Assembly: GCA_029553545.1 (NCBI GenBank)
Contig: JAKPKU010000265.1
Location: 1-54,433 of the forward strand
Origin: Candidatus Cloacimonadota bacterium
GTDB taxonomy: Bacteria > Cloacimonadota > Cloacimonadia > Cloacimonadales > WRIO01
DNA length: 54,433 bases
Reading direction: 5' to 3'
Shown here: positions 1 through 54,433 of the stretch, one piece after another
Position numbering within the stretch: the stretch's first letter is position 1
Layout: each line of letters begins with the position of its first letter
Translations under genes and position numbers: made by a program
Notes under the pieces: generated by a model
The model's input: the letters and a program-made list of their open reading frames with translations, nothing else
Database searches by the model: none
What the model was told of the DNA's origin: nothing

Positions 1-110
1 CTCATATTTCATTCTAATTTAACTATTGCTACAGTTGCCGATTTTCCAAATAATATACTACATAATCATTATTACTAAAAAATTAAATAGAGTGTTTAGA
101 AATATGATAC

Positions 111-143
111 AAAAAAATCTCGACTCCGTGTAAGGAGTCGAGA
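111..143 (-). terminator. Rho-independent terminator of the minus-strand surface-protein gene
   Basis: A perfect 10-bp inverted repeat (118-127 and 134-143, arm TCTCGACTCC) with a 6-base loop is followed, in minus-strand sense, by a run of seven T (111-117). It sits 63 bases beyond the stop of the gene ending at 207. The 110 bases to its left hold no gene I can support. Confidence 0.9.
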
Positions 144-206
144 TTGACTATTTAAAAGAAACGTTAGAATCTTTCTATAAGTTTTGCTTTTTCATACTGT
201 GAAAAG

Positions 207-3173
207 CTATTTGACGAGCATCCCTTTCTTCATCATTGTCTTACTTTCTGTTTGCAACCTAAAGAGGTAGATGCCTGTTGCGCAATCCCTATTATGTGAG
301 TCTTTGCCATTCCACATGATATTATGCACGCCTTTATTCAGTGCAGGCTTTTTGATTTCTTTTACCAATTGCCCTTTGACATTGAAGATCTTGATATTAA
401 CATCGCCTTTTTCTGCGAGAGAAAAACTCAATGTGGTAGTAGGATTAAATGGATTTGGAAAGACTGATCTGAAGGCAGTTTCATAAACAATACCTGGAGT
501 ATTATTATCATCTTGATTGACGGTAACCATGATAGGTCCGTGCATCTCATAAGTGCCGTTCATTTCCACAGATTGTAACCAATAATAATATGTATTATCG
601 AGCACAACCTCTTGGTCATTATATGAATAATTAGCGACACTATTGCTATTTACTGGCTGTACAATAGTTGTGTTAATGCGAACTGCATTTTCTACTTGAT
701 CGTCATCGCTACGGTGGATATAATAGCCTAAGAGACTATTTTCCGACTGAGTCTCCCAGTTGATCGACACGGTATTATTCTTTAAAATCACTGCATTGAA
801 TGCAGAGAGTTCGACAGGTAGAGTTGCATCATAAGTGATAGTAAAATTATCAATATGCAATTCATTATCCGCATTATACTCAGTAGATTCAACATAGAAG
901 CCGATCTTTACTAAGCCAGAATAACCGATCAGGTCAATAATCACCCTTTCTCCTGTATTAGAAATATCATTTAGTACATATTCTGAGCCCTGATTGTCCC
1001 ATAGTCTGAGAATATTTGCAGCAGACCAGTTCTCGCCATTATCTGTTGAAATCACCACAGCAAACTTGTCATCAAATCCGTCATTTTCTGGCAACGATGC
1101 ATTGCCATATTTAGTCAATGCCAAGTCGAACTCAAGCTTGTATCCACCAGGTACATGATTGCCCAGATCAATACTCGGTGAGATAAGCCACTCTATTGTG
1201 CTTGATCCATAGATATTTGCAGCTGCACCATTGCCATTTTCATGATATGGGGTGTTTGCAAACCAAGAAGTTTGGTACCAGTTTGAATTGTCACCTGCAA
1301 AGCTCGTTGTATCGGCAAGTAGTCCCCTTTTCTCTGTCCAAAATGCTGGGAGGTATGTATCGAATGTTTCGATATAAGGGAAGTCTTCGACTACAGAGCT
1401 TATGCCTTTGCCAGACAAGTCTACATCTACACTCTGATCTTCACCATCATTATAATTGATAGTCAGTTTTGCTGTATGATTGCCAGTATTTGTCGGCTTA
1501 TAGTATAATCTGAAGGTTGCTTTTTGAAATGCTTTCAGCTTGATAGGATAAGTATTATTATCTGCAAAGTCAAACTGATCGGCATTTTCACCTGATAATT
1601 GAGCAGAATCAATCACAATTTCGCCACCGCTATCATTACCTACGGTAAATGTCCTGAGTATTGATGTTTCTCCAACACCAGTGGGGTCAAAGGCGATTTC
1701 AGTTTCACTAATCACAAACTCTGGGTCATCACTTAGCTTATTTATTGAGATATCATCTATGGTGAGGAACTGTGGTGCAACTGTTGTAGTGCCCAAAATG
1801 CCAATGAAGTGCAGTCCCGACTCTTCAGCTGTAAATGCGCCTGAGTATTGTCTATAGAGTACAGATGTGACAGTTGATGTGTTTATTATTGTATTGGTCA
1901 TTGCACTTGGGGTAGCAGATTTACCGTACGCCACCTTGATAGTTGCGCCCGTATATGTATCTTGTCTTGCATAAAGTTCAAAGTAATAGCTTTTGCCTGC
2001 TTCCAGCACAATTGGCCTAAATAGCCATGTTGCAGCTTGCCTTTGAAGTTTTATACTAAAATCACCTGTTCTTGGTCCTGTGTAATATAATGACGAATTA
2101 TAGCTGGCACTCCAAAATCTTTGGTATGGTGAGCTTGGCTCATATGCTTGTGTCCAATTATTTATATTAGTTGAGTTTGAATTATTCCCATCTTCAAAGC
2201 TCTCATAGAAGGGGAATGTAGAGATCAATGAGGTATATGCACTACCCGTAAGAGGAACACTATAGGTCTTTGCACTACCGTCATTGTAGTTGACAAATAA
2301 ATCTGCTGATTTTACGCCATCTGTGAGAGGCAAATATTTGACATTAAAAGAAATAGATTCTCCAAATGCTAATGTGACGGGATAGCTATTGTCATCTGTC
2401 AACACAAATTCCTCTGGGTCTTGACCAGCTAAAGCAACAGAAGATACAGTTAATGGTCCGACACCGACGTTTGAGATCGTGTAAAGTTGGTCTTCAGAAG
2501 TCAATGGTATATGATATAGTCCATATTCTTTTTCAAATGGATTAATTCTAAAAGAAGGTTCAGGTGCTGCTTCTTGCACACCAATATTATCAAAGCTAAG
2601 GTAATACTTTCCTGAGCTCCAGGTAGCAAGGAATTTGAACTTAACTATCTCACCACCATAACCCACAACAGGGACAGTAAATCTATCAAAGCTATTAAGC
2701 GTAGTGTGGTTAGTATGATCTATTGTATAGTAAGTTTCAAATGTTTCACCTCCATCTGTTGAGATGAGAATATCAATTTTATTTCCTTCACCCAGCTCAA
2801 AAGCAATATCTTGTATCTCATAAGGGGCTTTGATATAGCGATAGTCAAATTCAAGCGTAGTAAACTCTGGTAATGGTCCAATTAAACATGTGGTAAAGCT
2901 ACAATCAGTAACATTGTCATGTATGTAATAAAATGCAGTAATGCTATCATCACCATAGCGTACATGGACATCGAACAGATTATATTCCCAGTCAATAGGG
3001 AACTTTTTCATTTTTTCAAAGTCTTCATAGAAGGGCACAGGTCTGACAATGGTAGGGCGCGTAGTAAATGACCCTACGGGGCATTCATCCTTAGGAAATG
3101 GCACGCCACAATAATCTACGGGTACAATTTGCCAATAATATACTGTTTCATAATCTAATTCATTCTCAACCAC
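207..3173 (-). CDS. C-terminal part of a large secreted protein with ASH-type repeats and a FlgD-like/type IX sorting domain
   Basis: This frame of 988 residues has no signal peptide and no clear ribosome site at its GTG (3171-3173). It directly continues, in the same frame, the 250-codon frame upstream, from which one TAG separates it. Visible parts are: the second half of a fibronectin-III-like unit at the start (VYYWQIVPVD); two ASH/choice-of-anchor-D-like modules around residues 210-315 and 490-590, each with a ...NYNDG... signature; jelly-roll-like segments between them; and a final ~80-residue domain (NPFNPTTTLSFSL ... GIYLFRLQ) typical of FlgD-like/type IX C-terminal sorting domains. 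By family knowledge it would be exported and surface attached or released. It is probably not translated alone, because the stop looks like a recent lesion. Its ligand is unknown. Confidence 0.75.
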   Translation of the reverse strand: MVENELDYETVYYWQIVPVDYCGVPFPKDECPVGSFTTRPTIVRPVPFYEDFEKMKKFPIDWEYNLFDVHVRYGDDSITAFYYIHDNVTDCSFTTCLIGPLPEFTTLEFDYRYIKAPYEIQDIAFELGEGNKIDILISTDGGETFETYYTIDHTNHTTLNSFDRFTVPVVGYGGEIVKFKFLATWSSGKYYLSFDNIGVQEAAPEPSFRINPFEKEYGLYHIPLTSEDQLYTISNVGVGPLTVSSVALAGQDPEEFVLTDDNSYPVTLAFGESISFNVKYLPLTDGVKSADLFVNYNDGSAKTYSVPLTGSAYTSLISTFPFYESFEDGNNSNSTNINNWTQAYEPSSPYQRFWSASYNSSLYYTGPRTGDFSIKLQRQAATWLFRPIVLEAGKSYYFELYARQDTYTGATIKVAYGKSATPSAMTNTIINTSTVTSVLYRQYSGAFTAEESGLHFIGILGTTTVAPQFLTIDDISINKLSDDPEFVISETEIAFDPTGVGETSILRTFTVGNDSGGEIVIDSAQLSGENADQFDFADNNTYPIKLKAFQKATFRLYYKPTNTGNHTAKLTINYNDGEDQSVDVDLSGKGISSVVEDFPYIETFDTYLPAFWTEKRGLLADTTSFAGDNSNWYQTSWFANTPYHENGNGAAANIYGSSTIEWLISPSIDLGNHVPGGYKLEFDLALTKYGNASLPENDGFDDKFAVVISTDNGENWSAANILRLWDNQGSEYVLNDISNTGERVIIDLIGYSGLVKIGFYVESTEYNADNELHIDNFTITYDATLPVELSAFNAVILKNNTVSINWETQSENSLLGYYIHRSDDDQVENAVRINTTIVQPVNSNSVANYSYNDQEVVLDNTYYYWLQSVEMNGTYEMHGPIMVTVNQDDNNTPGIVYETAFRSVFPNPFNPTTTLSFSLAEKGDVNIKIFNVKGQLVKEIKKPALNKGVHNIMWNGKDSHNRDCATGIYLFRLQTESKTMMKKGMLVK

Positions 3174-3176
3174 CTA
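3174..3176 (-). other. In-frame amber codon splitting one surface-protein gene
   Basis: Read on the minus strand the codons are GCA TAC TAG GTG GTT GAG, with no frame change on either side. The protein before it ends in the first half of an FnIII-like strand pattern (YEVYLDTNNPP ... SDAY) and the protein after it supplies the second half (VYYWQIVPVD). A single base change from TAT or TAC would restore one protein of about 1238 residues. TAG ends other genes here, for example those ending at 6094, 6490 and 52711, so TAG is not generally reassigned. Confidence 0.85.
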
Positions 3177-3923
3177 GTATGCATCTGAAGTTTCTGCTAT
3201 CTTAGTGGTAGGCGGGTTATTTGTATCGAGATATACTTCATAAGTAGGAGGCGCTAAACCAGGTCCAGCCCACCAGTGTAAGCTTGGCAGAATGGGCATT
3301 TCTAACCATCCATCAATAGGCGAGCCAATCTGAGTTGCACCGATGTCATCATCTGACATAAATGATATTCTGATAAGGGGACGGATGTTAGTTGTGGTCA
3401 TGTTTTCTTCTGACACGTAGCCCTGGAGATGTTTGTATTCTTCATAAGATTGAGTAAAGTCTGGGTAATGATGAGCACCATCTTCCAGAAGAAGGCTTGT
3501 TTCACATAATATCATTAAATTATCATGGCTGTAAAAATAATCGTTAATATCAATGATATTCCAACCACTATTAATAAAAGGATATTCTCCCTCATACAAA
3601 AGAGTGGCACCACTTACCAACTCAGAGCATCTTTGAGGGAATAACACATCTTCTTCAACCATTTTTGCATAAATCTTTATTGGGAAGAAAAGAGGGCAGG
3701 GGTTTGTGAAAGTACCATCTTGTGTTCTCCAGCTCAAGTGACTGATATCGCCATAACGCCCAATTTCATCACTGGTATATAAAGACACACTCCTCCAATG
3801 TTCAAATCCAGGCCTAAAAGGGAAACCCCAAGAGTAATCAGATTCACCTACAACAATGTTTTGTGCCACCAAATTTAGCGAAAGTACAAATAGTAAAATC
3901 GCTAAGATACAAAATCTTTTCAT
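3174..3923 (-). CDS. N-terminal part of the interrupted secreted protein (signal peptide, adhesin-like)
   Basis: The start is taken at the ATG at 3923 because a GGAGG ribosome site lies 6 bases upstream and the residues from there (MKRFCILAILLFVLSLNLVAQ) form a textbook signal peptide. The longer open frame reaching 4040 adds a poor N-terminus. The 249 residues show an extracellular beta-rich character: many Trp, Tyr, Gly and Asp, and an FnIII-like start near residue 225. No enzyme motif was seen. Translation stops at the TAG at 3174-3176, in the middle of that FnIII-like unit, so this is most likely the truncated front of a gene that formerly ran to 207. An inverted repeat at 3958-3982 lies in its leader. 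Function unknown; export is inferred from the signal peptide and from the sorting domain at the far end. Confidence 0.75.
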   Translation of the reverse strand: MKRFCILAILLFVLSLNLVAQNIVVGESDYSWGFPFRPGFEHWRSVSLYTSDEIGRYGDISHLSWRTQDGTFTNPCPLFFPIKIYAKMVEEDVLFPQRCSELVSGATLLYEGEYPFINSGWNIIDINDYFYSHDNLMILCETSLLLEDGAHHYPDFTQSYEEYKHLQGYVSEENMTTTNIRPLIRISFMSDDDIGATQIGSPIDGWLEMPILPSLHWWAGPGLAPPTYEVYLDTNNPPTTKIAETSDAY

Positions 3924-4427
3924 ATTTCCTCCAAAACTTTCTTTTTTCTTGGTTTGATTACATTGAAGTTGCTTCAACGTAAAAAACATAGTAATACCTA
4001 AAACAGAATATGATAAAAAAGTCAAGAGATATTTATACAAAAAGATTTGTGACTGTTTTTTTATTTGTTTTTTGATCAGTGATTCATAAGTACTATATAG
4101 GTTTTGACCACAATTATGAATGATGATTTAAACTGTTCTTTTGACACATAGAGGACTATTATAAAAAGAGATAAATAGGCATAGATGATGTTGAATGTTC
4201 AAAAACACATTAAAAATTTATTATTACCACTATGTAAAAGTAAAACCTTTATGCAAATTGCATTCCGAGCAGTATATTATTCATTAACTATTAATAAAAT
4301 AGAGTGTTATTACTGTGATTACTAATTAGTCAAATAAAATGATTGACAGAATTATTATTGTTTTCAAAGTGGTTAATTTAGAAACTTTGTGTTAATGGGG
4401 AAATTTTAAGATATTTAGGAGTATTCA
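3924..4427. other. Divergent intergenic region, 504 bp
   Basis: AT-rich spacer between the minus-strand surface protein and yggT. It holds the surface protein's ribosome site and the inverted repeat at 3958-3982. TTGACA-like hexamers occur at 4141 and 4343, but neither has a convincing -10 at 16-18 bases, so I call no promoter. No RNA gene or small coding frame was recognised. Confidence 0.6.
3958..3982. repeat. Imperfect 25-bp palindrome in the leader of the surface-protein gene
   Basis: TTACATTGAAG and CTTCAACGTAA are 11-base arms with one mismatch around a 3-base centre. The element lies 35 bases upstream of the ATG at 3923. It could be a repressor site or a 5'-leader hairpin. There is no T-run after it on the minus strand, so it is not a terminator. 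Confidence 0.5.
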
Positions 4428-4691
4428 GTGGAATTAATTGTTAATCTTATTAATGTTTTGTGTAGCTTATACGTCTGGGTTATTGTCATCAGGGCTATTA
4501 TTTCATGGTTTTCTCCAGATCCATATAACCCTTTATATCGAGCATTAATAAGCATTACAGAGCCAATTTTAGAGCCATTTCGAAGAGTTTTACCAAGTTT
4601 TGGAGGCTTGGATTTATCACCTATCGTAGTAATACTAATAATTGAATATATTATAAAAGGGATAGTATTACCATTTATTGCAAGTATTTAA
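4428..4691 (+). CDS. YggT family membrane protein
   Basis: The 87-residue protein has two hydrophobic segments (about residues 5-25 and 62-84) flanking the family loop, WFSPDPYNPLYR and ITEPILEPFRRVLPSFGGLDLSP, which is diagnostic of YggT/YlmG. The family is an inner-membrane protein linked to cell division, osmotic tolerance or cofactor-protein insertion; its exact role is unsettled. The GTG start at 4428 is chosen because AGGAG (4417-4421) lies 6 bases upstream. Next gene is a DivIVA-domain protein after 22 bases, the same pairing as ylmG-divIVA in Gram-positive bacteria. Confidence 0.9.
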   Translation: MELIVNLINVLCSLYVWVIVIRAIISWFSPDPYNPLYRALISITEPILEPFRRVLPSFGGLDLSPIVVILIIEYIIKGIVLPFIASI

Positions 4692-4713
4692 CAACAATTA
4701 AAAGGAGACTTAT

Positions 4714-5283
4714 ATGGCAGACAAATATGACTTTACACCAATAGATATTAGACATAAAGAATTTGGCACTTCTATGTTTGGATATAGCAAAAAAGAAGTA
4801 CAAGAATACCTTAAGCTTCTTGCAACGCAAGTAGAGGACTTAATTGCACAAAAAGAGAATAATTTTGGACAAGAGAGAAGCAATATTTTTGATGATAGAG
4901 CACAGTCAGAACTATTAAACGAACAGCTGCAGAAAAAAGAAGAGCTAATTAGCAGAACCTTGATGCAAGCAGAAAACACAAGAAATGATGTCATACGCAA
5001 TGCTAATAAAGAAGCTGAAAATATCATCAAAGAAACAGAACTTGCAGCTAAACAAGCTATTAATGAGACAAGCCAATATATTAAACAGCTACAAGATCAT
5101 TATATCAACCTAAAAGAAGTGAAAAGACAGTTCTTGATGGAAACACATGCCCAGATTAAAACATTCTTAATGCGTATAGAGCAGGATCCATTGATGGATA
5201 ATAAAAAAGAATCAGAAATGGATAATGTTTTTTCACAAGCAAGTCAAATAAAAACAGGATCAAAAGATGCAACAGAAGATTAA
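4714..5283 (+). CDS. DivIVA domain-containing protein
   Basis: The 189 residues open with the DivIVA N-terminal signature (FTPIDIRHKEFGTSMFGYSKKEVQEYL, residues 4-30; Phe/Gly loop that senses curved membrane), followed by a long charged coiled coil to about residue 160 and a variable tail. By family, it would bind the inner face of curved membrane at poles or septum and recruit partners in division or envelope growth. Start ATG has AAAGGAG upstream (4701-4707). It overlaps the next gene by 17 bases, indicating translational coupling. DivIVA is classically Gram-positive; here it sits next to yggT in a genome with lipopolysaccharide genes. Confidence 0.85.
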   Translation: MADKYDFTPIDIRHKEFGTSMFGYSKKEVQEYLKLLATQVEDLIAQKENNFGQERSNIFDDRAQSELLNEQLQKKEELISRTLMQAENTRNDVIRNANKEAENIIKETELAAKQAINETSQYIKQLQDHYINLKEVKRQFLMETHAQIKTFLMRIEQDPLMDNKKESEMDNVFSQASQIKTGSKDATED

Positions 5284-6094
5284 TGAAACAATTAGCTTTT
5301 TAAAACATAAAATATCTATCAACCCTCTTGTAGGGATAATATTGGGTACTGGGCTCAATGATTTAGCCACAGAGGTCGAAAATAAAATAGAAATTCTCTA
5401 TGAAGATATACCTGGTTTTGTGCGTTCTACAGCACCTTCTCACCAAGGCAAACTCATTGCAGGAACTATTTCTGGTATGCCTATATTGATGCTCCAAGGG
5501 CGCTTTCATTTTTATGAAGGTTATACTATGGAACAGGTTACCTATCCAATTAGAGTGTTTAAAAAACTTGGCATTAAATATCTTTTTGTGACCAATGCAG
5601 CTGGAAGTCTTAATCCAACAATGAGACCTGGCAATCTTGTTTTGCTCAATGATCATATCAATATGATGGGAACAAACCCTCTGATAGGTAAAAATCTCGA
5701 TGAGTATGGAGAGAGATTCCCAAGCATGAATGAACCGTATGATAACGAGCTACAGAGCATTGCATGTAGCTTTGCAGAAACACAAAACATAGATATGCAA
5801 CAGGGTGTTTATTGTGCAGTGACAGGACCATCACTTGAAACAAAAGCAGAGTGTAAACTATTTGCTTCACTTGGCGCTGACCTCGTAGGTATGTCAACTG
5901 TACCAGAAGTTATAGTTGCTGTTCACTCCGGTTTGAAGGTATTAGCAATATCGGTAGTTACGAATCTTAGCAATATTTTTCACGATCAGGCACATAGCCA
6001 AGAAGAGATTCGTGACAATGCAAAGATAGCTTCAAATAACCTTATAAATATTATAAAACATATAATAAATGAACTGAAACTAAAGGAGAATTAG
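5267..6094 (+). CDS. punA: Purine nucleoside phosphorylase (class I, trimeric type)
   Basis: Cleaves inosine or guanosine with phosphate to base and ribose-1-phosphate in purine salvage. At 275 residues it has the length of the trimeric PNP/MTAP family. Visible motifs are LGTGLNDLA (phosphate loop, residues 24-32), APSHQGKLIAG (phosphate-binding His), QGRFHFYEGY, FVTNAAGSLNP, TGPSLETKAE (nucleoside site Glu) and VGMSTVPEVIVA. The start lies 17 bases inside the DivIVA-like gene. Ends with TAG 3 bases before the DksA-like gene. Fine specificity (PNP versus methylthioadenosine phosphorylase) is inferred from the GMST motif and not proven. Confidence 0.9.
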   Translation: MQQKINETISFLKHKISINPLVGIILGTGLNDLATEVENKIEILYEDIPGFVRSTAPSHQGKLIAGTISGMPILMLQGRFHFYEGYTMEQVTYPIRVFKKLGIKYLFVTNAAGSLNPTMRPGNLVLLNDHINMMGTNPLIGKNLDEYGERFPSMNEPYDNELQSIACSFAETQNIDMQQGVYCAVTGPSLETKAECKLFASLGADLVGMSTVPEVIVAVHSGLKVLAISVVTNLSNIFHDQAHSQEEIRDNAKIASNNLINIIKHIINELKLKEN

Positions 6095-6097
6095 AAA

Positions 6098-6490
6098 ATG
6101 GCGGTTGGAAGTTTACCAGATGATAAATTAAAGCAACATGAAGAAATTCTGCTAAAAGAAAGAGATGATTCATTAATGCTGATCAACAACATGAATGAGA
6201 CACAAAAAAAAGGTTCGAAAAATAGTTCAGGTGATTTATCAAGTTACTCCTATCATCAAGCTGATCAAGGGACAGATACTGCTGAATTAGAAAAGCAAGC
6301 TCATCTGCTCGATATTGAAGGTAAAAAACTAAAAGCAATCAATGAGGCTTTACGTCGAGTACACAATAAGACTTATGGTATTTGTGAGATATGCGGCGAA
6401 TATATCCAAGAAGCTCGCCTAAAAATAATCCCTTATGCAAGGTTTTGTGTGGATTGTAAATCTAAAGAAGAAAAGAAAAAAAAGAAATAG
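6098..6490 (+). CDS. DksA/TraR family zinc-finger protein
   Basis: 130 residues: an N-terminal helical stretch, then a four-cysteine zinc finger with C96, C99, C117 and C120 (CEICG ... FCVDCKS), ending in a very basic KEEKKKKK tail. DksA-family proteins bind the RNA polymerase secondary channel and, with ppGpp, retune transcription initiation. Whether this one carries the acidic coiled-coil tip of true DksA is unclear; the segment around D56-D60 could supply it. Gene pair dksA-like/lspA is common in FCB bacteria. Good start: AAAGGAG upstream at 6084-6090. Confidence 0.85.
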   Translation: MAVGSLPDDKLKQHEEILLKERDDSLMLINNMNETQKKGSKNSSGDLSSYSYHQADQGTDTAELEKQAHLLDIEGKKLKAINEALRRVHNKTYGICEICGEYIQEARLKIIPYARFCVDCKSKEEKKKKK

Positions 6491-6491
6491 A

Positions 6492-6986
6492 ATGAAAAAA
6501 ATAAATAACTTTCAATACCTTTGGATATCACTAATAGTCATAATCTTAGATCAAGTTACTAAGATTTTAGTACGATTGAAAATGTCTCGCCAGTCAATTG
6601 AAGTTTTAGGTGACTTTTTTCGGCTAACTCACGTGCAGAACTGCGGTGCAGCTTTTAGCCTAAGTTTAGGTGGACCTCTTATCAATCGTATAGTTTTTGC
6701 AGCTATAACGATTTTATTCCTTGTGGTAATCCTGTATATTCTTCATAAATCACATTCCAAAGCAGAGCATATAGCTTATCCGCTTGTTGTAGGAGGAGCT
6801 ATTGGTAATCTTATTGATAGGATCTTTATTGGAAGCGTTACTGATTTTCTTGACTTTGATTTTCCAGACTTTATCATGCAACGTTGGCCAATTTTTAATG
6901 TGGCAGATAGTGCAATTGTCGTAGCAATCACGATATTACTTATTTATTTTATCTTTTTTGAAAAGAAAGCAATGGAGGCTAAATGA
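6492..6986 (+). CDS. lspA: Lipoprotein signal peptidase
   Basis: Inner-membrane aspartyl protease that removes signal peptides from prolipoproteins. The 164 residues carry four hydrophobic segments and the family boxes: LDQVTKILV (19-27), NCGAAFS (50-56), GGAIGNLIDR (101-110), with catalytic Asp118 in VTDFLDF and Asp139 in FNVADS. The ATG at 6492, one base after the DksA-like stop, gives the usual length; an open frame extends upstream to 6435 but its extra residues are just the out-of-frame reading of the basic tail of the previous gene. Its stop overlaps the next start (ATGA). Confidence 0.95.
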   Translation: MKKINNFQYLWISLIVIILDQVTKILVRLKMSRQSIEVLGDFFRLTHVQNCGAAFSLSLGGPLINRIVFAAITILFLVVILYILHKSHSKAEHIAYPLVVGGAIGNLIDRIFIGSVTDFLDFDFPDFIMQRWPIFNVADSAIVVAITILLIYFIFFEKKAMEAK

Positions 6987-8593
6987 AAAGAATAGTTTTG
7001 TCAACAGCCTTGTTTCTATGTATGCTTAGCTTGTATGCACAAGTAATAACACCTATTGCAAGCATTCAAGACAGCATAACTTATTATAATAATCGCACAG
7101 TTACCATCCAAGGTGTTGTGACTGTTGGTAGTGGTAAACTTCATGCAACTCAGTTAAAGGCTTATATTCAAGATGATTCTGGGCGTGGCATTATGTTGTT
7201 TGACTACAATATTAATGCTAACTATACTAACAATATAGTGAGAAAAAACTTGCTCAAAGTGACAGGTACAGTAACAGAACATCAAGGCATTACTGAGATT
7301 ACAAACTTTACTTTTGAGCCAATAGATCAAGGCGTAGAACTGCCTATTATTGATCTTACAATCCCTGAAGCTCAGAACTATCAATACTATGAAGGCACTC
7401 TTGTCAGAGTAGAAGGTAGTCTTACAGAAGACCCTTATTATGTTGGTGGCGGTGCAAATATTACTTTAAAAGACACACAAAACAAAAAAATTGCTTTCAG
7501 AGTGTGGGATACAACCGGTATTGATTATTCAAAACTGAAAGTAGGTGTCCCTGTTCAAGCAACGGGAGTTGTTAGTCCCTATAACAATGCAAGCCAACTA
7601 TTGCCAGCATATCAAACCGACTTTAAGATATTGATTACCGACCCACAAATCAGTAATGTACAACATAGCCCGGTTAGCCCATTTGTTGATCAGCAAATCA
7701 CTGTATCAGCTGAAATAATTGATTATGATGGTAATATTAATGAAGCAAAATTATACTATCGTTTAGGAACAGAAGACACATTTAATAATGAAATAAGCAT
7801 GACAAGAATAACTGGCAATAACTATAATGCTATAATTCCTGCTTTTAACACTTTCTCTGATTCAGAAGGTGAATACATATATTTCATAAAAGCAAGTGAT
7901 AATGATAGCATTTATGTTTCTTCTGCAATGCAAAGAGTTGAGGTGCTAAAAAGACGACCTATTATTTCTAATATTAGATTTAATAATTCACCAGATGCAG
8001 CAGAAGAACTTGTTGTTTTGGCAAATGTTGTAGACACAGATGGTTTTATAGGAAATGTTAGGTTATTATATTCTGTGAATAATAGTCACAATATCAATGA
8101 AGTTGAAATGGACAGCATTGCTGTGAATACCTATGAGGCAAGAATACCTGGGCAAAAATCAGGTACTATTGTCTATATTAAAGTATGGGCAGAAGACGAT
8201 TCTTTGTTAACTTCAATAAAAGACGTTTTTGATAATGGCGAGCCTGCACGCTATATCTACCCTGTTAAAGAGCATAAAGCTATACTGAAGATTACACCTA
8301 AGGCTTATAATATAAACAATGGAGATGAAATCGAAATAGGTTATTTTGGTTATACAGGTGACAAGGCTATTATTCGTATTTATAACGGTTCAGGTAAGCT
8401 CATAGCAACCCCAGTAAGTCAAATACTCAGTAATGCAAACGGGGTTAATTTTTATAAATGGAATGGGCGTGACAAGAACCATCAATTAGTCGAACCAGGC
8501 GTATACATATGTCATTTAGAAATAACAGATAGGGCTACTGGAAATAAGAAAGTTGCACAAGCGCCTATAGTTATTGGAATTAAGCTAAAATAA
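6983..8593 (+). CDS. Secreted protein with OB-fold-like domain, Ig-like domains and FlgD-like C-terminus
   Basis: 536 residues beginning with a signal peptide (MKRIVLSTALFLCMLSLYAQ). Residues ~25-110 and ~115-210 look like tandem OB-fold/DUF5689-type modules (TVTIQGVVTVGSG, IQDDSGRGIMLFDY, then TLVRVEGSL, GVVSPYNNASQLLP), as found beside extracellular nucleases. Residues ~215-325 and ~325-430 are two Ig-like repeats (ISNVQHSPVSPF, ISNIRFNNSPDA). The last ~85 residues (IIRIYNGSGKLI ... YKWNGRDKNHQLVEPGVY) are a FlgD-like Ig domain of the sort used as sorting or anchoring domain in FCB bacteria. No catalytic residues were seen, so it is more likely a binding or structural surface protein. Start overlaps lspA by 4 bases. 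Confidence 0.75.
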   Translation: MKRIVLSTALFLCMLSLYAQVITPIASIQDSITYYNNRTVTIQGVVTVGSGKLHATQLKAYIQDDSGRGIMLFDYNINANYTNNIVRKNLLKVTGTVTEHQGITEITNFTFEPIDQGVELPIIDLTIPEAQNYQYYEGTLVRVEGSLTEDPYYVGGGANITLKDTQNKKIAFRVWDTTGIDYSKLKVGVPVQATGVVSPYNNASQLLPAYQTDFKILITDPQISNVQHSPVSPFVDQQITVSAEIIDYDGNINEAKLYYRLGTEDTFNNEISMTRITGNNYNAIIPAFNTFSDSEGEYIYFIKASDNDSIYVSSAMQRVEVLKRRPIISNIRFNNSPDAAEELVVLANVVDTDGFIGNVRLLYSVNNSHNINEVEMDSIAVNTYEARIPGQKSGTIVYIKVWAEDDSLLTSIKDVFDNGEPARYIYPVKEHKAILKITPKAYNINNGDEIEIGYFGYTGDKAIIRIYNGSGKLIATPVSQILSNANGVNFYKWNGRDKNHQLVEPGVYICHLEITDRATGNKKVAQAPIVIGIKLK

Positions 8594-8603
8594 GGAGGTT
8601 ATC

Positions 8604-9449
8604 ATGAAAAGATTATTATTAATTAGCTGTTTATCACTCATCTTAAGTGCCTCTTTATTTGCTATTTTTGAAGACTATGAGCCTTCTTCACGTGCTCGTG
8701 CAATGGCAGGCGCTTATACTGCAGTAAGCGATTCTTATGATGGAATCTTCTATAACCCTGCAGGATTATCCTTGGCAGGAAATCAATATGGAGCATCTTA
8801 TACAAAGCTTTATGGTAACGACTTTACAGCGCTGACTGCTATTGGTGCGACTTATAAAGTCAATAAGATCGGCACACTATCTTTTGGCTACCAAGATCTA
8901 TCTGTTGAATACTCTGGTGTTAATTTGATGGGTGAAAAGACATATAGCATCGGGCACTCAGTTTGCTTGAATAAAGATGTTAATTCAGAGGTTTATTTTG
9001 GTTGGTCAGGTAATCTTAATAATCTAAGTTTTGATGAAATGGGTAGTCAAAATTCATTCGGCTTAAATGCTGGTGTGCTTGCCATCCTTCACTCACGTAC
9101 GAGATTAGGATTTAGTGTGACTAATATCAATAAACCCAAAATTGGTGATGAAAACGAACAAAGCCTCCCACAGAGACTTGCAGTAGGTATAGCTTATATA
9201 CCTTATCAAGGTGTCACAACAGCATTTGATATTAAAAAAGATTGGAATGGTGATAGCGAGTATAGAGCAGGCGTGGAAGTAGAAGTTCATCCAATGTTTT
9301 TACTTAGAACAGGAATCAGAAATAACCCAGCAAGCTATTCATTTGGTGCAGGAATAAAGCCATACAAAGGATTTGAGCTGGATTATGCCATCAATACTCA
9401 CTCGGTATTAAACCCCACACATCATCTTGGTATTGGCTTAAAGTTTTAA
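8604..9449 (+). CDS. PorV/PorQ-like outer-membrane beta-barrel protein
   Basis: 281 residues with signal peptide (MKRLLLISCLSLILSASLFA), then the hallmark SSRARAMAGAYTAVSDSYDGIFYNPAGLS (residues ~26-54), shared by PorV/PorQ and related FadL-like proteins, and thereafter alternating beta strands ending in an aromatic C-terminus (LGIGLKF), as expected for an outer-membrane barrel. In type IX secretion PorV shuttles cargo carrying C-terminal sorting domains to the cell surface. Its place right after a FlgD-domain protein fits but does not prove such a job. AAGGAGG (8592-8598) precedes the ATG. A terminator follows. Confidence 0.8.
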   Translation: MKRLLLISCLSLILSASLFAIFEDYEPSSRARAMAGAYTAVSDSYDGIFYNPAGLSLAGNQYGASYTKLYGNDFTALTAIGATYKVNKIGTLSFGYQDLSVEYSGVNLMGEKTYSIGHSVCLNKDVNSEVYFGWSGNLNNLSFDEMGSQNSFGLNAGVLAILHSRTRLGFSVTNINKPKIGDENEQSLPQRLAVGIAYIPYQGVTTAFDIKKDWNGDSEYRAGVEVEVHPMFLLRTGIRNNPASYSFGAGIKPYKGFELDYAINTHSVLNPTHHLGIGLKF

Positions 9450-9466
9450 CATATAGTCTAAATAAA

Positions 9467-9488
9467 GCCCCTTTCTCAGCGAAGGGGC
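9467..9488 (+). terminator. Probable terminator after the PorV-like gene
   Basis: Stem GCCCCTT/AAGGGGC (9467-9473, 9482-9488) with an 8-base loop, 17 bases after the stop at 9449. The downstream tract (ATACTTT) is only weakly T-rich. Confidence 0.65.
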
Positions 9489-9531
9489 ATACTTTAATAT
9501 GCGCAGAATCAATCAGTAGGTAATATTCAAA

Positions 9532-12500
9532 ATGGCTAAATTATTTGGTAGTGATTATCATGAACATTCAAATACTTGGTATTTCAAGGAGAAGGCTGAA
9601 AACTATCGTAAAGATGAAGTTACCTATGAAGTAATCAAAGATGAATCTGAAAACTTTATCTTTACCTTCTCAATCTCGCCATACTATGATGATCAGACTA
9701 CAATCAAACTAAAAATTAAGTACAATGGACGTACTAATAAGGTTGAGCATTATGAGTGCTCTGAATGTTCAAGCCCTCTGTGTAAGCATTATCTGGGCAT
9801 ATTACAGTATGGCTATTATCATTTGCCATCACATATATTAGAGAAAAAATGGGTGGTGACCTATCAGACAAAGCTTACTACCTATAATGAATACTGGCAA
9901 AGAGTTAAACAGAAAAGCAGAATAAACTTGATTGGGTTGGCAGATAAATTCGATGACAAGGTGCGAATACACTTTGAGAATTACGATCAAATAGACATAG
10001 TGCTTATAGGTCAAATGTATAATAAAAAAATAATCTATAAGCTTACAGATAGTGAGACGGCATTCTTAGAGCAAGTTTATCCAATATTCTCGATCGAAGA
10101 GCTCGTTTTCATAGATAAACTAATCAAACTGAAGTCCTCTGTTTCAAGAAAAAAGAATATCTTTACCATATCCAAAGCAAACTTCTGCCACTGCATAATG
10201 AATCTCAAGGCAATAATTAATAAAGTGTATTTGGGTAATACAGAGGAAAGTTTGAAAATATCAGACTCACCCATTCCTTTAAACTTATTTTTAGAAGAAA
10301 TAGATGCTTATAATTTCAGCTTGCAAGTCTATGAAAATGACGAAATTGACGGATACTTTCCAGGAAATAGCTCTTATATATTAAAAGAAAACACCTTGTA
10401 CCCCATTAATTTACCTCTTGAAACAAATGTCATTAAGAATATTTTTGAGAAATCATTCTTTGTTAAAAGGCATGAATTGGTCTATCTTGCAACCGTATTA
10501 AAGAGGCAGCTTGAATTAGCCTCCTGCACAATTGAGATACCAGACTCAATTGCATTACCAGATCATTATGGAAACCCACCCAAGGTGCTCCTGAACTTGT
10601 TTAAAGACAAAAAGAATATTATGATGAAGGCATGGCTTAAATACGCTGATGACGTAAAGCTCCCCTTAAATGTGCTGCTACACATGGCTGAATTAATTGA
10701 GTACAAGGTAGATCACCTGAAAACGTGGTTCTATATTTCTCCAAATATTGACTTTGAAATTAGAGAGTTTTGTCACGATACCCTAAAGATACCTTATCTA
10801 AAGCTCGTTACAGACTCAGAGTATTTGTTTTATGGCAAGCAGGAGACAGATAATTTAAAGAAGAGTTTATTTGAATTTAATAGAGATAATTGGGAAATTG
10901 AAATAGAGGAAGAATTAAAGAACGAGTTTATTTATCGTATAACGCTCAACCCTATTTTGAAGCTTAGTTCAAATGAGTCTATTGACTGGTTCTCTTACGA
11001 GCTTAGCTATCAGATTAATGATATTACCATTACGCAAGAAGAATTGAGAAAATTCTTTAGAAGTGGTGATAAATTTTTAAAGACAGACGATGGGAAGCTC
11101 GTCTATATCAATAACAGAGAAGTATTTGACGAGATAGAAGGCTTAATAAAAAAGAGCCAAAAGGATCCTGATAAAAAATACCGTTCAGCACTATACAAGC
11201 TACCTTGGATTTATCAATTAAGCTCGATTAATCCTGCTATTAAGATTTATGGTGATGAATACCTTGATAATATGTACGACAATCTGCTGACGAGAAAGCT
11301 TGACAAAACTCCTGAATTACCTATTTATCTGCGTGCAGTGATGCGTAGCTATCAAAAGTCAGGTTTCGCCTGGATTAAGATGCTTGAAAAGTACAGGCTC
11401 AATGGCATTTTAGCCGATGATATGGGGTTGGGAAAGACTGTGCAAGCAATCTCAGTCATTGCAAGTTGTAGCCATTCATTAAAGCACCTCATTATTTGTC
11501 CTAAAACATTGCTGTTTAACTGGGCAAATGAGTTTGATAAGTTTGCCCCACATATATCATATCTTATTTATGAAGGCACAAAAGATGAACGCACAGAACT
11601 GATACAAACCCTTAATGTTCAGGTAGTATTATGCTCCTATGCCATAGTGCAGCACGATTTAGAAGCACTACAAAAGCATAAGTTTCACTATACTATTATC
11701 GACGAAGCACAACATATAAAAAACCCTAATACACATAGAGCAAAAGCTATTAAGAGCCTCAAATCAACGCATAAATTGGCATTGACAGGCACGCCTCTTG
11801 AAAACAATATCACAGAGCTTTGGTCAATTTTTGACTTCTTAATGCCTGGATATCTGCCATCTTTGCCAAAGTTTAAACAGCTTAGCAGCAATATTGAAGC
11901 AAACACAGAAAACAATCCTATTCAACGCTATATCAGCCCCTTTATTCTAAGAAGAAAAAAGAATGATGTTTTGATTGAGCTGCCAGATAAACAAGAACAA
12001 ACTATCTTTTGCAAGATGACAGAGATTCAAGAAAAATATTATGTACAGATTATTGACTCAGTAAAAAAGAGCCTTGAAGATGAAAAAACTCAAGTAAATT
12101 ATATTCACTTATTAGCAGCTTTAACACGATTAAGGCAGATTTGCGATCACCCGTATCTTGTTGATAGAGAGATACAATCAGACCCCTTGCTTTCAGGTAA
12201 AACTGAATTATTTGAAGAGCTAATTGTAGATGCCTTTCATAGTGGTAAAAAGTTCCTTATCTTTAGTCAATATATCTCTATGTTAGAGATACTTAAAAAC
12301 ATTCTTAATCGAAATGAAATACCATATGAATACCTTGATGGATCAACTCAAGATAGACACAAGATTATTGATAAATTCAATAATGATAACAAAATTAGAG
12401 CATTCCTAATTAGCTTGAAAACAGGAGGCTATGGCATTAATCTTACCGCTGCAGACACTGTATTTATAATCGATCCGTGGTGGAACCCAATGGTTGAAAA

Positions 12501-12708
12501 CCAAGCTGTGGATAGAGCCTATCGCATAGGGCAAACAAAAAAAGTAAATGTCTATAAGCTAATCACCAAAGGTACTGTGGAAGAAAAGATTATGACTCTC
12601 CAACAGACTAAAAAGGACTTGTTTGATGTGTTAATTGAAGGTGGAGATAAGCTGCTTAGCCACCTTAGCATCAATGAATTAAAGAATCTGTTTGATATAA
12701 AAAACTAA
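9532..12708 (+). CDS. SNF2-family DEAD/DEAH helicase with SWIM-like N-terminal finger
   Basis: 1058 residues. A Cys/His cluster, C76-x2-C79-x4-C84-x-H86, resembles the SWIM zinc finger usual at this place in bacterial SNF2 proteins. Residues ~100-590 are a long family-specific region. The SNF2 motor starts near 600: LADDMGLGKT (motif I, lysine ~635), IIDEAQH (motif II, ~723), LTGTPLENN (III), then the second RecA domain with FSQY (~905), LDGSTQDRH, SLKTGGYGINLTAAD (V) and DRAYRIGQ (VI). Family members translocate on double-stranded DNA, often recycling RNA polymerase or moving bound proteins. It appears as a single-gene unit, with no methylase, nuclease or PLD neighbour, which argues against a defence island. 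Start ATG at 9532 has only a weak, distant AGG. Confidence 0.9.
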   Translation: MAKLFGSDYHEHSNTWYFKEKAENYRKDEVTYEVIKDESENFIFTFSISPYYDDQTTIKLKIKYNGRTNKVEHYECSECSSPLCKHYLGILQYGYYHLPSHILEKKWVVTYQTKLTTYNEYWQRVKQKSRINLIGLADKFDDKVRIHFENYDQIDIVLIGQMYNKKIIYKLTDSETAFLEQVYPIFSIEELVFIDKLIKLKSSVSRKKNIFTISKANFCHCIMNLKAIINKVYLGNTEESLKISDSPIPLNLFLEEIDAYNFSLQVYENDEIDGYFPGNSSYILKENTLYPINLPLETNVIKNIFEKSFFVKRHELVYLATVLKRQLELASCTIEIPDSIALPDHYGNPPKVLLNLFKDKKNIMMKAWLKYADDVKLPLNVLLHMAELIEYKVDHLKTWFYISPNIDFEIREFCHDTLKIPYLKLVTDSEYLFYGKQETDNLKKSLFEFNRDNWEIEIEEELKNEFIYRITLNPILKLSSNESIDWFSYELSYQINDITITQEELRKFFRSGDKFLKTDDGKLVYINNREVFDEIEGLIKKSQKDPDKKYRSALYKLPWIYQLSSINPAIKIYGDEYLDNMYDNLLTRKLDKTPELPIYLRAVMRSYQKSGFAWIKMLEKYRLNGILADDMGLGKTVQAISVIASCSHSLKHLIICPKTLLFNWANEFDKFAPHISYLIYEGTKDERTELIQTLNVQVVLCSYAIVQHDLEALQKHKFHYTIIDEAQHIKNPNTHRAKAIKSLKSTHKLALTGTPLENNITELWSIFDFLMPGYLPSLPKFKQLSSNIEANTENNPIQRYISPFILRRKKNDVLIELPDKQEQTIFCKMTEIQEKYYVQIIDSVKKSLEDEKTQVNYIHLLAALTRLRQICDHPYLVDREIQSDPLLSGKTELFEELIVDAFHSGKKFLIFSQYISMLEILKNILNRNEIPYEYLDGSTQDRHKIIDKFNNDNKIRAFLISLKTGGYGINLTAADTVFIIDPWWNPMVENQAVDRAYRIGQTKKVNVYKLITKGTVEEKIMTLQQTKKDLFDVLIEGGDKLLSHLSINELKNLFDIKN

Positions 12709-12844
12709 TCCTTTCTTATACTATTTTGGTTAGTGAACCTTAGTATTATAAAATCTAAGGTGAATGAAACGAGTATCTATTATGAGATTTTCTGAGATTG
12801 AAAAAGATGCTTTGTAAACATTTTCTATATTTTAAAAATTCACA

Positions 12845-12987
12845 ATAAATCTCTGTTACATTCCCTTTAGATTCCTATTAGATTCCCTTTCATTCTCCAA
12901 GATAGCAAGGGGAATGTAAGGGGAGTCACATAGACATCTATATGTTAAATAGTGAGATATAAAACTGAGCAGGTAATTAGTGAAAAG
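12845..12987 (+). repeat. Dispersed structured repeat R2, copy 1
   Basis: About 143 bases that recur at 42732-42874 in the same orientation. The most conserved block is a hairpin CATTCTCC / GGGGAATG (12891-12898, 12909-12916), whose 10-base loop AAGATAGCAA is identical in both copies. An outer pairing TTACATTCCC/GGGAATGTAA (12857-12866, 12910-12919) competes with it. Downstream boxes AATAGTGAGATA and ATTAGTGAAAAG are also shared. No coding frame. It could be a small RNA, a leader element or a miniature mobile element. Confidence 0.75.
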
Positions 12988-13070
12988 ATGGGAAAACAGA
13001 TCTGGTAACATACTTTTTTATGTTTTTTTGCACCATCTTTTATTGTAGAATAAGACGAATTTTATTTCTC

Positions 13071-13108
13071 GCAGGATGTAACAGGAATAAGTATTCCTTG
13101 CATCATGC
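13071..13108. repeat. 38-bp imperfect palindrome upstream of mutL
   Basis: Left arm 13071-13089 and right arm 13092-13108 pair across a 2-base centre as GCAkGATGyAA(CA)GGAATA, with two mismatches and one 2-base bulge. T-rich sequence (TTTGTTTTGTTTT) follows after 9 bases on the plus strand. It may be a late terminator for the SNF2 gene, an operator for mutL or an RNA hairpin. Confidence 0.55.
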
Positions 13109-13171
13109 TATCATAGTTTGTTTTGTTTTAAATCAAAAAAAGTTTGCAAAACATGTAGTTTTAGAATAAAT

Positions 13172-13177
13172 TATAAT
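13172..13177 (+). promoter_or_regulatory. Candidate -10 box of mutL (TATAAT)
   Basis: A consensus TATAAT ends 15 bases before the GTG at 13193, so a transcript from it would have almost no leader. No -35 consensus lies at 17 bases (AAACAT there; TTGCAA is 22 away). No Shine-Dalgarno box precedes mutL, which fits a leaderless or near-leaderless message. Confidence 0.4.
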
Positions 13178-13192
13178 AAAAGATTGAATTGA

Positions 13193-15121
13193 GTGAGTAT
13201 GGGAAAAATAAAGATATTATCAGAAAATGTAAGCAATAGAATTGCAGCTGGAGAAGTTATTGAGAGGCCCTTTTCGGTAGTAAAAGAGCTTGTTGAAAAT
13301 AGTATTGATGCAAAAGCCACACAGATTAACGTGAATGTAGTTAATGGTGGGCGCGATTTAATTCAGGTAATTGACAATGGCAAAGGGATGAGCGAAGATG
13401 ATGCTCAGCTGGCATTTGAGCGCCATGCTACAAGTAAGATTAGAAATGAAGATGATATTATTCATGTGAACACCCTTGGCTTTCGTGGTGAGGCTATTCC
13501 AAGCATTGCCTCGGTTAGTTATTTTTCCCTTATTACAAAGACAGAAGCAGAAGCTACCGCAACTGAAATTATTTACGATTCTGGTAAATTGATCACTGTA
13601 CGTCAGACATCAGCAACAACAGGCACACAGATCACAGTTAAAAAGCTCTTTGTAAATGTTCCAGCAAGGAGAAAGTTTTTAAAAACGGAGCCTGTTGAAT
13701 TTAAGCATATTTTAAATTATATGCATTATCAGTCAGTGTTGTTCCCCAAAATTAGCTTTATACTTACTCATAATGGACGTGAGCGCTTTAATTACCCTGC
13801 AGTTGAGACTATAGACCAACGTTTACTTGATATATTTGGGTCAAGTTTTAGCAATATTAATTTTCTAAGAATTGAAAAAGCATGGAACTCAATTAAAATG
13901 AATGCCTATATTGAGCTAATCGAAAACACAGAAAAGAGAGTTGAGAATATCAAATATCTCTTTGTCAATGGACGTTTTATTAATGACAAAACTGTCTTTG
14001 CTGCAATGCGTAGTGCATTAGAGCCTTTCTTAAAAAAATATAATCACTTTCAATCTGGTAATTTGCCCATGTATATTATTTTTTTAGAGATAGACCCAGA
14101 AATGATCGATGTGAATGTACACCCTGCAAAGTTGGAGATAAGATTTAGAGAGAATCAACTTGTGTATCAGTTTGTCAGGCAGACAATTATAGACGCAATT
14201 AACCAATATGAAAAAGATAAATACGAAGTAGTCAAGCAAAAAGTTGCTACAACAAACCCTGAAAGCCCGATTACATCATTTGAAAAACAGATCATCAATA
14301 AGACAATCAATAGAGACTATATGGATAGAAAAGAAGAGCTAATCAAGAAGCCATTAATTGATGCTGAAAACCGCATTAAACGAGGTGAAGAACACATTAT
14401 CTATCAATCTCCTGCTTACTTTGAATCACCTAAACAAGATCAACAGCTGAATAATGACCAAACTGTTCCCAATAGCAATTTGACAATAGTGAAAAAGCCC
14501 TTACCATTAGGTATTTATGGGACTATCTTTGATAATATTGACGAGTATAGCAATCTCTGGCAGGTCAATTTTCTATATATATTTATGCAAGATGAAACAG
14601 GGATCTATGTAATAGATCAGCATGCTGCTCACGAGCGAATAATATACGAGAAGATGATCAGACGTATGCAAGGCGAAACAGCAATAAGACAAAGGCTATT
14701 ATTTCCAATTGTGATTGATTTACCTCACTATTTAGCAGAGTCTATTTTCTCTTTGATTGAGGAGAATATACATGTATTTGAGCAAATTGGTTTTAATATC
14801 AAAACTTTTAGTCAAAACTCTATTGTCATAGATGAAATACCAAGCGAGCTTGAGGGTTGGGATGGGGGAGATATCTTTATTGATCTAATCAAGCAACTAC
14901 AAGAAGAGTTTTCTGAGCTTGAAGATTTTCGAGACTCTCTTGCAAAGTCTATGGCATGTAAAGCAGCTGTAAAAGCTGGAAAACGGCTACAAAAACGAGA
15001 GATGGTTATATTGATTAAAGAACTCTATACATGCAAAGAACCTTTTTATTGTCCACATGGACGTCCTTTGATAATAAAAATTGAATATACAGAATTGGAA
15101 AAACGATTTAAACGAATATGA
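13193..15121 (+). CDS. mutL: DNA mismatch repair protein MutL with latent endonuclease motif
   Basis: 642 residues. N-terminal GHKL ATPase: ISNRIAAGEVIERP-like box at residues 12-24, ELVENSIDA (motif I), DNGKGM (II), ATSKI, TLGFRGEA (III). C-terminal dimerisation/endonuclease domain: DQHAAHERIIYE at ~475 fits DQHA(x)2E(x)4E, ACKAAVK at ~590 and CPHGRP near the end. This means a nicking MutL of the MutH-independent kind. Start is GTG at 13193 or ATG at 13199; neither has a ribosome site, and the TATAAT at 13172 suggests an almost leaderless message. Overlaps miaA by 4 bases. Confidence 0.95.
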   Translation: MSMGKIKILSENVSNRIAAGEVIERPFSVVKELVENSIDAKATQINVNVVNGGRDLIQVIDNGKGMSEDDAQLAFERHATSKIRNEDDIIHVNTLGFRGEAIPSIASVSYFSLITKTEAEATATEIIYDSGKLITVRQTSATTGTQITVKKLFVNVPARRKFLKTEPVEFKHILNYMHYQSVLFPKISFILTHNGRERFNYPAVETIDQRLLDIFGSSFSNINFLRIEKAWNSIKMNAYIELIENTEKRVENIKYLFVNGRFINDKTVFAAMRSALEPFLKKYNHFQSGNLPMYIIFLEIDPEMIDVNVHPAKLEIRFRENQLVYQFVRQTIIDAINQYEKDKYEVVKQKVATTNPESPITSFEKQIINKTINRDYMDRKEELIKKPLIDAENRIKRGEEHIIYQSPAYFESPKQDQQLNNDQTVPNSNLTIVKKPLPLGIYGTIFDNIDEYSNLWQVNFLYIFMQDETGIYVIDQHAAHERIIYEKMIRRMQGETAIRQRLLFPIVIDLPHYLAESIFSLIEENIHVFEQIGFNIKTFSQNSIVIDEIPSELEGWDGGDIFIDLIKQLQEEFSELEDFRDSLAKSMACKAAVKAGKRLQKREMVILIKELYTCKEPFYCPHGRPLIIKIEYTELEKRFKRI

Positions 15122-16047
15122 TACCTTTAATAATAATTCAAGGGGCAACAGGCTCTGGTAAAAGCCAAATATCTTTAGAATTGTCTAATTATTTTGACAC
15201 AGAAATAGTTTCAGCAGATTCACGGCAGGTATATCGTTATATGGACATTGGCACAGCAAAAGTGAGTAAAGAAGAGCAAAAAGTAATTAAACATCATCTT
15301 ATTGATATCATTGACCCAAGTGAGAGATATAGTGCTGGAACCTTTGTCAAAGATGTTGAGCGTGCTATTGAAAGTATTATCCAGAGAGGTAAAGTGCCTA
15401 TTATTTGCGGCGGCACAGGTATGTATATAAAAGCATTAACAGAGGGTATTTTTGAGCATGAACCAATACCAAATGAAATCAAAGCAGAGCTGCAAGAATT
15501 GCTTAATGAAAAAGGTTTAGAATACTTATATAATCTTTTATACCAGGTAGATGAAGAATCTGCCGCAAATATTTATCCACAAGATAAACAGAGAATACTT
15601 CGTGCTTTAGAAGTGTATAAAGCGACTGGGCGGTCAATCAGAGAATTATGGTCAGAACAAGGTGCTAAAGAGAAATATCAGGTTTTTAATATATGGATCA
15701 ATCCAAGTAGAGAAGAGCTTTATCGGAGAATTAATAAACGGATGGACAGAATGGTTGAAATGGGGCTGATAGATGAGATAAATGGGCTACTTGAGATGGG
15801 ATATAATTTTAGAGATTATGGTCTAAATAGTGTGGGTTATAAGGAATATGCGCCGTATTTTGCAGGAATTAGCCCTTTATATGATTGTATAGAGTTGGCA
15901 AAACAACATTCACGTAATTATGCAAAGCGACAAGTAACATGGTATAAAAAAGTAAATTTTAATTTTGCTTTTTTTGAAAATAGTATTAACTTATCAATAG
16001 CGAAAGAAAATATAGAGTGTTTTCTACAACAAAATTTTAATAAATAG
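15118..16047 (+). CDS. miaA: tRNA dimethylallyltransferase
   Basis: Adds a dimethylallyl group to A37 of tRNAs that read UNN codons. 309 residues, normal length. P-loop GATGSGKS at 9-16, then SADSRQVYRYMDIGTAKVS (34-52, substrate and catalytic Asp), HHLIDIIDP (61-69), GGTGMYIKAL (99-108) and the C-terminal YAKRQVTWYKK motif. Start codon ATG lies in the ATGA overlap with mutL, the usual mutL-miaA order. Confidence 0.97.
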   Translation: MIPLIIIQGATGSGKSQISLELSNYFDTEIVSADSRQVYRYMDIGTAKVSKEEQKVIKHHLIDIIDPSERYSAGTFVKDVERAIESIIQRGKVPIICGGTGMYIKALTEGIFEHEPIPNEIKAELQELLNEKGLEYLYNLLYQVDEESAANIYPQDKQRILRALEVYKATGRSIRELWSEQGAKEKYQVFNIWINPSREELYRRINKRMDRMVEMGLIDEINGLLEMGYNFRDYGLNSVGYKEYAPYFAGISPLYDCIELAKQHSRNYAKRQVTWYKKVNFNFAFFENSINLSIAKENIECFLQQNFNK

Positions 16048-16068
16048 ATAGGTATTAATGGGGCTGTT

Positions 16069-16911
16069 ATGAGTTTAGCGTCTGTAAATGGATTTTTAAT
16101 TTCAAAGTTGGACTACTTGCTGGAGCTTGCAGTAGTGACTTATGATAATAGTATTATTTGTGCTGATGAGTCTATCAAAATCGATGTATTAGATCAAATA
16201 ATTGACGATACATTGCTGTTGCAACATGCAAGCAAGCATAAGATTAATGTAAACAACGATGAGGTTGAAGAGAGTTTTTTTGAAACTCTTTTAGACTTAA
16301 ACTCCCGCTATGACTTTGCAGAGTTTATGATCGAAAATAACTTAACTGAAGACATTTTAAGAAATCATGTAAAAAACAGATTGATAATAAAAAAGTATTT
16401 AGATGAATATGTCAGAAAAGATATCCAAATTAGCAATGAGGATTTGATTGAATTTTATAAAGAGAATATAGAATCTTTTGAAGGCGAAGATACTGTACGG
16501 ATTTCACATATTTTGATCGAAAGGTTTAATGAAGAGTCTTTAAAAAAAGCTTGGGAAATCAAAAAAAGCATCAATAGCCCACAAGCATTTTTTGACAAGG
16601 TTAAAGAATGCTCGGAATGCCCGACTTGTTGCCAATCTGGCGACCTCGGTTATTTTATAAGAGGCGAATTGATAGAAGAGCTTGATAACATTGTATTTAA
16701 TATGCAGATTAATGAAATTAGCGACCCTATACTATCAAAATATGGTTATCATATAATTATCATTACTGATAAAAAATATCACACTGTAACTGCTTTTGAA
16801 GACATTAAAAATGCTTTAAAAGAGCAACTGGTAGAAACTGAAGCCGAAATAAAGATTTATAGGTTGCTTTGTAATCTCAAAGACATAGCGAGTATTGAAG
16901 TATATGTGTAA
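16069..16911 (+). CDS. Parvulin-type peptidyl-prolyl isomerase (PpiC/SurA-like)
   Basis: 280 residues. N-terminal ~130 residues are helical and SurA_N-like. Residues ~140-235 are a parvulin domain: VRISHILIERF at the start, GDLGYFIRGELIEELD in the middle, EISDPILSKYGYHIIIITDK at the end. The usual small-residue segment before GDLGYF is replaced by a cysteine cluster, CSECPTCCQ (~180-188). No signal peptide or lipobox is visible, although relatives are normally periplasmic. It may be cytoplasmic, or its start may be mis-set; no better upstream start was found. It follows miaA by 21 bases, so it is likely in the mutL operon. Role: prolyl isomerase or chaperone, client unknown. Confidence 0.85.
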   Translation: MSLASVNGFLISKLDYLLELAVVTYDNSIICADESIKIDVLDQIIDDTLLLQHASKHKINVNNDEVEESFFETLLDLNSRYDFAEFMIENNLTEDILRNHVKNRLIIKKYLDEYVRKDIQISNEDLIEFYKENIESFEGEDTVRISHILIERFNEESLKKAWEIKKSINSPQAFFDKVKECSECPTCCQSGDLGYFIRGELIEELDNIVFNMQINEISDPILSKYGYHIIIITDKKYHTVTAFEDIKNALKEQLVETEAEIKIYRLLCNLKDIASIEVYV

Positions 16912-16996
16912 GCTTATATCTGTATAGGATTGCGACATATAAGCCCTATCAAGATGTTGGATCATGTCTCAGCAACAATAAAAAAGAAAATACTCC

Positions 16997-17025
16997 TTGA
17001 CAAATAGTAGTAAAATATATATTTA
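16997..17025 (+). promoter_or_regulatory. Candidate sigma-70 promoter of the binding-protein gene
   Basis: TTGACA (16997-17002), 17-base spacer, TATTTA (17020-17025), about 30 bases before the ATG at 17055. A hairpin GCTTATAT/ATATAAGC (16912-16944) just upstream, with no T-run, may mark the end of the mutL operon. Confidence 0.6.
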
Positions 17026-17054
17026 TATTAATAACAAATATATTGGAGGTAGTA

Positions 17055-17834
17055 ATGAAACTAAGTGCAATGATCAAAAAAGTATTAACCCTTGCTATTA
17101 TTTCAGCTATGTCAATTGTCGCATTAAATGCACAACTAACAATTTATTGTGAAGATGATCCACCTTTTCAAATTGTGAATAAAGATGGTAGTCTTAGTGG
17201 CTTAACAGTTGATGTTTGCAAAGAAATACAAAAAAGAGTAGGAAATACAGACAAGATTCAAGTAGTCCCATGGGCAAGAGGACTCAATGAAGTCAATACA
17301 AAAGCCAATACAATTCTCTTTAGTATGACACGTACTGCTGAAAGAAATCCACTCTACAAGTGGGTTGGACCAGTAAATGAGATTTCATTTGCTCTTTATA
17401 GTAAATCAGATTCAAATATCAAGATTAACAACCTCAATGACGCAAAAAAACTCAAGGCTATTGGGGTTTATAACCAAGATGTTAGAGATCAATACCTTAC
17501 CAAACAAGGCTTTACGAATCTTGAAAGAGTGACTGATAATAATATCAACATAAAAAAAGTTATGACCAATCGTCTTGATGTTTATGCAGATTCTAATGAT
17601 AGCTACAAATCTAATGCTGTGGCTGCTGGATATAAAGAAAGTGATTTAAAACCTGTGTATGTATTTATGAAATCTCAACTTTATATTGCAATGTCAAAAG
17701 AAACACCCACAGAAACAGTAAATAAGTGGAATAAAGCACTTGAAGACATGAAAAAAGATGGGTCCTTCAAAAAGATTTATGACAAATACTTTCCAGGAAA
17801 GCCACTACCAGGTCCCGCAATAGAAAAATTCTAA
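17055..17834 (+). CDS. Family-3 extracellular solute-binding protein (amino-acid type)
   Basis: 259 residues: signal peptide (MKLSAMIKKVLTLAIISAMSIVALNA), then the SBP_bac_3 fold, with LTIYCEDDPPFQIVNKDGSLSGLTVDVCKEI at the front lobe, GVYNQDVRDQYL at the hinge and KWNKALEDMKKDGSFKKIYDKYFPG at the end. Family members capture polar amino acids for an ABC importer. No permease or ATPase lies beside it, so it is an orphan that must share a transporter elsewhere or act as a sensor. The ATG at 17055 is chosen because GGAGG (17045-17049) is 5 bases upstream. Own promoter and strong terminator make it a single-gene unit. No lipobox was seen. Confidence 0.88.
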   Translation: MKLSAMIKKVLTLAIISAMSIVALNAQLTIYCEDDPPFQIVNKDGSLSGLTVDVCKEIQKRVGNTDKIQVVPWARGLNEVNTKANTILFSMTRTAERNPLYKWVGPVNEISFALYSKSDSNIKINNLNDAKKLKAIGVYNQDVRDQYLTKQGFTNLERVTDNNINIKKVMTNRLDVYADSNDSYKSNAVAAGYKESDLKPVYVFMKSQLYIAMSKETPTETVNKWNKALEDMKKDGSFKKIYDKYFPGKPLPGPAIEKF

Positions 17835-17854
17835 TTTAATTTTAAATGAAAATG

Positions 17855-17884
17855 AAAAGGCAGGCTTTTGCTTGCCTTTTTTTT
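17855..17884 (+). terminator. Rho-independent terminator after the binding-protein gene
   Basis: Eleven-base-pair stem AAAAGGCAGGC/GCTTGCCTTTT with a 4-T loop (17855-17880), followed by more T (to 17884), 20 bases after the stop. Confidence 0.93.
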
Positions 17885-17958
17885 GAAGGTATTTAACAAT
17901 ATCTTTGTTATATTATGTAGTGTAAAGTATGAAATAAAAAATAAAGAGGTATAATAAA

Positions 17959-18453
17959 ATGGATAGCCCTTTCGATTGGGAAGAGTTTATAAAAGAAAAA
18001 TCTAAAAAGCTCTTTTATTATGTCTTAAAATTTGTTTCAACAAAAGAAGATGCTGAAGATATTGTGCAAAGCACTTTTATTAAATTGTTACAAAATCAAC
18101 ATAAATTAGACGAAGAATACTATGAACGCTGGATTTATCGTGTAGCACATAATAAATCTATGAATCTACTAAAAAAGAATAAGTTAATATGGAAGAAAAC
18201 AGAAGAAATCACTCTTTCTACCAAAGCTTATACTATTGATGAATATGAAAACAAAGATGAAATAATAAAACAAGAAATTAGAAAGCATTTTTTAAGGTTG
18301 AAAGAAAAACAAGCCTTAGCTCTTGAATTGCAGTTTTATCAAAAAAAAACATATAAAGAAATTGCCAATATTATGGGGCTATCAGTGCCTGCAGTAGAGT
18401 CTTTATTGGTTAGGGCTAAAAAAGAAATGAAAAAAAACATGCAGGGTTTTTAA
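17959..18453 (+). CDS. ECF-type RNA polymerase sigma factor
   Basis: 164 residues with region 2 (LFYYVLKFVSTKEDAEDIVQSTFIKLLQN, residues ~15-45, then WIYRVAHNKSMNLLKKNK) and region 4 (LRLKEKQALALELQFYQKKTYKEIANIMGLSVPAVESLLVRAKKEMKK, ~110-160). No region 1 or 3, so group 4 (ECF). It should direct the polymerase to envelope-stress promoters, presumably including its own. The next gene is its ZAS-type anti-sigma factor. Start ATG at 17959 has AGAGG upstream. A TTTGTTATATT string occurs before both this gene (17904) and the anti-sigma gene (18462); its meaning is unknown. Confidence 0.92.
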   Translation: MDSPFDWEEFIKEKSKKLFYYVLKFVSTKEDAEDIVQSTFIKLLQNQHKLDEEYYERWIYRVAHNKSMNLLKKNKLIWKKTEEITLSTKAYTIDEYENKDEIIKQEIRKHFLRLKEKQALALELQFYQKKTYKEIANIMGLSVPAVESLLVRAKKEMKKNMQGF

Positions 18454-18489
18454 TTATGTTTTGTTATATTTATAAGAAAGGAGTTTAAA

Positions 18490-18915
18490 ATGAAGTGCGA
18501 GACAGCTGAAAGAAAACTAAATGCATACTTAGATCATGAACTGATTGGCCAGTCCAAAAGCGAAATTGAATTGCATTTATCATCATGCCACGCATGCCAG
18601 CAAAAGCTAATGGAGCTGAAAGCACTTAATAACCAGTTGGTTTTTTCATTTGATGAAAGGCTTAATGAGCACCTTGTAAACGATCTTGTTGAAAGAAGCC
18701 GCTTTGTAAAGAACCAACAATCAAAACTTTCACATCTCGTATTTACAGCTGTGTCGATGTGTTTAGCGATATTTTTAGGCGCCTATATCAGCAATGCATC
18801 ATTCCAGCAACATGAATCAAATACTTATTTAACTCAAGAAATAAACAGTGAAGTGGATGTCGATTATTACGATTATAACTCACTTTATGCAATATTAGAA
18901 GAGGTATCAGAATGA
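18490..18915 (+). CDS. Membrane anti-sigma factor with ZAS zinc-binding domain
   Basis: 141 residues. N-terminal zinc anti-sigma domain with Cys3 and H29-x3-C33-x2-C36 (HLSSCHAC), one transmembrane helix at about 78-98 (LVFTAVSMCLAIFLGAYIS) and a short outer segment. It should hold the ECF sigma factor inactive at the inner membrane until a signal releases it. AAAGGAG (18477-18483) precedes the ATG; its stop overlaps the next start (ATGA). Confidence 0.88.
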   Translation: MKCETAERKLNAYLDHELIGQSKSEIELHLSSCHACQQKLMELKALNNQLVFSFDERLNEHLVNDLVERSRFVKNQQSKLSHLVFTAVSMCLAIFLGAYISNASFQQHESNTYLTQEINSEVDVDYYDYNSLYAILEEVSE

Positions 18916-19373
18916 AAAAGAATTATATAAACTACTTGTTATGGATATCATTTGTTTTTAATATAGCATTTCTTGGGCATTTTATCTATAAGACAATACA
19001 ATTTCATAATTTTGAGAAACAAGGTAGAAACTTTGCTCATCCACATCGTCCACATAAAAGGAATAAAAGGGCTATGATGAATAAAGAAATTGACCCTATT
19101 ATGGAAGAGATGAGATTAAAAAACGTAAAGTATCGAATTATGTTTTTTAATGAATTGGCAAAAGAAAAACCAGATTATTCTAACTTAGATTTAATTGCTG
19201 ATTCATTAAATAAAACCCAAAGTTCAATTGAAAGTCACATTTCACAACATTTTATCTTAAAAAGACAAACAATGAATGCTGACGAAGCCATAGAGTTTTA
19301 TGGTGGTCTTGTAAACAGAGAAGAAAATAGTTGTAGAAGAATTAAAGAAAGACAAATTAGGAGACAAGAATGA
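18912..19373 (+). CDS. Membrane-anchored CpxP/metal-resistance-like periplasmic protein
   Basis: 153 residues. One N-terminal membrane helix (about residues 7-29), then His/Arg-rich linker (HPHRPHKRNKR, ~46-56) and a helical part with MRLKNVKYRIMFFNELAKEKPDY and SLNKTQSSIESHISQHFILKRQ, the pattern of the periplasmic heavy-metal sensor / Spy-like helical hook family. Likely a periplasmic sensor that works with the adjacent anti-sigma factor. The family call is by pattern and position and not by a single decisive motif. Overlaps neighbours by 4 bases on both sides. Confidence 0.65.
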   Translation: MKKNYINYLLWISFVFNIAFLGHFIYKTIQFHNFEKQGRNFAHPHRPHKRNKRAMMNKEIDPIMEEMRLKNVKYRIMFFNELAKEKPDYSNLDLIADSLNKTQSSIESHISQHFILKRQTMNADEAIEFYGGLVNREENSCRRIKERQIRRQE

Positions 19374-19909
19374 AAAGAATTATATTAATTGCCGTTGTAA
19401 TTGCTATGCTAACAAGCGTTGCTCTATTTGCTCAGGATCAAAATGAAAATGCAAATAGACCAGTAAAAGGTCAAAGACAGTTTATAAGCATGAAAGAACA
19501 ATTAAATCTAACTGAACAACAAATTGCTAAAATGGACAAATTGAGAACAGATCATCAAAAAGAAATGATTCAAAAGAATGCAGATTTGAAGACAAAAGAA
19601 ATTGAAAAAACACAAGCATTGAAAGATGAAGACTACAAAAAAGCAAAAGCTCTTAATAAAGACATTGCAAAAATCTATCAAGACATTGATGATAAAAGAA
19701 TTGAGCTGCATGAAAATATGCAAAAAGAGTTAACAGCAGACCAAAAGAAAATTGTGAAAGAAAACCCACACCACATGAACGGCATGGGATATGGAATGTT
19801 TAGAAATGATGGCTTTGGAAACTCTAACTCACATAACGGTCGTGGCTGCTCTGAAAGAAATGGAAAAGGCTGTCGTACAACTAAAAGACCAATGAAGGGT
19901 AATAAATAA
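19370..19909 (+). CDS. Spy/CpxP-family periplasmic protein with LTxxQ motifs and metal-binding-like tail
   Basis: 179 residues: signal peptide (MKRIILIAVVIAMLTSVALFAQ), two LTxxQ-type motifs (LNLTEQQIAKM ~44 and ELTADQKKIV ~122) around a charged helical hairpin, then a tail of ~50 residues rich in His, Met, Asn, Gly and two Cys (HHMNGMGYGMF, GRGCSERNGKGC). Spy/CpxP proteins are periplasmic chaperones or stress sensors; the tail suggests metal contact, which is inference. Last gene of the sigma/anti-sigma operon and a probable regulon output. A terminator follows 41 bases later. Confidence 0.8.
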   Translation: MKRIILIAVVIAMLTSVALFAQDQNENANRPVKGQRQFISMKEQLNLTEQQIAKMDKLRTDHQKEMIQKNADLKTKEIEKTQALKDEDYKKAKALNKDIAKIYQDIDDKRIELHENMQKELTADQKKIVKENPHHMNGMGYGMFRNDGFGNSNSHNGRGCSERNGKGCRTTKRPMKGNK

Positions 19910-19950
19910 AGACTATATACAAATGAGACCCTCCTCTCTCATTCCCTAAA

Positions 19951-19975
19951 AAAGGCGCTGTATAGCGCCTTTTCT
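19951..19975 (+). terminator. Rho-independent terminator of the ECF sigma operon
   Basis: Nine-base-pair stem AAAGGCGCT/AGCGCCTTT with GTAT loop (19951-19972), followed by TTCTT. Confidence 0.88.
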
Positions 19976-20173
19976 TATTATTTATTACTGATACTTTATT
20001 GCTGCATTGAAAGTTGATATTTACGACACTTCATCAACTATCATTGAAAATTAAGAGATAAAAAAGGAAATGTATTAGTAGTTTGAGGGTATTGATTAAT
20101 GCATATTTTTAACGACTAATTTATATTCACAGACATGAAGAATAAATATTATCAGATAGTGTTTCGTTGTGTC

Positions 20174-20304
20174 TTGCAAAAAAAATCTCCTCTAAACCCG
20201 CTTGTAATAGGCATCTGCTGATTTGAGAGAAAATAGTTTTCTAAAAACACCATTTTGTAAGCCCTATATATAGAGGGTATTGTTTTATTAATAAGTCTGC
20301 TTTG
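20174..20304 (-). repeat. Dispersed repeat R1, copy 1 (inverted)
   Basis: Reverse-oriented copy of the element at 32600-32751 and 42521-42691. The conserved inner block contains CCCTCTATATATAGGG, an AAAACTATTTT hairpin and CAGCAGATGCCTA followed by AGCGGGTTTAG and a T-run. Its outer ends no longer show the TGTTGCA terminal repeats clearly. It lies between convergent genes. No coding frame. Confidence 0.8.
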
Positions 20305-20397
20305 TTCTTTACAAGTTATTTTAATCTGCTGTACAATAGTCTCAGTTTTTTTATTTCTGCTTTAGTTATCAAAAGCTTGTTTTGGGTAATCATAATT

Positions 20398-20426
20398 AAA
20401 AAAAGGCTCTGAAATTCAGAGCCTTT
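20398..20426 (-). terminator. Rho-independent terminator of hcp
   Basis: Near-perfect stem AAAGGCTCTGAA/TTCAGAGCCTTT (20402-20426) with a continuing T-run on the minus strand (20398-20404), 18 bases after the hcp stop. Confidence 0.93.
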
Positions 20427-20443
20427 ATTTTGATAGCTAATTA

Positions 20444-22093
20444 TTATTTACCTTGTAATATTAATTCAACGTCATTTTCCCAAGAAGTAGTTTTTTGTAA
20501 GTTGAAAGTTTTCACGATAAATTCAGCAATATTAGGTGATAAGAACGCTGGTAAAGTTGGTCCTAAGTGGATATTCTTAATGCCTAAATAGAGTAAAGCA
20601 AGTAATACTGCAACAGCTTTTTGCTCGTACCAGCCAATTGCAAATGATAGAGGTAAGTCATTTACACTTTCTAATCCAAATGCTTGTTGGAGTGCTTGAG
20701 CAATTAAAACTAAAGAGTATGAGTCATTACATTGACCAGCATCAAGAATTCTTGGAATACCATCAATAGTGCCTAAGTCAAGCTTGTTGTAACGATATTT
20801 TGCACAGCCTGCAGTGAGAATAATTGTATCTTGTGGAAGATTCTTTGCGATATCTGTGAAGATCTCTCTTTCTTTATGACGTCCGTCACAGCCACCCATA
20901 ACGATAAAGCGCTTGATTTTACCAGCTTTGATAAGTTCAATTACTTTATCTGCTGCAGAGATAACTGCGTTATGAGCAAAGCCGATAGTAATAGTACCAG
21001 ATTCAATCTCTTTTGGTGGTTGGCACTTTTTAGCAATTTCAATGATTTTAGAGAAATCTTTTGGCTTATTATCTACTCTATCAGGAATGTGCTCGCAGCC
21101 TTCATATCCTGTCATACCAGTTGTAAACATTCTGCTGATATAATCCTTTTTCGAAGGAACAATACAGTTTGTGGTGAAAAGAATTGGACCATTAAATGAT
21201 TCAAATTCTTCTTTTTGATGCCACCATGAACCGCCGTAATTACCGACAAGATGTTTGTATTTCTTTAATTTAGGATAAGCATTTGCTGGAAGCATTTCAC
21301 CATGAGTATAAACGTCAACACCAGTACCTTCAGTTTGTTGTAATAATTCTTCTAAGTCACGTAAATCGTGCCCTGAGATTAAGATGCCAGGGTTTTTACC
21401 TACACCGATATTGACTTGAGTTGGCTCTGGATGTCCATAAGATTCAGTATTAGCTTTATCAAGTACAACCATGCTCTTTACTGCATATTCTCCAGTTTTT
21501 AAAACAAGGGCTGTTAATTCATCAGCTGTTTTATTTGGATCACCTACAGCAGCAGAAGCTTCGACGATAAATTTGTAAATATCAGAGTCTTCAAAATTGA
21601 GCATTGCAGCGTGGTCACAGTATGCAGAAATACCTTTTAGTCCGAGTGTTATAAGCTCACGAAGAGATCTGATATCTTCATTTTCTGTTCTTAGTACGCC
21701 AACTTTTTCAGCAAATACAAGATAATCTTCTTCTGAAGCTGGTTTCCAATTGTACTCTTCTGGGCTGTTTGCAGGAAGATTTGGTATTTGTTTTTTGATG
21801 TTTTCACGATTATTGATTGCTTCATCAATCATTTGATAGAATACTTCTGAGTCCCAGTTTGCATTGGTAATTGTTGCAAAGTAGTACTGCATAAGTCTTA
21901 AACCTTCTTTATCGACATCAATCTTAACACCTTGCTCGAGAGCAATTAAAATCCAATAAGATAAGCCTCTGATTTGTGAAATTAGAAGATCTTGTAAATT
22001 TGCAAGGCTTGCAGTTTTTCCACACATTCCTTGTGCGTGTTGGCACCCTTTATTGAGCGCAGTTTCTTGACATTGAAAACAGAACATTGCCAT
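20444..22093 (-). CDS. hcp: Hydroxylamine reductase / hybrid-cluster protein
   Basis: 549 residues. N-terminal cluster cysteines C5-x2-C8-x8-C17-x6-C24 match the short-spaced class I form of strict anaerobes, one residue longer in the last gap than the classic x5. Hybrid-cluster ligands follow in order: [11 protein letters not shown] (~239-249), [36 protein letters not shown] and AGQCNDSYS. Family members reduce hydroxylamine or nitric oxide and guard against nitrosative stress; NO reductase activity is the better supported physiological role in other species. Start ATG has GGAG 9 bases upstream. Third gene of a TetR-ferredoxin-hcp operon, 25 bases after the ferredoxin gene. Confidence 0.96.
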
Positions 22094-22118
22094 TTTGTTT
22101 TTCTCCTTTTTTTTTATT

Positions 22119-22910
22119 TTAGATTATTTCTCCGGTAATAGATACCGTATATACTTTAACGAATATGTATTTTTGTGCTAATTCAAGTGCTTTTTGAACA
22201 AGAATTTCAACGCCACCACAGCATGGCACTTCCATTCTGAGAATAGTAATTGATTTTATGTCTTGCTCCTTGAAAATAACTGCCAGTTTTTGAATATATT
22301 GTTCAGCAACATGGTCTAATTTTGGGCATAGGATAATTGTTTGTTTGTTTTTCATGAATCTTTGTTGAACATTTGGGTAAGAGAACCCAGCGCAATCTGC
22401 AGCAATAAGCAAGTCTGCACCCTTAAAGTTATTTGCATAAGGACTAATAAGCTGAAGCTGAATAGGCCAACTCTTTAACACAGATCCTTCACCTGATTGT
22501 GCAGTCGTAGCATTTTTGCCATCTTGTGGGCAACTGCAAGGAATTTCTGTTGACATGTAATCAGGTACTTCAAGGTTTCTTTCTTTGAGAACTTCAATTG
22601 CTTGATTTAGAAAATCATCTTGCATATGTTCATGCAAGTGTTTTAAATGTGCTTTTATAACATCAGGTCCAGCTTGAATAATCTTGTCCATTACAAGCTT
22701 TTCGTCGTATGGTTCAGCTTCTCTTCTTTCAATACTGATAGCACCTAATGGGCAATCTTTGATACAAGCACCCAAGCCATCACAAAAAAGATCGTTTACT
22801 AAATAAGCTTTTCCATTAATGATTTGCAAAGCTCCTTCGGGGCATCCTGTGACGCATATTCCACAGCCATTGCATTTTTCTTGGTCAATAGTTATGATAT
22901 CTCTAATCAT
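22119..22910 (-). CDS. 4Fe-4S dicluster ferredoxin protein, probable electron donor to Hcp
   Basis: 263 residues. First cluster C13-x2-C16-x2-C19-x3-C23 ([12 protein letters not shown]); second C43-x5-C49-x3-C53 ([12 protein letters not shown]), the altered spacing known in this family. The remainder (~120-263) has IPCSCP, a Rossmann-like part ([19 protein letters not shown]) and VPCCGG, which may bind another cofactor or zinc. Position directly before hcp suggests it passes electrons to Hcp; that is inference. ATG at 22910 is chosen: AGGAG (22916-22920) is 5 bases upstream, whereas the GTG at 22916 would overlap it. Overlaps the TetR gene by 8 bases. Confidence 0.88.
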
Positions 22911-23499
22911 CGCCACTCCTATTATATATTAATTCTTCTATTTTTTGTAATAAAATAGCACCTTTTTCTTCTAAGTCGAAGGCACTTTTCGACAATATCC
23001 ACTGGTTGATAAGCAATCTAACAGGACCAATGAGTATTAAAAACAAATTATCTTTATCTATATTTATTGAGATTTTGCTGTCTTCTTTAGCTTTCATGAG
23101 ATTATTCTCTAAGTAAGACCTATGTTTTTCCATTAGTTTAAACATTTTACAAGCTAAATCAAGATCATTTTGGAAAATATTTCCATTAAACATTATATAA
23201 GCCAAATCTGGATGCTGATTGAATAGTCTGAACCTTGACAGAATAAAGAATTTTACTTTTTCAAGAGGTGGTAATTGCTCATTACTACCATCAAAGAGAT
23301 ATTTATCAGAAACTAATTCCAAGTAATCAATCACATTTGACAAGATGTCAGTCTTACTATCAAAATGCCTATAAATAGCTGCTTCAGATAATTCCATTCT
23401 CTTTGATAAGTTTTTGATAGTAAATTCTTGTATGCCATATTGAGCAATTAAACTGGCCGTCTTAATTATTATTTCTCTTTGTCTATCAGTCCATTCCAT
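22903..23499 (-). CDS. TetR-family transcriptional regulator
   Basis: 198 residues. N-terminal helix-turn-helix: REIIIKTASLIAQYGIQEFTIKNLSKRMELSEAAIYRHFDSKTDIL (~7-52). The C-terminal ligand domain is unlike any I recognise. As first gene of the ferredoxin-hcp operon it probably represses itself and perhaps the divergent EFR1-PiT operon. The ATG at 23499 is chosen, with AAAGGA 5-6 bases upstream; the in-frame ATG at 23505 overlaps that site. A candidate operator lies at 23515-23532. Confidence 0.9.
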   Translation of the reverse strand: MEWTDRQREIIIKTASLIAQYGIQEFTIKNLSKRMELSEAAIYRHFDSKTDILSNVIDYLELVSDKYLFDGSNEQLPPLEKVKFFILSRFRLFNQHPDLAYIMFNGNIFQNDLDLACKMFKLMEKHRSYLENNLMKAKEDSKISINIDKDNLFLILIGPVRLLINQWILSKSAFDLEEKGAILLQKIEELIYNRSGDD

Positions 23500-23514
23500 A
23501 ATCATCCTTTTATA

Positions 23515-23532
23515 AGTGAGTGTTTACTTACT
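23515..23532. promoter_or_regulatory. Candidate TetR operator
   Basis: Imperfect palindrome AGTgAGTgtttACTtACT (outer half-sites AGTnAGT/ACTnACT), immediately downstream of the predicted TetR -10 box and 15 bases before its start codon. This place fits autorepression. Confidence 0.55.
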
Positions 23533-23533
23533 A

Positions 23534-23561
23534 AATTTAACTAAGAAAAAACAAAAAGCAA
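23534..23561 (-). promoter_or_regulatory. Candidate promoter of the TetR-ferredoxin-hcp operon
   Basis: Minus strand: TTGCTT (23556-23561), 16-base spacer, TAAATT (23534-23539). Moderate match to sigma-70 consensus. Confidence 0.5.
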
Positions 23562-23673
23562 ATTCTTTTTTTATATTTTTTTAAATAAGCCGTTTTATTT
23601 ATCAGATAGCAGGTCGTATGCAGTTGAATCAAGCGTAAATATCTAAGGTAAAGATGGTATCAACAAGTTTTTC

Positions 23674-23702
23674 TTGACAACTCAACACAAATCAATTATA
23701 TT
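23674..23702 (+). promoter_or_regulatory. Sigma-70 promoter of the EFR1-DUF47-PiT operon
   Basis: TTGACA (23674-23679), exactly 17 bases, TATATT (23697-23702); start codon at 23731. One of the best promoter matches in the window. It diverges from the TetR promoter about 110 bases away. Confidence 0.8.
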
Positions 23703-23730
23703 TGTTTTATTAATAGAGGGGAGATGGAAA

Positions 23731-24519
23731 ATGAAGAGCAAAACAATTGATGTTTATTTTTTTTCAGGTACAGGAAACACCTATTTAATCACAAATATGA
23801 TTGTAGATAATTTAAAAAAGAATAACTACACTGTTAATCTGTTCAATATTGAAAAAGCGAAAGTTGATGATATAAATTTGAATCACACAATTGCATTAGC
23901 TATCCCAATTGCATATTTCTCAACATACCCTTTTATTTGGGACTTTATAGAAAAACTCCCTAAAACAAATGGGACCAGTTTTTTCTTGATTTCAAGTTTT
24001 GCAGGTACAGCAGGGGCTCTGGCATTGCAAATCAAAAAAGCAATTGTAAAAAAGGGCTATCATCCTATAGGCGCTCTGAATGTAAAGATGCCCAATAACT
24101 TTGCCCAGAAAGCAGTCAAAGAAAAGAAGGTTAGCATTTTGTTGTCAAAAGCAAATATTAAAACAATACATTTTGTAGAAGAGCTGATACAGGAAAAGTC
24201 AGTTTGGAAATATAATGTTATAACTTCATACTTGTTTTTATTTTTGCTGTATATTGCTGGAGATTATCCTGTCAAGCTCTACCGAAAGCTCTATCCAATA
24301 GCAGTTAATGACACAAAATGCACACAATGTGGAATATGTTATCAAGTTTGCCCAGCAGATACAATAAGAATGTATGAATTTCCAAGGTTTGAAAATAATT
24401 GTCAGTATTGTTTACGATGCTTTGCACACTGCCCAGAACAGGCAATTTATTTTCAAGATAAAGTATTCGTGCCTTACAGATCTGCAGATATAAAATCAAT
24501 CAATCAGACTGATATTTAA
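23731..24519 (+). CDS. EFR1-family flavodoxin-ferredoxin fusion protein
   Basis: 262 residues. N-terminal flavodoxin-like half with FMN phosphate loop SGTGNT (12-17) and FAGTAGALALQIKKAI-type loop near 90. C-terminal half carries two 4Fe-4S motifs: CTQCGICYQVCP (~197-208) and CQYCLRCFAHCP (~224-235). The EFR1 group is thought to shuttle electrons in anaerobes; partners are not established. The ATG at 23731 is used because GAGGGGAG (23716-23723) precedes it and because the upstream TTG at 23674 is the -35 box itself. Followed after 9 bases by the DUF47 gene. Confidence 0.88.
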   Translation: MKSKTIDVYFFSGTGNTYLITNMIVDNLKKNNYTVNLFNIEKAKVDDINLNHTIALAIPIAYFSTYPFIWDFIEKLPKTNGTSFFLISSFAGTAGALALQIKKAIVKKGYHPIGALNVKMPNNFAQKAVKEKKVSILLSKANIKTIHFVEELIQEKSVWKYNVITSYLFLFLLYIAGDYPVKLYRKLYPIAVNDTKCTQCGICYQVCPADTIRMYEFPRFENNCQYCLRCFAHCPEQAIYFQDKVFVPYRSADIKSINQTDI

Positions 24520-24528
24520 GAGGAGATT

Positions 24529-25170
24529 ATGGCATTTTTAAATAAAGTTAAACAAATGGAATTGAAAATAGATGAATACTTAGATTTAGTTAGCGAGAGT
24601 GGGATTCTATTTGCACAAATAATTGCTTTTTATATTGCAAAAAAAAATGATTTAATGTGTGAGAAATGTGAGATAGTTCGTACTAATGAACGTACTGCAG
24701 ATGAGCATAGAATAGAGATTGAACAGCATCTTTATAAATATACCTTAATCCCTGAAAATAGGGGCGATGTCTTGTCTATACTTGAAAACACTGATAAAGT
24801 CATTAACCAAATTAAGCTAATTGTGATGACTATGTCTATAGAAAAGCCAGAATTTCCTGAATCAACAATTCCGTATATTGAATTGATGGTGCAGTCAACA
24901 GCCAATGCAGTTGAAGAACTAATCAAAGCTGTACGGGCTTTTTTCCATAATTTTCACTTGATTAATGACTATACTCATAAAGTATTCTTTTATGAAAAAG
25001 AAGTAGATGACTATAGTGAGAAGATAAGAAAAGAAGTATTTGATTCAAAAATAGATTTGACGAGAAAACTGCACTTAAAACAAATTATTCATGAAATTGA
25101 AATGATTTCAGACTATTGCCAAGCAGTATGCGATAAACTAATAATTTATACGATTAAAAGACAATTGTAA
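24529..25170 (+). CDS. PhoU-like DUF47 protein, partner of the PiT permease
   Basis: 213 residues, almost wholly helical, with the DUF47/PhoU pattern: repeated long helices with many Glu/Asp that bind metal (HRIEIEQHLYKYTLIP, AVEELIKAVRAFF, VDDYSEKIRKEVF). DUF47 genes typically precede PiT phosphate permeases and are thought to control them. AGAGGAG before the ATG (24519-24525); stop and next start share one base (TAATG). Confidence 0.88.
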   Translation: MAFLNKVKQMELKIDEYLDLVSESGILFAQIIAFYIAKKNDLMCEKCEIVRTNERTADEHRIEIEQHLYKYTLIPENRGDVLSILENTDKVINQIKLIVMTMSIEKPEFPESTIPYIELMVQSTANAVEELIKAVRAFFHNFHLINDYTHKVFFYEKEVDDYSEKIRKEVFDSKIDLTRKLHLKQIIHEIEMISDYCQAVCDKLIIYTIKRQL

Positions 25171-26657
25171 TGAGCTTTATCTTTTTATTAAGTGGTTTAT
25201 TTCTTGGTTGGTCTTTAGGCGCAAATGTCGCAGGTACCGTATTTGGCACAGCTGTTGAAACAAAGATGCTTAAGTTTAAAACAGCTGCCTGGGTAGCGAG
25301 TGTTTTTGTAGTACTTGGGGCTGTTTTACAGGGCGGTGCAACATCAAGCACACTAACAAAGCTTGGTAGCGTTAATGCCCTTGCTGGATCATTTACTGTT
25401 GCCTTGTCTGCAGCATTGAGCCTGTTTTTAATGGCACGTATTCGCATCCCAGTTTCGAGTACTCAAGCAGTTGTTGGATCTATTATTGGGTGGGATTTAT
25501 TTACTGGTGCATTTACTGATTATAGTGTTTTAGTTGGCATTTTATCATCATGGATAATAACACCATTACTTGCTGCATTCTTTACTTTAATAATATTCTA
25601 TTTGTTTAATGCATTTTTGAATAAGCATGCAATTCATATCATTCATTTAGATTACTACACACGCTTAGGGCTATTGTTTGCTTGTGCATTTGGCGCATAT
25701 AGTATAGGGGCAAATAATATTGCAAGCGTAATGGGTATGTTTATTGATGCATCACCCTTCAAGGATATATTTATTACAATGAACTACTCCATTGCGAGCT
25801 CAACTCAATTGTTTTTTCTTGGGTCTGTTGCAATAGCAATTGGTATTTTTACTTACTCTCATAAAAATATAAAAACAGTCGGTAATGACTTATACAAGCT
25901 ATCTCCATTAACAGGGCTTATTGTAGTATTATCGTCATCGCTGGTACTTTTTATATTTTCATCGAAAGCATTGGCAAGTTTTCTACACTTTTTACATTTA
26001 CCTTCTTTGCCTCTTGTTCCTGTGTCAAGCTCTCAAGCAATTATCGGATCAATAGTTGGGTTAAGCTTGAGCAAAGGAGTCCATAATATGCATTATAATG
26101 TATTGGGTAGGATATCAATTGGGTGGCTTGCAAGCCCCGTTTTGGCGGGTATAATATGCTTCTTTAGCCTGTTTGTTGTACAAAATGTTTTCGATCAGAC
26201 AGTATATCACCCATCGTATTATACTTTTGATAAACATGTAATGATAAAGATGGAAGATGAGAGAATCGATATTAATAAACTTTCTATATTAAATGGAAAG
26301 ACATATCAAAGCTCAAATGAACTAAGAAATGAATTGCTAAATATTGAAATGGGACCACGTAAAAAACAGATAATAGCCGAAATATCGTATTATTATCCAA
26401 TGCGAGTTGATGTTAAGAAAATTGACTACGAGCTTGAAAAACAATATTTCACACAGCAAGACATTGAGGATTTGCAAAAGCTCAGTGATAATTATTTAAA
26501 CCATAAATGGCAACTGAATGAAAAGCTGGAAGAAATATCAAACTCATGGTCTTTTAAACCAAAAGGAATAAAAAACAATTCGTATAATAGAGAATTACAA
26601 AAAAAATATGATATTCTTTATACAACATTTAAGATAAAAACATTGAGTATTGACTAA
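25170..26657 (+). CDS. pit: PiT-family inorganic anion (phosphate) permease with C-terminal extension
   Basis: 495 residues. Residues 1-~345 hold about ten membrane helices and the duplicated PiT signatures: LGANVAGTVFGTAVE (15-29) with VSSTQAVVGSIIGWD (~95-109) in repeat 1, IGANNIASVMG (~172-182) with VSSSQAIIGSIVG (~289-301) in repeat 2. The usual GANDxAN acidic residue is missing in both repeats (Val and Asn instead). After the last helix come about 150 soluble residues (~346-495) absent from standard PiT proteins, with no motif I recognise. By context with DUF47 it is a phosphate importer; another anion is possible. Confidence 0.85.
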   Translation: MSFIFLLSGLFLGWSLGANVAGTVFGTAVETKMLKFKTAAWVASVFVVLGAVLQGGATSSTLTKLGSVNALAGSFTVALSAALSLFLMARIRIPVSSTQAVVGSIIGWDLFTGAFTDYSVLVGILSSWIITPLLAAFFTLIIFYLFNAFLNKHAIHIIHLDYYTRLGLLFACAFGAYSIGANNIASVMGMFIDASPFKDIFITMNYSIASSTQLFFLGSVAIAIGIFTYSHKNIKTVGNDLYKLSPLTGLIVVLSSSLVLFIFSSKALASFLHFLHLPSLPLVPVSSSQAIIGSIVGLSLSKGVHNMHYNVLGRISIGWLASPVLAGIICFFSLFVVQNVFDQTVYHPSYYTFDKHVMIKMEDERIDINKLSILNGKTYQSSNELRNELLNIEMGPRKKQIIAEISYYYPMRVDVKKIDYELEKQYFTQQDIEDLQKLSDNYLNHKWQLNEKLEEISNSWSFKPKGIKNNSYNRELQKKYDILYTTFKIKTLSID

Positions 26658-26742
26658 AAATATGCTTAACACATTTTATGAAATGAGAATAAGAATAATT
26701 TCCTAAAACATCTCTTTTATCCAGCAGTAAAAATTTGATTAT

Positions 26743-26775
26743 AAAGCTCGACCTCAGTAATGGGAGTTGAGCTTT
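26743..26775 (+). terminator. Possible terminator after the permease gene
   Basis: Ten-base-pair stem AAAGCTCGAC/GTTGAGCTTT with a 13-base loop and only a short downstream AGTATT tract, so termination efficiency is doubtful. Confidence 0.5.
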
Positions 26776-26822
26776 AGTATTAATAGATTTTCAGGTTCTC
26801 CAATGAGGTGATAAAAAAAGTA

Positions 26823-26851
26823 TTGACACTATATTAAAATAATAATAATAG
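26823..26851 (+). promoter_or_regulatory. Candidate promoter of the glycosyltransferase-birA operon
   Basis: TTGACA (26823-26828), 17-base spacer, TAATAG (26846-26851), 20 bases before the ATG at 26871. Confidence 0.55.
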
Positions 26852-26870
26852 CAATTTGAGAAAGGTGTTT

Positions 26871-28148
26871 ATGAAAAATGTATTAATAATAACATATTAT
26901 TGGCCCCCATGTGGAGGAGTTGGAGTTCAAAGATGGTTGAGAATAAGTAAATATTTATCTCAATTTGGATGGAACCCAACTATTATTACAACAGAAAATG
27001 GAGATTATCCTTTTTATGATGTAAGCCTTTCTGATTATGTGACCAATGATATTCAAGTTATAAGAACCAAAACACCAACTTTCAGAGGGGTCTTTTCTTT
27101 TTTTAGTGGGCAAAAAGAAATACCGTACGGGTCATTGATTAGTTCAAAGGATGATACTCTTGTGAAGCGCTTAATGCTGTTTTTACGCGCTCAATTGGTT
27201 GTCCCTGATATGCGGGTCATTTGGAATAGACATGCATTTATTGCTGCTGAAAAAGAAGTTTTAAAAGGTAAATATCAAGCAATAATTACAACAGGTCCTC
27301 CTCACTCAACACACTTGGTAGGTCTCAAATTGAGAAAAAAATATAATATCAGATGGCTTGTAGATATGCGTGACCCTTGGACTAATATTTATTACTATCA
27401 AAGTACCAATAGAAATAGGCTGATAAGCTATTTAGATAAGACATTAGAAAAAAAGGTCATTAATTATGCAGACAAGATCGTGACTGTGTCAAATGATATT
27501 GCAAAATCATTAAATAATAAGAAGGTTCATATTATTTCAAATGCATTTGATCCAATTGACTATATAGATTACACTTATCAAAGAACAAATGCGTTTAGAA
27601 TTAAATTTGTCGGTAATCTTAATCAATCTCGAAAGGGCGATATTCTAAGAATTATTAAATGCTTAGATGATCTATGTACTGCTAATAAGATTGATATTGA
27701 GTTTTCAATTATTGGTAGTGAAATAGATCTTTCACATGAATTGAAGCTAAAGAGAGTGTCGCTAAGAAATACTGGCTTTATAAATCATCATAAAGTAATA
27801 GAGGAATGCGTAAATAGTGAATTGCTCTTACTTTTAATTAATAAAACCAGTAATAATAAAGGGATTTTGACGTATAAACTGTTTGAATATTTGGGTTCAA
27901 AGACAAAGATAATCGGAGTGGGTCCAGTAAAAGGCGATGCAGCAGAAATACTTCGATTAGCAAAAGCGGGAGAAATGTTTGAATATTCTGATATTGAAGG
28001 TTTTAACCAATTTGTTTTAAACAACTATCATCAATGGAATGAGAAAGAGATAGCAAGGAATGCTAATGATATTAATCAGTATTCTATGCCGCATATTACA
28101 GAAATGTTTACAAAGCTATTAGATGAATTTTTAAATGGAGGCTTTTAA
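26871..28148 (+). CDS. GT-B glycosyltransferase (family 4-like)
   Basis: 425 residues. N-terminal acceptor domain with the family opening ITYYWPPCGGVGVQRWL (7-23) and VDMRDPWTN (~165-173); C-terminal donor domain with FVGNLNQSRKGDIL (~246) and TYKLFEYLGSKTKIIGVGP (~332-350), where the E of FEYLGS sits at the nucleotide-sugar site. A cytoplasmic or membrane-side enzyme adding a sugar to surface polysaccharide or lipopolysaccharide; donor and acceptor unknown. ATG at 26871 has AAAGGTG at 26861-26867; in-frame TTG at 26856 is less likely. Overlaps coaBC by one base (TAATG). Confidence 0.88.
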   Translation: MKNVLIITYYWPPCGGVGVQRWLRISKYLSQFGWNPTIITTENGDYPFYDVSLSDYVTNDIQVIRTKTPTFRGVFSFFSGQKEIPYGSLISSKDDTLVKRLMLFLRAQLVVPDMRVIWNRHAFIAAEKEVLKGKYQAIITTGPPHSTHLVGLKLRKKYNIRWLVDMRDPWTNIYYYQSTNRNRLISYLDKTLEKKVINYADKIVTVSNDIAKSLNNKKVHIISNAFDPIDYIDYTYQRTNAFRIKFVGNLNQSRKGDILRIIKCLDDLCTANKIDIEFSIIGSEIDLSHELKLKRVSLRNTGFINHHKVIEECVNSELLLLLINKTSNNKGILTYKLFEYLGSKTKIIGVGPVKGDAAEILRLAKAGEMFEYSDIEGFNQFVLNNYHQWNEKEIARNANDINQYSMPHITEMFTKLLDEFLNGGF

Positions 28149-29317
28149 TGTTAAAAGGAAAGCATGTTTTAATAGGAGTAAGTGGAGGAATTGCAGCCTA
28201 CAAATCAGTTGAGCTGGCAAGCATGCTAAAAAAACAAGGTGCAATTGTAAAGATAATTATGACAAAGAATGCTCAGGAATTCGTCACCCCTTTGACATTT
28301 AAATCAATAACAGGAGAATCTGTATCATATACAATGTTTGACGAAGAAAAGCCAATAGAACATATTGCATTGGCAGACTGGGCAGAGATATTTATAATTG
28401 CACCAGCAACCGCAAATGTCATAGGGAAAATCGCTAATGGCATAGCTGATGATTTGTTATCGACATGTTTTTTAGCTGGTAAAGCAATAAAGATCATTGT
28501 GCCGGCGATGAATGTCTATATGTATGAGAATAAGGTTGTACAAAGGAATATTCAGACATTAAGAGACTTAGGCTACTTGGTGCTTGATCCTGATATTGGC
28601 TATCTTGCTTGCGGATATAGCGGGAAAGGTAGGTTCCCTGAATCACGTGAGATAGTTGATGCAATAAAGGTTTTTAGTTATTTTGGCACCAAAATCATAT
28701 CTTTACAGAATAAAAAGATTTTGATTACTGCTGGTGCTAATCGAGAGAAGATAGACCCTATGCGATTTATCTCAAATAGGTCATCAGGGAAAATGGGTGT
28801 TTCTTTAGCTAAGGCTGCAGCCTTAATGGGCGCAAAAGTTATGCTGATTCATGCACATATTGAAGAAAAGGTGCCCTATTATATTGATTCAATTAAAGCT
28901 GAAACTGCAAATCTAATGTATAATGAAGTCATGGGTATAGCAGATAATTACGATATTATTATTATGTGTGCAGCGGTAGCAGACTATACAATTGAAGACC
29001 CTGCAAATGAAAAAATTAAGAAAAAAGAAAACATTTCTTTGCAGCTGAGCAGAACAAAAGATATACTTTTTGAGCTTGGTCAAAGAAAAAAGGACAATCA
29101 AATACTTGTGGGCTTTGCAGCTGAATCAGAGGATATGATTGACAATGCAAAAGCAAAAATGATAAAAAAGAATTGCACTCATATTATTGCAAATTCATTA
29201 TATACAAGCGGTAAAGATGAGACTGAGCAGGTATTAATCTCGAAAGATAAAGAGTTGAAATTAATTGGCTCAAAGCTGGAAACAGCATGTAAGATAATAG
29301 AAGAGATTGTAAAATGA
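28148..29317 (+). CDS. coaBC: Bifunctional phosphopantothenoylcysteine decarboxylase / phosphopantothenate-cysteine ligase
   Basis: Two consecutive steps of coenzyme A synthesis. 389 residues. CoaC flavoprotein half: GVSGGIAAYKS (9-19), PAMNVYMYEN (active-site Asn, ~118-127), LACGYSGKGRFPE (~156-168, with the decarboxylase Cys). CoaB half from ~190: ITAGANREKIDPMRFISNRSSGKMG, where the usual GPTRE is GANRE, and KIKKKE, the KxKK loop. Complete. Overlaps the next gene by 4 bases (ATGA). Confidence 0.96.
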   Translation: MLKGKHVLIGVSGGIAAYKSVELASMLKKQGAIVKIIMTKNAQEFVTPLTFKSITGESVSYTMFDEEKPIEHIALADWAEIFIIAPATANVIGKIANGIADDLLSTCFLAGKAIKIIVPAMNVYMYENKVVQRNIQTLRDLGYLVLDPDIGYLACGYSGKGRFPESREIVDAIKVFSYFGTKIISLQNKKILITAGANREKIDPMRFISNRSSGKMGVSLAKAAALMGAKVMLIHAHIEEKVPYYIDSIKAETANLMYNEVMGIADNYDIIIMCAAVADYTIEDPANEKIKKKENISLQLSRTKDILFELGQRKKDNQILVGFAAESEDMIDNAKAKMIKKNCTHIIANSLYTSGKDETEQVLISKDKELKLIGSKLETACKIIEEIVK

Positions 29318-30048
29318 AAAAACTTATGATAATTGGTGCTAATAGCAATATTGGGGCATATTTAGCAAATCAATATTATGGTAAATATGAATTAATCTTG
29401 CATTTTCATAAAGATACAAAGAGGATTACGGACTTATTAAGACAAGAAAGCGTCAAAGGGGTGCAATACGATATTTGTAATTATGAAGAAATATCACAGT
29501 CAATAGAAAGCCTTTTTACAGATAAATCTTTATATCCTGATGCTGTGATTTTTTGTGCAGCTGAACGAAGTAATGATTTTAAAAAGCTGGCAGATACGGA
29601 AGCTGAGCTAATCGATAGAATAATTGCTACTAATTTGACAGGGTTATGTTATAACCTCAAAATCCTAATGCCCTATTTGAGGCAAAAAGACAAAGCAAGC
29701 ATCGTTCTTTTTGGATCAAATGTTAGTAGAATCGGCTTAATGCAAGGCTCTGTATATGCAGCCACAAAGTCTGCCGTTAGTAATTTGGCAAGATCTATCG
29801 CTAAAGAAGAATCTTCGAATAACATACTCATAAATGTAATCTCACCAGGACCAGTTGCCATTGATGCAAGCCATTTTAGCGAAGAATACCGCGCATTTCG
29901 TGAGGACTATTATAAAAAGCAAAGTGGATTGATTCCATTGTCACGAGTCGCAAATTTCACTGACATTTATAATACAATAGACTTTTTGCTTTTTAATAAC
30001 AGCTATATAACAGGTGAAGAAATATTTATTACGGGAGGTGCCTTATGA
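29314..30048 (+). CDS. Short-chain dehydrogenase/reductase
   Basis: 244 residues with Rossmann glycine motif IGANSNIGAYL (7-17) and catalytic triad Ser135 (FGSNVS), Tyr148 and Lys152 (YAATK), then INVISPGPV (~173-181). Very like 3-oxoacyl-ACP reductase FabG in layout, but the cofactor loop GANSNIG departs from the usual TGxxxGIG, so the substrate is uncertain. Start overlaps coaBC; stop overlaps the next start by 4 bases. Confidence 0.88.
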   Translation: MKKLMIIGANSNIGAYLANQYYGKYELILHFHKDTKRITDLLRQESVKGVQYDICNYEEISQSIESLFTDKSLYPDAVIFCAAERSNDFKKLADTEAELIDRIIATNLTGLCYNLKILMPYLRQKDKASIVLFGSNVSRIGLMQGSVYAATKSAVSNLARSIAKEESSNNILINVISPGPVAIDASHFSEEYRAFREDYYKKQSGLIPLSRVANFTDIYNTIDFLLFNNSYITGEEIFITGGAL

Positions 30049-30791
30049 GGCTTATCCGAACCTTGCTTATTTTTTTAATGTTGACGACCAGCCTATTTGG
30101 CTTAACAGCAGGGGAGAAACTAACTTTTGATATCAAGTATGGAATTATTACTGCAGGTACCGCTACTTTGGAATTGAAAGAAAAGGTTTATAATGGACGA
30201 CCCGTGTGGGAGATTAGCTCAACAGCATCGACTAATAGTTTTTTTGATACCTTTTTTAAAGTACGAGATAAAATTGAATCTGTTTGGGATAAAGAACGCC
30301 ATATATCTTATAAATTTACGAAAGATCTTAAGGAAGGAAACTACAAACAGCTTAGAATACATACTTATTACCCAGAAGAAAACTACACTATTTATGAAAA
30401 ATATATTTACAAAAAGCATGCTTTTAATAAAGAAAGAATTACAATTCCTCCAAACACTCAAGACATATTTTCTGCCTTTTATTATACAAGATTGCAGGAT
30501 TTAACAATAGGCAAGCCTTTACAGATAAAGGTTACAACTGACGGGAAAAACTATACTGCACTGGTACATGCAATCAAAAAGGAAAAGATTAAGACTGTTT
30601 TTGGGGAGATTAACTGCATAAAGATAAAACCAGATTTGATAGGAGAAGCAATTTTTAAACAATCAGGTGATATATTTATTTGGATAACAGATGATAAAGA
30701 GAAAATTCCAGTATTACTTGAAAGCAAGGTAGTGTTTGGCAGCTTTAAAGCTGTGTTAGTAAAAGCTGAAAATGTGTCATTAAAGAGATAA
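30045..30791 (+). CDS. DUF3108 domain-containing exported protein
   Basis: 248 residues with signal peptide (MRLIRTLLIFLMLTTSLFGLTA). The rest matches DUF3108: GEKLTFDIKYGIITAGTATLEL at the start, FYYTRLQDLTIGKPLQI in the middle and IKPDLIGEAIFKQSGDIFIWITDD near the end; a beta-rich protein expected in the periplasm. Function of the family is not established. Sits between an SDR and queA with no gaps (ATGA at the front, TAAATG at the end). Confidence 0.85.
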   Translation: MRLIRTLLIFLMLTTSLFGLTAGEKLTFDIKYGIITAGTATLELKEKVYNGRPVWEISSTASTNSFFDTFFKVRDKIESVWDKERHISYKFTKDLKEGNYKQLRIHTYYPEENYTIYEKYIYKKHAFNKERITIPPNTQDIFSAFYYTRLQDLTIGKPLQIKVTTDGKNYTALVHAIKKEKIKTVFGEINCIKIKPDLIGEAIFKQSGDIFIWITDDKEKIPVLLESKVVFGSFKAVLVKAENVSLKR

Positions 30792-31853
30792 ATGAAAGAC
30801 TTACTAAAAAAAGATAGCTATTATTATGATTTACCAGAAGAGTTGATTGCACAATATCCTCTTGAAAATCGATCTTCATCACGATTATTAAGAATTAATA
30901 AGAGCACCAGCGAAATTGAACATGCAATATTCTCCGATATAATCGACTTTTTCAAAAGGGGCGATGTATTGGTATTAAACTCAAGTAAGGTCATTCCTGC
31001 AAGACTTTTGGGCTATAAAGAAACCGGTGCAAGGGTTGAAGTTTTTTTAATATCACCAATTAGCCCAAACTTGTGGACTTGCCTCGTCAAGCCTGGTCGA
31101 AGGATGAAAATCAATACAATTATACAGTTCTCTGAAAGCCTTTCAGCAAAAGTTGTGGACTATGCTGAAGATGGTGGTAGAAGAATACAGTTTTATATTA
31201 AAGGGCTGGATGACGATGCTATTACAGAAAATATGCTAATGGAAGAGATCAAAAAAGTAGGAGAGATCCCTCTGCCACCATATATTTCAAGAAAGGCTAT
31301 TGAGTCTGACAAATATACATATCAGACAGTATATGCAAATGAAGATGGGTCTGTGGCTGCTCCTACAGCGGGGCTGCATTTTACTGATGATTTACTCAAA
31401 AAGATTGAAAATAAAGGTGTCACAATAGTAAAAGTGGTTCTACATGTTGGTTTGGGCACCTTTAGACCAGTACAGGCAGAGAGTATACTTGAGCACAAAA
31501 TGCATAGTGAGTTTGCAACGATTTCAGACGCTGCAGTCAAGATTATCAATGATGCGAAACTTGAAAAGAGAAGAATAATTGCAGTTGGAACGACTACTAT
31601 TAGGACTTTGGAAAGCTTTGCAAGTAATAAAAAACTAAACTCAGGTTCAAAATGGACAGATATATTTATATATCCTGGCAAAGAAATACAAATAGCCGAT
31701 GTGCTAATTACAAATTTTCATATGCCAGAATCTACTTTAATGATGCTTGTGTCAGCATTTGCTGGTTATGATTTAATTATGCAAGCTTATGAAATTGCAG
31801 TACGAGAAAAATACCGCTTTTTTAGCTATGGAGATGCATGCCTGATTTATTAA
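30792..31853 (+). CDS. queA: tRNA preQ1(34) S-adenosylmethionine ribosyltransferase-isomerase
   Basis: Transfers and rearranges the ribose of SAM onto preQ1 in tRNA to form epoxyqueuosine. 353 residues, usual length. Family boxes: YDLPEELIAQYPLENRSSSRLL (12-33), DVLVLNSSKVIPARLLG (~57-73), PPYISR (~156), AAPTAGLHFT (~187-196), HVGLGTFRPV (~217) and NFHMPESTLMMLVSAFAG (~307-324). No preQ1 riboswitch was seen upstream; the gene is inside an operon. Overlaps birA by 16 bases. Confidence 0.97.
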   Translation: MKDLLKKDSYYYDLPEELIAQYPLENRSSSRLLRINKSTSEIEHAIFSDIIDFFKRGDVLVLNSSKVIPARLLGYKETGARVEVFLISPISPNLWTCLVKPGRRMKINTIIQFSESLSAKVVDYAEDGGRRIQFYIKGLDDDAITENMLMEEIKKVGEIPLPPYISRKAIESDKYTYQTVYANEDGSVAAPTAGLHFTDDLLKKIENKGVTIVKVVLHVGLGTFRPVQAESILEHKMHSEFATISDAAVKIINDAKLEKRRIIAVGTTTIRTLESFASNKKLNSGSKWTDIFIYPGKEIQIADVLITNFHMPESTLMMLVSAFAGYDLIMQAYEIAVREKYRFFSYGDACLIY

Positions 31854-32581
31854 ATGAATGTAGACTTGTATCTCATATTTATGAGTATCAAGAAGTTACT
31901 TCAACTATGGATGTCGCTGAATCAATAATCAAAGATAAAGGTATAGATTCAAATTTTGTTGTTGTGGCAGAAACACAAACTAAAGGAAGAGGAAGAAAAG
32001 GCAATCATTGGGACTCCAATAGGGGAGGCTTGTGGCTTACACTTGGTTTATTTAACTATTCTTTTGCACCAAGTTTGATGCTCTATACAGGCTTAATGAT
32101 GAGAAGAACACTGTTTCATTTGTTAAATATAGACGAAATATTCATTAAATGGCCTAATGATATCTTAATTGGAGACAAAAAGTGTTGTGGTATTATTGCT
32201 AATCAAAACTCTCAGGCAAGGTATCATTTGATTGGAATAGGCTTAAATACAAATAATGACGTGTCAAACATAAATGAAAACTATAAAGCAATTTCTTTAG
32301 CAGAAATAACTGGTAAGCCTATTTCAAATAAGCAGGTTTTAAAAACGTTCTTGGATTTTTTCTTTTCAAGTATTGGTATCTTTCAGACTGATAGTCTTGG
32401 ACCTTTTATTGATGAATTTAATAACTTTCACTTGCTAAACAACAAATTCATTGAGATTGAGAATAAAACTTCCTATAAAGGTCTTTGCATAGGTATACAG
32501 GAAGATGGCGGCTTAGTATTAAAAGACGCAAGCAACAATGAAATAGTGGTTTACTCAGGAACTATAAAGTCTTTCCTATAG
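31838..32581 (+). CDS. birA: Biotin-protein ligase (without DNA-binding domain)
   Basis: 247 residues. EVTSTMDVA (19-27), GRGRKGNHWDS (50-60, biotinyl-AMP loop), GGLWLTLG, KWPNDILIGDKKCCGII (~107-123) and GIGLNTNND (~145). It activates biotin and attaches it to carboxylase or decarboxylase carrier domains. No N-terminal helix-turn-helix, so it is a ligase only and not the biotin repressor. Last gene of the operon; repeat R1 copy 2 begins 19 bases later and may serve as terminator. Confidence 0.93.
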   Translation: MPDLLNECRLVSHIYEYQEVTSTMDVAESIIKDKGIDSNFVVVAETQTKGRGRKGNHWDSNRGGLWLTLGLFNYSFAPSLMLYTGLMMRRTLFHLLNIDEIFIKWPNDILIGDKKCCGIIANQNSQARYHLIGIGLNTNNDVSNINENYKAISLAEITGKPISNKQVLKTFLDFFFSSIGIFQTDSLGPFIDEFNNFHLLNNKFIEIENKTSYKGLCIGIQEDGGLVLKDASNNEIVVYSGTIKSFL

Positions 32582-32599
32582 GCTCAAATATCTTGCGGC

Positions 32600-32751
32600 T
32601 GTTGCATAGTAAATAAAACAGAATCATAAATAAAAACATCACCCTCTATATATATTGGCAGGACAAAACGGTGTTTTTTGAAAACTATTTTCAACTAAAT
32701 CAGCAGATGCCTACTACGAGCGGGTTTAGAGGTGATTTTTTTTTAACAACA
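32600..32751 (+). repeat. Dispersed repeat R1, copy 2
   Basis: 152 bases between birA and cls (convergent). Starts TGTTGCA and ends TTAACAACA. Inner block as in the other copies: CCCTCTATATATA, GAAAACTATTTTC hairpin, CTAAA/TTTAG stem enclosing CAGCAGATGCCTACTACGAG, then an eight-T or longer run. The T-run on the plus strand could end the birA transcript. The remainder of the 285-base spacer has nothing else recognised. Confidence 0.85.
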
Positions 32752-32866
32752 TCTACCCTTAGTTGTTTCAGATCAATTATATTTCATCTCTCAGTTTTCT
32801 TCGAGTCTGTAAATATAATCAACACTCTCTGTTTATGTTTGATATGATCGTCATACAATATAATAT

Positions 32867-34411
32867 TTAAAAAATGGGGGAAAACAGTCTGGCAAATGAT
32901 TCAATAAATTTGTGGAAAACATTTTTATTTCTGACAGTCTCAATACATACTTGATTACAGTTTTGTAAATCTTCGTAAAAGCTATCTTTTAAGATTTTTA
33001 CTTCATTTTCATCATATACTAATGCGTTCATCTCAAAGTTTTGACTAAAACTACGAATATCGAGGTTTGCAGAGCCTACAGAGCATAGTTCATCGTCAAC
33101 GATAATCACTTTAGAGTGAATAAAGCCTTTTGTATATTCATATAATTTGATATTTGCTTCGAGAAGTTCATAGTAATATGACTTTGTTCCAAAATTAACA
33201 AATGTGTGATCTGCTTTTTCAGGTAATATTATTTTTACATCAATACCAGAAAGCCCTGCAATTTTAAGTGCCATTAAAATGCTTTCATCTAAAAACATAT
33301 ATGGAGTTTGAATGTAAAGGGTCTTTTTCGCACTACAAATCATTTCAAAGTATGATTGGTGAATGTTTTTCCAATTTGAATCTGGTCCAGAACAAATTAT
33401 TTGCACTGGGCAAATGTTATCAATATTATGTTTTGGAAAGTACTTCTTTTTAAATTCATCTTTTTTAGAGACAAAAAGCCAGTCTAATAAAAACATTTGT
33501 TGAATAACAGCACAAGCCTGTCCGCATATTCTATAATGTGTATCTCTCCAATAGCTAAATTGTTTTGATAGTCCAACATATTGGTCACCGATATTAACAC
33601 CACCTATGTATGCATATTTCCCATCAATAATAGCGATTTTTCGATGGTCACGATAGTTTAGCTTACTTGAAAGAAATGGCAGGTAGTTTGCAGAAAACGG
33701 AATACACTCTCCTCCTGCTTCAATAATGGTTTTCCAATATTTTCTCTTTGTCCTCCAAGAGCCAACATAATCATAAATTATGCGTACTTCTACTCCCTCA
33801 GCAAGTTTTTTTAGCAATATTTCCTGCAAACGGTATCCTGTTCGATCATCTTTAATTGAAAAATATTCAAGGTGTATGGAGGATTCGGAATTTGATATAT
33901 CTTCAAATAATGCTTCGATTTTATCTTTTCCAGAAAAATATGTCGTAATACTATTGTATAAACATAGTATTGCTTTGCTATTATTATAAAGCAAGTTTAT
34001 CAGCTTGTGAACATTTTTACTTTTATTTTTAAGGGTTTCATAGTATTCATTTGATGAAAGGTTTTTATTAAAGATTATAGAATCAATAGTTGCATAGTCT
34101 TTGACAGATTTCTTTATATATTTCTTCTTTTTTCTATAATTAATACCAAAAATAAGATATAAAATAAATCCAAACACAGGCACAAATATTAAAATCTGAA
34201 TCCATGCTAAAGACTTAATTGGGTTTGAGTTCTCTCGTATTACAATGAGTATTATTGAAATAATTATGAACAAGAATATCCATTCAATAACAGAGACAAT
34301 AATTGATTTAACTTTGTTTATAATATGGTAATCGATAAATTTCCCATTTATAAAGAATATAATGCTTACTAAAATAATCACTATTGAAATGATTAGTAAG
34401 ATTCTTTTCAT
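32867..34411 (-). CDS. cls: Cardiolipin synthase
   Basis: Joins two phosphatidylglycerols to cardiolipin at the inner membrane. 514 residues: three N-terminal hydrophobic segments (about 4-24, 37-60, 68-92), then two phospholipase-D HKD motifs, HRKIAIIDGKYAYIGGVNIGD (~254) and HSKVIIVDDELCSVGSANLD (~430), each with downstream G/S-N. Ends with a short C-terminal hydrophobic tail normal for the family. Last gene of the eight-gene operon; start lies one base after the preceding stop. No strong terminator follows; R1 copy 2 is on the other side. Confidence 0.95.
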   Translation of the reverse strand: MKRILLIISIVIILVSIIFFINGKFIDYHIINKVKSIIVSVIEWIFLFIIISIILIVIRENSNPIKSLAWIQILIFVPVFGFILYLIFGINYRKKKKYIKKSVKDYATIDSIIFNKNLSSNEYYETLKNKSKNVHKLINLLYNNSKAILCLYNSITTYFSGKDKIEALFEDISNSESSIHLEYFSIKDDRTGYRLQEILLKKLAEGVEVRIIYDYVGSWRTKRKYWKTIIEAGGECIPFSANYLPFLSSKLNYRDHRKIAIIDGKYAYIGGVNIGDQYVGLSKQFSYWRDTHYRICGQACAVIQQMFLLDWLFVSKKDEFKKKYFPKHNIDNICPVQIICSGPDSNWKNIHQSYFEMICSAKKTLYIQTPYMFLDESILMALKIAGLSGIDVKIILPEKADHTFVNFGTKSYYYELLEANIKLYEYTKGFIHSKVIIVDDELCSVGSANLDIRSFSQNFEMNALVYDENEVKILKDSFYEDLQNCNQVCIETVRNKNVFHKFIESFARLFSPIF

Positions 34412-34412
34412 A

Positions 34413-34832
34413 TTAGTAAGTTATCAACATTTCATTGTTACTTGAATGTTTTTTTGACTTAAAGCTTATACTTAGCTTATTAGGCACACAGATAATTGGC
34501 ATCTTGTCTGTCCATCCAATCTGAACGCATTGTTGATTTTTGCAGTCAGAGTATAACATTCTCACTTTATGATTATGTATCTCTATTGTATTATGATCAT
34601 TAATTTTTATAATCTGGTCATGCGACAAGTCATATTCGTTTAGTATTTTATTATTACAATTAACAATTATAATATTTAATGGTTCTTGTAGCTTAATAAT
34701 AACAAAAGAGGATATGATGGACACAATAATAAATAATATAAGCAAGAGATCAGCCATAGTAAGATTATCTTTTATATATTGGTATATTTTGAAGTGTTTG
34801 CTTTTTATTCTACTTAAATTAGAATTTTCCAT
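34413..34832 (-). CDS. NusG domain II-containing membrane protein
   Basis: 139 residues from the ATG at 34832: basic N-terminus, one membrane helix (~27-47), then a NusG-II beta domain with IKINDHNTIEIHNHKVRML, SDCKNQQCVQIGW and IICVPNKLSISF, the Cys-bearing signature of this small family. It should sit with the domain outside the inner membrane. Function unknown; family members often lie near quinone or FMN-linked membrane complexes, but none is here. Start not certain: no Shine-Dalgarno; GTG at 34847 is possible. Overlaps amrS by 14 bases. Confidence 0.82.
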   Translation of the reverse strand: MENSNLSRIKSKHFKIYQYIKDNLTMADLLLILFIIVSIISSFVIIKLQEPLNIIIVNCNNKILNEYDLSHDQIIKINDHNTIEIHNHKVRMLYSDCKNQQCVQIGWTDKMPIICVPNKLSISFKSKKHSSNNEMLITY

Positions 34833-35811
34833 ATATATGAGAACCACAATTACTACATTGATTATTGATTATTAAAGAGTTACTATGAGTTGAATCATTT
34901 CTATCTAATAAGACTTTCCCACATTTTGGGCATTTTGTTTGATTGAATAGAGTATTGCCGATATTGCCAATATAGACGTAATGGAGTTTTTCAGAGGCAA
35001 TTTCATAAAATTTGATCAGTGTTTCAAGAGGAGTTGGCGGAATATTAATTTTATATGATGGATGATACCTATTGATATGCAAAGGTATGTTTGGATTGAT
35101 TGATGCAATAAAAGATGATATTGCATCGATCTCTAAATGGCTGTCATTTAAAGTAGGAATGACCAAAAAGCTTATCTCTATATGTGTGTTATTTGCAATT
35201 ATTTTAATATTATTTTTTACAATATCTATTTCTGCAGAGCAAAGATCTTTATAAAAATCTTTAGAAAAACTCTTTAAATCGACATTCCATGCATCTATAA
35301 ATGGTAATAAATCTAATAAAGGTTGCTCATTAATGTAAGCATTAGATACTAAAACAGTTTTTATTGAATGTTCTTTTAATAAAGGTAAGCAATCTAACAA
35401 GTACTCAGCCATCATTAACGGCTCTGTATAGGTAAAAGCAATAGCCTGGCAGTTGTTTTTAATAACCAGATCAACAATTTTTTCAGGAGATAGATATAGT
35501 ACAGGTACTTCATGCTGGCTAATTTCATAGTTCTGGCAGAATTGACAATTAAGATTGCAAGAATTGCATCCCACTGAGTAGATCGATGTATAGGGGTAAA
35601 AATGATAAAGAGGTTTTTTCTCAATAGGATCAATATTGGATGAGCAAATATTACCATAAGACTCAGTAAATAGAGTACTATTATCATTAAGCCTTGTTCT
35701 ACATATCCCACGTTGTTGGTTTGTCAAAATACACTTATTTGGGCATAGAAGACATTGGATATGATTGTTTTTATCAAGTTTCCAATACTTTGCTTCTGTT
35801 TTCTTTACCAT
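34819..35811 (-). CDS. amrS: AmmeMemoRadiSam-system radical SAM protein
   Basis: 330 residues. N-terminal CLLCPNKC ... RGICRTR region, then radical-SAM cluster motif CNLNCQFCQNYEIS (Cx3Cx2C, ~79-92), FTYTEP (~121), WNVDLKS and a C-terminal zinc ribbon CPKCGKVLL ... CSNCGSH. This is the AmrS layout (pyruvate-formate-lyase-activase-like); the modified substrate is unknown. The usual partners AmrA and AmrB are not in the window. ATG at 35811 chosen; it lies 38 bases inside waaA, with only weak ribosome site. Confidence 0.9.
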   Translation of the reverse strand: MVKKTEAKYWKLDKNNHIQCLLCPNKCILTNQQRGICRTRLNDNSTLFTESYGNICSSNIDPIEKKPLYHFYPYTSIYSVGCNSCNLNCQFCQNYEISQHEVPVLYLSPEKIVDLVIKNNCQAIAFTYTEPLMMAEYLLDCLPLLKEHSIKTVLVSNAYINEQPLLDLLPFIDAWNVDLKSFSKDFYKDLCSAEIDIVKNNIKIIANNTHIEISFLVIPTLNDSHLEIDAISSFIASINPNIPLHINRYHPSYKINIPPTPLETLIKFYEIASEKLHYVYIGNIGNTLFNQTKCPKCGKVLLDRNDSTHSNSLIINNQCSNCGSHIYGKF

Positions 35812-37030
35812 GGATGTTACTTTCAAATATAGATTGAATACTGTTATAATGAAGCTCTACACTGTTACTATTATCTTTGGTTACATTATATGCATTTTTC
35901 CCCAACAAATTTCTTTTTTCTACGTCCAATGCTATGCTTAGCAGGTGATCATACAAATGCTCTACACTGGATATAATAATTGCCTCTTTTTCTTTAAACT
36001 TTTTAACAATGTCAGCGCAAGATTGATGGTGAGGACCGATAATGATTGCTTTTTTATATACAGCAGCTTCAATAGGATTATGTCCACCAAAATCAATAAA
36101 GCTACCACCAATTAGAGAAATATCTGACAGTGCATAAACCTGCGTTAAAATACCCATTTCATCAACAATAGTAAATGTTCTATCAGCGTAACTTTCTGAA
36201 AACAAGGCATACTCATTTTTATTTAATAAAGAGCACACTTCTTCTATTCTATGCAAATGACGGGGTACTATTATTATCTTAAGTCTTGGTATTTTACTCT
36301 TAAGTTTTCTGCCAACATCAATAATTACCTTTTCTTCTCCAGGCCTTGAGCTTCCAATGGCAATTATGAAATCATTAAAAGCAAAGTTCCATGCTTTCCT
36401 TAATTCAATTTTATCAAACGTTGGCAAGTTAGTCGAAAACTTAAGATTGTTCGAATTTTGGACATTTGGCGCACCTAAAAATTTATATCGTAATAAATCA
36501 CTTTCAGACTGTGCATTTACGAGTTTTATCTTCTTAAAAATTGGTTTCCACAAAAGTTTCAAGTAACGGTATTTAGGAAATGAGTTATCAGATATTCTAC
36601 CATTAACAACAACAATAGGAACATTTTTGTTGTATGCAGTATTAATAAATATGGGCCATATTTCTGTTTCTACCAGAATTATTATTTTTGGATTAAACAC
36701 AGAAAAAGCTTTCTTCATAATATGAGGTACATCAAATGGGAAAGGTAAAACAATAAGTTTACCATGTAGCTTTTTAGCTGCATCAATGCCAGTTTTTGTC
36801 ATGCAAGTCATCAAGAAAGAATAGTTTAAATTGTTTTCAATTAATTCTAATAAAAGTGGTGTAACAGCATTTACTTCTCCAATAGATGAAGCATGCACCC
36901 AAATAGTATTATCAATTTTGTAGTTTTTTATTATATGTCTCTGTTTAAAGTGGTTATTTTTGAACATAAAGTACAATACTGGAAAACAAATAACATAAAC
37001 AATTGTTAAAAAGAATTTATATATTAGCAT
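35774..37030 (-). CDS. waaA: 3-deoxy-D-manno-octulosonic acid (Kdo) transferase
   Basis: Adds Kdo to lipid A precursor at the inner membrane, a marker of a lipopolysaccharide outer membrane. 418 residues with an N-terminal membrane anchor (FFLTIVYVICFPVLYF), IWVHASSIGEVNAV (~43-56, catalytic Glu), VETEIWP (~114-120), VNGRIS, AQSESD (~172), GSSRPGEE (~225-232) and GGSFIDFGGHNPIEAA (~313-328). AGGAAGTGAA precedes the ATG. 14 bases after the PAS/DHp gene; overlaps amrS. Confidence 0.95.
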   Translation of the reverse strand: MLIYKFFLTIVYVICFPVLYFMFKNNHFKQRHIIKNYKIDNTIWVHASSIGEVNAVTPLLLELIENNLNYSFLMTCMTKTGIDAAKKLHGKLIVLPFPFDVPHIMKKAFSVFNPKIIILVETEIWPIFINTAYNKNVPIVVVNGRISDNSFPKYRYLKLLWKPIFKKIKLVNAQSESDLLRYKFLGAPNVQNSNNLKFSTNLPTFDKIELRKAWNFAFNDFIIAIGSSRPGEEKVIIDVGRKLKSKIPRLKIIIVPRHLHRIEEVCSLLNKNEYALFSESYADRTFTIVDEMGILTQVYALSDISLIGGSFIDFGGHNPIEAAVYKKAIIIGPHHQSCADIVKKFKEKEAIIISSVEHLYDHLLSIALDVEKRNLLGKNAYNVTKDNSNSVELHYNSIQSIFESNIHGKENRSKVLET

Positions 37031-37044
37031 TTCACTTCCTGTTA

Positions 37045-38034
37045 TTATAAATCATCAAAAGGGTCATCTACACCGCTATCATACTCGTTATTGTTATTGA
37101 AAGAAACCATAATAGTATTACCGCCATAGTCATTAAACTCAACTTCTTCGGGTTTTTTAAACTTTTCTAAAATATGAGTAATAGAATTTATAGATTCATC
37201 GATCCTTTGTATGTATTTTTTTATTTTATCATCAACATTAAATGAATCAATACAAAAATTTATCATGTCAAGATTGGCTTTTATAACTGTAAGAGGTTGA
37301 TTTATTTCATGATTTGCCGTGACTGCCATAGCTAAAACAGTTGTTGTTTTCTCAAGTTTAAGAATTTCTTCTTGTGCTTTTTTATACTGTAAATATGATT
37401 CAGCCAATTTTTCTTGAGTTTTGATTTGTTGGTCAATATCGTTGATTATTATGATAATTGACTCAGGGTTATTTTCTTTACCATAAATAGTTGAGACTGA
37501 AAAGTCTGCCCATAATGGGTTTTTATTGACAAGTAACCTTGCTTGTACTCGGAAATCTTTAATATCTCTTATAATAATTTTATTTAGGAGTGTTTCAAAA
37601 ATTGCCTTATCTGATTCAAATAGAAATGTATAGAAATTTGTATTTATTAAGTCCTCTTCATTATCAATCATTTGTTGAAAATTGCAGTTATAAGATAATA
37701 ATTGGGCATTTAAATCAAGAGTTATAATACTCGTAATTGCATTATCAAAAATTGCTCTGAGCTTTTCTTTTTGATCACGTATTGTTTCTTGAACTTTTAA
37801 TAGTTTGTTTTGAGTAGAGTCTCCAATGGTTGTAATCTTTAAACTCATTCTTAAGTTTTTATAATAAGCTTTAACAAGCTTTTTATATTGCTTCATTAAC
37901 GTGTCTTTTGAAACAAAATTATTTAAAAGAGAGTTTGATTCTTCATACAACTCAAATTCATTTTTATAAAACTTTTTTAATTGGCTATCTCGGTCAAGCT
38001 TTACTGGTTGATTATCATTTGTTTTTTCAGACAT
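37045..38034 (-). CDS. PAS plus histidine-dimerisation (DHp) protein lacking an ATPase domain; probable output of the SiaABC module
   Basis: 329 residues. Residues ~48-85 (LMKQYKKLVKAYYKNLRMSL ... GDSTQNKLLKVQETI) resemble the KLLK/RISDxxQ helix found in front of many SiaC- or SpoIIE-linked effectors. PAS fold ~92-203 (LRAIFDNAITSIITLD ... IIIIINDIDQQ). A HisKA/DHp helix pair follows with His242 in ANHEINQPLTVIKANLDM. The protein then ends in ~40 acidic residues (GVDDPFDDL): no N, G1 or G2 box of a kinase ATPase domain. It therefore cannot be a normal histidine kinase. Position after siaC, where Pseudomonas has the diguanylate cyclase SiaD, suggests SiaC controls it. Function is otherwise unknown. 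Confidence 0.8.
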   Translation of the reverse strand: MSEKTNDNQPVKLDRDSQLKKFYKNEFELYEESNSLLNNFVSKDTLMKQYKKLVKAYYKNLRMSLKITTIGDSTQNKLLKVQETIRDQKEKLRAIFDNAITSIITLDLNAQLLSYNCNFQQMIDNEEDLINTNFYTFLFESDKAIFETLLNKIIIRDIKDFRVQARLLVNKNPLWADFSVSTIYGKENNPESIIIIINDIDQQIKTQEKLAESYLQYKKAQEEILKLEKTTTVLAMAVTANHEINQPLTVIKANLDMINFCIDSFNVDDKIKKYIQRIDESINSITHILEKFKKPEEVEFNDYGGNTIMVSFNNNNEYDSGVDDPFDDL

Positions 38035-38050
38035 TTTCCCTCAGTTTTGA

Positions 38051-38431
38051 CTAATCAGTGAACTCTACAAACTCATATTTAAAAGTTGCATCTTCTAATA
38101 GCTCCTCGCCTGCTTCTTTTATTTCATCGTCGTCTTTTGCAAAGAACCATTTTACTATAACCTCACCACCATCGTTACTATAGTCCTCAAAAAGGTCAAA
38201 TAAGTCCATAAAGCACTTTGAAGAACTTGAATTTAGGTAGTTTAATTGAATTTCCACAATTAAAGGCTTGTTGACTTCTTCTATATATTGTTCAAACCAC
38301 TTATTTAACGGTTCGAAAAAGCTAATTGCATCTTCTGGATAGGAGTTTCCTTGCATTTTGCATAAACCAGTTGCAGCATCTAAATTAACTGCCATAGTAT
38401 ATTTGCTCTCTTCTGTTACAAAGTTATTCAT
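38051..38431 (-). CDS. siaC: SiaC family regulatory phosphoprotein (DUF1987)
   Basis: 126 residues, STAS-like small acidic protein. The signature around residues 58-75, IVEIQLNYLNSSSSKCFMDL, matches the SiaC phosphosite region; Ser68 lies where Pseudomonas aeruginosa SiaC has Thr68, the residue phosphorylated by SiaB and dephosphorylated by SiaA. ATG at 38431 shares one base with the siaB stop (TTGATGA) and has AGGAG 6 bases upstream, so it is preferred over the in-frame TTG at 38434. Unphosphorylated SiaC is expected to bind and activate a downstream effector, here most likely the next gene. Confidence 0.88.
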   Translation of the reverse strand: MNNFVTEESKYTMAVNLDAATGLCKMQGNSYPEDAISFFEPLNKWFEQYIEEVNKPLIVEIQLNYLNSSSSKCFMDLFDLFEDYSNDGGEVIVKWFFAKDDDEIKEAGEELLEDATFKYEFVEFTD

Positions 38432-39015
38432 CAAATACTCCTTTCTAAAAGAATATAAAAACTAATAAATGTTTTACCATTCTCCAGATATTTTGCTTTT
38501 AAATCAATTTTCTTAGAAGCTTTTCTTGCAATATCAATAAGTCCGACTCCAGCACCTTTATCGCTGCTCTCACGCTTTTGTTTTAATCTTTCTTTGCGAA
38601 GATCTTTTAGTCCTTGTTTATCTAATTGATTCAACATATCAATCTTTGCTTTTAGCCCCTGATATACATCATTTTCTACAATATTGCCTGAAATGATTGT
38701 ATAATAATCGTGAAATTCATTCACTAAAATAATACCAGCTCCAACATCTATGCCATCGGTGACAATCCTTTCGCTTGAGTAACGATGAATGTTTTGAGCT
38801 AACTCGACAAATATTGAAAACATCTTTTTTGTTGTTTTCTGTCTTGGATCAGTTGATAAATTATTTGCTAACATTTCTGCTAAAACAACTAATATGTCCT
38901 GTGTCAGTAGTCCTTTAAACATTAAAATTGTCTTTTCTAATCCTCCGCTTGAGTATAAAGAAAAAAGATCAGAATCTGACATGAAAAATTCATATTCTCT
39001 GTTATTAAATGCCAC
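38431..39015 (-). CDS. siaB: SiaB family protein kinase (DUF6272)
   Basis: 194 residues with a degenerate GHKL/anti-sigma kinase fold: N-box FVELAQNIHRYSSER (~66-80) and G-box SSDKGAGVGLIDIARKAS (~153-170). Predicted to phosphorylate SiaC and so switch its effector off. GTG start at 39015 with AAAGGAAG 7-8 bases upstream. Lies 11 bases after the phosphatase gene and overlaps siaC by one base. Confidence 0.87.
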   Translation of the reverse strand: MAFNNREYEFFMSDSDLFSLYSSGGLEKTILMFKGLLTQDILVVLAEMLANNLSTDPRQKTTKKMFSIFVELAQNIHRYSSERIVTDGIDVGAGIILVNEFHDYYTIISGNIVENDVYQGLKAKIDMLNQLDKQGLKDLRKERLKQKRESSDKGAGVGLIDIARKASKKIDLKAKYLENGKTFISFYILLERSI

Positions 39016-39026
39016 ATTTTCTTCCT

Positions 39027-42000
39027 TTATATTTTATTTTTAAACTTTACTCCTATCATTGTAATATCATCTCTTTGGGGCTCATTGCCTTGGTGTTTTG
39101 CTAATTTTTCAGATATAATATCTTTTTGAGTGTCCATGTTGTTATTGATAATCTCTTTTAGAATATACCTTAAATATCTTGAAGAGAACTTCTTATCGTT
39201 TGGGTCATTCTGATCGACTAATCCGTCACTAAACATGAATAAAGAATGAATATTTTCCAAATCGATAACTGTGTCTTCAAACACTCGTATATCTTCTTTT
39301 TGCAAGCCACCAATACCTTTACGATTACCTTTGATCAACTGGACTGTATCTAAGTCTGATTTGTTAAAGTAATAGATTGGACGGTTTGCCCCAGCATAAA
39401 TAAGTTCTCTAAAGTCCTTATCAAATCGACATAGTGATACTTCCATGCCATCTCTTGAACTACCACGCTCATTAGTCTGAGAGAGGACAGTTCTTATGTT
39501 TTCATGTAAATAAGTAAGTAAATCGCTTGGTTTTGGCTCATTGTTATTGATTACACCATCGTTTAATAGCATGCTACCAACTATCGAAAGCAAAGCTCCA
39601 GGAACGCCGTGACCGGTGCAATCGACAACTGCAAGATAGTAATAATTTTTGCTTTGATAATACCAATAAAAATCGCCTGATATTATATCTTTAGGTTTAA
39701 ATAGAACAAATATATCATGGAACACCTGTTTTAAGCTATCTGGTTTTGCCAGAAGGGCATTTTGAATTCTTTCTGCATATCGAATACTGCTTAAAAGCTG
39801 TTCGTTTTTCTCTTTTAATTGTATTGTTCTTAGAGCAACTAATCGTTCAAGCTGTTCATTTTTCTTTTTTAATACTTTAAGGCGCCATTGAATGATAATA
39901 TATACTGCAAATGCGGCTAAAATTAACTCTAAAGATATGAACCACCATGTTTTCCAGAAAGGTGCTCGTATAACAAAGTGAATCTCTTTTACTTCACTTT
40001 TATTATCAGCATGATCAACAGAATATATTTTAAATGTATATTTACCAGGGTTGAGGTTTGTATATCTGACAGATCTGTCAAGAGTTAGGGGAGACCAATC
40101 TTTGTCGAAGTTTTCAAGGATGTATGAGTATCTAATACGACGTGGGTTTCGTAAATCTATACCAACGAAATTTATAGAAACTGTATTATCATTATATGCT
40201 AAATTAATTCTTGTCGAGTCTTTAACATTATGATTAATTTTTGATTTAAACGACGTAATATGCATCTTTGGCGGCGTAGAGTCTATGTTTTGTTCTTCTG
40301 CAATAATTCTCACTAAACCAGTTGAGGTGCAGAACCAAAGTGCACCTTTACTATCTTTATATGCACCAGAAGTTCTAACATCTTCTCCAAATAGTCCATC
40401 CTCTTTTTTAAACTCTTTGATAGTATTGTCATTATTGATTTTTACAATACCATTAATTGTTCCAACCCAAAGATTTCCTTCATTATCTCTAACATGTGAT
40501 TTAGTGATACCATAGTTTTTTAATCTTGATTTAAATATTCTTTTGTACTCACCAGTTTTTATGGTAAACTCAACAATACCTTCTCCATATGTATAACAAA
40601 AGATTGTATTTTCATCAATTATTTCGAGCCCTATTATATTAGAATTAAAAACTTTTGTATTAATAGGGTAATTATTTAAGATATCACCATTCTTTGACAT
40701 TTTAGAAAGGCCTTTTGCACCTAAAGCAACCCAAAGGTTACCCATTTTATCTTCAGTCATTTCATATGCTGAAAAGGCATCATTCTTTTTGTATAATTTA
40801 TAATTATACTTTTTGTCAAATTTAACAATGTGGTATGACAAGAATACCCAAACATTGCCATTAGAATCAGTAAATATGCTTGTAACATAGGAGTTAGATG
40901 GCTCGATCTCTTTAGGTCTTCTATTAATAAACTTATTACCATCAAAGGATACTAAACCATTTTTATAAGTTCCTACCCAAATTTGCCCATTGGTATCTGT
41001 ATTTAAAGCCCATGTATCACTATGTGGCAAACCATTATTTGTATTGTAGTTTTGGATTTCACCATTTGGCATTATACGTGATAAACCATTGTCGCAAGAG
41101 ACCCACAAGCTTCCATCAAAACCTTCTGTGCAGTTAGTTGTTCCTGAATGAGATAAGCCATTCTTGGCATTGTAGTTGGTGATATTGCTTTGTATTATTA
41201 CATCAGTTCCTGTACCGTTTGTACCAATCCAAATATTATCTTCACGGTCAACGAAGATGCTTTGAATATTATTACTGGATAAGCCATCATTTGTTGTGTA
41301 AGATTTTGTCTTCTTTTCTTTTAAATCATACTCAATAAGCCCTTGATTAGTAGCGATCCACAGTTTATCATTAAGATAATATGCATTTACAATATTGTCT
41401 AAAGAGATGCCATGCGGTTTGATTAGATCATTACTAAAATAGCTATCTCCTTTAATTTCATTGTAATAAAAAATCCTTCCTTCACTGGTGATAAACATAT
41501 TGTAGTCATTAACTTTATAATAATCTTCAACACCTTTTTGGTTATTATAAACGACTTCAGAAATATTGCTGCTTGATAAAATAGTCTTTTTACTTTTTGT
41601 TTTAAAATTAAATTGAATAATCTCCTTCAATTTGTGCATGCCACTTGTATAAAGAAAAGTGTACTCATATTCTTTATTTTCCATACCGTATATACCAATA
41701 GTGCCACCACGCTCTAAAGAGATTCCTAAAAGGCTTTGGAGATCAGTTATTTCATTACTATGCAAATGAACCATGTAGCAGTTATCATCAAATAATACTA
41801 TGATATGCTCTAAATCAGGGTATCTAATTACAAGATTATCGCCTTGAATCTTTTTGGGAAGTTTATTAAGATCATAATACTCCTCAAACTTTTCATCTTT
41901 TTCACTATAGAAATAAATTTTTGATTTTGTAGCAACAAATGGTGTGTAATCGTCAGAAACGTTAACAAGATTGAGGTAAAGAACTTTTTCTTTTAGTGTT

Positions 42001-42344
42001 TCATTAAAATAATTCTGATCATAATTCTTTAATGAATCTCCTTGTATAATAGAAAAAGATTGTTCACCCAAAATGGTTGTCTTATTGTTATTAAATACTA
42101 ATGTTTTTATATAGTTTGTCGACAACCCTGTTGCTAAGTTATAATTGCTAAAGGAATATCCATCAAATTTGGATAGCCCCCCCAGTGTCAAAAACCAAAT
42201 ATAACCATCATCATCCTGCAAAATTTGAGTAACTTGACTTTGCACCAAGCCATCGTTAGTTGAGTAATTCTTAATTGGTAAAGATTGTCCAAAAACAAGT
42301 GTTATTGTTATTAACATTAAAACAAATATGATTAATCTTTTCAT
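39027..42344 (-). CDS. Two-component-type propeller sensor with SpoIIE/PP2C phosphatase domain (SiaA-like)
   Basis: 1105 residues. Signal peptide/anchor (MKRLIIFVLMLITITLVFGQ), about 14-blade Reg_prop periplasmic propeller (~25-690; repeated DxxGxxWxG units such as DREDNIWIGTNG, DTNGQIWVGTYKNGL, DNEGNLWVGTINGI), Y_Y_Y domain (~715-790), one transmembrane helix (~798-818), a coiled coil, and a cytoplasmic SpoIIE/PP2C phosphatase (~870-1105) with metal-binding motifs GDFYW, DCTGHGVPGA, FSDGLVDQ and RDDITMIG. It should sense an outside ligand and dephosphorylate SiaC. Propeller plus Y_Y_Y is the sensor of Bacteroidetes hybrid two-component systems; here it drives a phosphatase and not a kinase. 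GAGGAG precedes the ATG. First gene of the eight-gene operon. Confidence 0.92.
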   Translation of the reverse strand: MKRLIIFVLMLITITLVFGQSLPIKNYSTNDGLVQSQVTQILQDDDGYIWFLTLGGLSKFDGYSFSNYNLATGLSTNYIKTLVFNNNKTTILGEQSFSIIQGDSLKNYDQNYFNETLKEKVLYLNLVNVSDDYTPFVATKSKIYFYSEKDEKFEEYYDLNKLPKKIQGDNLVIRYPDLEHIIVLFDDNCYMVHLHSNEITDLQSLLGISLERGGTIGIYGMENKEYEYTFLYTSGMHKLKEIIQFNFKTKSKKTILSSSNISEVVYNNQKGVEDYYKVNDYNMFITSEGRIFYYNEIKGDSYFSNDLIKPHGISLDNIVNAYYLNDKLWIATNQGLIEYDLKEKKTKSYTTNDGLSSNNIQSIFVDREDNIWIGTNGTGTDVIIQSNITNYNAKNGLSHSGTTNCTEGFDGSLWVSCDNGLSRIMPNGEIQNYNTNNGLPHSDTWALNTDTNGQIWVGTYKNGLVSFDGNKFINRRPKEIEPSNSYVTSIFTDSNGNVWVFLSYHIVKFDKKYNYKLYKKNDAFSAYEMTEDKMGNLWVALGAKGLSKMSKNGDILNNYPINTKVFNSNIIGLEIIDENTIFCYTYGEGIVEFTIKTGEYKRIFKSRLKNYGITKSHVRDNEGNLWVGTINGIVKINNDNTIKEFKKEDGLFGEDVRTSGAYKDSKGALWFCTSTGLVRIIAEEQNIDSTPPKMHITSFKSKINHNVKDSTRINLAYNDNTVSINFVGIDLRNPRRIRYSYILENFDKDWSPLTLDRSVRYTNLNPGKYTFKIYSVDHADNKSEVKEIHFVIRAPFWKTWWFISLELILAAFAVYIIIQWRLKVLKKKNEQLERLVALRTIQLKEKNEQLLSSIRYAERIQNALLAKPDSLKQVFHDIFVLFKPKDIISGDFYWYYQSKNYYYLAVVDCTGHGVPGALLSIVGSMLLNDGVINNNEPKPSDLLTYLHENIRTVLSQTNERGSSRDGMEVSLCRFDKDFRELIYAGANRPIYYFNKSDLDTVQLIKGNRKGIGGLQKEDIRVFEDTVIDLENIHSLFMFSDGLVDQNDPNDKKFSSRYLRYILKEIINNNMDTQKDIISEKLAKHQGNEPQRDDITMIGVKFKNKI

Positions 42345-42363
42345 TTTAAACTCCTCTATTTAA

Positions 42364-42392
42364 CTACTAAAATAAAAATTCAATTTTGTCAA
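42364..42392 (-). promoter_or_regulatory. Candidate promoter of the Sia/waaA operon
   Basis: Minus strand: TTGACA (42387-42392), 17-base spacer, TAGTAG (42364-42369), a weak -10. It is 20 bases before the ATG at 42344. Confidence 0.45.
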
Positions 42393-42520
42393 CACAATTT
42401 TAGCATATTTTTATAAACACACATAATAAATTATTAATAATAATGTATAAAGCATTTATTAGTAGAGCCTTAAGTTCATAAATTATTTAGTAATAAGGTT
42501 TTTAAGGCATTAATAGATGC

Positions 42521-42691
42521 TGTTGCATAGAAATCCAAAATATCTTATAAAAAATAAAGCAGAACCATAAATAAAAGCATCACCCTCTATATATATAGGG
42601 CTTACAAAATGCTGTTTTTTGAAAACTATTTTCATCTAAATCAGCAGATGTCTACTACGAGCGGGTTTAGATGCGATTTTTTTTTGCAACA
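42521..42691 (+). repeat. Dispersed repeat R1, copy 3 (most complete)
   Basis: 171 bases bounded by terminal inverted repeats TGTTGCA (42521-42527) and TGCAACA (42685-42691). Contains CCCTCTATATATATAGGG, a TGAAAACTATTTTCA hairpin and an 8-bp stem CATCTAAA/TTTAGATG enclosing a 25-base loop with CAGCAGATGTCTACTACGAG, followed by nine T. No coding capacity and no obvious target-site duplication. The interior is better kept among copies than the ends. Confidence 0.85.
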
Positions 42692-42731
42692 CTACTTTTT
42701 GCTCCACTCTTTTATCGAAATAAGATTTATC

Positions 42732-42874
42732 ATAAATCTCCTTTACACTCCCTTTAGATTCCTATAAGATTCTCGTTCATTCTCCAAGATAGCAAGGGGA
42801 ATGTCAAGGGAGTCATATGTACATAACACTGAAAAATAGTGAGATACAACAAGAAGAGAAAAATTAGTGAAAAG
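42732..42874 (+). repeat. Dispersed structured repeat R2, copy 2
   Basis: Same orientation as 12845-12987. The hairpin CATTCTCC / GGGGAATG and its loop AAGATAGCAA (42778-42803) are identical to copy 1. The outer pairing differs: ACTCCCTT/AAGGGAGT here versus TTACATTCCC/GGGAATGTAA there, so pairing is kept while bases change. Sits 40 bases after R1 copy 3. Confidence 0.75.
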
Positions 42875-43033
42875 CAATTAAAACGGAGTTGATAAGGGGG
42901 GGTGTTTGTTCCTTTTCATGTCTCATTTAAAAGTAAAAAATAGGGAGATTTTTAAGCGGTTTTTTAAAAAATGTTGTTTTGATTTTAGGTGTAATAGCTT
43001 CAAGATTGTTCAAGAAAAATAGTTGGTTATTAA

Positions 43034-43153
43034 ATGTTATATTTAAATAGAAATGCTAAGCAGAAGAAAAAGGGTTTTGTTTTTGAGGCGAGTTATTTAA
43101 AACCAGTGAATGTGAAAGTAACCAAGCCTAAATTTTATCCTGTGTATATTTAG
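43034..43153 (+). CDS. Possible small basic protein (39 residues)
   Basis: ATG to TAG frame rich in Lys and Val (ends KPKFYPVYI), with a codon mix like neighbouring genes. An in-frame stop lies directly before the ATG, so it cannot be longer, and there is no ribosome site. Could be chance in this AT-rich spacer. Confidence 0.2.
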   Translation: MLYLNRNAKQKKKGFVFEASYLKPVNVKVTKPKFYPVYI

Positions 43154-43362
43154 GAATTTTCATAAACAACATTCATTTACTAACGTTTTATGGTAAATTA
43201 CAAGAATGAGGATTTGCTGTTAATGCTGAAGTATAAGTTTGTTGAATATTTGTCTGACTGTGTATCAATTGATTATCTATTTGATAATAAAAGAAATATA
43301 GATTGTATTAGTTATTTTTAAATATACAAGTGAATATATTTGTTAAAAAAAACAGAATTTAC

Positions 43363-43388
43363 TTGACTAACAAGCTTGTTTGTACAAT
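43363..43388 (+). promoter_or_regulatory. kamD promoter area with AACAAGCTTGTT palindrome
   Basis: A TTGACT (43363-43368) and TACAAT (43383-43388) flank a perfect 12-bp palindrome (43369-43380). The 14-base spacing is too short for a plain sigma-70 promoter, though TTACTT at 43359-43364 gives 18. A protein bound at the palindrome would cover the spacer, so this may be a regulated promoter of the lysine aminomutase operon. Confidence 0.5.
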
Positions 43389-43420
43389 AGTTGTCTAAAT
43401 GATTATTATAAGGAGGACAA

Positions 43421-44980
43421 TTGTTACATTTAACTATACCACAAGATAAGATTGATTCTGCTCGAGGATTTGCAAAGCAGATTACTCATTCATTAGAAGA
43501 ACTCTTAAATTCTTATAGCTCAGTTACAATTGAAAGAACAGTTTTAAGATTATTAGGCATTGATGGCGCCTTAGAAGATGGTACCCCAATACCAAATTAT
43601 ATTGTAGATCAACTGAAAAGCAAAAATGCACTTGATAAAGGGGTAGCCTACTGGATTTCAAACGCAATTGTATATACAGGGCTGTCTGCACAAGAAGTTG
43701 CAAATTCAGTAAAAGATGGTAAATTGGAGCTAACTCAAATAGCACAACAACCTACTACTGAAGTAATAAAGGTGATGAATGACCTTACTCAAAAGATGAT
43801 AGATCATATAAAACAGCAAAGAGCTGCAAGAGAAAGCTACTTTGCAAAATACGGTCCAAGAAACACGCCATCTCTTTACGTGATTGTGGCAACGGGCAAT
43901 ATCTATGAAGATGTCTTACAAGCCAAAGCTGCAGCAAAGCAAGGAGCTGACATCATTGCTGTAATTAGGTCAACTGCGCAATCATTGCTTGATTATGTAC
44001 CATATGGTGCAACCACAGAGGGGTTTGGTGGAACCTTTGCGACACAAGAAAATTTTAGAATTATGCGAAAAGCATTAGATGAAGTTGGGGCAGAGATAAA
44101 CAAGTACATAAGCCTTACCAACTATGCATCAGGGCTTTGTATGCCAGAAATAGCAGCGATGGGCGCTATGGAAAGGCTCGATTTGATGCTCAATGATGCA
44201 ATGTATGGGATATTATTTAGAGATATAAATCCACAGAGGACATTGCTCGATCAATACTTTTCTCGTATGATAAATGCAGTAGCTGGGATTGAAATCCAAA
44301 CAGGTGAAGATAATTATTTAACTACTTCAGATGCGATAGAGAAAGCATATACTGTTACAGCATCACAATTAATAAATGAGTCTTTTGCATTGTTATCAGG
44401 AGTTAGCCCCGAGAAAATGGGTATTGGACATGCATTTGAAATAGATCCATGTATAGAAAACTCTTTTTCATATGAGCTATCTCACGCACTCTTAACCAAG
44501 ACTCTTTTCCCTCACTCACCTATTAAATATATGCCTCCAACAAAGCATGTGACAGGTAATATTTTTGAGGCTTATATTATCAATGCAATGTTTAATATGG
44601 TTGCTCAAATGACAGGGCAAGGTGTGCAATTACTTGGTATGCTAACAGAAGCAGTACATACACCACATCTCGCTGATCGTGCTTTGGCTATTGATAATGC
44701 AAAATATGTTTTTAATGCTGTAAAAGATTTTTCAAGCGAGATTACTATAGATAAAGAAGGTTTTATCAATAAGCGAGCAGAAGCAGTTTTAGATGAGGCA
44801 ATCTCATTCTTAAAGAGAGTTGCAGAACAAGGTCTTTTCAATGCATTGGAAAAAGGTGAGTTTGCAAATATAAAGAGAGCTCAAACGAGTGGCAAAGGCT
44901 TTGAAGGCGTCTTTCGCAAGTCTGAAGATTATATAAATCCATTTATGGACAAGATTAAGCAAGAGTTAAATTTAGATTAA
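43421..44980 (+). CDS. kamD: Lysine 5,6-aminomutase alpha subunit
   Basis: Large subunit of the adenosylcobalamin/PLP enzyme that moves an amino group from C6 to C5 of lysine derivatives (beta-lysine or D-lysine) in lysine fermentation. 519 residues, close to the clostridial length, with the family stretches YGPRNTPSLYVIVATGNIYEDVLQAKAAAKQGADIIAVIRSTAQSL... beginning at ~145 and RDINPQRTLLDQYFSR-type substrate/TIM-barrel segments near 265. TTG start at 43421: an AGGAGG box (43411-43416) lies just 4 bases upstream and no ATG or GTG fits the family N-terminus. kamE follows after 12 bases. Confidence 0.95.
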   Translation: MLHLTIPQDKIDSARGFAKQITHSLEELLNSYSSVTIERTVLRLLGIDGALEDGTPIPNYIVDQLKSKNALDKGVAYWISNAIVYTGLSAQEVANSVKDGKLELTQIAQQPTTEVIKVMNDLTQKMIDHIKQQRAARESYFAKYGPRNTPSLYVIVATGNIYEDVLQAKAAAKQGADIIAVIRSTAQSLLDYVPYGATTEGFGGTFATQENFRIMRKALDEVGAEINKYISLTNYASGLCMPEIAAMGAMERLDLMLNDAMYGILFRDINPQRTLLDQYFSRMINAVAGIEIQTGEDNYLTTSDAIEKAYTVTASQLINESFALLSGVSPEKMGIGHAFEIDPCIENSFSYELSHALLTKTLFPHSPIKYMPPTKHVTGNIFEAYIINAMFNMVAQMTGQGVQLLGMLTEAVHTPHLADRALAIDNAKYVFNAVKDFSSEITIDKEGFINKRAEAVLDEAISFLKRVAEQGLFNALEKGEFANIKRAQTSGKGFEGVFRKSEDYINPFMDKIKQELNLD

Positions 44981-44992
44981 AGGAAAGAAAAA

Positions 44993-45736
44993 ATGAGTAC
45001 AAAAATAGATAAAACATTTATTCGTCCTTATGGCGACACAATGAATGATGGGCGTATGCAAATATCCTTTTCTATGCCCGTAAAGGCAGATGAATCAGGT
45101 AAAGAAGCAGCAAGACAATTATTGAAACAAATGGGATTAGATGAAATTGAAATATGCTATATTGCCGATCTTTCTGAAGGGTTTGCGCATATTGTTGCAT
45201 ATGGTAATACAAGCGCTTTTGTCGATTTGACTAAAATTCAAGTCAAAACAGTCGATACAGATGTTATGACAATGGAAGAAACTGATGAGTTTGTAGAACA
45301 GCACTTAGGACGAAAAATTACTATAATTGGTGCATGTATCGAATCTGATGCACATACTGTTGGTATAGATGCTATTCTAAATATGAAAGGCTATAATCAC
45401 AGATATGGGCTTGAAAGATATAAATGGTTTAATACCGTAAATATGGGCGCTCAAGTTTTATCAGAAGACTTGCTGGCAAAGGCAAGAGAAATGAATGCAG
45501 ATGCTATTTTGGTGTCACAAATCGTTACTCAAAAGAATATTCATGTCAAAAACTTAACAAGACTTATAGAGATGGCAGAAGCTGAAGGATTAAGGGATAA
45601 AATGTTGTTTATCTGTGGTGGTCCTCGTATTAATCATGATTTAGCAATAGAGCTTGGTTATGATGCAGGCTTTGGTGCAGGCTCTTATTCAACAGATGTT
45701 GCTTCTTTTATCGTAACAAAATTAGCAAATAAATAA
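44993..45736 (+). CDS. kamE: Lysine 5,6-aminomutase beta subunit
   Basis: 247 residues. C-terminal Rossmann B12 domain with DAHTVG (119-124): His121 is the cobalt ligand, and Lys132 in NMKGY the likely PLP Schiff-base lysine. Their 11-residue spacing equals that of His133/Lys144 in the Clostridium sticklandii enzyme. Further family motif YGLERY (138-143) and SQIVTQKN. Lysine 2,3-aminomutase and the other kam genes are not in the window. Start has AAAGGAAAG upstream. Confidence 0.95.
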   Translation: MSTKIDKTFIRPYGDTMNDGRMQISFSMPVKADESGKEAARQLLKQMGLDEIEICYIADLSEGFAHIVAYGNTSAFVDLTKIQVKTVDTDVMTMEETDEFVEQHLGRKITIIGACIESDAHTVGIDAILNMKGYNHRYGLERYKWFNTVNMGAQVLSEDLLAKAREMNADAILVSQIVTQKNIHVKNLTRLIEMAEAEGLRDKMLFICGGPRINHDLAIELGYDAGFGAGSYSTDVASFIVTKLANK

Positions 45737-45764
45737 TAAATAAAAATAATGCAGGGCAGGTATT

Positions 45765-48700
45765 ATGCTTAGTGCAATAGCTTCGGTTTTTTTAAAAAAT
45801 CCACAAAGCTTGTTAAAGTCATATAAAGTCAATTCAACAGACAAGAATAAAACAATTCAAAGGCTTATACAACTTGATGCAGTGGATGAACTTATTGAAA
45901 TAGCAAAAAAAGATAAAGATGTGAGGGATTATATTATTCTTGATTTGCTAAAGAAACATAAGTTGACCAATGATCATTTTCAGTATATTCTTTCTTGGCT
46001 TGAAGCATCAAAACTTCAATCATCGTTGCTTTCTTATGTAAAAAGCAGGGTAGAAAAGAAATATATTGAAATGTTCGTCAAAAATAATGAGATTGATCCA
46101 AATGCGCGAAGGAACCTAAAAAGCATCTTAACCCACTTTAATGCACCTCAAGATAATGACGTAGAAAAGTACTCTTTTGACGAAAGGTATTTAAGGCTGA
46201 AAATGATTTTGGACGAGTATAGCGATATATATACAGAAGAGCCTAAAAAACTGAAACACTATACTGCAGTCTTAGAGAACATAATCTTAAAATTTATAAA
46301 AGAATGGCAATCAATTACCAGTAATCATGTAGATTTTTTAGTTGGTTTTATTAAACAACACAATTGTCTTGAACCTCAAAACAAGGAGAGTTTTTTTACA
46401 ATCATGAACCTTGTTGATTTGACTTTAGAACAAAAACTGCAGCTGATTAGAGTATTGGATTCAGAAGTACTGTACGAACCAGAGTTTTTCTCTTGTTTTA
46501 CAAACTTTAATTATGGTGATGTGGAGAAAATGCAGAGTATCCTCTCACGCCCAATGGTAAACAAATGGATTGATTCTTATTTTAAAAATACGTATTTTCA
46601 TGATCTTTTTTGGTTGAAAAGATATTATCCAAGCTTTGAATGGGTTACTGGGATTGTGGATGAAAAATATAATGACAAGATAGTAAAAAATTTGATTTTT
46701 AATGAAAATAATCATCTTACTAAATCATTAAACCTTACCCTATTCGAGATTATAAATAATAAAGATATCTTGAATAAGCTTGAGGAAAGCTCATTGTTCA
46801 TACAGAATATGATAGATTCGAGGATTGATAACCCAAACTTTGAAATAGAGTTTTACTTAAAAGCCCTCTCGATGATTGGCGGAGAGGTAAACTTCAAGTA
46901 TTTTGCAAAACAAATTAATAAGAGACCCGTCCAAGATATGCAGGTTACTTTTTTTGATATTGAAAAGAAGTATGTAAAGCTAAAGAAAGATGAAAATGAC
47001 CCAAAAAGTATTCAAGCTTTGATAGAAAAAGAGCAAAAAGAAAAAGATAATCTTATCACAGCACAGCATTTTAGTGTATTTATGCAAAGTTGGATTGAGA
47101 ATATATCGTTGTTGAAAATTTTAACAAGTGAATTGAAACAACTTCTATCAACAAACTTGCCAGACTTAAAAGGAGTGGCAGCAAATTCTGGTGATGAAAC
47201 AAAGAAAATGATATGTAAGTTGATTGCATTGCTTAATCTAAATGAGCAAAGACCAGTTTTAGATGATTTAATAAAATCCAAAAACATATCATTGAAGATA
47301 CAAGCTATTTTAGCAATAAAAAGCTTTGGGGAAGATATTAGTGAGCACTTGCAAAACCTTGCTTATTCAAAAAATGTATTGGAAAGACAGGAGTTGGTGC
47401 GCTCTTTGAATTATTTTAACGATGATTTTGATGAGATTACTTTGACGACTTTGGCATTAGATAATAATGCCTTGGTCAGCGAGCTCACGATGAACTTTAT
47501 AGCATCTCTTGATCAAGAACTATGCTTCAAAATACTTACAGAAATCCATATGAAAATCCAATTAAAGAATAGATATAACATTGTTAGAATACTTGCTAAA
47601 TTGAATACAGTCAAGGTTATACCAATTATTATCCAATTACTAAGAAATGGTGATAATAATCTCTACTTAGAAGGGATAAAAGCATTTGCAAAGATAAACC
47701 ATCCATTATCCATAACTATTTTGAAAAACATGGAGCTTGATAAAAACTTTGTTTTGGAGTTAGAGAGAGCTAAAGCATTAATAAATCTTGGTGATTTTGA
47801 AGCATGGGAAGTCTTGTCAAAGTATTTTACAATTAATCACACTATCATACAAGAATATGCAAAACTTTTGTATATACAGCTTGCAGGTATGGAGCAAATG
47901 AGCGTGATTAAAGAGTTGTGCGAAGATGCTAATAGCCTTGTTGCAGGGTTTGCAATTATTAAACTATTCCTTTATAATGAAACAGAAGCTTACAAAGCAA
48001 TAGACGATTCATTTGATAAAAATCACTTTGAAAAGCTTTATTATATTGCAATATTCTTTTCTTTATTGCCATATAACGATGTTAAATCAAAAGTTGGTAT
48101 GCTTATTCACTGTAAATCACTAAAATGTCGAACAATAGCTACGTTTATTATAGCTAAGAACGAAGATAAAAGGCGCATGGATAGCTTTGAAAAAGAAGTA
48201 ATCAATATGGATAATAGTGAACATAAAGAAATTTTAACAGCTTTTTACGATTATCCTGACCCAATTGCGTTCAACTTGATAAAAAAGATCTGTATGTTTC
48301 AAAGCAAACAGAATATAGAAATAGCTCTTAATGCTCTGGTTTATACTCGTAACAACCAAATTAATGCATTTATTAAAGACCTTTGGAATAAAAGTGATAA
48401 TGAGATAAAAAAACTCGTTATCGACTTTATTATTCGTACAAACAATGATGAGCTTTATCAGTTTATCAAGATCCAAACTGATTATGTCTCTTTTGATGTT
48501 CAGGCTCATATTTATCGTTCAGTTATCATTGTTGAGAATTCAGAACTCGCTTGGGAAAAGCTGGATGAGATAATCAGAGCTGACGAAAATGACATTAAAA
48601 AATCTGCTATTGAGGCATTAGCTCAAATTGAAGACCAAAAAACAATTAATATACTAAACAGATATCTCAGCTCACCTTTTGAAGATATTCAAATCGAAGT

Positions 48701-49667
48701 TATTAAAGCACTTGGCTCTACGGGTAATCCAGAAGTTATCAAGATTATAAGCAAATATACTGACTCATCCTCACCTCGTTTGAAAATTGCATTAGCTACC
48801 GCACTTGGCAATCTCCCATTTAAAGATAGTTTAAATCTCTTAAAGAAGCTTAGCATTGACCGTGATGAGTATGTAAAAGTTACAGCAGATGTTTCTATCG
48901 AGAAGCTGCAAAGAGGTGCTGATACTCCCCAAAAACCGTTTTGTGAAATGATTGATGAAATGCTTGAAGAAAATACATGGAGATTGTCTGATGAATGGTT
49001 TGAGCGAGAATACTCGATGTTTTATAATAAATACAAGAAATATGAAGAAAAAAATATCATGGACTTTATTAAGAAAAACGTATTAAATCATGAGGATTAT
49101 TTGGTAGAAATTGAAAGGCTAAAGAGAAAACTTGATTCAGATCTCAAAGCAAATCTTAGCGCTGAAGATATAATTAGCATAAAACAAGAATATGAAAAGA
49201 ATATAAATCAATTATCAGTCAAAGAAGAGCTTATTTTAGCCATCTTAAATGTAAAATACTCAGAATTAACAGAAAAGGAACAAAGCATTGTAAAATCAAT
49301 TATCAAATCTAAAGATAACTTGCTAAATAAGGCTATTACGTTTAGCCTTAGTAATCAAGACTTTGCTGAAAGACAAGCAGTGATAGCTTATTTACTCTCT
49401 TACAAAGAAAACCATATGCTTGCTGATTATCTTTTGTATTCCTTGACTAAAGAGAAAAACTTTGAGAATATACCATTAATAGCTAAACTCTTTTCAAAAG
49501 AAAGACCCAGGTTTTACTTGATGTATTTATTTAACTACTTTTTTGTTAACAAACAGTATATTATTAAACAGGTAAATCCACGAATACTTAGGGAGTTGTC
49601 AGCTGTTGCTGTTGATTCTGATATTAAGACAAATATGATGTCAATAATTCAGCAGTTGGACGTATAA
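45765..49667 (+). CDS. Large HEAT-repeat protein of unknown function
   Basis: 1300 residues, entirely helical by composition, no signal peptide and no membrane segment. Clear HEAT/PBS-lyase-like repeats around 930-1050 (KSAIEALAQIEDQKTINIL, IEVIKALGSTGNPEVIKII, IALATALGNLPFKDSLNLL) and weaker ones across ~490-720. The first ~450 residues and the last ~220 (with a charged coiled-coil stretch near 1100-1160) show no known motif. Likely a cytoplasmic scaffold. It is 28 bases after kamE and overlaps mazG by one base, so it is co-transcribed, but no functional link is evident. Ribosome site is weak (GGGCAGG). Confidence 0.75.
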   Translation: MLSAIASVFLKNPQSLLKSYKVNSTDKNKTIQRLIQLDAVDELIEIAKKDKDVRDYIILDLLKKHKLTNDHFQYILSWLEASKLQSSLLSYVKSRVEKKYIEMFVKNNEIDPNARRNLKSILTHFNAPQDNDVEKYSFDERYLRLKMILDEYSDIYTEEPKKLKHYTAVLENIILKFIKEWQSITSNHVDFLVGFIKQHNCLEPQNKESFFTIMNLVDLTLEQKLQLIRVLDSEVLYEPEFFSCFTNFNYGDVEKMQSILSRPMVNKWIDSYFKNTYFHDLFWLKRYYPSFEWVTGIVDEKYNDKIVKNLIFNENNHLTKSLNLTLFEIINNKDILNKLEESSLFIQNMIDSRIDNPNFEIEFYLKALSMIGGEVNFKYFAKQINKRPVQDMQVTFFDIEKKYVKLKKDENDPKSIQALIEKEQKEKDNLITAQHFSVFMQSWIENISLLKILTSELKQLLSTNLPDLKGVAANSGDETKKMICKLIALLNLNEQRPVLDDLIKSKNISLKIQAILAIKSFGEDISEHLQNLAYSKNVLERQELVRSLNYFNDDFDEITLTTLALDNNALVSELTMNFIASLDQELCFKILTEIHMKIQLKNRYNIVRILAKLNTVKVIPIIIQLLRNGDNNLYLEGIKAFAKINHPLSITILKNMELDKNFVLELERAKALINLGDFEAWEVLSKYFTINHTIIQEYAKLLYIQLAGMEQMSVIKELCEDANSLVAGFAIIKLFLYNETEAYKAIDDSFDKNHFEKLYYIAIFFSLLPYNDVKSKVGMLIHCKSLKCRTIATFIIAKNEDKRRMDSFEKEVINMDNSEHKEILTAFYDYPDPIAFNLIKKICMFQSKQNIEIALNALVYTRNNQINAFIKDLWNKSDNEIKKLVIDFIIRTNNDELYQFIKIQTDYVSFDVQAHIYRSVIIVENSELAWEKLDEIIRADENDIKKSAIEALAQIEDQKTINILNRYLSSPFEDIQIEVIKALGSTGNPEVIKIISKYTDSSSPRLKIALATALGNLPFKDSLNLLKKLSIDRDEYVKVTADVSIEKLQRGADTPQKPFCEMIDEMLEENTWRLSDEWFEREYSMFYNKYKKYEEKNIMDFIKKNVLNHEDYLVEIERLKRKLDSDLKANLSAEDIISIKQEYEKNINQLSVKEELILAILNVKYSELTEKEQSIVKSIIKSKDNLLNKAITFSLSNQDFAERQAVIAYLLSYKENHMLADYLLYSLTKEKNFENIPLIAKLFSKERPRFYLMYLFNYFFVNKQYIIKQVNPRILRELSAVAVDSDIKTNMMSIIQQLDV

Positions 49668-50449
49668 TGAAATATAATTTTGACACTCTTACTGAGATTG
49701 TAATAAAGCTAAGACACCCTGAAACTGGCTGCCCATGGGATAATGCGCAAACAAGCAAATCTTTGGTGCCTAACTTTATTGAAGAACTATATGAATGTGT
49801 AGAGGCAATTGATAATGAAAAGCATCAAGATTTAGCTGAAGAGCTTGGTGATTTACTTTTACATGTATGCTTGCAAATTAATATTGCCAAAGAAAGTAAT
49901 TACTTTACTGAAAATGATGTCTTTATGACAATTATACAGAAGCTAATTAGGAGACACCCACATATCTTTGCTAATGAAAGCGCTGAAACTGCTGGTGAAG
50001 TAAAGAAGAATTGGGAAATGATTAAGATGGAAGAAAAGAAACAGCGAAAATCTATCTTAGAAGGAATACCAAAAGCTATGTCTTCTCTGATTGTAGCTCA
50101 AAGAACACAAGAAAAAGCTGCTGCAACTGGTTTTGATTGGAAAGATGATAAGCCTGTTTTCAATAAACTTGAAGAAGAAACTCAAGAGTTGCAAAATGCA
50201 ATTAGTAATGAAGATAGTAATAATATAGAAGAAGAGATAGGTGATTTGCTATTTACTCTTGTGAACCTTTCAAGAAAGCTTGGTTTTGATGCTGATACAG
50301 CCTTAAGGAAGAGTAATGATAAGTTTACCCAAAGGTTTAAGAAGCTTGAACAATACTACAAAGAACATGGTATGTCACTACAAACATCTACTTTAGAAGA
50401 AATGGACTCTGTCTGGGATATCATTAAGCTTAAACAAAATATGGAGTAA
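49667..50449 (+). CDS. mazG: Nucleoside triphosphate pyrophosphohydrolase
   Basis: Removes pyrophosphate from (aberrant) NTPs, a house-cleaning enzyme; in E. coli it also affects ppGpp. 260 residues, double-domain form. First domain: LRHPETGCPWDNAQTSKSLVPNFIEELYE (15-43) with EELYE...D and EELGDLLLHV metal motifs; second: VAQRTQEKAAATGFDW (~143-158), EEETQELQNAI and EEIGDLLFTLVNLSRKLG. Start shares one base with the HEAT gene stop. Confidence 0.95.
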   Translation: MKYNFDTLTEIVIKLRHPETGCPWDNAQTSKSLVPNFIEELYECVEAIDNEKHQDLAEELGDLLLHVCLQINIAKESNYFTENDVFMTIIQKLIRRHPHIFANESAETAGEVKKNWEMIKMEEKKQRKSILEGIPKAMSSLIVAQRTQEKAAATGFDWKDDKPVFNKLEEETQELQNAISNEDSNNIEEEIGDLLFTLVNLSRKLGFDADTALRKSNDKFTQRFKKLEQYYKEHGMSLQTSTLEEMDSVWDIIKLKQNME

Positions 50450-50451
50450 AG

Positions 50452-52005
50452 ATGATAGTTTTAAACCAACAGCAAATGCAAGAGCTTGATACAAATACAA
50501 TGTCTTTTCTCAAAAGAACATCTCTAATCTTGATGGAAGTGGCAGGTAAGGTATGCGCTGATAAGATCATCAGTATCAGAGAGTTGATGAATAATAAGAA
50601 CCCAATAATTATCTTTTGCGGCAATGGTAATAATGGGGGAGATGGTTTTGTGATTGCTCGTTGGCTCAAGCAGAATAATATCAATACCAAGGTTATTCTA
50701 TTAGGCAATGTAAGCAAGTTCTCGGAATCAACAAAGAACAATTACAAGGCTTGCTTGGCTTTAAACATCGAAATAACCCAACTTGACTCTATTGAGCAGG
50801 CTTTTGACTTTCATATTAATAATAATGTATGTATAGATGCAGTTTTTGGTAATGGCTTTAGTGGTGCATTGCCTGCTTTACACTCAACACTTTTTGCAAA
50901 GATAAATGACGAATCTTCTCTCACTATTTCAATAGATTTACCATCAGGTTTGTCTGCTGATACGGGAAGTGCTGACTTAAATGCAATAAGAGCTGACTAT
51001 ACACTCTGCATTGCTTTTTATAAGTATGGACACTTGATCAATAGAGGCAAAGAGCTTTGTGGGAAGATAGAAATAGTCGATATTTGTATTCCAAATAATC
51101 TCTTATCAGAGGAATACAGTAAGGTAAAGTTAGTTAATAGAGAAGATATTTCTTATCCTAATCGTTTTAAAACAAGTCATAAGGGTGACTATGGAAAAGT
51201 CGCTATTTTTGCTGGCTCTGAGCAGTTCACTGGCGCTGCAGTTTTGTCAGCTAATGCATGTTTAAATGCTGGTGCAGGCTTGATATATCTATTTTCTTCC
51301 TCTGCAATGAGAAATAGATATGATGCTTCATTAATTGAAGTGATCAAAGTAACAATACCTGAAAAAGACCACTTACCAGATTCAATAAGCTTAGAGAAAA
51401 TGCTGCAAAGTATGGATTGTATTTTAATAGGTCCTGGTATAGGCACCGAAGAATATAGTCTTGAACTCGTAAAAACAGTCTTAAAACAGGCAAAAATGAA
51501 GCCAGTGATACTTGATGCTGATGCCTTGAATATCATCTCTAAAAATAGAGAATTATTGGAAGATATGAAAGGCAAGAATGTTTTGCTGACACCGCATATT
51601 GCTGAGTTTGCAAGGCTTTCAAATCATAATCAAGCTGATATACAAGAAAACCAAATTGTGTACTTAAAAGAGTTTGTAACAAAGTATCAAGTTACTGTTC
51701 TATTAAAGTCCTCAGTCAGTCTTTGTTCAAATAATGAGGACATAAGTATCATCGCCAATGGTAATGATGGACTTTCAACAGGTGGCAGTGGAGATGTATT
51801 GGCAGGTATTATTGCTTCATTTGTTGCCCAAAACATGCGTACAAATAGCAATCTAAAAGAGGTTCTTTATCACGCAGCTGTTAGTGGTTCTTATCTTTTA
51901 GGTGAAACAGCAGATTCACTTAATGAAATATACGAAACTGCAGCCATTACGCCTCAAAGAATAATCAATAATATATTTAAAAATAAGGGAGATAAAAATG
52001 ACTAA
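50452..52005 (+). CDS. nnr: Bifunctional NAD(P)H-hydrate epimerase / dehydratase
   Basis: Repairs hydrated NAD(P)H. 517 residues. N-terminal YjeF epimerase domain: CGNGNNGGDGFVIARWL (~56-72), IDAVFGNGFSG (~130) and ISIDLPSGLSADTG (~161-174). C-terminal ribokinase-like dehydratase: GDYGKVAIFAGSEQFTGAA (~245-263), IGPGIGTEE (~326), LDADALNI (~352-359), LLTPHIAEFARL and STGGSGDVLAGIIASF (~442-457). Start 2 bases after mazG; overlaps the next gene by 8 bases. Confidence 0.96.
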   Translation: MIVLNQQQMQELDTNTMSFLKRTSLILMEVAGKVCADKIISIRELMNNKNPIIIFCGNGNNGGDGFVIARWLKQNNINTKVILLGNVSKFSESTKNNYKACLALNIEITQLDSIEQAFDFHINNNVCIDAVFGNGFSGALPALHSTLFAKINDESSLTISIDLPSGLSADTGSADLNAIRADYTLCIAFYKYGHLINRGKELCGKIEIVDICIPNNLLSEEYSKVKLVNREDISYPNRFKTSHKGDYGKVAIFAGSEQFTGAAVLSANACLNAGAGLIYLFSSSAMRNRYDASLIEVIKVTIPEKDHLPDSISLEKMLQSMDCILIGPGIGTEEYSLELVKTVLKQAKMKPVILDADALNIISKNRELLEDMKGKNVLLTPHIAEFARLSNHNQADIQENQIVYLKEFVTKYQVTVLLKSSVSLCSNNEDISIIANGNDGLSTGGSGDVLAGIIASFVAQNMRTNSNLKEVLYHAAVSGSYLLGETADSLNEIYETAAITPQRIINNIFKNKGDKND

Positions 52006-52711
52006 AACAATAGGTACTATCATCAGTGTAGGATTAATAATTTCAGCATTAATCCTTGGTCAATTCTTTTACAAAGCACAACACAAAAGCGATGTTGTTA
52101 AGGTTGTTGGTTTTGCAAGCATGGAATATCCATCAGATATTCTTAAATGGCAAGTCCAATTGGGAGTGCAGGTAGATCAAAACAATCTTAATTCTGGATA
52201 TATGACTTTATCAAAAAGCGTCGATAGCTTTAAAAGTATCTTGCATGAGTCTGGACTTGATACTAATAACTTAAAAGTTAGAAGCCCTTATTCTTATGCA
52301 ACATACAGCCAATCTGGCAGTATAAATGGTTATTCAATTGAGCAAAGTCTTGTTTATACTCTACAAGATACATTACAATTTAAAATTATTGAAGAACTCG
52401 ACTTTAATCCTTTAGCATTTTATAATAAGGGTATTATGTTAAGAAGTTCAAATATCGAATATTATATTTCAGAGCTCCCTCAAATTAAACATAATATTAT
52501 TGCTGAAGCAACAAAAGATGCAAAAATTAGAGCAATGAAAGTAGCAGATAGTTCTGGTGGTAAAGTAGGGAAAATTATTAGTGCACGTGTAGGTGTTTTT
52601 CAAATAACAGAGCCATTATCTACGGAGGTGGCTTCCTATGGTATTTATAGTACGTCGTCCAAGCAAAAGCAAATATCTGTTACAGTATCCACAGAGTATG
52701 AATTAAAATAG
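51998..52711 (+). CDS. SIMPL domain-containing (DUF541) exported protein
   Basis: 237 residues. N-terminal membrane anchor or signal (TIGTIISVGLIISALILGQFFY), then SIMPL/DUF541: VVGFASMEYPSDILKWQVQL (~34), RSPYSYATYSQSGSINGYSIEQSLVYTL (~92-119) and AEATKDAKIRAMKVADSSGGKVGKIISARVG (~168-198). Family members are periplasmic or outer-membrane oligomers of uncertain role in stress protection. AAGGGAG precedes the ATG. Its stop is only 2 bases from the convergent dtd stop, so no private terminator exists. Confidence 0.88.
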   Translation: MTKTIGTIISVGLIISALILGQFFYKAQHKSDVVKVVGFASMEYPSDILKWQVQLGVQVDQNNLNSGYMTLSKSVDSFKSILHESGLDTNNLKVRSPYSYATYSQSGSINGYSIEQSLVYTLQDTLQFKIIEELDFNPLAFYNKGIMLRSSNIEYYISELPQIKHNIIAEATKDAKIRAMKVADSSGGKVGKIISARVGVFQITEPLSTEVASYGIYSTSSKQKQISVTVSTEYELK

Positions 52712-52713
52712 TA

Positions 52714-53151
52714 TTATTTCTCAAGCATGATGGTAACAGGACCATCATTGATAAGTGATACTTTCATATCAGCACCAAAAATACCGAGCTTTGTCTCTAC
52801 ACCTAAAGAAGTGAGCTTTTTGGCAAATTTCTGATACATCTCATTTGCCAGCTCAGGTTTTGCAGATTGAATAAAGTCAGGGCGTCTACCACGGTCACAA
52901 TTGGCGTATAGCGTGAACTGAGATACAAGAAGAATCTCTCCTCCAACATCGTTGAGGGAGAGATTCATTTTTCCATTTTGATCTTCAAATATTCTGAGAT
53001 TAATAATCTTAGATGTTAGCCAGTCAATGTGTTTATTGGTATCATCATGGTGAATACCTAAAAATATGAGCAATCCACGTTTAATAGAACTAATTACTTT
53101 ATTATCGACGGTTACACTTGCTTCACTTACTCTTTGAATCAATGCTTTCAT
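52714..53151 (-). CDS. dtd: D-aminoacyl-tRNA deacylase
   Basis: Frees D-amino acids wrongly attached to tRNA. 145 residues from the canonical start MKALIQRVSEASV (ATG at 53151; four further in-frame residues upstream to 53163 are not typical of the family). Signature VSQFTLYANCDRGRRPDF (~75-92) and C-terminal NDGPVTIMLEK, the two cross-subunit active-site motifs. Its start lies 29 bases inside the EndoIII-like gene. Confidence 0.95.
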   Translation of the reverse strand: MKALIQRVSEASVTVDNKVISSIKRGLLIFLGIHHDDTNKHIDWLTSKIINLRIFEDQNGKMNLSLNDVGGEILLVSQFTLYANCDRGRRPDFIQSAKPELANEMYQKFAKKLTSLGVETKLGIFGADMKVSLINDGPVTIMLEK

Positions 53152-53791
53152 AATCACTTCCATATTTACATAAGTCTTTTAATGGGCAGATTGTGCAAAG
53201 GGGCTTTACTTTACATGCTTCTTTGGCATTAGTGACAATTAATGCGTGGTATTTCTTGTATAATTCGATGTCTTTATTAATATTATCCATAAAAAGCTGA
53301 CGAACTTGGTTGTACTTGTCTTTCTTATTTATTATACCTATTCTTGAATAAATTCGCATTGTATAGGCATCTATCACAAAGCTTGGTAAATTGTAGCCAT
53401 AAAGCATAATTGTGTCTGCAGTTTCATTTCCAATACCGTGTATTGAAAGCAAAAACTCCCTTAGCTCATCATTGTCATATTTATCAAGGTTAATCATGTA
53501 TAAGCTATCAGCAACGGCTTTCAGCCTTTTTGCCTTTACTTTAAAAAAACCTGATGCTTTGATATATTCAGCAAGGTCTTCTTCTTTTGTTTTAGTAATT
53601 CCTACAAGGCTACAAAGCCCTTTTTCTTTTAGTACAGCTATGGCTTTTTCAACGTTTTTCCAATTTGTATTTTGGGTTAGAATCGCTCCTATAATTACTT
53701 CATCAACACTGTCGGCTTTCCACCAATTATCATTTTTATACTGTTTTGCTAATAATTCGTATATTTTGTTTATTATCAGGTGATTCCCCAT
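53123..53791 (-). CDS. Endonuclease III-like HhH-GPD DNA glycosylase (probably monofunctional)
   Basis: 222 residues. ILTQNTNWKNVEKAI (~32-46), helix-hairpin-helix LLSIHGIGNETADTIMLYG (~109-127), catalytic Asp in VIDAYTMR (~133-140) and an iron-sulphur loop C-x5-C-x2-C-x5-C (CKVKPLCTICPLKDLC, first gap one shorter than Nth). The lyase lysine of true EndoIII (in GxGxKTA) is Glu in GIGNETA, so it resembles the MagIII-like group, which removes alkylated bases without cutting the strand. Operon with pyrD (16-base overlap) and dtd. Confidence 0.88.
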   Translation of the reverse strand: MGNHLIINKIYELLAKQYKNDNWWKADSVDEVIIGAILTQNTNWKNVEKAIAVLKEKGLCSLVGITKTKEEDLAEYIKASGFFKVKAKRLKAVADSLYMINLDKYDNDELREFLLSIHGIGNETADTIMLYGYNLPSFVIDAYTMRIYSRIGIINKKDKYNQVRQLFMDNINKDIELYKKYHALIVTNAKEACKVKPLCTICPLKDLCKYGSDYESIDSKSK

Positions 53792-54433
53792 ACCTTACCT
53801 TTTATATCATCAATCGTAATCTTATTGCTCTCAAAGTGGTCTTTCAAGTTATTTATGATCTTAATAGGTAATGTCGGATCAGAGAATTGAGATGTACCTA
53901 TAGCGAGCATTGAGGCACCTGCATAGATGAATTCAAGACAGTCTTGATAGCTCTGAATTCCTCCCATAGCAAGAATCGGAATTGAGATAGCTTGATGCAC
54001 ACGGTATACCATTTGTAAAGCAACAGGTTTTACACCGACACCGCTGTATCCAGCAACACCACGTCTTATCATTGACTTACCTGTTTTCCAGTCTATTGCC
54101 ATACCAAGCAGCGTGTTTATCAAGGCAACAGAGCTTGGACCACCTTCTTCTGCGGCTTTGGCAATACTGACTATATCTGTTACATTTGGAGATAGCTTAA
54201 TGATTAGCTCTTTTTTAGTCAGCTCTGAAAGCCTTTTTGTAAGCTGATATACTATTTTTTCATCTACCCCAAAGGCAAGTCCTTCATTTTCAACATTTGG
54301 GCATGAAACATTAACTTCATAACCTTTGATAAAGTCAATAGCCTCCAATTTTAGTAGCATTGCGCAAAACTCATCTATTGTTGAGGCAGAAAATGATACA
54401 ATCAATGGATTGGTGAAATGTTTATAATCTTGA
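53776..54433 (-). CDS. pyrD: Dihydroorotate dehydrogenase, class 1 (partial, cut by window end)
   Basis: C-terminal ~219 codons of a gene whose start lies beyond 54433; the frame is open to the edge, and residues before the first possible TTG (54405) continue the family pattern (NPLIVSFSAS). Pyrimidine synthesis, dihydroorotate to orotate. VNVSCPNVENEG holds the catalytic Cys of class 1; IIKLSPNV, NTLLGMAIDWKTG, RGVAGYSGVGVKPVALQMV and ILAMGGIQSYQDCLEFIYAGASMLAIGT follow. This is the NAD-linked 1B pattern, which normally needs pyrK; that gene would lie outside. Confidence 0.95.
   Translation of the reverse strand, partial: QDYKHFTNPLIVSFSASTIDEFCAMLLKLEAIDFIKGYEVNVSCPNVENEGLAFGVDEKIVYQLTKRLSELTKKELIIKLSPNVTDIVSIAKAAEEGGPSSVALINTLLGMAIDWKTGKSMIRRGVAGYSGVGVKPVALQMVYRVHQAISIPILAMGGIQSYQDCLEFIYAGASMLAIGTSQFSDPTLPIKIINNLKDHFESNKITIDDIKGKVWGIT

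Follow-up and report, generated by a model that had tools for sequence, protein, structure and literature searches.

R1, a probable IS5-type MITE family in a Candidatus Cloacimonadota genome, carries a core repeat that also occurs outside it

MITEs that are tied by their ends to IS5-family insertion sequences (ISs) are known from Porphyromonas gingivalis, in which MITEPgRS/MITE464 and ISPg4 form such a pair and a further element, BrickBuilt, shares this kind of relationship, and from Neisseria, in which the same holds for ATR (PMC4596501). Here we describe R1, a dispersed repeat of a Candidatus Cloacimonadota genome, as a well-supported new IS5-type MITE family together with its parent IS. The literature searched contained no paper on a MITE family of the Cloacimonadota, and R1 is thus apparently the first such family from this phylum; with its parent it provides a concrete and testable pair.

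R1 was first seen as three copies in the window, the stretch of 54,433 nucleotides analyzed here, by a sequence-only reading whose places and strands were about right. Identity is 88% both between copies 2 and 3 (over 139 nt) and between copies 1 and 3 (over 98 nt), and the aligned blocks have in common a fixed loop, GCGGGTTTAG, and a T-run. That reading had named the lack of further copies in the genome among the grounds for its refutation. A search of the 2.88-Mb genome with the 30-nt kernel, allowing up to three mismatches, yielded 93 matches versus 0 for the reversed control, and the family comprises ∼100 copies (93 to 100 per 2.9 Mb), counts that are lower bounds because some copies at contig ends are incomplete. 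R1 occupies ∼1% of the genome and is, as expected of a MITE, dispersed and mostly intergenic, with 76 of 80 copies located outside open reading frames (ORFs) of 80 or more amino acids (gene calls by ORF length, and therefore approximate). In the species-level genome collection, the kernel matched one other record, a metagenome-assembled genome (MAG) of Candidatus Cloacimonadota from the same genus (G001 here), while the viral contigs searched contained no match.

The extents of the window copies had to be redrawn (Table 1). Copy 1, taken earlier to lack its ends, is complete, with the ends GAGACTATTG...ATACCCTC and perfect AAACT duplications; copy 2 does not stop at 32751 but reaches its 3' end CAACACTCTC at 32829; and copy 3 starts slightly earlier than proposed, at 42516, and lacks the terminal repeat on its 3' side. 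The TGTTGCA...TGCAACA ends ascribed to copy 3 probably reflect a fortuitous GCAACA that follows the T-run in this copy; family homology stops just after the T-run, and the family ends are GAGG(C/G)TGTTG and CAACACCCTC. A second dispersed repeat is present in the window at 12835-13008 and 42722-42895 (76% identity over 174 nt), the latter copy beginning ∼30 nt past R1 copy 3. Sequence related to this second repeat (TTCTCCAAGATAGCAAGGGGAATGT) is found at the IS left-end junction of locus L140, and L070 has similar sequence downstream of its R1.

Table 1. Positions of R1 copies and their parts in the window
Feature	Position	Strand	Remarks
R1 copy 1, complete 259-bp MITE	20085..20343	-	5' end GAGACTATTGTACAG, 3' end TATGCATTAATCAATACCCTC, perfect AAACT duplication
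Target-site duplication AAACT, 5' side of copy 1	20344..20348	-	
Target-site duplication AAACT, 3' side of copy 1	20080..20084	-	
Kernel of copy 1 (CAGCAGATGCCTATTACAAGCGGGTTTAGA)	20191..20220	-	0 mismatches
R1 copy 2, both ends (GCGGCTGTTG / CAACACTCTC), each arm with internal deletions, target duplication not intact	32595..32829	+	
Core of copy 2, ATTGGCAGGACAAAA subtype common to the sister species	32641..32742	+	Sequence model match, alignment
R1 copy 3: 5' terminal repeat (GATGCTGTTGCATAG) and core; without 3' arm and 3' terminal repeat	42516..42691	+	Family homology ends at model position 178, just past the T-run
Core of copy 3: CCCTCTATATATATAGGG block, AT-rich dyad GAAAACTATTTTC, kernel, T-run	42582..42683	+	Model match, E=1.2e-30
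CTCTATATATATAGG stretch of the copy 3 core; IS repeatedly inserted at the same position in other copies	42586..42600	+	IS junctions in L121/L072, L122, L149
Kernel of copy 3 (fixed loop and GCGGGTTTAGA)	42642..42671	+	

From an alignment of 96 copies, together with copies picked by their ends only, we derived the layout GAGGcTGTTGCATAGTAACC, A/T-rich arm, core, T-run, 3' arm of ∼110 bp, and GCATTAATCAACACCCTC. Complete copies run from GAGGcTGTTGCATAGT to (A)TCAACACCCTC and fall into two size classes, of ∼280 bp and ∼315 bp. We consider the ∼315-bp class (L109, L110, L071, and L057) to be the younger one because its near-identical copies break contigs; this recently spread subfamily has lost the T8 run (AACTTTTTATTCC). 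In the young copies L109 and L110, the terminal inverted repeats GAGGGTGTTG and CAACACCCTC are perfect over 10 bp. A search by ends only retrieved 34 full-length copies of 264 to 345 bp, that is, below the ∼500 to 600 bp that bounds a MITE; R1 contains no transposase gene, and the longest window copy (259 bp) contains no ORF of 100 amino acids. The flanks of R1 show a 5-bp target duplication, with a match of 0.614 versus 0.401 in permuted flanks at k=5 (z 5.3), nothing at k=2 to 4 or 6 to 10, and perfect 5-bp duplications in 6 of 28 end-to-end copies versus 0.42 expected.

Many copies lack one or both ends, and R1 homology is a mosaic: in 44 of 100 copies R1 stops just past the T-run and gives way to different sequence, frequently another repeat module, and ∼20 of 100 begin only at the core. 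R1 is also found nested in R1 (L116, L120, L123, and L057), and the internal CACCCTC-TATATATA-GGG looks like a fossil junction of two elements. Among the modules observed downstream, T-runs are often followed by tandem repeats of the (T)8AACAACACACTGCAACACACTT type (for example, L028, L050, L068, and L077), with a parallel tandem repeat (AACAGCGAACTACAACGAACTT) after cores in the sister species (for example, L174, L187, and L191 of G001). In L027, L080, L094, L095, and L096, the T-run is followed by imperfect palindromes GGTCCTCGCTTCGCTGCGGGTTAGGTACTTCGACTTCGTCGAAGGTTAGG arranged in strings, which form another palindrome family of intergenic DNA, and in L071 a tandem array of ACAACTAAGGATAGTTGTACCTACGTTTGTCATTTGG units lies downstream of the core on the minus strand. 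A solo mini-element, L117 (C252:39464-39540), extends from the R1 5' end to the internal CAACACCCTC and appears to have inserted into a gene that ends in a sequence similar to a T9SS sorting domain.

The sequence-only reading had likened R1 to a miniature transposable element, and the same genome contains an IS with matching ends. This multicopy IS5-family IS, found from contig-end sequences, would in its complete form lie between GAGGGTGTTGCATAGTCAAC and CGGCTTTATTCAACACCCTC. Its left end, GAGGGTGTTGCATAGTCAACTATATT, is followed by a pair of -35/-10-like boxes, an AAGGAG ribosome site, and an ATG (read by eye), and its right end, ...ATAACGGCTTTATTCAACACCCTC, lies downstream of a DDE_Tnp_1 transposase. 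The left end occurs identically in 5 places and the right end in ∼9, almost all of them where contigs break. The IS is never complete within one contig, as its copies break the assembly, and left end, transposase, and right end were linked via L145 and a transposase half on contig C117. L145 is a solo, internally deleted derivative that joins both IS ends between AACTT repeats, which shows that the two ends belong together and that the IS, too, generates a 5-bp duplication. Of the transposase, only the C-terminal half was available; this half matches PF01609 (DDE_Tnp_1) with E=1.8e-24 and scores best against IS5-family models; its best NCBIfam match is transpos_IS5_4 (NF033581; E=1.5e-31, 109.9 bits, below the cut-off of 140). 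The IS is placed at the level of the IS5 family, and the 5-bp duplication is not tied to a named IS5 subgroup.

Young R1 copies are identical to the IS over 16 of 16 bases on the left and over 15 bases on the right, although the two ends of the IS are unequal to each other past base 10. Given this match to asymmetric ends, and the same 5-bp duplication around the deleted IS copy, R1 can be regarded as a MITE of this IS5-type IS. The end motif GAGGSTGTTGMATA occurs 48 times in the R1 host genome versus 0 times in G001. As a candidate parent we ruled out an IS with a DUF772-type transposase (ends GAGAGCTTTGAATTAG), whose ends differ from those of R1, whereas the IS described above fits exactly. 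The DUF772 IS (ends GAGAGCTTTGAATTAG...CTAATTCAAAGCTCTC; L125, L134, and L135) has a short MITE of its own, which sits in a copy of this very IS between AAGTT repeats (5-bp duplication). Another element of ∼360 bp, at C7:7254-7613 and C93:17378-17737 of G000 (near L006 and L020; also at L107), has inward-facing GAGG(C/G)TGTTGCATA ends around a different interior and is possibly a second MITE family of the parent IS of R1.

We compared the conservation of the parts of R1. Among 27 copies of the 280-bp class chosen by ends alone, identity to the consensus was.936 and.928 in the interior and.965 in the T-run, compared with.857 and.898 in the 5' parts and.824 and.864 in the 3' parts (interior versus 3' middle, p=5e-15; versus 5' arm, p=0.015). 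The better-conserved interior first noted in the window therefore holds for the family. An associated proposal, that the stem around the fixed loop varies in sequence yet keeps pairing, fails over about 90 copies. RNAalifold predicted no pairs for 90 copies of the host genome and no structure for 33 copies of the sister species. When 3' arms were swapped between copies, the kernel hairpin became no weaker (native mean -8.48 versus permuted -8.52 kcal/mol), and 621 of 1,000 permutations were as good as the native hairpin. Likewise, fold energies of the interior were not below those of column-permuted alignments on both strands in two species (z +1.5, +1.6, +0.8, and +0.8), and on the forward strand the interior folded equally to shuffles in both. 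Covariation support, the lack of which had been named among the grounds for refutation, was thus absent from RNAalifold, arm swapping, and column permutation alike. The core is conserved as primary sequence and not as RNA structure, so that a conserved interior with a T-run should not by itself be taken as evidence of an RNA.

These results bear directly on two earlier proposals, a small RNA spread by transposition and a mobile terminator. That R1 is a small structured RNA gene moved by transposition is very unlikely. The conserved loop and the conservation of the interior over the arms would fit it, and QMITEs of Coxiella are reported as a source of sRNAs (PMC10969869), but native R1 folds have no covariation and no excess stability, Rfam returned nothing for the window at gathering thresholds or for copy 3 at permissive ones, and copies 2 and 3 contain no plus-strand σ70-like promoter, the promoter and terminator scan giving only chance-level matches. 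A mobile intrinsic terminator, in which the kernel stem and T-run (or, on the other strand, the first hairpin and A-run) stop transcription and copies are kept as gene insulators, is improbable as well. Nearly all ∼280-bp copies do have the T-run directly past a possible stem, the core lies between A-run and T-run in the sister species too, and of the three window hairpins, that of copy 3 is more stable than its shuffles (z -2.4). However, the hairpins of copies 1 and 2 are not (z -0.3 each, with the T-run present), the young 315-bp subfamily spreads without the run, and the scan found no terminator in copies 2 and 3, within limits that exclude a 25-nt loop. The folding negatives concern conserved RNA structure and are compatible with weak terminator activity of single copies.

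The gene context points the same way. The upstream neighbor reads away from R1 in 50 of 80 cases, and neighbor genes are divergent in 30, tandem in 33, and convergent in 16 (raw counts, uncorrected for the genome-wide background of intergenic types). In tandem settings, R1 lies with the genes in 13 cases and against them in 20 (p=0.30), so there is no orientation bias towards terminating the neighbors, and copies show neither the placement nor the orientation of elements at gene 3' ends. Selection for a terminator would be expected to leave a different pattern. Lacking covariation, excess folding, and orientation bias, both proposals are left unsupported.

The core of ∼105 bp also occurs without the transposon shell. 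When we searched 107 genomes of the order with a model built from core sequence alone, we found at least 35 dispersed copies in G001, most with E values of 1e-13 to 1e-5, which align end to end from A-run to T-run and around which no terminal repeats, common terminal sequence, or target duplication were detected. Stand-alone cores are also present in the R1 host genome, where some copies without ends consist of the kernel only (L004, L069, and L089). The core subtype GCAGGACAAAATGGGG is common to both species; copies are mostly at different loci in the two genomes, with two pairs (L049/L194 and L074/L190) appearing to share neighbor and orientation. The dispersal in G001 without MITE ends suggests that the core predates the transposon shell or is independent of it, which makes it a useful example of a repeat independent of its carrier. 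We do not count the single exact-match copy in G001 as shared between the species. A protein stretch of 398 amino acids encoded on its contig, C87 (JAJBBH010000072.1), is 99% identical to that of the R1 host, compared with mostly 45 to 91% at the other matched G001 loci, and the contig thus probably belongs to the R1 host species and was binned into the wrong MAG. The first half of the core was also matched weakly (E 2e-4 to 6e-4) in G048 (L201 and L202, at contig ends) and G016 (L203), and these sequences may be a distant relative of the core; in G048, CCCTC...GAGGG and CAAAATGA...TCATTTTG pair perfectly.

The core can also be read in other ways. It may be a sequence-specific DNA site, protein-binding or nucleoid-related, under selection, with the MITE shell incidental. 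Conservation of primary sequence and not of pairing would agree with this, as would the recurrence of the core in two species without shared flanks, its number in the host (93 to 100 per 2.9 Mb), and the persistence of stand-alone and kernel-only copies without ends. We nevertheless judge it unlikely, because copies are mostly at different places in the two species, no known site or protein corresponds to the core, and selfish repeats likewise disperse with mosaic neighbors. Spread in the manner of REP elements by a tyrosine (RAYT/IS200-type) transposase, which needs no target duplication, would explain why none was detected around G001 cores and agrees with the palindromic AT-rich parts and with two Y1 transposase genes in the R1 host genome. 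This is very unlikely, since no Y1 transposase was found in G001 and, among the core matches listed, none lies within ∼1.5 kb of the Y1 gene on C113 and none on C186; no Y1 gene is flanked by the repeat among these matches.

The core also receives other elements. Three of the 10 distinct right-end junctions of the IS that were listed fall inside TATATATA, each in a different R1 copy; when one of the three is joined to a left-end junction, CCCTCTATATATATAGGG is restored with a 5-bp ATATA duplication. With a target that makes up 0.05% of the genome, the chance of this is ∼1e-8, and this stretch of the core is an insertion hotspot for the IS. The other IS group also has ends at TATATATA (L040 and L076).

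Taken together, we assign a probability of roughly 90% to the reading of R1 as a MITE with the ends of an IS5-family IS of the same genome, whose core is an older, genus-specific repeat that acts as passive passenger and IS landing site. R1 would be a non-coding passenger transposon with the ends of the full IS, GAGGGTGTTGCATAGT on the left and GAGGGTGTTGAATAA inwards on the right, which the IS transposase would bind to move R1 in trans into AT-rich intergenic DNA. Given that the core lacks the shell in the sister species and also stands alone here, the MITE most likely originated from a core copy that had gained IS ends on both sides in the R1 host lineage, and it would then have been amplified. 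The core, bounded by A-run and T-run, is most likely passive DNA that doubles as a landing site, although the interior is more conserved than expected of a purely passive passenger, which is a point against this part of the reading. It is doubtful that the core is a functional, sequence-conserved DNA element of the genus with its own way of spreading, one for which neither terminal repeats nor a target duplication were detected in the sister species, and that it was captured by the IS5-type shell in one lineage. If true, this repeat family would have kept its sequence through a change of vehicle and would serve ISs as a landing pad besides.

Compared with described systems, this MITE resembles the pair of MITE464 and ISPg4 in having nearly the same terminal repeats (GAGACTGTTGCA versus GAGGCTGTTGCA in R1) and an IS5-family IS with such ends in the same genome. 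It differs in belonging to another phylum and in its ∼100 copies with a 105-bp core, and the comparison covers the ends; the 5-bp duplication of R1 compares with 2 to 9 bp reported for ISPg elements (PMC4596501). R1 shares with BrickBuilt and ATR its non-coding nature, IS5-type ends, and absence of a transposase remnant, and with BrickBuilt its intergenic location, but BrickBuilt carries 23-nt minisatellite repeats, whereas the 105-bp core of R1 is unique. Nesting of small repeats is also known for SPRITE, RUP, and BOX of Streptococcus pneumoniae, of which SPRITE is terminator-like (PMC10969869), unlike R1 with its lack of folding excess and covariation. Many truncated copies without ends beside fewer complete ones are likewise reported for QMITE2 of Coxiella and Chunjie of Geobacter, and QMITE2 is also a target of an IS, namely, IS1111 (PMC10969869). 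Host and element differ in these cases, and no interior without its shell, such as we find for the core of R1, is reported there from a sister species (PMC10969869).
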